Shown: positions 1-24,415 of the stretch, piece after piece
Layout: each line of letters begins with the position of its first letter
Position numbering within the stretch: position 1 is the stretch's first letter
Virus record (IMG/VR): IMGVR_UViG_3300032736_000966
Coordinates: 1-24,415 of that record
DNA: 24,415 bases
Origin: a virus
Reading direction: 5' to 3' (one strand)
The notes under the pieces: generated by a model
The model's input: only the letters and a program-made list of their open reading frames with translations
Database searches by the model: none
Told to the model about the DNA's origin: nothing
Program-made: the position numbers and the translations under genes

Positions 1-323
1 AGGCGGTAATCGAGAAACGCCTTGTAGATCGCAATGCGCCGGTCGATATAGGGCTTGGAGAGCGCGATGGAAATCCACAGCTGATCCACCGCTGACACTT
101 GCACCGTGACATTCGGAATGCTCATGTCACTGGTCTCGGACAACCCCGTGAATCCGAGGAAATGACCGTTAGCGGTAAACGCGTTGCCAGACCAAATGAC
201 GTTGATCCAGGCGTCGGTCATGCGGATCGTGCCGTCATCAAACGCCACTTCGACCAGATATACCGGCTGGTTGCTCGATTTCAGGAGCTCGGCAATGAAT
301 TCGGTGCTGGCGCCGCGATCCAT
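1..323 (-). CDS. Distal tail protein, partial (lambda gpL-position)
   Basis: The first 107 codons of a minus-strand gene are present; the rest lies beyond the left edge. It starts with ATG at 323, sharing one base with the stop of the upstream tail gene (TAATG), so the two are translationally coupled. The protein opens MDRGASTEFIAELL and continues with alternating beta-strand-like stretches (PVYLVEVAFDDGTIRMTD, then IPNVTVQVSAVDQLWISIAL). This layout resembles the first domain of tail hub or tip proteins of siphoviruses. By order it lies two genes after the tape measure, where lambda has gpL, so a role in the tail tip or baseplate is inferred. I do not recognise the exact family. Confidence is high that it is a real tail gene and modest for the specific role. 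Confidence 0.7.
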   Translation of the reverse strand, partial: MDRGASTEFIAELLKSSNQPVYLVEVAFDDGTIRMTDAWINVIWSGNAFTANGHFLGFTGLSETSDMSIPNVTVQVSAVDQLWISIALSKPYIDRRIAIYKAFLDYR

Positions 324-922
324 TAAAAAGCCTCCACCAGTTGCAAGCTGAAGTTGTAGATCGACCCGGGCGCTACCGCAGACTCAAGGGTGTCGCCACC
401 CATGGCCAGGGTAAACGGTACGTTGCGCACCACCAGGCTGACGTTGTCGCCGGGCACCATCAGCAGCGCTGGTTCGATCAATAATGTCGCCGAACCGGTG
501 CTATCGGCGTTGGCGTCCGCAGTGACCATGTAGACCTTGGTCTGGCCTGCGATACCGAGGAAATCCCCGGATTTCATGACGCCAGCCAGATTCGCTGTCC
601 AGCCCCGGGTTGCGAGACTTCTCCCTTGCTGATTCGCACCATTGACCACCGGCGTTCCGGTGGCGATCCCTTGAGGCAACTTGTGCGCGGGCAGTGCCGC
701 AGTAAACGTATCCCACTGCCCGCGCTGGGCCAGAACAAACGCCTGAATCGGCGCAAATTGCGCGCGCGTGAGACCCACCCAATCGGCGGTAATCACCCAG
801 CGCTGCGCGCCGTTCGTGCGCACACTGCGCCGCAGGTTGTGCGAGAGCGAGACGCGCGTGGGCTGGTAGGACTGGATTTTGAGGGCACTGGGAGCGGGGC
901 TGGTCGGAAAGCTGCCGCTCAT
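323..922 (-). CDS. Tail protein following the tape measure (lambda gpM-position)
   Basis: A 199-residue protein with no signal peptide or membrane segment. It is rich in beta-prone stretches (for example NVSLVVRNVPFTLAMGG and SIYNFSLQLVEAF at the end), as in structural tail proteins. Its ATG overlaps the stop of the tape measure gene by 4 bases and its stop overlaps the next gene's start by one, placing it firmly in the late tail operon. Position immediately after the tape measure corresponds to lambda gpM, a tail tip component, but this is positional inference and I see no decisive motif. It could equally be a distal tail adaptor of another lineage. Confidence 0.7.
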   Translation of the reverse strand: MSGSFPTSPAPSALKIQSYQPTRVSLSHNLRRSVRTNGAQRWVITADWVGLTRAQFAPIQAFVLAQRGQWDTFTAALPAHKLPQGIATGTPVVNGANQQGRSLATRGWTANLAGVMKSGDFLGIAGQTKVYMVTADANADSTGSATLLIEPALLMVPGDNVSLVVRNVPFTLAMGGDTLESAVAPGSIYNFSLQLVEAF

Positions 923-3426
923 GCCGTTATCCCATGCCGGCCGCGCATATTGAGCGCCTGGTTCACGATGCCGACCACCACGGCCTTGTTTTGCACCATC
1001 GCCGACTGAAAGCTTCGTGCGTCCATCGCCCGCACTGAGAAATTAATGTTGATCGGTGCCTGCGGCGCGGCGCTGCTGCTTGTGGTCGAAGACGTTGCCG
1101 GCGACTGGCCGTTGGGAATGATCGATCCCGCGCCATTGGGCACGAACCACTCGGGGCCTTCCTCGCCGACGATGTAGGGCTGATTCGCTGCCACCGGCCC
1201 GCCACCAGCTTTGAAGAGGCCGGAGATAAAATTGCCAGCACTGCTGAACATGCCCGAGAGTGACATCCCGCTCGTCGCCTGTGCCAACGGCTTCATGATG
1301 CTGTTCTGGATCTGGATGCGAATCAGATCGGCAATGATGTAGTTGGCAAGGCTTTTGAAATCGAGCTTGCCGGTCTGCACAAACCGCACCAGTGCATCCT
1401 CCATGCCCTTGAAGGCGTTGGTAAAGAGCCGCTCTGCCTGCGCTGCCGCATTCGTGACGCTCTCGATGTAGCTGTTGAGCGCTTTGGTGACGCCCGTTTC
1501 CCAAGCGCGTTCCGCTTCCCACCTTGCATCGATCGCTTTGATAATAGTGACAGTGGATTTGACAGCTTCATCACGCAAGCGTTGCTGGGTGGCAATGCTC
1601 AATTGCGTGCCGCTTTGCTCGGCCTCCCAGATTTGCTGTTCCACCGCCAAGAAGTTCTTGCGTTTGACGTTGGCAATTTCCTGGGCGCGTGCGTTCGCAC
1701 CGATCAGCTCAGTTTGAAAGACGTACTGCTCGTTGGCCTGCGCCAGACTGTGGGTGAACGCATTGATGCGCTTGCCCTCATCGAACTTCTGCTGCGCATC
1801 AAAGCGCTCATTGACCGCCTGCACCAAGGTGGCGGTTGACTTGGTGGCCTCGGTGCGCAGGCGCTGCTGCGCCTCGGCGGACAGCTTGGCACCATTCTTT
1901 TCTGCATCCCATATTTGTTGCTCCACAGCCAGGAAGTTTTTACGGCCCTCGGTGGCCAGTGCCTGGTCCCGCGCATTCAAGCCAATCAAGGTGTTCTGAA
2001 GTTGGTATTGCTGGTTGGCGACATCCAGGCTGTGGGCAAAGGCATCGATGCGCTTTGTCTCATCAATGTTCTGAATTCTGGAAACCGTGGCGGTCACCTT
2101 GGCCATATCACCCAAGCGGCTTTCTTTGACGGCCAGCAGGCGACCCTTCTCGACCATGGCTTCGTACTTGCCGAACTTGTCTTTAATGGCCTCGACGTTC
2201 AGAGAGTCCAGATAGGAATCAAAGGGGCTGGTCTTGTCGGGGCGCTGGTCGGGGATGGCAAACGAGACCTTGGGTGTCGACAATGCTGCCTTCTTCAACC
2301 CCGCATCGCGCTTGGCAAACTGGTCCTCGAGCTTGGTTAGAAATAGCGGGGCATCCCAGATCTTTGCCATGTCCTCATTGAACGACTCGGCGTGACTTTT
2401 AAGATCCGAGGTGAACGTAGCAAACCGTCGCTTGCCAGGTTCAAGGCTGCGCGCTTTGATCATCTCCCCGCCAATACCGTCCATTAGCTGCGCCACCGAC
2501 ATCATGTCCGCGGCCACCGCAGCCAAAGCGTGTCCCGCAATGCGCACGATGCGAATAACCGCGTCGAACACATCAATGAGGGCCGCAACCGCCCGCAGGG
2601 CATTACGCGCCCAGGATTCGATCACGTTGTCGTCTTTGAGCTCGCGCGCTTTTTCGGTTAAGCGTTGTGTCATGCTGCCGGCATTGAGCATGGCATCGCT
2701 TAAATCCACCATCACCGGCAATAACCCGGCGGCGATGGTGTTGTAGAGAGACTTCTTTCTGCCTTCGAGGCGCACCAGGTTCTTTTCGTAGGCATCGGCC
2801 TCGGCTGCCATCTCGGCGGTGACCTTTGCGTTGAGTTCCCCGATCTCGGCCAGGTCCTGCATAAACGGCAGCAGTTGCGCGCCGCGTTTGCCCAGCAGCA
2901 TCTGCGCGGTCGCCACCGCCTGCGTGCTGCTATCCATCGAATCGAGCTTCTTCGCCAAGTCCAGCATCACTTCACCGGAATCGCGCAACTTGCCTGACGA
3001 ATCGGTGACCTCAATGCCTAAGGATTTGAACAAGTCGGATTGCTTCTGGCTGCCGCCTGCCGCTTCGAACATTGCTTTGGAGAGCTTTTGCAGGCCGCCG
3101 CCGACCTCGTCCAGACTGGTGCCGGACAACTTGGCCGCCGACTTCAATCCCGAGAGGGCTTCGACCGTGGCACCGGTCTTCTTGGCCATGTGATCAAGTT
3201 CGGCAGCCGACGCAATCGCCCCCTTGATGCCATCAGCGAAAGCATCAAAGGTGTAGGCCGCCGCCATCGCTGCCACTGCGCCCTTGACCGCTTTCATGGC
3301 GGTGTCCGACACATTGCTGATCGAATCCATGGCGCGTCTGGCCATGAACTCGGCCTTGTTCAGGTCGGATTCGAACCGAGCGACATTGGCCTCGAGGCTG
3401 ACCACGAGACTGGCGAGGGTTGCCAT
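919..3426 (-). CDS. Tail tape measure protein
   Basis: This 835-residue protein is the largest in the window and lies just after the tail chaperone pair, the standard place for the tape measure. It sets tail length during assembly and is threaded inside the tail tube. The N-terminus (MATLASLVVSLEANVARFESDLNKAE) is typical, followed by an alanine-rich, possibly membrane-active stretch near residues 45-75 and long helical, coiled-coil-like regions. Residues around 690-735, with FVQTGKLDFKSLANYIIADL, match the lambda gpH-type tape measure C-terminal domain. The end is rich in Gly, Ser and Pro. Residues 455-642 are two tandem copies of a 94-residue unit, listed separately. The ATG follows the chaperone stop by 7 bases. 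The family call is secure. Confidence 0.95.
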   Translation of the reverse strand: MATLASLVVSLEANVARFESDLNKAEFMARRAMDSISNVSDTAMKAVKGAVAAMAAAYTFDAFADGIKGAIASAAELDHMAKKTGATVEALSGLKSAAKLSGTSLDEVGGGLQKLSKAMFEAAGGSQKQSDLFKSLGIEVTDSSGKLRDSGEVMLDLAKKLDSMDSSTQAVATAQMLLGKRGAQLLPFMQDLAEIGELNAKVTAEMAAEADAYEKNLVRLEGRKKSLYNTIAAGLLPVMVDLSDAMLNAGSMTQRLTEKARELKDDNVIESWARNALRAVAALIDVFDAVIRIVRIAGHALAAVAADMMSVAQLMDGIGGEMIKARSLEPGKRRFATFTSDLKSHAESFNEDMAKIWDAPLFLTKLEDQFAKRDAGLKKAALSTPKVSFAIPDQRPDKTSPFDSYLDSLNVEAIKDKFGKYEAMVEKGRLLAVKESRLGDMAKVTATVSRIQNIDETKRIDAFAHSLDVANQQYQLQNTLIGLNARDQALATEGRKNFLAVEQQIWDAEKNGAKLSAEAQQRLRTEATKSTATLVQAVNERFDAQQKFDEGKRINAFTHSLAQANEQYVFQTELIGANARAQEIANVKRKNFLAVEQQIWEAEQSGTQLSIATQQRLRDEAVKSTVTIIKAIDARWEAERAWETGVTKALNSYIESVTNAAAQAERLFTNAFKGMEDALVRFVQTGKLDFKSLANYIIADLIRIQIQNSIMKPLAQATSGMSLSGMFSSAGNFISGLFKAGGGPVAANQPYIVGEEGPEWFVPNGAGSIIPNGQSPATSSTTSSSAAPQAPININFSVRAMDARSFQSAMVQNKAVVVGIVNQALNMRGRHGITA
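1501..2064 (-). repeat. In-frame 2 x 282 bp tandem repeat in the tape measure gene
   Basis: Two adjacent 282-bp units (1783-2064, then 1501-1782, in coding order) encode residues 455-548 and 549-642. The alignment needs no gap; I count 54 of 94 identical residues. The block RKNFLAVEQQIW is identical in both copies. Each unit is predominantly helical. The DNA copies have drifted, so the duplication is old and selected at protein level. Confidence 0.9.
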
Positions 3427-3433
3427 GATGGGC

Positions 3434-4137
3434 TTATTCCTTTTTACCCAAGAGGGCAGATATCAATCGGCTGTGCGCCTCGGGCTCGGGCGGCGTTTCT
3501 TGCGTAGGCGCCCGGGGTTCGGTAGCGCCGCGAAGTGCCGGCATGAAATCGTCCGCCCGGTAGGCGTCCTGGCCTTCGCGCCGGTGCACGTTGGCGAGCG
3601 TTGCGCAAATCTGCCCGAACCCGAAATCTGCACGTGCATCCGGCATCCCCTCGAGCCCGGCAAACGCCATCCATTCGGCCACCTGCTGACTGCTTAAGCG
3701 TTCGAGGAGGTGATCAGGGTGGGCGAACCCGAGGGCAAGGCAGAGGCGGAAGTAGAAACGGCGCTCGGGACGCCGCTGGAGTTTTTTGAGAGTTCATCCA
3801 CATCTGCGCCCGACAGGCCGTTCAGCTTTTGCGCAATGGCAAAGATCCGGTCCAGTGCTGCGCCGGATTTGGCACCGAGCAGATCGACCTCGTCGTCGGT
3901 GAAGATGCGCTGGCCGGTTTCATCGATCACAGTGAGACCCACCAGGCGCGCGCGCATGTTGGTCAGGTCAACCTTGCGGTCACGGCCCTCGCCTCGGACC
4001 ATGCTGGCTTCGAACGCATCGCGCTCACGGCCGGTGAAGCTGCGCACACGAACGGCACCGCCCCATTCGGGGACCTCGATGTCTTCGGATTTGAGGTCGT
4101 TCGCGGCGAGGATGGCGGTTTTACTGAGTAGCGACAT
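3434..4137 (-). CDS. Tail assembly chaperone GT fusion made by -1 frameshift
   Basis: The product is about 234 residues. Translation starts at ATG 4137 in the gpG frame, reads 119 codons to the slippery heptamer at 3787-3781, shifts back one base and continues 115 codons to TAA at 3434-3436. The -1 frame encodes a coherent domain beginning RRFYFRLCLALG, then LSSQQVAEWMAFAGLEG, and later ICATLANVHR and DFMPAL. These are characteristic of the lambda gpT / DUF4035 family. There is no in-frame ATG before VAEWMAF, and an independent start would have to use GTG at 3682 and cut off conserved sequence. In lambda, gpG and gpGT bind tape measure and tail tube protein and are absent from the virion; the same role is inferred here. 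Confidence 0.88.
3694..4137 (-). CDS. Tail assembly chaperone, short form (gpG-like)
   Basis: A 147-residue protein made when ribosomes do not frameshift. I chose ATG 4137 (MSLLSKTAILAANDL) because GGAG lies 7-8 bases upstream; a GTG at 4164 would add nine residues but has no ribosome binding site and lies in a hairpin. The protein has the acidic, mixed-fold character of tail chaperones (SEDIEVPEWGGAVRVRSFTGRERDAFEAS), and its last 28 residues after the slip site are low-complexity Ser/Thr/Pro, as expected of the unshifted tail. It lies between tail tube and tape measure, separated from the tail tube by the inserted toxin-antitoxin pair. The N-terminal MSLLSKTAILA and RSFTGRERDAFE elements are typical of this family in HK97-like phages. 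Confidence 0.85.
   Translation of the reverse strand: MSLLSKTAILAANDLKSEDIEVPEWGGAVRVRSFTGRERDAFEASMVRGEGRDRKVDLTNMRARLVGLTVIDETGQRIFTDDEVDLLGAKSGAALDRIFAIAQKLNGLSGADVDELSKNSSGVPSAVSTSASALPSGSPTLITSSNA
3757..3787 (-). promoter_or_regulatory. Programmed -1 ribosomal frameshift signal
   Basis: The minus strand reads A AAA AAC in the gpG frame at 3787-3781, a canonical X XXY YYZ slippery heptamer. After a 5-base spacer comes a hairpin with stem CGGCG (3775-3771) and CGCCG (3763-3759) and loop TCCCGAG. One G-U and one A-T pair (3776/3758 and 3777/3757) can extend it. The downstream -1 frame is open and encodes the gpT-like domain, whereas the 0 frame stops at 3694. Site, spacer, hairpin and coding potential all agree. 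Confidence 0.9.
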
Positions 4138-4150
4138 GGAATCTCCAGAA

Positions 4151-4175
4151 ATAAAAATGCCCACTTGCGATGGGC
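4151..4175 (-). terminator. Hairpin with T-rich tail before the tail chaperone gene
   Basis: The minus strand has GCCCA, a 7-base loop and TGGGC (4175-4159), followed directly by ATTTTTATTT and then the chaperone ribosome binding site. It looks like a weak intrinsic terminator or a 5' stabilising hairpin. A T-rich tract and GGAG also follow a hairpin ahead of the capsid gene. Confidence 0.45.
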
Positions 4176-4230
4176 GGTGAACAAGGACTCGGCCACAACC
4201 GTTGGCGGTAGTGCCTCAATAGGAAAAACA

Positions 4231-4248
4231 TAACAAATATGTTAGTAT
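4231..4248 (+). promoter_or_regulatory. Promoter/operator of the HigBA-like pair
   Basis: TAACA-AATA-TGTTA (4231-4244) is a perfect inverted repeat that touches a likely -10 box TAGTAT (4243-4248). The toxin ATG is at 4255, about where transcription would begin, and no Shine-Dalgarno sequence is visible, so the transcript may be leaderless. No good -35 is seen; the promoter may be weak. The palindrome is the expected binding site for the HTH antitoxin. Confidence 0.55.
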
Positions 4249-4254
4249 CTACCC

Positions 4255-4587
4255 ATGGATTACACGATCACTTACTACAGCGAAGCTGTGCAAGAGCAGA
4301 TTGGCGATCTACCTGACACCCTGGCTGCCCGCTATGTTGTGTTGACGCGCCGAATGGTGGCGCTTGGCCCGAACCTGGGTGAGCCACATACCAAGGCGTT
4401 CGGGGATGGACTGTTTGAGCTGCGGCTCAAAGGCGCCGAGGGGATTGCGCGGGTGTTTTTCTGCACCCTGATTGGCAAACGTATCGTGATGCTGCACAGT
4501 TTTATCAAGAAGACGGATCGAACGCCCAAGCGAGAGCTTGATGTAGCCCAAGCCAGGTTGAAGGAAATAAAACATGAAAACACATGA
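4255..4587 (+). CDS. Type II toxin, Gp49/HigB-like (RelE superfamily)
   Basis: A 110-residue basic protein with the pattern of the phage-derived Gp49-like family: an N-terminal helix pair (LPDTLAARYVVLTRRMVALG), then GEPHTKAFGDGLFELRLKG, then a hydrophobic strand pair (ARVFFCTLIGKRIVMLHSFIKKT) and a charged tail. Family members are RelE/HigB-fold mRNA interferases that cut mRNA at the ribosome. The toxin gene comes first and overlaps the antitoxin gene by 14 bases, the usual HigBA order. The pair lies on the strand opposite the late operon, between tail tube and tail chaperone, as an inserted cargo module. A protective or stabilising role in the lysogen is inferred. Confidence 0.9.
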   Translation: MDYTITYYSEAVQEQIGDLPDTLAARYVVLTRRMVALGPNLGEPHTKAFGDGLFELRLKGAEGIARVFFCTLIGKRIVMLHSFIKKTDRTPKRELDVAQARLKEIKHENT

Positions 4588-4861
4588 CCAGTTTGTAGCG
4601 AAGTTGATGAAGCGCCCCGGCGTCAAAACCGAGGTCGCACGTATTGAGCGCGAGGAAGGCGTGCTGCTCGATACGCTGCTTCGGGCCAGACGCGAGGCCG
4701 GCCTGACACAAGCTGACGTTGCTGCACTGATGGGGACACAGCCCCCATCGATTGCTCGGCTGGAGCGCGCACTGGCCACCGGCAAGCACTCGCCATCGAT
4801 TGCCACGCTGCGCAAATACGTCAAAGCCTGCGGCAAGGACCTGGTCGTCAAGATCACCTGA
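4574..4861 (+). CDS. HTH antitoxin, HigA-like (XRE family)
   Basis: A 95-residue protein with a helix-turn-helix at about residues 44-64 (LTQADVAALMGTQPPSIARLE) and the typical C-terminal segment SIATLRKYVKACGKDLVVKIT. It starts inside the end of the toxin gene, giving translational coupling; AAGGAAATAAAAC lies just ahead of the ATG. Antitoxins of this family bind and inhibit the cognate RelE-fold toxin and repress their own promoter, here probably through the palindrome at 4231-4244. Its stop lies 13 bases from the end of the convergent tail tube gene, so transcription from the two sides meets here. Confidence 0.9.
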   Translation: MKTHDQFVAKLMKRPGVKTEVARIEREEGVLLDTLLRARREAGLTQADVAALMGTQPPSIARLERALATGKHSPSIATLRKYVKACGKDLVVKIT

Positions 4862-4874
4862 AGTCCGACCAACG

Positions 4875-5522
4875 CTACGCCCAGGTAATGGAGCCGGAGA
4901 TGCGCAATTCAGCCGAGCGCCGGATTGCCTGATCAACTGCGCCCTGACTGTTGAATTTCTTCACATAGGCGGTGAAGGTGGCCGTGTTCCCATTGGGCAG
5001 AAGCAGCTTGAAACTCTTGGCCACCCCGGTGACCAGCGCTGTCATCAGTGCCAGTTGCCCGGCATCGCTATTGTCCTGGTCGACCTCGATGGAAAACGCA
5101 CCGGGGTCAAACAGACCCAGGATGAATTCCTTGGCGGTTGAATCGAAGTTGGTGCGCTCGATCTCGGAGGCCGAGCCGTCAAAGCCGCTGTAGCTTTTGA
5201 CGTTGGAAATCTTGGTCCACTGCACCGGTGTGGCCGAGCCGCCGCTGGCGTAGGTGGTAAATCCTGTCGCGTCGAGTCCGGCGAGTGTGACGATCTTGGC
5301 GACCGGCTCGATGTACTGCACGACGTAGCTGTTGCCGTTCAACTGTGTGGTGCCGATCACGCCTGCTACGGTGATCACATCGCCTTTGTTGAGAGCCGTG
5401 ACGGCCGAGAGCGTCACCCGACAGGGGTTGGTGAGCGCGACGGCGGTGATGTTGATGGCCGACCCGGTGGTCGTACCAATGCTGACCGTGGAGCCTTGGG
5501 CTGAGATGGCGGTGCTGGGCAT
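4875..5522 (-). CDS. Major tail tube protein
   Basis: A 215-residue structural protein in the tail tube position between tail completion and tail chaperone genes. Residues about 105-165 (VQWTKISNVKSYSGFDGSAS, ERTNFDSTAKEFILGLFDPG) and the end (IRRSAELRISGSITWA) fit the siphovirus tail tube family, whose subunits stack as hexameric rings around the tape measure. An N-terminal segment of roughly 75 residues (about 25-100), with NKGDVITVAGVIGTTQLNG and YVVQYIEPVAKIVTL, looks like an extra small beta domain resembling the FCCH-like insertion seen in other phage tail proteins. A strong ribosome binding site (TAGGAGAACC) precedes the ATG, in keeping with high expression. Confidence 0.88.
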   Translation of the reverse strand: MPSTAISAQGSTVSIGTTTGSAINITAVALTNPCRVTLSAVTALNKGDVITVAGVIGTTQLNGNSYVVQYIEPVAKIVTLAGLDATGFTTYASGGSATPVQWTKISNVKSYSGFDGSASEIERTNFDSTAKEFILGLFDPGAFSIEVDQDNSDAGQLALMTALVTGVAKSFKLLLPNGNTATFTAYVKKFNSQGAVDQAIRRSAELRISGSITWA

Positions 5523-5540
5523 GAAGGTTCTCCTAAAAAG

Positions 5541-5879
5541 TTAGTGCCAGATCGAAAAATCCAGAATCACCCGATGCAGCAATGCCTCAGGCTCGAATTG
5601 GTCTTGCTCCAAAAGCAAGAGATGGGCGATGGCGCTGCTCTTCATGGCTGTTTTGACGGCCACGGCCAGCGTCACAGCCGCGGCGTAGCTGGTATCAAAA
5701 CAATCCACCTGCAGCCGGGTGTTTTCAACCGGCGCGCCATCGGCCAGGGTGTTGTCAGGAGCGCTTGAGACGCGCGCGTAGACGACGTAGGGTTTTTGCA
5801 CGTTGTTCGGCGCAATGTTCGGAAACACCCGTCCCCCGGCCACTGCTGCGAGGACCGTGAATATGTCTTGTTGAATCAC
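5541..5879 (-). CDS. Tail completion/terminator protein (DUF3168)
   Basis: A 112-residue protein beginning MIQQDIFTVLAAVAGGRVFPNIAP, followed by QKPYVVYARVSSAPDNTL and a strand ending VENTRLQVDCFDTSY. This is the standard pattern of DUF3168 proteins (HK97 gp11 / tail terminator family), which cap the tail tube and join it to the head. It begins with GTG at 5879, overlapping the gp10 stop as GTGA. The next gene downstream is the tail tube. The call rests on both sequence pattern and position. Confidence 0.88.
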   Translation of the reverse strand: MIQQDIFTVLAAVAGGRVFPNIAPNNVQKPYVVYARVSSAPDNTLADGAPVENTRLQVDCFDTSYAAAVTLAVAVKTAMKSSAIAHLLLLEQDQFEPEALLHRVILDFSIWH

Positions 5880-6364
5880 TTTTTTAATTCCTGCGCGGCC
5901 TGCTCGATGCGCTGAGCGAGCCGGGTCTTGATAGCGGTGACGGCCTCGTGCTTCTTCATGTCAAAAGCAGGCCGCAGGAACGGGCGCGCCGACATCTTCA
6001 CGGTGCCAAATTCCACAAAACGCCAGTACCAGGCGTCTTGCGAGAGGTTTCCTTTTTTGCCTTGCTTGCGATATTTCTTGCCGTGGCGCACCGTCACGAA
6101 GAAGGTCTGTTTCTGAGCGCCTGATAGCTCCGGAATTTGCTTCATGATCACCGAGCGCTTCAAGGTGCCCGGCGGCGGCTGGTTCGGTCCCAGATCGCCG
6201 GTGGCAACCGGTGCCTGCAACTTGGCCTCGTCGCGAATCACTTTGGCACCGGCATAGACCGCCGCGCGCAGACCGTTCCTGGCCATGCGCTGCGGCAACT
6301 CCCTCAAAGCCTTGGCCAGTTGATCAAGTCCCTGAACCTGCACGCTCTCAAACTTAGCCATCAT
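5876..6364 (-). CDS. HK97 gp10-like head-tail protein
   Basis: A 162-residue protein with the family signature near the C-terminus: YWRFVEFGT, then SARPFLRPAFD, followed by an amphipathic helix. The N-terminal GLDQLAKALRELPQRMARNGLRAAVYAGAKVIRDEAKLQAPV pattern is also typical. HK97 gp10-family proteins sit at the head-tail interface during tail completion. Tandem ATGs at 6364 and 6361 are both preceded by AAGGA; I list the first. It overlaps the upstream head closure gene by 11 bases and the DUF3168 gene by 4. No anomaly is seen. Confidence 0.9.
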   Translation of the reverse strand: MMAKFESVQVQGLDQLAKALRELPQRMARNGLRAAVYAGAKVIRDEAKLQAPVATGDLGPNQPPPGTLKRSVIMKQIPELSGAQKQTFFVTVRHGKKYRKQGKKGNLSQDAWYWRFVEFGTVKMSARPFLRPAFDMKKHEAVTAIKTRLAQRIEQAAQELKK

Positions 6365-6704
6365 TCAGTCCTTCTGATGCAAGGAGCGTGATGAGCACGT
6401 TGGCTTCATCTTCATTTAGTGCGGCGTGCAGATTAAAAACACGCCCCTTGTAGCGCGCGCGATAGGTGGCCACCGCACGGGTATCGGTGAACAGGGTTTG
6501 ATAGCGCAGCGTGATTTGGTGGGAGATTTCGCTCGCCATCCGGCGTGCGTTTTCCAACTCGCGCCCGGACAGCGGCTGAATGTCAGCCCACACCGTAGCC
6601 ACATCGATCCAGGTGCTCTGCACCGCGCCGAAACTGTCCTGTGCACTACCCGGGCGTTGCAGGGTGATGCGGCGATTCAATTGCCCGGCGCGCAGCGCAC
6701 TCAC
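6354..6704 (-). CDS. Head closure (head-tail adaptor) protein
   Basis: A 116-residue protein starting MSALRAGQLNRRITLQRPG, then FGAVQSTWIDVATVWADIQPLSGRE and later ITLRYQTLFTDTRAVATYRARYKGRVFNL. This is the SPP1 gp16 / HK97 head closure family pattern, a small beta-barrel ring that plugs the connector after DNA packaging. It is linked to the connector gene by an ATGA overlap at 6701-6704. The usual order connector, closure, gp10, DUF3168 is preserved here. Length is normal for the family. Confidence 0.9.
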   Translation of the reverse strand: MSALRAGQLNRRITLQRPGSAQDSFGAVQSTWIDVATVWADIQPLSGRELENARRMASEISHQITLRYQTLFTDTRAVATYRARYKGRVFNLHAALNEDEANVLITLLASEGLNDG

Positions 6705-7276
6705 ACCAGCACCACACGGTAGGGGTCCAGCAAGCCCTGGACGAAGGGCAGCGGATCGATGCGCCCGCGACTCAACACAGCCATTTCTTCGCGGTGCGTG
6801 TAGAGACTGCCCACGCGCAACTTGATCCAGCTCTTGATGCCCTCAGGTACGTCGGATGCTGCGCCGTAGCCAGCATCAAAGGTAACTGAAACCGCACCAA
6901 TCTGCGGCAGGCTGGGCGGCCAGACCTGACCAAACACAGGCGTGATACGCGCTGGCTCACACGCCGCATCTACCGTGTAGGTCGAGGCCGGCATGGTTTG
7001 CACGCTTGAGTTCATGTCCAGGTAGTTGATGGCCACCACCGACTGCACCGGGCATTTGGCCAGTGCGATAGCGCCGCGCGGGAAATCGTCGAGCACCAGT
7101 TTCCAGCGGGCATTGACGAACTGACGCCCAGTCAAGGTCTCAGCGGCTTGCCGGGCCGCCGAGATCAATGAGGCAATCAAGGTATCGTCCTCGTCAAAAT
7201 CCACTCGCAGGTGGAGCTTGGCGTCAATGAGCGACACCGGTTCCTCTGCGGGTGGGGTGACGAGTTGCAGCGGCAT
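6701..7276 (-). CDS. Head-tail connector protein (gp6-like)
   Basis: A 191-residue protein with the gp6-like connector pattern: PVSLIDAKLHLRVDFDEDDTLIASLISAARQAAETLTGRQF at the N-terminus, then ARWKLVLDDFPRG, and a C-terminal helix IKSWIKLRVGSLYTHREEM. Such proteins form the ring below the portal to which closure proteins bind. The ATG directly abuts the TAA of the upstream gene (TAAATG), and the stop overlaps the next ATG. It is slightly longer than short gp6 homologues because of a middle beta-rich segment (residues about 75-125), as in many proteobacterial phages. Confidence 0.9.
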   Translation of the reverse strand: MPLQLVTPPAEEPVSLIDAKLHLRVDFDEDDTLIASLISAARQAAETLTGRQFVNARWKLVLDDFPRGAIALAKCPVQSVVAINYLDMNSSVQTMPASTYTVDAACEPARITPVFGQVWPPSLPQIGAVSVTFDAGYGAASDVPEGIKSWIKLRVGSLYTHREEMAVLSRGRIDPLPFVQGLLDPYRVVLV

Positions 7277-7723
7277 TTAGACGACCTGCACCACGGCCGC
7301 CTGGTTTTGCGAATCAGCCGGTGCGTAGCGCGGATTGACGCCGAGCAGCTGGGCACCCGTGATGCTGGCCGCTACACCGACGGTCAGTGCCACACGTATA
7401 AAACCAAACCCGTTCAACGTGTCGAGCTCTTCGGGCTTGAGGTTGATCAGCGCCTGCTTGTTGTCGCCCGTGGCTTTGACGATCTGGGTGATCGCGCGGC
7501 CAGCGACGTCCTTGGCGCCGGCGCCGGTACTGTCGGTCGCCTGTTGCAACTTCGCATCAACGGTGGCCAAGGTGCCCAGGACGCCGGTTTGCACTACCGC
7601 GAGCAACCCGTGGTGATTGGCAACGGACACCCAGCCCGTGGTGGCCGATCCGGCCGATTGACTGGCCGGATCGATGGTGGCGAGGATGGCGATCATCTCG
7701 CTGGCTTTAGAGTTTGTGAACAT
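7277..7723 (-). CDS. Unassigned virion-region protein between capsid and connector
   Basis: A 148-residue protein with low charge, rich in Ala, Thr, Val and Gly (SATTGWVSVANHHGLLAVVQTGVLGTLATVDAKLQQATDSTG). A strong ribosome binding site (TAGGAGATATCAG before ATG) suggests abundant product. It lies directly after the major capsid gene, where many HK97-type phages carry a capsid decoration protein or a small structural protein. The composition fits a virion component, but no family motif is recognised and the decoration role is only positional inference. The last residues (QNQAAVVQVV) run to a stop that abuts the connector ATG. Confidence 0.75.
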   Translation of the reverse strand: MFTNSKASEMIAILATIDPASQSAGSATTGWVSVANHHGLLAVVQTGVLGTLATVDAKLQQATDSTGAGAKDVAGRAITQIVKATGDNKQALINLKPEELDTLNGFGFIRVALTVGVAASITGAQLLGVNPRYAPADSQNQAAVVQVV

Positions 7724-7753
7724 CTGATATCTCCTAGTTGGTCAGGCGGCGCC

Positions 7754-9058
7754 TTAGCGCGCAGCCAGTTGAATAAACGGCGACAGAGTTGCCGTGCCCT
7801 TGGCCGGGGTGATCGGCGCTGCGATCTTCGATTGCCCGTCCATACGAAAGGTCGTGCGAAACGCCGTCATGTCCGCATCGAAATACAGATGCATCGAAGT
7901 CGCCGTCTGCATGCCGCCGGCCTTGGTGATGGTCTGGTAGTAGGACAAGTCCACCAGCAACACGTCACCTAGACTGGAGAACGTGTTCGCGTGCTGCGAC
8001 ACGATCACCGGGCGCCCGAGCAGCGTGCCGTAGGGCGAGACTTGAATGCCGCCCACCGCCAGACCGTTGGGCAGGTAGATCGGGTAGTTGCCGAGCGTCA
8101 GCGTAAAGAGTGCCGGCAGCACATCGTTGTTGATAATCCACACTGCACGTCCAAACGAACCGGAGGGCAAGCGCGAGATCATCTTGGCGAGATTCTGCGG
8201 CGAGAGCGTCTGCGTTGCCTGACTCGATTCCTTGGCCACGGTGACGACCGAGCCGCCGCTCATGCAGCCCATCGGCAAGCCCGCACCGGCGCCAAACAAG
8301 ATCGACTCGTTGGTCTTCCAGCGAATCGACAGCGCCACCTTCTCCGGCAGGTACGTGGTCAGCGCATTGGCGTCTTCCAGCAACTCATCGGTGGTGGGCA
8401 CCAGTGCCATGAGCTTTTTAAGCCGCAGCGTTGAAATGCCCAGCACCGGCTTTGTCGCGGTCGCCTGTGCGGCCTCTCCCTGCCAGTAGGCGCGGATGCC
8501 GTTGTTGCCCCAGGCGGTGGTCTCATCCTTTGGGAACGCCATGCTGTTGCCGCTAATCTCGACGTTGTCGGTCAGCGGCAGGAGCGAGTCTTCACCGGTC
8601 GAGAGCTTAAAAATATCCTGTGCAAACTGCGGCGGTACCAGAAAGCCGCCGTCCTGTCCGGCGGACTCGTTCGCAAAACTTGACGGCGCAGCCGCGTTCA
8701 TGCCGCCACCGATAAGCAAACGCCCATCGGGCGCCTTGCCGTATTTCTCGGCGTGATACACGGCCACCATGAATTCACCCACGTTGGCAAAGCCGTGCAT
8801 GGGATCGTTTTCGCGATGGTCGGTGACGATCGGCCCGATGGCGGCACTCGTGGCCAGACGCGCCTCTTCGGCAATCAGCGCCGCCTCGCGGTCAATCGCT
8901 GTGTAGGCCGCATCGATGCGCGCCCTAAGTGCATCGAAGGAAGTAACTTCCTCGTCATTGAGGTCCCGCTCTTCGCCGGCCGCAATATCCGTGATGCTGC
9001 GGGCTTCTTTAACCAGTGACGCTTTGCGAGCTTGAATCTCGCGCAATTGCTTACTCAT
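7754..9058 (-). CDS. HK97-fold major capsid protein
   Basis: A 434-residue protein. Residues about 1-75 form a charged coiled coil (MSKQLREIQARKASLVKEARSI..., DALRARIDAAYTAIDREAAL), the delta or internal scaffold domain normally removed by the prohead protease. The body has HK97-family features: GGFLVPPQF, then DETTAWGNNGIRAYWQGEAAQ, a spine-helix segment (LMALVPTTDELLEDANALTTYLPEKVA), and near the end DVLLVDLSYYQTITKAGG. The upstream neighbour is an S49 protease, its expected partner. A strong ribosome binding site (TTTTTGGAGAACC) precedes the ATG. A terminator-like hairpin separates it from the protease gene, which may tune the ratio of the two products. Confidence 0.95.
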   Translation of the reverse strand: MSKQLREIQARKASLVKEARSITDIAAGEERDLNDEEVTSFDALRARIDAAYTAIDREAALIAEEARLATSAAIGPIVTDHRENDPMHGFANVGEFMVAVYHAEKYGKAPDGRLLIGGGMNAAAPSSFANESAGQDGGFLVPPQFAQDIFKLSTGEDSLLPLTDNVEISGNSMAFPKDETTAWGNNGIRAYWQGEAAQATATKPVLGISTLRLKKLMALVPTTDELLEDANALTTYLPEKVALSIRWKTNESILFGAGAGLPMGCMSGGSVVTVAKESSQATQTLSPQNLAKMISRLPSGSFGRAVWIINNDVLPALFTLTLGNYPIYLPNGLAVGGIQVSPYGTLLGRPVIVSQHANTFSSLGDVLLVDLSYYQTITKAGGMQTATSMHLYFDADMTAFRTTFRMDGQSKIAAPITPAKGTATLSPFIQLAAR

Positions 9059-9109
9059 TGGTGGTTCTCCAAAAATTAAATCCGCATGAAGCGGGTAGGG
9101 GATAGACGT

Positions 9110-9130
9110 AAAAAAACCGCCAGGGGGCGG
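9110..9130 (-). terminator. Intrinsic terminator-like hairpin between protease and capsid genes
   Basis: On the minus strand CCGCC-CCCT-GGCGG (9130-9117) is followed by seven T residues. It lies downstream of the protease stop and upstream of the capsid start. A second small hairpin, CCGC-TTCAT-GCGG, follows before the capsid ribosome binding site. Read-through must still feed the capsid gene unless a promoter lies in the roughly 50 bases between, and I see no convincing one. Confidence 0.6.
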
Positions 9131-9206
9131 CTGCAGTGTGGTGCGACCAACGGGTCGCGTGATTACAAGGTGAATCTCAACGGAGACTCACCGGCACTAA
9201 TTTTGT

Positions 9207-10139
9207 TCAGACCAGAGCCAGCGCGTTTCGGGCTTGTGCCAGGCGTGAAGCCCGCGGCTTGGCCGGTGCGCTGGCCTTCGCCTGGCTGCGCATCTTCTTG
9301 ATGACCTCATCAAAAGTGGCGATGCCATCGACCATGTTCGCCGCAAGCGCTGCGTCTGCCCCGAGCACACGGCCTTGCCCCATCCCGTCGCGTACCTGTG
9401 ACGGCGGAACACCGCGCCCGCGCGCGACGGCTTTGGTAAAGGTGCTGTAGTAATCATCTACCCGAGACTGCATGAAGCCATGGGCCTCCTCATCCAGCGG
9501 GGCGTAGGGATTGCCCTCGAGTTTGAACTTGCCGGCCGAAATTAGGGTCGGTGTAACGCCGTCGGTGGCCATCGCCTGTGAGCAGTCAAAGTGCGCCTGC
9601 CACACGCCGATAGAACCGACCTCGCCACCCGGGGTGACATAGAGTTCTGCCGCCGAGCAACCAATCCAGTAGGCGGCCGAGGCGGCGAGGCTGTTGGCAA
9701 TCGCGACCACCGGCTTTTGTTTGCGGGCGGCGAGAATCTCGTCGGCCAGTTCCGCGACACCGTAGACGCTGCCGCCCGGACTGTCGATATCGATGAGGAT
9801 CTGGCTCACGGTGTCGTCGTTGAGTGCGTCGCGCAACGCCGCCGAAAACTGCTGCGTGCTGACACTGCCCGGACCCGAGACGTCGTCAACCATGTTGCCG
9901 CGCTGAGTAACGAGACCGTAGAGCGGCAGCACCGCAATCCCACCCCCCCCTGATGCGCTGACCGCCTGGCGCCGCGTTTCACGCGCAGCGCGTTCGACAT
10001 CGATGCGTGCGAATACCTCCGCCTCCGCCGGCACGCCTTGCGACCAGCGTGCGAGCACGCCCGCCACGGCATTGAGTCGCTCCGGCATCAGCGCCCACGG
10101 AGTGGACAGGAATTCCGCAATCAGTAGGTTTGTTTTCAT
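9207..10139 (-). CDS. Prohead protease, S49 (SppA/ClpP-fold) family
   Basis: The start is ATG 10139, sharing one base with the portal stop (TGATG), giving 310 residues; longer starts only read into portal coding sequence. It has the S49 core: VLPLYGLVTQRGN, ILIDIDSPGGSVYGVAELADEI, the serine loop ANSLAASAAYW (likely nucleophile Ser154), then GSIGVW, and the lysine region SAGKFKLEGNPYAP (catalytic Lys about 204-206). In phages with this layout the enzyme cleaves the capsid delta domain and scaffold within the prohead. It lies between portal and capsid genes, the canonical position. A run of glycines near residues 64-67 (coded by a C-rich tract at 9941-9950) is unusual but in frame. Confidence 0.92.
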   Translation of the reverse strand: MKTNLLIAEFLSTPWALMPERLNAVAGVLARWSQGVPAEAEVFARIDVERAARETRRQAVSASGGGGIAVLPLYGLVTQRGNMVDDVSGPGSVSTQQFSAALRDALNDDTVSQILIDIDSPGGSVYGVAELADEILAARKQKPVVAIANSLAASAAYWIGCSAAELYVTPGGEVGSIGVWQAHFDCSQAMATDGVTPTLISAGKFKLEGNPYAPLDEEAHGFMQSRVDDYYSTFTKAVARGRGVPPSQVRDGMGQGRVLGADAALAANMVDGIATFDEVIKKMRSQAKASAPAKPRASRLAQARNALALV

Positions 10140-11617
10140 CAGGTCATTCCCAAGGTCATTAGTGATTCGGTCAGCGCTGCTTCGCTCATCGGCGCGCAGG
10201 CCTGTGTGTTTGCCCATTCGTGCACGCGCGCCGCGGGCACCGCCAGCGCTTCGGCAATCTGCGCAATATCTTTTCCGTTCACCGCACCCGCACGGCTAAT
10301 CCGCCGCGCCCAGCGGGCGGCCGTGTTCGATACCAGCGCGTGAAAGCGTGCGGCAGTTTCATTAACGGGTTCGGCAACCTCCTGCGCTGGTGGCTCCACC
10401 TGGTCGGCGTCTATTTCAAGATCCTCCGCGGCACCTTCTTCAACCATGTTGAGCGGGCGCAGCGGTTCGTCCAGCCCCGTCAGCGGATTGAGGTTCTCTG
10501 CAATGCGCGCCTCGTTTCGCGTCAACCAGCCGTTCTGGATGCCGCTCTGGTAGTAGGTCGAGCGACTAGCGGCATCCCCGCGCATGAGATTGGCGAAATC
10601 GAACTCAATTTCTAACGCCTCGCCATCGAACAACAAGTCGGACTCGATGCTCGCTTCCCAGCGCTCGGCCCATGGCGTCATGGTGTGCATGACGAACTCC
10701 AGACTCTGCTGCTCGATGTTGGAGAAGGTCGCGCGCTCCAAGTCTGCAATCATGTGCGGCGGCACGCGAAACAAGCGCGCGATGTCGGTGATCTGGAATT
10801 TGCGCAGTTCCAGGAACTGCGCATCTTTGTTGGTGACGCCGACTTCGTGGAACTTCATGCCGTTTTCCAGCACTAGCACCTTGCCGCGGTTGGTGCCGGA
10901 CTGCGCACTCTGGTAGGACTCGCGAAATACTTTCTTGGCCTCCGAGTCTTTAAACGATCCTGGAAACTCAATCCAGCCCCCGGTGGGCTTCGCATCGTTG
11001 GCAAAGAACCGTGCGCCGTAGTCTTGTGCGGCCAGCGCCATGCCTAAACTTTCCCGCGCAAGATCAATCGGACTCAACCCCATCATGCCGTCCGATGACA
11101 GCCCGCGCAGATGCCAGATTTCACCGCGCGGCACCACCGATTCCTGCCCCTGGCGATCGGTCACGCGATAGCGGTAATCACCGGAGGGCAGCAACTCCAT
11201 GCGGATGCGGTCCGGGTGAATGGGACTCAATTGCGTGATTTCACCGCGCGCGTTGCTAACGACCCGGTTGTAAGCGTTGCCGCGCAGCACCAAGTGCCCC
11301 TGCAACATCTCGCGCCACTCGAAGGCGTTCTGAAACGGGTTAGGGCGTTTGGCAAGCAACGTGTATAGCCAGTGATCCTTGACCCTGTCCTTGCCGCCGT
11401 CCGCCCGCGGCCGGTACATAACGAAGGGCAGGGACGCCATGGTTTCGGACAAAATCCGTACGCACGCGTATACCGCGGCAAGACGCATCGAATGGTCTGC
11501 GGACACGCGAACGCCACTTCCAGTGCGCACAGAAACCGGCTCAAACCAGAAATCTCCCCACGGAGATCGGTCATCCGCAGAGGCGCGAAACCGATTGAAG
11601 AAGCTAAATATCCCCAT
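10139..11617 (-). CDS. Portal protein, HK97 family
   Basis: ATG 11617 overlaps the terminase stop as TGATG, giving 492 residues; a TTG one codon upstream is less likely. Family features include AVYACVRILSETMASLPFVMYR, then HLVLRGNAYNRVV, the stretch GEIWHLRGLSSDGMMGLSPIDLARES, and IARLFRVPPHMIADLERATFSNIEQQSLEFV. The protein forms the dodecameric ring at one capsid vertex through which DNA is packaged and ejected. Beyond the usual core (to about residue 405) there is a C-terminal extension of about 85 residues with an acidic Pro-rich linker and a helical domain (AARFHALVSNTAARWARRIS), found in a subset of HK97-like portals. Confidence 0.95.
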   Translation of the reverse strand: MGIFSFFNRFRASADDRSPWGDFWFEPVSVRTGSGVRVSADHSMRLAAVYACVRILSETMASLPFVMYRPRADGGKDRVKDHWLYTLLAKRPNPFQNAFEWREMLQGHLVLRGNAYNRVVSNARGEITQLSPIHPDRIRMELLPSGDYRYRVTDRQGQESVVPRGEIWHLRGLSSDGMMGLSPIDLARESLGMALAAQDYGARFFANDAKPTGGWIEFPGSFKDSEAKKVFRESYQSAQSGTNRGKVLVLENGMKFHEVGVTNKDAQFLELRKFQITDIARLFRVPPHMIADLERATFSNIEQQSLEFVMHTMTPWAERWEASIESDLLFDGEALEIEFDFANLMRGDAASRSTYYQSGIQNGWLTRNEARIAENLNPLTGLDEPLRPLNMVEEGAAEDLEIDADQVEPPAQEVAEPVNETAARFHALVSNTAARWARRISRAGAVNGKDIAQIAEALAVPAARVHEWANTQACAPMSEAALTESLMTLGMT

Positions 11618-13368
11618 CAAAGCGCCAGCAACTCATAGTCCGCCCCGATTACCAGTGATTGCCCGGGCGTGATCGCGCGCGACAATCCCATGATCAGCGC
11701 CACGATGCCGTCGATCTTGTTCTCCGGACGCTCCTTGCGCGGATAGATGTTGTCTTTCGCATCCAGGTGCGCCACCACGTTGCTCGCCATCCAGCCGAGC
11801 ACCGGGTCGCCGTCGTGGATCAATTTGCCCTGCAGCACCAACGCTTCGAGCGTCTTCATCGGCTCTGAGAAATTGAGCACCGTCGGACGCACTTCGATCA
11901 TTGGCATCCCCTCGCTCAGCATTCGTGTGGATAACTGTGTGTCCTGAAACGGATCGAAGGCCACCGCCTGTACCGAGTGCCTAGACACGAAATCAATCAG
12001 GTCGGCCTCGATCCAGCCAAAGTCGATCACATTACCCGGCGTGACCGTCAGGCGCCCCGCATTCATCCAGCCTTGATACTGGCTATTACCGTTGGCGTGC
12101 ACCGTGTCCTCTGGCAGGTAGTAGCGCCCGAACACCGCATAGGCCCCCTCGATCTCCGGGTGCGCGAACACCAGCACCAAGGCTGCGATATCGGTCTTGC
12201 TCGCCAGATCCAAGCCGATCCAGCACGGCTGTCCGGCATACGCCGCAAGCGTCAGGCTAGGGTTTGCACACCGGTCCCAAGCGCGCATGTCCATCCACGA
12301 GCTGTCCGCGTTGACCCATTCGTTTAAGTGCTTGGTCTTAAAATTGTTGACTGCGCTGGGCAACTGCATGGCTTTGGCCTGCAGCGGCAGCAGCACCTCG
12401 GGTCGCACCGAGACACCCCAGTTGGGGTTAGCTTTGATCAGGGACGCTTCGGTGACCCAGTCGTCCCCCTCATCAATGCCGTAAATAATCCCGAACTGGC
12501 TGTCGTCCTCGAACACGCCATCGAGCAAGCGCGTCACGAACGTGCGCACCTCGTAGCAGATCCCCGCGCGGTTGCTGCCGGCGGTGGTGATCACCCACAA
12601 GAGCGAGTTGTCGCGCTTGCCGGTGCCGGTTTCGACCACGTCGTAGACGGTGCGCGTTTTATGTGCGTGCAGTTCATCGATGCAGCCGAAGTGAATGTTC
12701 AGGCCGTCGAGCGTAGATCCTTCGGCGGAGAGCGCTTCGAACTTGGATCCAGTGCGGATCACGTTGATGTTGTGCGCGTTCACCTCAATGCCAAAGGCAC
12801 TGCGAAACGATCGATCCGCACGCGCCATCGACTGCGCATCCCCAAACACGATGCGCGCTTGGTCCCGCGTGGTTGCCAGCGAATAAACCTCAGCACCGCC
12901 TTCACCATCGGCGGTCAGCATGTACAGGCCCACCGCGGAAGAAACCGCAGATTTCCCATTGCCGCGCGGCACTTCCACGAGGCAGCGCCGAAAGCGGCGC
13001 CGACCATTAGGCTTTACCCAACCGAATACGGTCGTCAGAATAAAAACCTGCCACGGCTCAAGGTGTAGCAAGGTTCCAGTGAGCGGCCCCTTGATATGGC
13101 TTAGGCATTCAACAAATGCGCACACCCGGTCAGCCGGTCGGTAGCGCTGGCCGGCAGCATCGGTCAGTACCGGATTGAAGCGGTAAGCACTGGCCTTGCC
13201 TTTGAAGCTGCGCAAATCGTTGACCTGACGCTGGCAGGCCTGCCTGACATACTTGCCTGCCAGGATCTGGCCGCCAATAACTGCCTTCGCGTATTGCAGG
13301 GCGACTTTTGCATAGTCCTTTTGTCGATCAGGCCCTGCCAAGTCGACTCCACGCGTTGTCGTCTTCAC
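11617..13368 (-). CDS. terL: Terminase large subunit
   Basis: A 583-residue packaging motor. Walker A is VPRGNGKS at residues 133-140 and Walker B is HFGCIDE at 226-232, with catalytic Glu 232. The nuclease domain begins GLDLASKTD (385-393, likely metal-binding Asp387), with further acidic positions in VAFDPFQDTQ and ENKIDGIVALIM. This is the HK97/P27-associated TerL family that usually pairs with an HNH protein. It starts at GTG 13368, overlapping the small subunit gene by 41 bases; no alternative start near the conserved N-terminus is better. It cuts concatemers at cos and pumps DNA into the prohead with ATP. Confidence 0.95.
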   Translation of the reverse strand: MKTTTRGVDLAGPDRQKDYAKVALQYAKAVIGGQILAGKYVRQACQRQVNDLRSFKGKASAYRFNPVLTDAAGQRYRPADRVCAFVECLSHIKGPLTGTLLHLEPWQVFILTTVFGWVKPNGRRRFRRCLVEVPRGNGKSAVSSAVGLYMLTADGEGGAEVYSLATTRDQARIVFGDAQSMARADRSFRSAFGIEVNAHNINVIRTGSKFEALSAEGSTLDGLNIHFGCIDELHAHKTRTVYDVVETGTGKRDNSLLWVITTAGSNRAGICYEVRTFVTRLLDGVFEDDSQFGIIYGIDEGDDWVTEASLIKANPNWGVSVRPEVLLPLQAKAMQLPSAVNNFKTKHLNEWVNADSSWMDMRAWDRCANPSLTLAAYAGQPCWIGLDLASKTDIAALVLVFAHPEIEGAYAVFGRYYLPEDTVHANGNSQYQGWMNAGRLTVTPGNVIDFGWIEADLIDFVSRHSVQAVAFDPFQDTQLSTRMLSEGMPMIEVRPTVLNFSEPMKTLEALVLQGKLIHDGDPVLGWMASNVVAHLDAKDNIYPRKERPENKIDGIVALIMGLSRAITPGQSLVIGADYELLAL

Positions 13369-13828
13369 CCGCCGCTTCCAACGCGCCGATGCGTGAGCGC
13401 GCAGCCGGGGTGAATCCGAGTTCAGCGGCCAACACCATCATGTCCTTCAGGTAAGCGCGGGCAACCGCGGAATACGGGTTATGCATGATCGGACGGTGCG
13501 CCATCGGTACATCGGCCAACTTCATGCCGCGTACCGGAATGACGTCGGATTTAGCTGCCAACCGGATGTTGTGCTCATAACGTGCCGCCGCGTTGGCCCA
13601 GGCCGCCAGCAGGTAGACGTCTAATTTCTTAATCAATGTGCGCGGCGCATGCGCGAACGCGTAGTCCCAGTAGCTCGCCGCTTCCTCCAGCAGCATCGTA
13701 GGCCGATCGCAAGCAAGGGCCTCGTCCTGGCGCAGCACGCGGGCGGTGGTATTGAGCGGGCGTTTCCCGGGATTGCCGCGAACCAACTTCAATTCAATCG
13801 GGCTGGGTTTTCTGCCGCGTGTGGCCAT
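13328..13828 (-). CDS. terS: Terminase small subunit, P27 family
   Basis: A 166-residue protein with the P27-family start MATRGRKPSPIELKLVRGNPGKRPLN, a middle helical block (DYAFAHAPRTLIKKLDVYLLAAWANAAARYEHNI), and the conserved C-terminal pattern NPYSAVARAYLKDMMVLAAELGFTPAARSRI. It recognises the packaging site and recruits TerL. It is the first gene of the compact late morphogenesis operon. About 160 bases of non-coding sequence with a 21-base inverted repeat separate it from the HNH gene, which is the arrangement seen where the packaging site of HNH-type phages is often found. No clear Shine-Dalgarno sequence is visible. Confidence 0.93.
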   Translation of the reverse strand: MATRGRKPSPIELKLVRGNPGKRPLNTTARVLRQDEALACDRPTMLLEEAASYWDYAFAHAPRTLIKKLDVYLLAAWANAAARYEHNIRLAAKSDVIPVRGMKLADVPMAHRPIMHNPYSAVARAYLKDMMVLAAELGFTPAARSRIGALEAAGEDDNAWSRLGRA

Positions 13829-13947
13829 AGTGGTTTTCGATCAATGCTAATTGGGGGTTTGGTGTTGCCCTCGATAGGGGGTAATGAATATCGCGCACGC
13901 AAAAATCTGTGCAGGCGAGCGCATCTCATTGATTTTAATGTAGATAT

Positions 13948-13968
13948 TAGACCCCCCTAGGGGGTCTA
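13948..13968. repeat. 9-bp-arm inverted repeat between HNH and small terminase genes
   Basis: TAGACCCCC and GGGGGTCTA flank the spacer CTA. It is perfectly symmetric, G/C rich in the arms and lacks a T tract, so it is unlikely to be an intrinsic terminator. It lies in the 160-base gap between the HNH endonuclease and P27 terminase genes. A packaging (cos/pac) site or regulator binding site are the main possibilities. Confidence 0.8.
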
Positions 13969-13988
13969 TGGGCAGGTCGTGGTGCGCG

Positions 13989-14354
13989 TTAGCGCTTGCG
14001 TGCCGTTTCACGCGCGGTCTTGCGGTTGTGGCAGGAAATGCACAACGATTGCAGCCCGGCAGCATCAAAGCGTGCGCCGCCGTCCTTCAACGGCACCACG
14101 TGATCTGCCACCACGGCCGCCACAACGCGCCCACGTGCCGCACACACACCGCACACCGGGTGCTCGCGCAGGAACGCGGCACGCACGCCACGCCACCGCG
14201 CTGACTGATAGAAACCCACCTCCGCATCAAACCCGCGCCGTGCGCGCCCGTAATCACGATGCACCGCAACACGGTGCTGGTCGCAGTAGCCGGGCACTGG
14301 CACGACTGCCGCACAACCCGGGTATCGGCACGGCGTGGGCGCTTTGCGGGGCAT
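13989..14354 (-). CDS. HNH endonuclease of the packaging module
   Basis: Starting at ATG 14354 (MPRKAPTPCRYPGC) gives 121 residues; an ATG at 14384 would add ten less typical residues, and neither start has a clear ribosome binding site. It has zinc-knuckle cysteines (CRYPGC with YCDQH, and CGVCAARG with LCISCH) and the HNH core ADHVVPLKDGG ... LQSLCISCHNRKTA, where the DH pair, the Asn and the last His form the metal site. Related proteins beside P27/HK97 terminases are needed with TerS and TerL for specific cos cleavage, and that role is likely here given the neighbouring genes. Confidence 0.92.
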   Translation of the reverse strand: MPRKAPTPCRYPGCAAVVPVPGYCDQHRVAVHRDYGRARRGFDAEVGFYQSARWRGVRAAFLREHPVCGVCAARGRVVAAVVADHVVPLKDGGARFDAAGLQSLCISCHNRKTARETARKR

Positions 14355-14374
14355 GGTTTGCGGTCCCGATTTAG

Positions 14375-14413
14375 TTGCAATCATTTTGCAAGAACCGCTT
14401 GCCTTCGTTGCAA
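14375..14413. repeat. Three phased TTGCAA palindromes upstream of the plus-strand island
   Basis: TTGCAA, itself palindromic, occurs at 14375, 14386 and 14408, with start-to-start spacing of 11 and 22 bases, that is one and two helical turns. They lie between the divergent HNH gene and the plus-strand gene at 14460. They could be regulator half-sites, but chance cannot be excluded. Confidence 0.3.
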
Positions 14414-14459
14414 ATCGAAGCGTTCATGCCAATGTCATCAACACACAAGGAGTAACGCA

Positions 14460-14657
14460 ATGTCCTACACCACGCAGCAGTTCACCGTTGACGAAACCGG
14501 CTTCATCCAGATCGCCTTGACCAAGGTCCTCGCCGCGGTCGCGCGCGGGGAGTTGGACCTCAACCGGCTGGCGAAAGAAGAGCTCGCCGCACGCGGCCTC
14601 AACGATCAGGGCAACTGGATCGGCTTTGACGCCGCCAAGAAACACCACAACGTTTGA
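14460..14657 (+). CDS. Small conserved accessory protein
   Basis: A 65-residue acidic-to-neutral protein (MSYTTQQFTVDETGFIQIAL..., ending WIGFDAAKKHHNV). The ATG has a good ribosome binding site (AAGGAGTAACGCA). Similar small proteins with an ELDLNRLA(K)EELAARGLN core occur in proteobacterial mobile elements; no biochemical function is known to me. It begins a plus-strand run of small genes transcribed away from the HNH gene. The next gene starts 12 bases after its stop. Confidence 0.8.
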   Translation: MSYTTQQFTVDETGFIQIALTKVLAAVARGELDLNRLAKEELAARGLNDQGNWIGFDAAKKHHNV

Positions 14658-14668
14658 GGGACGCGACC

Positions 14669-14866
14669 ATGGATAACCAAGCACGAGATCAACAACTTCA
14701 AACCATCGCGACAGACCATTTGTTCATCGAAACGCTTGAGACACGCAACAGCGACCGGCTGGACTTTCACGACGTGAGCGTCTGGGCCGTCAAGGCGGCA
14801 CTACAAGCTGCATTCGAAGCCGGGCAGCAATCAAACCTCACCAACAACAATCAGGAGACCGCATGA
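14669..14866 (+). CDS. DUF6900-like small protein
   Basis: A 65-residue protein from ATG 14669 with GAGGGA upstream. The central sequence IETLETRNSDRLDFHDVSVWAVKAALQAAFEAG is the hallmark of a small helical family (DUF6900) common on plasmids and integrated elements of proteobacteria, function unknown. Its stop overlaps the following ATG (ATGA), so it is co-translated with the DUF3489 gene, a pairing I recall from other mobile elements. The first ten residues and last ten are variable and polar. Confidence 0.8.
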   Translation: MDNQARDQQLQTIATDHLFIETLETRNSDRLDFHDVSVWAVKAALQAAFEAGQQSNLTNNNQETA

Positions 14867-15306
14867 AACTCTCAGACAGCCAGACCGTTTTACTCAAAGC
14901 CGCATCGATTCATCCGAAACGCCTGCTAACCGATTTCCCCGCGAAGCTCAAGGGCGGCGCGCTCATCAAGGTGCTCACGAGCCTTGGCAACGCGGGCCTG
15001 ATCGCACCGCACAGCAAGACCAATAGCGGCACAACGCAGTTTTGCATCACCAGCGCAGGGCTTGAGGCGATTGGCATCACACCGCGCGCGACGCCGGTGT
15101 TGCGTGCGAACAGCAAGCAGGCGCAAGTGCTCGCGATGTTGCGCCGACCAGAAGGTGCGACGCTTGCGCAAATTTGCGCATGCACCGGATGGCAACAGCA
15201 CACGGTGAGGGGGACGTTCGCAGGTGCGTTTAAAAAGAAGCTCGGCCTCACCATCGACTCCACCAAAGAAGCCGGTGGCGAGCGTATTTACCGCTTAGCT
15301 GGTTGA
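14863..15306 (+). CDS. DUF3489 winged-helix-like protein
   Basis: A 147-residue basic protein. The N-terminal half (SDSQTVLLKAASIHPKRLLTDFP, ALIKVLTSLGNAGLIAPH) looks like a winged helix. The C-terminal half is a clear DUF3489 domain: SKQAQVLAMLRRPEGATLAQIC, then TGWQQHTVRGTFAGAFKKKLGL and a final GGERIYRL. It is probably a small DNA-binding or regulatory protein; its targets are unknown. It overlaps the upstream gene by ATGA. DUF3489 genes are frequent cargo in proteobacterial prophages and plasmids. A function in phage development is not shown by the sequence. Confidence 0.88.
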   Translation: MKLSDSQTVLLKAASIHPKRLLTDFPAKLKGGALIKVLTSLGNAGLIAPHSKTNSGTTQFCITSAGLEAIGITPRATPVLRANSKQAQVLAMLRRPEGATLAQICACTGWQQHTVRGTFAGAFKKKLGLTIDSTKEAGGERIYRLAG

Positions 15307-15317
15307 TAAGGACGACA

Positions 15318-15545
15318 ATGAAACTCATCACCATCCTCCAATCCCTGCGTGAACTCCCGCGCCCTCTCAGCGACGAAGAGAATCTATACCTTGATCACAT
15401 CACAGATGAAATCAGACGTGCGCCAAGCGACGCCGCGCGATGGCGCATCCTTGAGCGCGAGGGCATCAACCGGCCTGACGTGATGGCTTTTGATCAAGAT
15501 ATCCTTGCCACGCTCACCACGTTACGTCGCGCAACGATGAACTGA
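15318..15545 (+). CDS. Small hypothetical protein
   Basis: A 75-residue protein from ATG 15318, preceded by AAGGA; a TTG at 15303 overlapping the previous stop is less likely. It is helical and charged (LRELPRPLSDEENLYLDHITDEIRRAPSDAARWRILEREG). I do not recognise a family. It is the last gene of the small-gene run before the BrnTA promoter, and 11 bases separate the preceding stop from its start, so it is probably in the same operon. Confidence 0.7.
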   Translation: MKLITILQSLRELPRPLSDEENLYLDHITDEIRRAPSDAARWRILEREGINRPDVMAFDQDILATLTTLRRATMN

Positions 15546-15561
15546 TCAATTTCGGCGACGA

Positions 15562-15590
15562 TTGACTAATGCATACTGGATATGCATAAT
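15562..15590 (+). promoter_or_regulatory. BrnTA promoter with embedded operator
   Basis: A near-consensus promoter: TTGACT (15562-15567), 17-base spacer, CATAAT (15585-15590). The spacer holds a perfect inverted repeat, ATGCATA and TATGCAT separated by CTGGA (15569-15587), placed where a bound repressor would block RNA polymerase. BrnA is known to autoregulate, so this is its likely operator. The first base of transcription would fall at or next to the BrnT ATG (15598). Confidence 0.85.
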
Positions 15591-15597
15591 GCCGCAG

Positions 15598-15864
15598 ATG
15601 GAGATCGGATTCGATCCGCGTAAAGCGGCCGCCAATCAGCGCAAACATCGCGTCTCATTTGATGAGGCGGCCAGTTGCCTGCTCGACCCGCAGGCGCTCG
15701 TGATGGAAGACGCTCGGGCGGAAGGTGAGTCACGATGGTTGCTAGTTGGCATGAGCAACCAGGCTCGATTATTGACCGTCGTCTACACCTTGCGCGAGGA
15801 CAATCCGCGCCTGATTTCAGCCCGAAAGGCCACTACCAAGGAGGCTAAAAGCTATGCAACCTGA
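15598..15864 (+). CDS. brnT: BrnT toxin
   Basis: An 88-residue toxin from ATG 15598 (MEIGFDPRKAAANQRKHRVSFDEA). This start matches the usual BrnT N-terminus (short strand, DP-K, then ANxxKH-VSF-EA). An ATG at 15589 overlaps the -10 box and cannot be used from this promoter. The C-terminal strands RLLTVVYTLRED and RLISARKATTKEAKSY carry the conserved Arg/Glu pattern of this RelE-fold ribonuclease, which halts translation under stress. It overlaps the BrnA gene by 11 bases. There is no Shine-Dalgarno sequence, consistent with a leaderless transcript. Confidence 0.93.
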   Translation: MEIGFDPRKAAANQRKHRVSFDEAASCLLDPQALVMEDARAEGESRWLLVGMSNQARLLTVVYTLREDNPRLISARKATTKEAKSYAT

Positions 15865-16126
15865 ATACGATTTTTCCAAAGCAAAGCGCGCCAAGAATGT
15901 TCCGCACCTCACCAAGCTGCGGGCATCGATGAAGGGGAAGACCCGCATCACCATCATGCTTGACGATGATGTGATCAAAACCTTTCGCGACCGTGCTGAG
16001 GAGCGCGGCATTGGCTATCAAACCGCGATCAACGAGGCGCTGCGTGCAGCTGCCGGCGCTGAAGATGTGCCTGTTACCGTAAAAATTCTACGTGAAGTGT
16101 TGCACAAGGAACTACGCTCCAGATAG
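15854..16126 (+). CDS. brnA: BrnA antitoxin
   Basis: A 90-residue antitoxin. The N-terminus is a polar toxin-binding segment (MQPEYDFSKAKRAKNVPHL), and residues about 30-68 form a ribbon-helix-helix DNA-binding domain (TRITIMLDDDVIKTFRDRAEERGIGYQTAINEALR). BrnA dimers bind BrnT and repress the shared promoter. AAGGAGG lies a few bases ahead of its ATG within the brnT reading frame, giving strong translation of the antitoxin relative to the leaderless toxin. Its last 15 bases overlap the end of the convergent methyltransferase gene on the other strand. Confidence 0.93.
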   Translation: MQPEYDFSKAKRAKNVPHLTKLRASMKGKTRITIMLDDDVIKTFRDRAEERGIGYQTAINEALRAAAGAEDVPVTVKILREVLHKELRSR

Positions 16127-17374
16127 TTCTGGTTTCACCAGATCCGCAAACAGTACGCCGTCGCTGGCGCGTTTGGCTTCCTTGCCCGTGAAATCCTGAA
16201 AGCGCCGGCAGATAACGTCGACGTACTTCGGATCGAGTTCCATCAATCGTGCGCGGCGTCCTGACTTTTCACAGGCGATGATCGTGGTGCCGGAACCACC
16301 GAAGGGATCGAGCACGATGTCGCGCGTCTTGCTGCTGTTGCGCACCGCACGCTCCATCAACTCCACGGGCTTCATGGTTGGATGAAGATCGTTCTTGTGG
16401 GGTTTCTTGATCTGCCACACATCGCCCTGGTCGCGTGCGCCGCACCAGTAGTGCTGCGCGCCGTCCTTCCAGCCGTACAGAATCGGCTCGTACTGGCGCT
16501 GGTAATCGGCGCGGCCCATGGTGAAGGTGTTCTTCGCCCAGATGACAAACGTCGACCACTTGCCACCAGCGGCACGGAATGCCGCTTGCAGCGTGTCGAG
16601 TTCCGAAGAGCTCATCGCGATGTAGACCGCGCCCTTGGTGACGGCCAAAATGTTCTGACAGGTCGCGAGCAGGAACGGTGCGAATTCCGAGCCGAGGTTG
16701 TCGTTCAAGATTGGGCGGTTGGTGCCGCGCATTTTGTCCTTGGCGCTGTTGGCGTAATTAACTCCATAAGGAGGATCGGTCACCGTCATGTCGGCAAGTT
16801 CATCACCGAGCAAGGCTTTGTAGTCCTCAGCCTTGGTGGCGTCCCCACACAGCACCTTGTGCTCGCCGAGCAGCCACACATCCCCGAGTTTTGAGATGGC
16901 CGACTCGGTGACCTCAGGCACCGCATCATCATCGGTCAGACCTTCTTTGTCTTCATCGCCAGCAATCAATTCGCTCCACTCATCTTCGGAGAAACCGGTC
17001 AATTCAAGATCGAAACCAGCATCCTGCAGTTCAGCCAACTCTAGGCCCAGCAGTTCGTTATCCCAGGACGCGTTCTCGCCGATCTTGTTGTCGGCCAGGA
17101 TCAGTGCCTTGCGTTGGATGTCGGTGAGGTGTGCCATCGGCACCACGGGGACTTCTGCCATACCGAGTTTGCGTGCAGCGAGTACGCGTCCATGTCCAGA
17201 AACGATGTTGTTTTTTCCATCGACGATCACCGGCGCACCCCATCCGAACTCGACGATGCTCGCGGCGATCTGGGCAACCTGTGCATCAGAGTGCTGCTTG
17301 GCATTGCGGATGTAAGGGATCAGGGATGCGACCTGGCGCAGTTCGATCTTGAGGTCGGTAACCGGGTTACGCAT
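16112..17374 (-). CDS. ParB-domain DNA methyltransferase (DPPY, probable N6-adenine)
   Basis: A 420-residue protein from ATG 17374, with AGGAG upstream; the extra seven residues of a longer start lie in the previous gene. Residues about 10-130 are a ParB/Srx-like domain (SGHGRVLAARK at 59-69). The catalytic half has motif IV TDPPYG (199-204) before HPTMKP (331-336) and the SAM-binding DPFGGSGTT (356-364), the order of beta-class amino-methyltransferases. DPPY suggests N6-adenine as product. No restriction enzyme gene is adjacent, so an orphan phage methyltransferase protecting phage DNA or altering regulation is likely. It overlaps the upstream paralogue by 8 bases. The target sequence cannot be told from the sequence. 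Confidence 0.93.
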   Translation of the reverse strand: MRNPVTDLKIELRQVASLIPYIRNAKQHSDAQVAQIAASIVEFGWGAPVIVDGKNNIVSGHGRVLAARKLGMAEVPVVPMAHLTDIQRKALILADNKIGENASWDNELLGLELAELQDAGFDLELTGFSEDEWSELIAGDEDKEGLTDDDAVPEVTESAISKLGDVWLLGEHKVLCGDATKAEDYKALLGDELADMTVTDPPYGVNYANSAKDKMRGTNRPILNDNLGSEFAPFLLATCQNILAVTKGAVYIAMSSSELDTLQAAFRAAGGKWSTFVIWAKNTFTMGRADYQRQYEPILYGWKDGAQHYWCGARDQGDVWQIKKPHKNDLHPTMKPVELMERAVRNSSKTRDIVLDPFGGSGTTIIACEKSGRRARLMELDPKYVDVICRRFQDFTGKEAKRASDGVLFADLVKPELSGA

Positions 17375-18779
17375 GGGCCAACTCCTGAACGCCAAGACGG
17401 GCGGTTGTTACCTCGTGGTAGGTTTGCCCAGTTGCGGCCAGGGTGACCGCCACATCTGGAAAGTTCTGCTGAAAGCGTTTCACCGCCACATCCACGTATT
17501 CGGGTGCGATCTCTACCGCACGACACCGACGACCTGAACGCTGCGCAGCCAGCAGCGTCGTGCCACTGCCACAAAAGGGCTCGAACACGATGTCGCCCTG
17601 ATCGGTGTAAGAGTTGAAAACCAATTCAGGCAGCGCTACTGGGAACACAGCCGGGTGGTCAATGTCCTGGCCAATCTTGCCCTTGTGGCGCATCACCCGA
17701 ATCACTGAGTCGGGAATCTTGTTGTCCTGTGTCGGCTGGCCTGCTGCTGTCCACGCATTGACTGTGCCATCTTTGGCCCGCATCGCTGTGGACGTGCCGT
17801 CAGCGCGCAGATGGGATTCCTGACCCGCGTGTTTGCACGGAACAATCTTGTTGGGTTTACGGCTCTGGCGGTTGAAATGAAATACGAATTCAAAGCTTGG
17901 CGCAAGACGCCCTTGCCAGTCGCCGGGCATCCCCGGCCCCTGATCCCAAACGTACCAAGCAAATCGACGCCAACCCTGTACCCGCATCCACGCGAGCCAG
18001 CCTTCCCAATATGGGATGACTTCGTTGTCGCGGTGGATCAGCCCGAGGTTGACCAGCACCTGGCCGTCGCTGGCCATCGGCAGCGTGGCAAACACGCCGC
18101 GCATCAGAGCGTCCCAATCGGGGATGGCGTTGGTGCTCAGTTGCGTGTATTGGCGCTGGCTGCCATAGGGCGGCGAAGTGAAACACAACTTGGCCTCGTC
18201 ACCGGTCATCAATCCGGCAATCACATTGGCATCGGCAGCATCGCCACAGATCAGGCGGTGCTGGCCCAGTTGCCACACATCACCCACGCGGGACACCGGT
18301 GTACCAGATACCGTCGGCACATCGTCGACTGCGTCGCTATCAACATCTTGCGCGCCCTCATCGTTATCGGCATCGATGCCGCCAGAGAGCAAGGACTCGA
18401 TCTCCGCATCCGCAAAGCCAGTGAGCGCCAAGTCGTAGCCGGCCTCGGTCAAGTCTGCCAGTTCCAGCGCCAGCAACTCTTCGTTCCAGCCTGCATCCAG
18501 GGCGAGCCGGTTGTCTGCAATCACGTAGGCACGCTTTTGCGTGGGCGAGAGGTGCGCGAGTTCAATCACCGGGACTTCGGTCAACGCGAGCTTGCGCGCA
18601 GCCGCCAGACGGCCGTGGCCACAAATCAGGCCATTGGCCCCATCGACGAGCAACGGACTTGTCCAGCCAAATTCGACAATGCTGGCGGCGATGCTGGCCA
18701 CCTGAGCATCGCTATGGGTGCGGGCGTTGCGGACAAACGGGATCAGCGAGTCGACCAGGCGGTACTCGATGTTGAGCAT
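17367..18779 (-). CDS. ParB-domain DNA methyltransferase (SPPY, probable N4-cytosine)
   Basis: A 470-residue protein from ATG 18779 (MLNIEYRLVDSLIP); a start at 18857 would add 26 residues encoded by terminator hairpins and is rejected. Residues about 5-130 are a ParB/Srx-like domain (CGHGRLAAARK), about 57% identical by my count to that of the following gene, so the two arose by duplication. The catalytic domain is different: TSPPYG (201-206), a long middle segment and FEPFCGSGTT (399-408). SPPY is the typical N4-cytosine signature. It leads the two-gene methyltransferase operon immediately after two terminators. No clear Shine-Dalgarno sequence is visible. Confidence 0.92.
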   Translation of the reverse strand: MLNIEYRLVDSLIPFVRNARTHSDAQVASIAASIVEFGWTSPLLVDGANGLICGHGRLAAARKLALTEVPVIELAHLSPTQKRAYVIADNRLALDAGWNEELLALELADLTEAGYDLALTGFADAEIESLLSGGIDADNDEGAQDVDSDAVDDVPTVSGTPVSRVGDVWQLGQHRLICGDAADANVIAGLMTGDEAKLCFTSPPYGSQRQYTQLSTNAIPDWDALMRGVFATLPMASDGQVLVNLGLIHRDNEVIPYWEGWLAWMRVQGWRRFAWYVWDQGPGMPGDWQGRLAPSFEFVFHFNRQSRKPNKIVPCKHAGQESHLRADGTSTAMRAKDGTVNAWTAAGQPTQDNKIPDSVIRVMRHKGKIGQDIDHPAVFPVALPELVFNSYTDQGDIVFEPFCGSGTTLLAAQRSGRRCRAVEIAPEYVDVAVKRFQQNFPDVAVTLAATGQTYHEVTTARLGVQELAHA

Positions 18780-18796
18780 GACGATTGTGGTTTTCC

Positions 18797-18849
18797 AAAA
18801 AAAACGCACACGCACGAGGAATGGTTTTTCCCCGTAGCGAGTGCGCGTG
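18797..18849 (-). terminator. Terminator directly upstream of the methyltransferase operon
   Basis: On the minus strand CGCGCAC (18849-18843 region) pairs with GTGTGCG (ending at 18805), and three more pairs follow after a mismatch. Eight T residues come next (18804-18797), then the methyltransferase ATG at 18779. A long imperfect stem with a U8 tract is a typical intrinsic terminator, placed in front of a gene rather than behind one. Confidence 0.65.
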
Positions 18850-18858
18850 ACGAACATT

Positions 18859-18892
18859 AAAAAACCCGCTGACGGCTGAGCGTGGGCGGGTT
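18859..18892 (-). terminator. Second minus-strand intrinsic terminator
   Basis: On the minus strand AACCCGC (18892-18886) pairs with GCGGGTT (18869-18863) across a 16-base loop, followed by further T residues. It would stop transcripts coming from the early block or from the cos region before they reach the methyltransferase and late genes. Confidence 0.7.
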
Positions 18893-18920
18893 GGTGTGGG
18901 GTGATCGAAGGTGGCGGGGG

Positions 18921-18946
18921 TGCAAACCTGCAAACCCTGCAAACCT
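18921..18946 (-). repeat. Three tandem TGCAAACC repeats beside the cos-like site
   Basis: On the plus strand TGCAAACC starts at 18921, 18929 and 18938 (spacing 8 and 9). They lie about 20 bases to the late-gene side of the cosN-like palindrome, where lambda has its terminase-binding cosB repeats. The role is inference from position; the rest of 18780-19159 holds terminators, the cos-like site and no credible gene. Confidence 0.6.
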
Positions 18947-18966
18947 CTTTTTTCGGTCAGACGCTA

Positions 18967-19018
18967 CGCGAGTCTCGCGCTGTTGCCCCCCGCATAGGAT
19001 TTTGGCCAGGAAGGACCC
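18967..19018 (-). other. cos: Lambda-like cos site (cosQ-cosN)
   Basis: On the minus strand GGGTCCTT (19018-19011) equals the lambda cosQ core. After 18 bases comes CGGGGGGCAAC (18992-18982) and then a CGCGAG-A-CTCGCG palindrome (18979-18967). Lambda, from memory, has cosQ GGGTCCTT, 20 bases, then CGGGGCGGCGACCTCGCG. With one gap about 13 of 19 positions of the cosN core agree. Orientation is correct: cosQ first, then cosN, with the minus-strand late genes beyond. If it works like lambda, DNA ends would have 12-base 5' overhangs here. The terminase of this phage is, however, of another family, so function is uncertain. Confidence 0.6.
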
Positions 19019-19159
19019 ATGTTTTCTGGGGCTGCTTGCTTACTGTCACTTCTGTCCAAAGGATAGCTCGAATACTAGCCGAATTCGCGAGAAGTGTTGC
19101 ACGCACTTTGAGCCTCAAAATGGACAAACGGCCTAAACCGTGGACATTGGCTTGGTCTA

Positions 19160-19600
19160 TTACCCTCCTTGACCATTGGCTTCACAAGATATATTGACCA
19201 CGCGCAACTTCGGGTTTGAATTGAGGTGGCCGGTCACGCTTTGTAGCGCTTGTTGCCAGCGCCGCCACGCGGTTGTGCGGTCACACGCAAAGCGAATCGC
19301 GATCTCTCGCCAGCCGTAGCGCTTGGCGCGCATCCACACGAGGTGCCGTTGCTCCACTTCGAGCCACTGCATCCAGCGCATGGTCTCGATCATCCGCTCG
19401 ATGGCATCCGGGCTGGGCGGGAATCGGTGGTGGACCGGCTCGTCGTTTGAGAACGCCTCCCACTCGCGTCGTGCGAACGCGGGCCAGACGCTGAAGTAGC
19501 CTTGCACGCGCACCGGTGGCAGGCCCCGGCTGGTGCTGACCGATTCATCGAGCCAGGCGGCTACGTCCTCGATTGACCACACTTCCGGTGCCCTACGCAT
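19160..19600 (-). CDS. DUF6362 protein, candidate late-transcription regulator
   Basis: A 146-residue protein from ATG 19600 (MRRAPEVWSIEDVAAWLDES), overlapping the upstream stop by 8 bases. Conserved blocks are LPPVRVQGYFSVWPAFARREWE, ERMIETMRWMQWLEVEQRHLVWMRAKRYGWREIAIRF and CDRTTAWRRWQQAL. The last two form a sigma-region-4-like helix-turn-helix at about residues 94-118. This is the DUF6362 family of proteobacterial prophages. It is the last gene of the early block, just before cos and two terminators, the place where lambdoid phages carry late regulators (Q or RinA-like). A role in switching on late genes is inferred and not shown. Confidence 0.8.
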   Translation of the reverse strand: MRRAPEVWSIEDVAAWLDESVSTSRGLPPVRVQGYFSVWPAFARREWEAFSNDEPVHHRFPPSPDAIERMIETMRWMQWLEVEQRHLVWMRAKRYGWREIAIRFACDRTTAWRRWQQALQSVTGHLNSNPKLRVVNISCEANGQGG

Positions 19601-19802
19601 GGCGTGTCCCGCCGGGCCCGTACAGCCGCTCACCAATCCTTCGCACCAGTTCGCGCTCGACAAAGTCCAGGCGCTCGTCACGTTCGGAGACGACGAGAAT
19701 TTTCTGCTCACGCCAGCCGTCACGTTTCACCGCTTCGGCATCGACAGCGATGGGTTGAATGCGCCCGAGCGGGCAGCGGTAGGGGGGGTGGGGGATTTTC
19801 AT
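19593..19802 (-). CDS. Small conserved phage protein
   Basis: A 69-residue, highly charged protein (GRIQPIAVDAEAVKRDGWREQKILVVSERDERLDFVERELVRRIGERLYG). Its ATG overlaps the resolvase stop as ATGA and its own stop overlaps the DUF6362 start, so the three genes are coupled. Proteins of this length and pattern regularly precede DUF6362 genes in proteobacterial prophages as I recall; function unknown. The overlap on both sides and the lack of frame disruption support it as real. Confidence 0.8.
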   Translation of the reverse strand: MKIPHPPYRCPLGRIQPIAVDAEAVKRDGWREQKILVVSERDERLDFVERELVRRIGERLYGPGGTRHA

Positions 19803-20278
19803 ACGACCTCCTGCGTATCGATGGCCCAGTGCAAAATCGCCAGTGCATCGGCCTCGTTGTCATCAGTCACGGCGTGACCCAGGGCACGCATTGCGGCGAT
19901 CACCTCGTCCTTGCTGGCGTTACCTTTGCCAGTGGCGTGTCGTTTGATCGTGCCCACCGGCACGCCCTGGTAGGGAATCTGGTGGTGCTCGCACCAGGCG
20001 GTGAGCGTTGCGAGAAGACCGCCGTAGACGTGCGCGGCGTCCACGCCCATATGCCTGCGAATTTCCTCGAAATAAACGGCGCCAATGCCCTGTGTGCCGG
20101 CAACGGTGGCCTTCATCTCGGTTAGCCAGCGGCGAAAGCGCAAGTAGCGCATCCCGCCGCCCTCGAAGCGTTGGGACTTGAAACTCACGAAGTCATGGGC
20201 GATCTGACCCTCCGGTGCGCGCAGTGCCCAGCCGGTGGTGGTGCCCAGATCAAGCGCAAGAATCGTGTTGGAGGTCAT
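19799..20278 (-). CDS. RuvC-like Holliday junction resolvase
   Basis: A 159-residue RNase H-fold nuclease from ATG 20278 (MTSNTILALDLGTTTGWAL). A longer frame upstream covers the repeat region and is not coding. Likely metal ligands are Asp10 in LALDLG, Glu71 in VYFEEIRRH, and the acidic cluster DDNEADAL (140-146, Asp144). The motif VPVGTIKRHATGKGNASKDEV is typical of phage and mitochondrial/poxvirus-type RuvC relatives. It would resolve branched replication or recombination intermediates so that linear concatemers can be packaged. It sits downstream of the helicase and the repeat region. No strong ribosome binding site is visible. Confidence 0.92.
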   Translation of the reverse strand: MTSNTILALDLGTTTGWALRAPEGQIAHDFVSFKSQRFEGGGMRYLRFRRWLTEMKATVAGTQGIGAVYFEEIRRHMGVDAAHVYGGLLATLTAWCEHHQIPYQGVPVGTIKRHATGKGNASKDEVIAAMRALGHAVTDDNEADALAILHWAIDTQEVV

Positions 20279-20302
20279 AGGAAAAACCCCGGCGGTTTTC
20301 AA

Positions 20303-20420
20303 AACTGACGCAGACTGACGCTTCCTGACGCTTGTAGTCGTAACTCTCCATAACCTGTGTAGCGCCCTCGCGTGAGAGGAATACGGGAGATGTGTCAGGA
20401 AGCGTCGGTCTGCGTCAGTT
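20303..20420. repeat. 27-bp inverted repeat with iteron-like copies; origin candidate
   Basis: Arms at 20303-20329 and 20394-20420 are inverted copies of 27 bases with one mismatch, enclosing 64 bases. Each arm contains the core CTGACGCAGAC. A further exact 15-base copy, CTGACGCAGACTGAC, lies on the minus strand at 20474-20488, and a related CCAACTGACACAG lies at the start of the next gene (about 20817-20827). The region 20279-20508 carries no credible gene. Repeats beside a replicative helicase suggest a replication origin; a stem followed by TTTTG could also terminate minus-strand transcription. Confidence 0.75.
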
Positions 20421-20508
20421 GGGTGTAAAAAAAGCGCATTCGTCGCGTTTCCATTCCTTGTCCGACAAGTTGTGTCAGTCTGCGTCAGGCGACCCAATAA
20501 ACAATGGC

Positions 20509-20838
20509 TTAGGCGCATCGATGGGCCTCAGTTTTTGTCGCGGGATAAGCCGGTGACGGCGCTCCCACGATTTCTTTCAGGCCGACGCCTTTGAAACCAC
20601 GCACGCCGGCGTTATTGCGCCACTTTTCGATCCGCCGCCCGATAAAGGCATTGCTAAATCGACGCATTGATCCGCAGAACTCACCGTTCGAATCGGCCCA
20701 TTTTGTCCAGTCGGCAAAGAGTTCCGAAGTCAACGCTTTAGCATTGGGCTCGGTCACGCAACGCTCCTCGATCCACCGACCCATGGCCAGAGGGAACCGG
20801 GGGGCGTGTTTACCTGTGTCAGTTGGGTAGCTATTCAT
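20509..20838 (-). CDS. Stand-alone copy of the primase/helicase C-terminal domain
   Basis: A 109-residue protein starting 3 bases after the helicase stop (TGA GCC ATG). Residues 17-89 match residues 232-304 of the preceding helicase: AMGRW, LTSELF, GEF, RRFS and the block IEKWRNNAGVRGF are shared, and I count 48 of 73 identities. This segment is the winged-helix end of D5-type phage/plasmid helicases, thought to help bind the origin. It has no ATPase motifs. It looks like a partial tandem duplication that became its own gene: the reading frame is intact and the differences are spread out, so it is probably expressed. It might bind the adjacent repeats. Confidence 0.8.
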   Translation of the reverse strand: MNSYPTDTGKHAPRFPLAMGRWIEERCVTEPNAKALTSELFADWTKWADSNGEFCGSMRRFSNAFIGRRIEKWRNNAGVRGFKGVGLKEIVGAPSPAYPATKTEAHRCA

Positions 20839-20841
20839 GGC

Positions 20842-21795
20842 TCAGTTGTCCTTGTAAGGGGTTTGTAAAAATGTTGGCGGTGTTTTCAGACTCACGCCCT
20901 GAAACCCGCGCACACCGGCGTTATTGCGCCACTTCTCAATGCCGCGCGTGAGCAGCAAATCGGAGAAGCGGCGCTGGGATCCGATGAATTCACCGACGCC
21001 TTCGGCCCATGCTTTCCAGTCATTGAAGAGTTCTGAAGTCAACGACTTCGCACCTTCGACGCGCACGCAGCTCTCCTCCAACCAGCGCCCCATCGCATCC
21101 TCAGCTTCGAAATATTCATCGGTGGCGTTGAGCACGCTTTGCGGGCGGCGCAGCCCCGAGCGCTGCCACAACAGACAGCCCTCCAGAGCCCAGACCAGAA
21201 TGCCGTTGCGCTCAAGCAGCAATTTCTCGGTCAACTTGCCGTCGCGCTTCTCAGGGGGAATGGTCACGGTGAACGGAATCAGGTGCAGCCGTCGCTTCAT
21301 CGCCTCATCGACGTTGCGAATCGAGGGCTTGTGGTTGCCGGCGATGAGCAACTTGAACTGCGGGAAGAAGTCAAAGAAGTCCTGGCGCATGAAGCGCGCC
21401 GAGACTTTGTCGCCACCGGTGATGGTCTTGATCTTCGATTCGTTCCAGCGCCGGCCCTGTTCGGTTTCAATCGATGCCACAAAGCGAGCACCACGCAGTC
21501 CGGCAAGGTCGGTGGGGTGCCGGTCTGAGCGTGTTTCCATAAAAGTGTCCATCGGTGCGTTAGCTGCGTAATCGCCGAGGATGGTGGCAATGGTCGTCAC
21601 GAAGACCGACTTTCCGTTGGCGCCGGTGCCGTAGAGAAAGAACAAGGCGTGCTCACTGGTGACCCCGGTCAGGCAGTAGCCGACCATGCGCTGCAAGTAA
21701 TCCATCAGTTCGGCGTCGCCGCCGGTGACATCAAAGAGGAACGCACGCCAGGTTGGGCACTCGCCTCTGGGAATGGCGGTGCTGATCTTGGTCAT
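20842..21795 (-). CDS. SF3 (D5-like) replicative helicase, N-terminally shortened
   Basis: A 317-residue protein from ATG 21795, which overlaps the previous stop as ATGA. Walker A is GTGANGKS (56-63); the Walker B-like strand is RFVASIE (104-110); sensor residues lie in KLLIAGNHKPSIRNVDEAMKRRL (148-170). The C-terminus is a winged helix. This matches the back half of P4/D5-type primase-helicases, which usually have 600-800 residues with an N-terminal primase-polymerase and D5_N domain. Those parts are absent. In-frame sequence just upstream of the ATG (GHERTDR) still looks like the linker of the long form, suggesting loss by deletion. The ATPase could still act if a primase is supplied elsewhere. 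Confidence 0.88.
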   Translation of the reverse strand: MTKISTAIPRGECPTWRAFLFDVTGGDAELMDYLQRMVGYCLTGVTSEHALFFLYGTGANGKSVFVTTIATILGDYAANAPMDTFMETRSDRHPTDLAGLRGARFVASIETEQGRRWNESKIKTITGGDKVSARFMRQDFFDFFPQFKLLIAGNHKPSIRNVDEAMKRRLHLIPFTVTIPPEKRDGKLTEKLLLERNGILVWALEGCLLWQRSGLRRPQSVLNATDEYFEAEDAMGRWLEESCVRVEGAKSLTSELFNDWKAWAEGVGEFIGSQRRFSDLLLTRGIEKWRNNAGVRGFQGVSLKTPPTFLQTPYKDN

Positions 21796-22376
21796 GCGGT
21801 CGGTGCGCTCGTGCCCAGCCGTTCGTGGAGCAGTATCTCGAGCTCGCTTTGCTTGGCCTCCGTCCATTCAAAATCAACCGCATCGTCGCAATCCAGATCG
21901 AAGGCTTCGTAGAGCCTGCCGTAGTTGCGATGGTGTTCGGCGTAGAAATACTTTTCTGCTTCTGAGAAAAGATCCGGGGCACGAAGATAGATGACGGTAG
22001 CGCGGCCGAAGTGATCGGGCTGCGCCACGTATTCGTCAGCGATCGATTGCTGTGCATCATCGTGGCGGTACAAGTTGTTGCGTACCGCCTGCACGGCCTC
22101 GATGCCTTTGCCCTCGGACAAGGTGATGATGCGCCGGGCGTGGCCATCGAGCGGTGCGGACTGCTTGGCATCGAGCGCTGCGCAAATTGCCAGAACGCCT
22201 AAACGAAATGACTGGCTGGCCCCGTTGAGCACCGCGTCGGTGGGCCACGCAAACGTTGCGAAGGCCTGCGTCTGCTCATCGTTGCCGTGCGCTGCGATGA
22301 GGGTTCGAATGGAGGCGAGCGGAGCCAGCTCGACAAAGCGGTGCAGCGAGGGAATGTTGCGGTATAGCTTGATCAT
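21792..22376 (-). CDS. Unknown early protein upstream of the helicase
   Basis: A 194-residue protein starting MIKLYRNIPSLHRFVELAPLASI. It is mildly acidic near the end (YEAFDLDCDDAVDFEWTEAKQSELEILLHERL) and has no membrane segment, signal or recognised catalytic motif. I do not recognise the family. It lies 18 bases after the repressor stop, with only a weak ribosome binding site (GTGAAG), and overlaps the helicase start by 4 bases. The last residues (GTSAPTA) are encoded by DNA that in the helicase frame looks like helicase linker, so the natural C-terminus may have been replaced in a deletion event. Confidence 0.7.
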   Translation of the reverse strand: MIKLYRNIPSLHRFVELAPLASIRTLIAAHGNDEQTQAFATFAWPTDAVLNGASQSFRLGVLAICAALDAKQSAPLDGHARRIITLSEGKGIEAVQAVRNNLYRHDDAQQSIADEYVAQPDHFGRATVIYLRAPDLFSEAEKYFYAEHHRNYGRLYEAFDLDCDDAVDFEWTEAKQSELEILLHERLGTSAPTA

Positions 22377-22394
22377 TGTTTTTCTTCACTTGAG

Positions 22395-22988
22395 TCATGC
22401 ACCGTAGCGCCGAACAATTCCGACCAGAACGCCAAAAATCTGCAGCTTGCCTTTCGGGTGAATGAGCGGATATCGTGTGTTGTGCGGCTTCAGCGCAAAA
22501 GCGCCATCAACTTTGACGAGTTCCTTCAGGGTGAACTCGCCATCGACCTGCGCCACCACGAACTTGCCCGCACGGGCCAAGCTCTTGCGCTCGATCACCG
22601 CCAGGTCGCCGTCATAAATACCGGCATCGATCATCGAGTCGCCTTTGACCGGGATGACTGCGGTGGTGGCCGGGTTCTTGACCAGGAAATCGTTGAAGAA
22701 AAACGGTTGTGCCTGCACATCAGTGGCGCTGACCGGGGCGCCTGCCGGAACGGCGGCATCGGCTAAGTGCAACTCAAAGAAGCGTTTGCCTGGAATCCAG
22801 GCATCGTCATCGGGGGCGCGGGTGACGTAGCCGTGCAGGGCCAGCCGGTCCATGAGTTTGAAGGAGGCCGCGCGCGAGGCAAACCCCAACAAGTCGGCGA
22901 TGCGCTGCAGGGCCGGGATGTGGTGGTGGCGGGCGTAATAGGCGCGTAGCGCGTCTAGGTGCTCGTGATCGCGGTTAGGGTGGCGCAT
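22395..22988 (-). CDS. LexA-like self-cleaving repressor (S24 peptidase)
   Basis: A 197-residue protein. The N-terminal winged helix (LDALRAYYARHHHIPALQRIADLLGFASRAASFKLMDRLALHGYV) is LexA-like. The C-terminal S24 domain has a cleavable Ala82-Gly83 bond (VPAGAPV), nucleophile Ser118 (VKGDSMIDAGI) and Lys155 (FTLKELVK). Spacing is almost identical to E. coli LexA (84/85, 119, 156). It should therefore repress until RecA filaments trigger autocleavage. It is the only repressor in the window and leads the early operon, so it is the candidate lysogeny repressor, although a LexA-like cargo role is possible. A palindromic operator lies within its own promoter, suggesting autoregulation. Confidence 0.93.
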   Translation of the reverse strand: MRHPNRDHEHLDALRAYYARHHHIPALQRIADLLGFASRAASFKLMDRLALHGYVTRAPDDDAWIPGKRFFELHLADAAVPAGAPVSATDVQAQPFFFNDFLVKNPATTAVIPVKGDSMIDAGIYDGDLAVIERKSLARAGKFVVAQVDGEFTLKELVKVDGAFALKPHNTRYPLIHPKGKLQIFGVLVGIVRRYGA

Positions 22989-23021
22989 GGAGTGCTTTAT
23001 GGGAAATGTTGGAATACTGCT

Positions 23022-23050
23022 ATTGTAGTAAACGAATGTTTACCACGCAA
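23022..23050 (-). promoter_or_regulatory. Promoter and palindromic operator of the LexA-like gene
   Basis: On the minus strand TTGCGT (23050-23045), a 17-base spacer and TACAAT (23027-23022) form a good sigma-70 promoter. The spacer is almost filled by the perfect inverted repeat GTAAAC-ATTC-GTTTAC (23043-23028). It differs from the E. coli SOS box (CTGT-N8-ACAG). A repressor bound there would exclude RNA polymerase from the early operon. Confidence 0.8.
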
Positions 23051-23080
23051 GCAAATCCGCACAAATCACTTTAAAGCGCC

Positions 23081-23632
23081 TCAGGGCCGCTTTTTTGCCT
23101 TTCGCCAATCCCAAGGCGGTATCGGTTCGGGGCCGGCCCACAGGCCCACGTTTCGGCTGCGGGCGTCCTCTTCGGCCAGCCGGTAGCGCTGGGCATCATC
23201 GCCGGACTGCTCGCGGGCGTAGTCCCGATGCCACCATGCTAGGCCCGCTGTGATCTGACTCAGGCAGGCATCGACGGTTTTAGGGCAGTCACCGGCTTTG
23301 CAGGGGGCCTCGGCCACCAGCACCTTGCCCACGATGCGGCCGTAGCGGTCGCGTTTGGTCCACCGCACTTCGATTTCCTTGCCAAAGACCAGGCGCGAGA
23401 GGTTTTGTTTTGAGGGTTCGCCGAAGGCTTGGGCTTTTTCTGGGGCGTCGATGCCGGAGAGCCGAATCTTGTGCTGGGCGCGCTCAGCATCGAGCACCGT
23501 GAGCGTATCGCCATCGCTCACCGCGACCACCTGGCCGGTGATGGTCGCAGCAAAGCCCGGGCCCGCCAGCAGAAAAAGTGCGAGCGTCCAGCCTAAAAAC
23601 CGAAGTGCATTAACCAGATGATTACCCTGCAT
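23081..23632 (-). CDS. Exported thermonuclease (staphylococcal nuclease family)
   Basis: A 183-residue protein from ATG 23632. Residues 1-29 form a signal peptide (hydrophobic core LGWTLALFLLAGPGFA, AXA-type end GFAA), so the enzyme should act outside the cytoplasm. The nuclease core has Asp40 and Asp42 (VSDGDTLTV), Arg57, Asp62 and Glu65 (IRLSGIDAPE) and Arg96/99 (RDRYGRIVGK), matching the spacing of the metal and phosphate ligands of staphylococcal nuclease. Three Cys in the CKAGDCPKTVDAC region may form a disulphide. It lies upstream of the repressor promoter and faces the same way, and starts divergently from the recombinase module. The earlier ATG at 23674 would spoil the signal peptide. 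Confidence 0.9.
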   Translation of the reverse strand: MQGNHLVNALRFLGWTLALFLLAGPGFAATITGQVVAVSDGDTLTVLDAERAQHKIRLSGIDAPEKAQAFGEPSKQNLSRLVFGKEIEVRWTKRDRYGRIVGKVLVAEAPCKAGDCPKTVDACLSQITAGLAWWHRDYAREQSGDDAQRYRLAEEDARSRNVGLWAGPEPIPPWDWRKAKKRP

Positions 23633-23703
23633 GGCTTTGCTTGACCCTCCACTTCGGAAGTTTTGATTCACCATTGTGATGGTTGCAACTGCACAAAGCC
23701 ATC

Positions 23704-23916
23704 ATGAAAAACATTGAACTCCCCACGCCATCAACCCTGTCGCCACAGACGCGTGCCGGTGAAATTACCGCAATCATTTCGGCGTGCCTCGTTCGCTGCC
23801 TTACAAACTCACAGACAGTGGACAAAATCCCACACAGCGAGCAGCAGAGACAAACTCAACTTGGCTTGTGCCAGGGAAGAAGCGTTCATACAAACCCCTA
23901 TCAACAGGAGATGTGA
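23704..23916 (+). CDS. Small protein of the DUF2924-serine recombinase module
   Basis: A 70-residue protein (MKNIELPTPSTLSPQTRAGEITAIISACLVRCL ... ending VHTNPYQQEM). Its TGA shares a base with the DUF2924 ATG (TGATG). Small genes with an LSP(Q/E)-RAGEI-AIL-A-LVR start and a VHTNP-type end regularly precede DUF2924 genes in proteobacterial prophages as I recall; the function is unknown. An inverted repeat ACCAT-TGTG-ATGGT (23670-23683) lies 20 bases ahead of the ATG, between it and the divergent nuclease gene, and may be a regulator site. No strong ribosome binding site is seen. Confidence 0.7.
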   Translation: MKNIELPTPSTLSPQTRAGEITAIISACLVRCLTNSQTVDKIPHSEQQRQTQLGLCQGRSVHTNPYQQEM

Positions 23917-24371
23917 TGAGCGAAATTAAAACCTCAGTGTCAGCCCGGGTGGCGCAGCTGTCCAGCCTGCCAATCAAAGAAATCTGGGTGCTGTGGGACC
24001 GTTACTTCTCGCGCCGGCCGGACAAACCCAACCGCGAATATCTCCAGTCGCGCCTAGCCTACAAACTCCAGGAAGAGGCCTTTGGTGGCTTGCCAATCGA
24101 AACCGCCCGGCGCCTGGCCAACATCGGCGTCGAGCATTCCAAAATCAAGGAACGACGCAAACCCTGTGACATTCATCTGGCACCGGGCACCGTGCTGATG
24201 CGCCAGTGGGGCGAGCGCGATCACAAGGTGACGGTCAGCGCCGAGGGCACATTCGAATACGAGGGTCGGTTCTTCAAGAGCTTGTCGTCGGTGGCGCGGC
24301 ACATTGCCGGCACGCCATGGTCGGGGCCCTTGTTTTTTGGGTTGCGCCGTAACGAGGAGGTGTGCGAATGA
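23916..24371 (+). CDS. DUF2924 protein, partner of the serine recombinase
   Basis: A 151-residue protein from ATG 23916, with AGGAG upstream. Characteristic DUF2924 features: VAQLSSLPIKEIWVLWDRYFSRRPDKPNREYLQSRLAYKLQEEAFGGL near the N-terminus and PGTVLMRQWGERDHKVTVSAEGTFEYEGRFFKSLSSVARHIAGTPWSGPLFFGL at the C-terminus. The second part is basic-aromatic and likely to bind DNA. The family occurs next to large serine recombinases in prophages and may be an accessory or directionality protein; this is not established. It overlaps the recombinase start by ATGA. Confidence 0.9.
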   Translation: MSEIKTSVSARVAQLSSLPIKEIWVLWDRYFSRRPDKPNREYLQSRLAYKLQEEAFGGLPIETARRLANIGVEHSKIKERRKPCDIHLAPGTVLMRQWGERDHKVTVSAEGTFEYEGRFFKSLSSVARHIAGTPWSGPLFFGLRRNEEVCE

Positions 24372-24415
24372 ACGACGTCCCCACCAAACCGCGTCAGCGC
24401 TGCGCCGTCTACTGC
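24368..24415 (+). CDS. Serine recombinase, N-terminus only
   Basis: Sixteen codons are present before the right edge (MNDVPTKPRQRCAVYC). RCAVYC is the first beta strand of the resolvase/invertase catalytic domain, normally followed by RVST, whose Ser is the nucleophile; that residue lies beyond the window. The gene overlaps the DUF2924 stop as ATGA. Together with DUF2924 it is almost certainly the integrase of the prophage, so an attachment site should lie near, probably just outside the window. Length and integrity cannot be judged. Confidence 0.8.
   Translation, partial: MNDVPTKPRQRCAVYC

Follow-up and report, generated by a model that had tools for sequence, protein, structure and literature searches.

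Two overlapping reading frames in the tail gene region of the 24.4-kb IMG/VR virus record analysed here (the window) raise the question of whether they are two genes or a single gene with two products. We addressed this computationally. The first frame encodes a gpG-like tail assembly chaperone of 147 aa on the minus strand (4137-3694, from ATG 4137 to the stop at 3694). The second is a gpT-like extension of 115 codons on the same strand (3781-3434), contained in a -1 frame that is free of stops from 3793 to 3434. The minus-strand tail genes run in the order tail tube (5522-4875; Phage_TTP_11, E 2.3e-12), gpG, tape measure (3426-919; Tape_meas_lam_C, E 2.4e-28) and distal tail protein (922-323), with gpT directly preceding the tape measure gene. 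This position between tail tube and tape measure is the one expected for a gpG/gpGT chaperone. On comparative sequence evidence, we consider it highly probable (about 0.96) that this is a lambda-type gpG/gpGT locus with a -1 ribosomal frameshift at A_AAA_AAC.

Both domains have recognizable relatives. The gpG protein matched the profile phrog_344 (E 6.8e-31), while its match to PF06222 (E 9e-4) reached 19.5 bits and thus remained below the gathering score of 25. When the AlphaFold model of gpG was searched with Foldseek, the best solved fold was the HK97 tail assembly chaperone 2OB9 (E 2.8e-4, probability 1.00), with which it shares a predicted fold at a sequence identity of 18-19%; the best viral model match was the tail assembly chaperone of Arthrobacter phage Salgado. 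The gpT extension matched PF06223, Phage_tail_T (Minor tail protein T), with E 3.8e-14 and 53.3 bits against a cut-off of 25.9, and also phrog_337 (E 4.7e-11). Sequence searches of solved structures gave no meaningful match for either gpG or gpT.

The candidate slip site, A_AAA_AAC, lies at 3787-3781 on the minus strand (AAA at 3786-3784, AAC at 3783-3781) within the codons TCA AAA AAC of gpG's own frame, and zero-frame gpG continues for 28 codons beyond it. It is followed by TCCAG (3780-3776), CGGCG (3775-3771), a 7-nt loop and CGCCG (3763-3759); the heptamer, 5-nt spacer and GC stem had all been placed correctly in the preliminary description. In-frame heptamers of this kind are not rare in the window, where the main ORFs contain 8 compared to 8.2 +/- 2.7 expected from codon shuffles, and the chance of at least one in gpG is P ~0.06. 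The heptamer in the window alone could therefore be due to chance, and a single sequence would not prove a frameshift.

Comparison with relatives places the heptamer far beyond chance. Relatives were drawn from viral contigs, bacterial genomes and phage records and filtered at 90% identity over the junction, leaving 41 non-redundant sequences with the window included. None of the peptide patterns used in the search covers the heptamer, although one, RPERRFYF, comes from the part of gpT shortly after it. A heptamer of the form X_XXY_YYZ was present at the gpG/gpT junction in 39/41 sequences (AAAAAAC in 29, GGGAAAC in 6, AAATTTA in 2, and AAATTTC and GGGTTTC in 1 each), counts that are not probabilities since related sequences are not independent. 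The AAATTTA, AAATTTC and GGGTTTC sites are one codon further on than those of AAAAAAC and GGGAAAC, and no A/G intermediate heptamers were seen among the 41 junctions. Before AAA AAC or GGA AAC stands a codon for any of several residues (V, T, A, E, S, R, K, L), but in every case its third base is the same as X, in genes in which A fills only 16% of wobble positions. Elsewhere in gpG such heptamers occur at about 0.0017 per codon. Among close relatives, the lowest third-position diversity of ~180 codons was found in the 10-codon stretch that starts two codons before the heptamer. The -1 relation and the heptamer recur together in independent contigs down to ~35% identity, and also in genomes of Limnohabitans and other Comamonadaceae.

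Several junctions depart from the common form. Two relatives (L103 and L132) lack a canonical heptamer; in each, G_GAT_TTA occupies the position one codon downstream at which related sequences carry A_AAT_TTA or A_AAT_TTC, and these two may have moved to a non-canonical site. Another (L123) carries two A_AAA_AAC heptamers in the same frame, 9 nt apart.

We then compared the conservation of the two frames in 30 sequences, the window included, that were found through gpG peptides only in order to avoid search bias. The canonical heptamer was intact in 30/30. Mean pairwise amino-acid identity upstream of it was higher in frame 0 (0.768) than in frame -1 (0.425). On the downstream side frame -1 was the better conserved (0.725, against 0.463 for frame 0) and contained no stops, compared to 10 in frame 0. 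The conserved frame therefore switches at the heptamer from 0 to -1. In six relatives a zero-frame stop directly follows the heptamer, which indicates that the zero-frame tail past the heptamer is dispensable in these relatives.

A gene caller would report gpT as an 82-aa ORF starting at GTG 3682 (3682-3434, minus strand). It could accordingly be argued that translation of gpT as a protein of its own begins at GTG 3682 (or ATG 3670), coupled to the termination of gpG at 3694, as an ORF with a GTG start can be read mechanically and the end of gpG is only about a dozen bases upstream of it. However, this GTG is preceded by no Shine-Dalgarno sequence (anti-SD energy of only -0.5 kcal/mol), and no start position for gpT in the -1 frame was conserved across the relatives compared, in which the first possible start after the junction is scattered from +36 to +135. 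Protein-level constraint on the -1 frame begins at the heptamer, whereas GTG 3682 lies 33 codons downstream of the slip site. Initiation there would lose about 33 conserved residues, as had been pointed out before: RPERRFYFRL, the most conserved part of gpT, is wholly upstream of the GTG, and the two helices with which the predicted gpT fold begins (7-17 and 22-28) would both be deleted. We judged that GTG 3682 is not the real start and regard independent initiation of gpT as very improbable.

Slippage of RNA polymerase on the run of six consecutive A in the window might also produce a fusion. Six A is short for transcriptional slippage, however, and relatives with GGGAAAC, GGGTTTC or AAATTTA keep the X_XXY_YYZ pattern without a long homopolymer, so that this explanation appears even less probable than separate initiation. 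That a mutation or an error in sequencing split a single ancestral gene into the two frames is the least credible explanation, for even though part of the SEA-PHAGES genomes have a single chaperone gene (PMC10885494), the -1 relation and heptamer recur in the independent contigs and bacterial genomes described above. All three alternatives were rejected on this evidence.

A gpG/gpGT chaperone pair made by -1 frameshifting, as first proposed for this DNA, is thus supported by the family profiles of both domains, the predicted fold, the gene order around the overlapping frames, the conserved heptamer and the switch of the conserved frame. The following account of slippage, of how often it occurs and of what each product does is inferred. 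Most ribosomes would read gpG to the stop at 3694, and a minority would slip back one base at A_AAA_AAC (3787-3781) and enter the -1 frame, yielding a gpGT fusion of 234 aa (gpG up to the slip site plus the -1 extension). In tandem slippage on A_AAA_AAC, the zero-frame Asn-tRNA is kept in the A site; the junction is therefore expected to read mainly ELSK-N-LQRR. The ELSKKLQ junction suggested previously would not be the main product (ELSKNLQ is expected) and is possible as a minor one. For mass spectrometry of the junction peptide, as had been proposed, a protease other than trypsin is needed, because trypsin cuts after Lys and leaves only NLQR.

By analogy with lambda, both products would coat the tape measure protein through their G part, gpGT, the rare one, would recruit the tail tube subunit through its T part, and both would then leave the assembly. 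For lambda itself, it is known that the G part binds the tape measure, the T part binds the tail tube and neither is found in the virion, and that gpGT must be low relative to gpG, at about 1 to 30 (PMC5009743). A_AAA_AAC, the classic heptamer of eukaryotes, has been described as inefficient in E. coli (PMC4066793, PMC5009743), so that to call this frameshift "textbook", as was done initially, is loose wording, even though the gpG/gpGT reading itself holds. In insertion sequences, A_AA.A_AA.C and G_GG.A_AA.C are listed as used, low-efficiency motifs (PMC4066793). As a lambda-type role needs little gpGT, a low-output A_AAA_AAC fits the small gpGT fraction expected. Against the frameshift reading stand the inefficiency described for the heptamer in E. 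coli, a hairpin within chance, a degraded GGATGA element and the PF06222 score below gathering.

The hairpin and GGATGA were considered as candidate stimulators. Not every known case depends on a stimulating RNA structure downstream of the slip site. The predicted stem-loop, CGGCG-TCCCGAG-CGCCG (3775-3759, minus strand), is lengthened by RNAfold to 8 pairs at -11.7 kcal/mol. In the window it did not differ significantly from dinucleotide shuffles (z -0.74) or exceed chance relative to synonymous recoding (P 0.14). All 5/5 core pairs are present in just 9/41 sequences, close relatives only, and the hairpin was therefore rejected as a general part of the signal, a correction to the preliminary description. 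Two of the nine (L044 and L101) show a compensatory G-C to C-G double change in the stem. Covariation was weak (P ~0.04-0.05 at two pairs, 41 sequences), and the stem is partly explained by coding, since both covarying pairs fall within Arg codons of the -1 frame. Many other sequences fold no better than synonymous recodings; some of these have a different stem further downstream (L049, L051, L106, L123 and L149) or a stop right behind the heptamer.

Upstream of the heptamer, the window has GGATGA (3799-3794, minus strand), a weak element, where most close relatives have GGAGGA, complementary to the anti-SD. GGAGGA is common among relatives at a 6-nt gap from the heptamer and is on average the strongest anti-SD site in gpG, at -5.7 kcal/mol compared to -3.8 for the next best cluster. 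Its z of -3.2 in synonymous shuffles is not extreme relative to values elsewhere in the gene (sd 1.33, minimum -4.65), and the gap counts as short because spacings of 9-14 nt are given for -1 shifts (PMC5009743). The evidence for GGAGGA as an upstream SD-like stimulator, of which the window would hold a degraded copy, is suggestive. Both it and the stem are possible stimulators, lineage-specific at best. A composite signal, with GGAGGA ~6 nt before A_AAA_AAC or G_GGA_AAC and the Arg-codon stem added in one clade, is a tentative proposal that we consider rather unlikely; if true, it would be adapted to the ribosomes of betaproteobacteria and to a heptamer reported to work poorly in E. coli.

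The locus resembles that of lambda in its place between tail tube and tape measure, in a -1 slip near the 3' end of gpG, in a T domain without its own start and in PF06223. It differs in its heptamer, A_AAA_AAC as opposed to G_GGA_AAG in lambda, and the gpG sequences are only remotely similar. The lambda chaperones were described by Levin (1993) and by Xu, Hendrix and Duda (2004), as reviewed in PMC5009743. Compared by heptamer, the window also resembles the phiCbK-like phages (gp93/gp94 in phiCbK), for which A_AAA_AAC is published at the tape-measure chaperone frameshift, and Colossus, with G_GGA_AAC (PMC3556154), although these belong to a different phage group; the same heptamers are published for haloarchaeal viruses (PMC5009743). 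E. coli dnaX likewise offers three elements that can be proposed here (an upstream SD-like sequence, an A_AAA_AAN heptamer and a downstream stem), but it uses the far more shifty A_AAA_AAG; in the present family the SD-like element and the stem are at best confined to certain lineages, and the SD gap is ~7 nt compared to 9-14 nt given for -1 shifts (PMC5009743).

Relatives by sequence include Streptomyces phages phiSASD1 and Dubu and Rhodococcus phage Jflix2, whose homologous gpG proteins are 42-52% identical and for which GenBank annotates the -1 extension as a joined CDS. The junction heptamer is GGGAAAC in phiSASD1 and Dubu and GGGTTTC in Jflix2. The heptamer of phiSASD1 and Dubu is followed at once by a TGA stop, whereas gpG of the window goes on for 28 codons. 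The GenBank records of Madraxi and PHTowN leave the two chaperone parts separate. In Rhodococcus phage Madraxi, a relative of Jflix2, GTCTTTC replaces GGGTTTC (L151, 1839-1899), no canonical heptamer is present and the record lists two separate chaperone genes.

The gap between the tail tube gene and gpG drew attention on its own account. In the window it is interrupted by a toxin-antitoxin pair (4255-4861, plus strand; a Gp49/HigB-like toxin and an HTH antitoxin), antisense in the tail operon, and many relatives have no insert. The same gap is occupied in L002, L004, L011, L136 and L139. In close relatives it is either empty (21-49 nt) or holds ParE/RHH, BrnT/HTH or YafQ/RelB, and orphan genes of 270 aa (L011, L036) and 142 aa (L139) are also found there. 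The gap is thus a cargo slot filled by different modules in different relatives, and it looks more interesting than the frameshift itself. A terminator-like hairpin with a T run (4175-4159, minus strand), oriented with the tail operon, immediately precedes the ribosome-binding site of gpG; such hairpins also lie upstream of gpG in L002, L004, L011 and L139, and at the end of several occupied slots. Elsewhere, the window carries a second toxin-antitoxin pair, a BrnT toxin with a BrnA antitoxin (15562-16126, plus strand), and two consecutive DNA methylase-type genes (N6_N4_Mtase; 16112-18857, minus strand), the first with a weak ParB N-terminal domain.

This kind of frameshift and these heptamers are already known in phages, and the locus adds another case. 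In this phage family, which occurs as prophage in Limnohabitans and other freshwater Comamonadaceae, the correct gene model is a single gene yielding two products; a gene caller would instead give two genes and shorten the second by 33 conserved residues. The natural heptamer variants at this one site would offer a ready-made set for testing which of them function outside E. coli.
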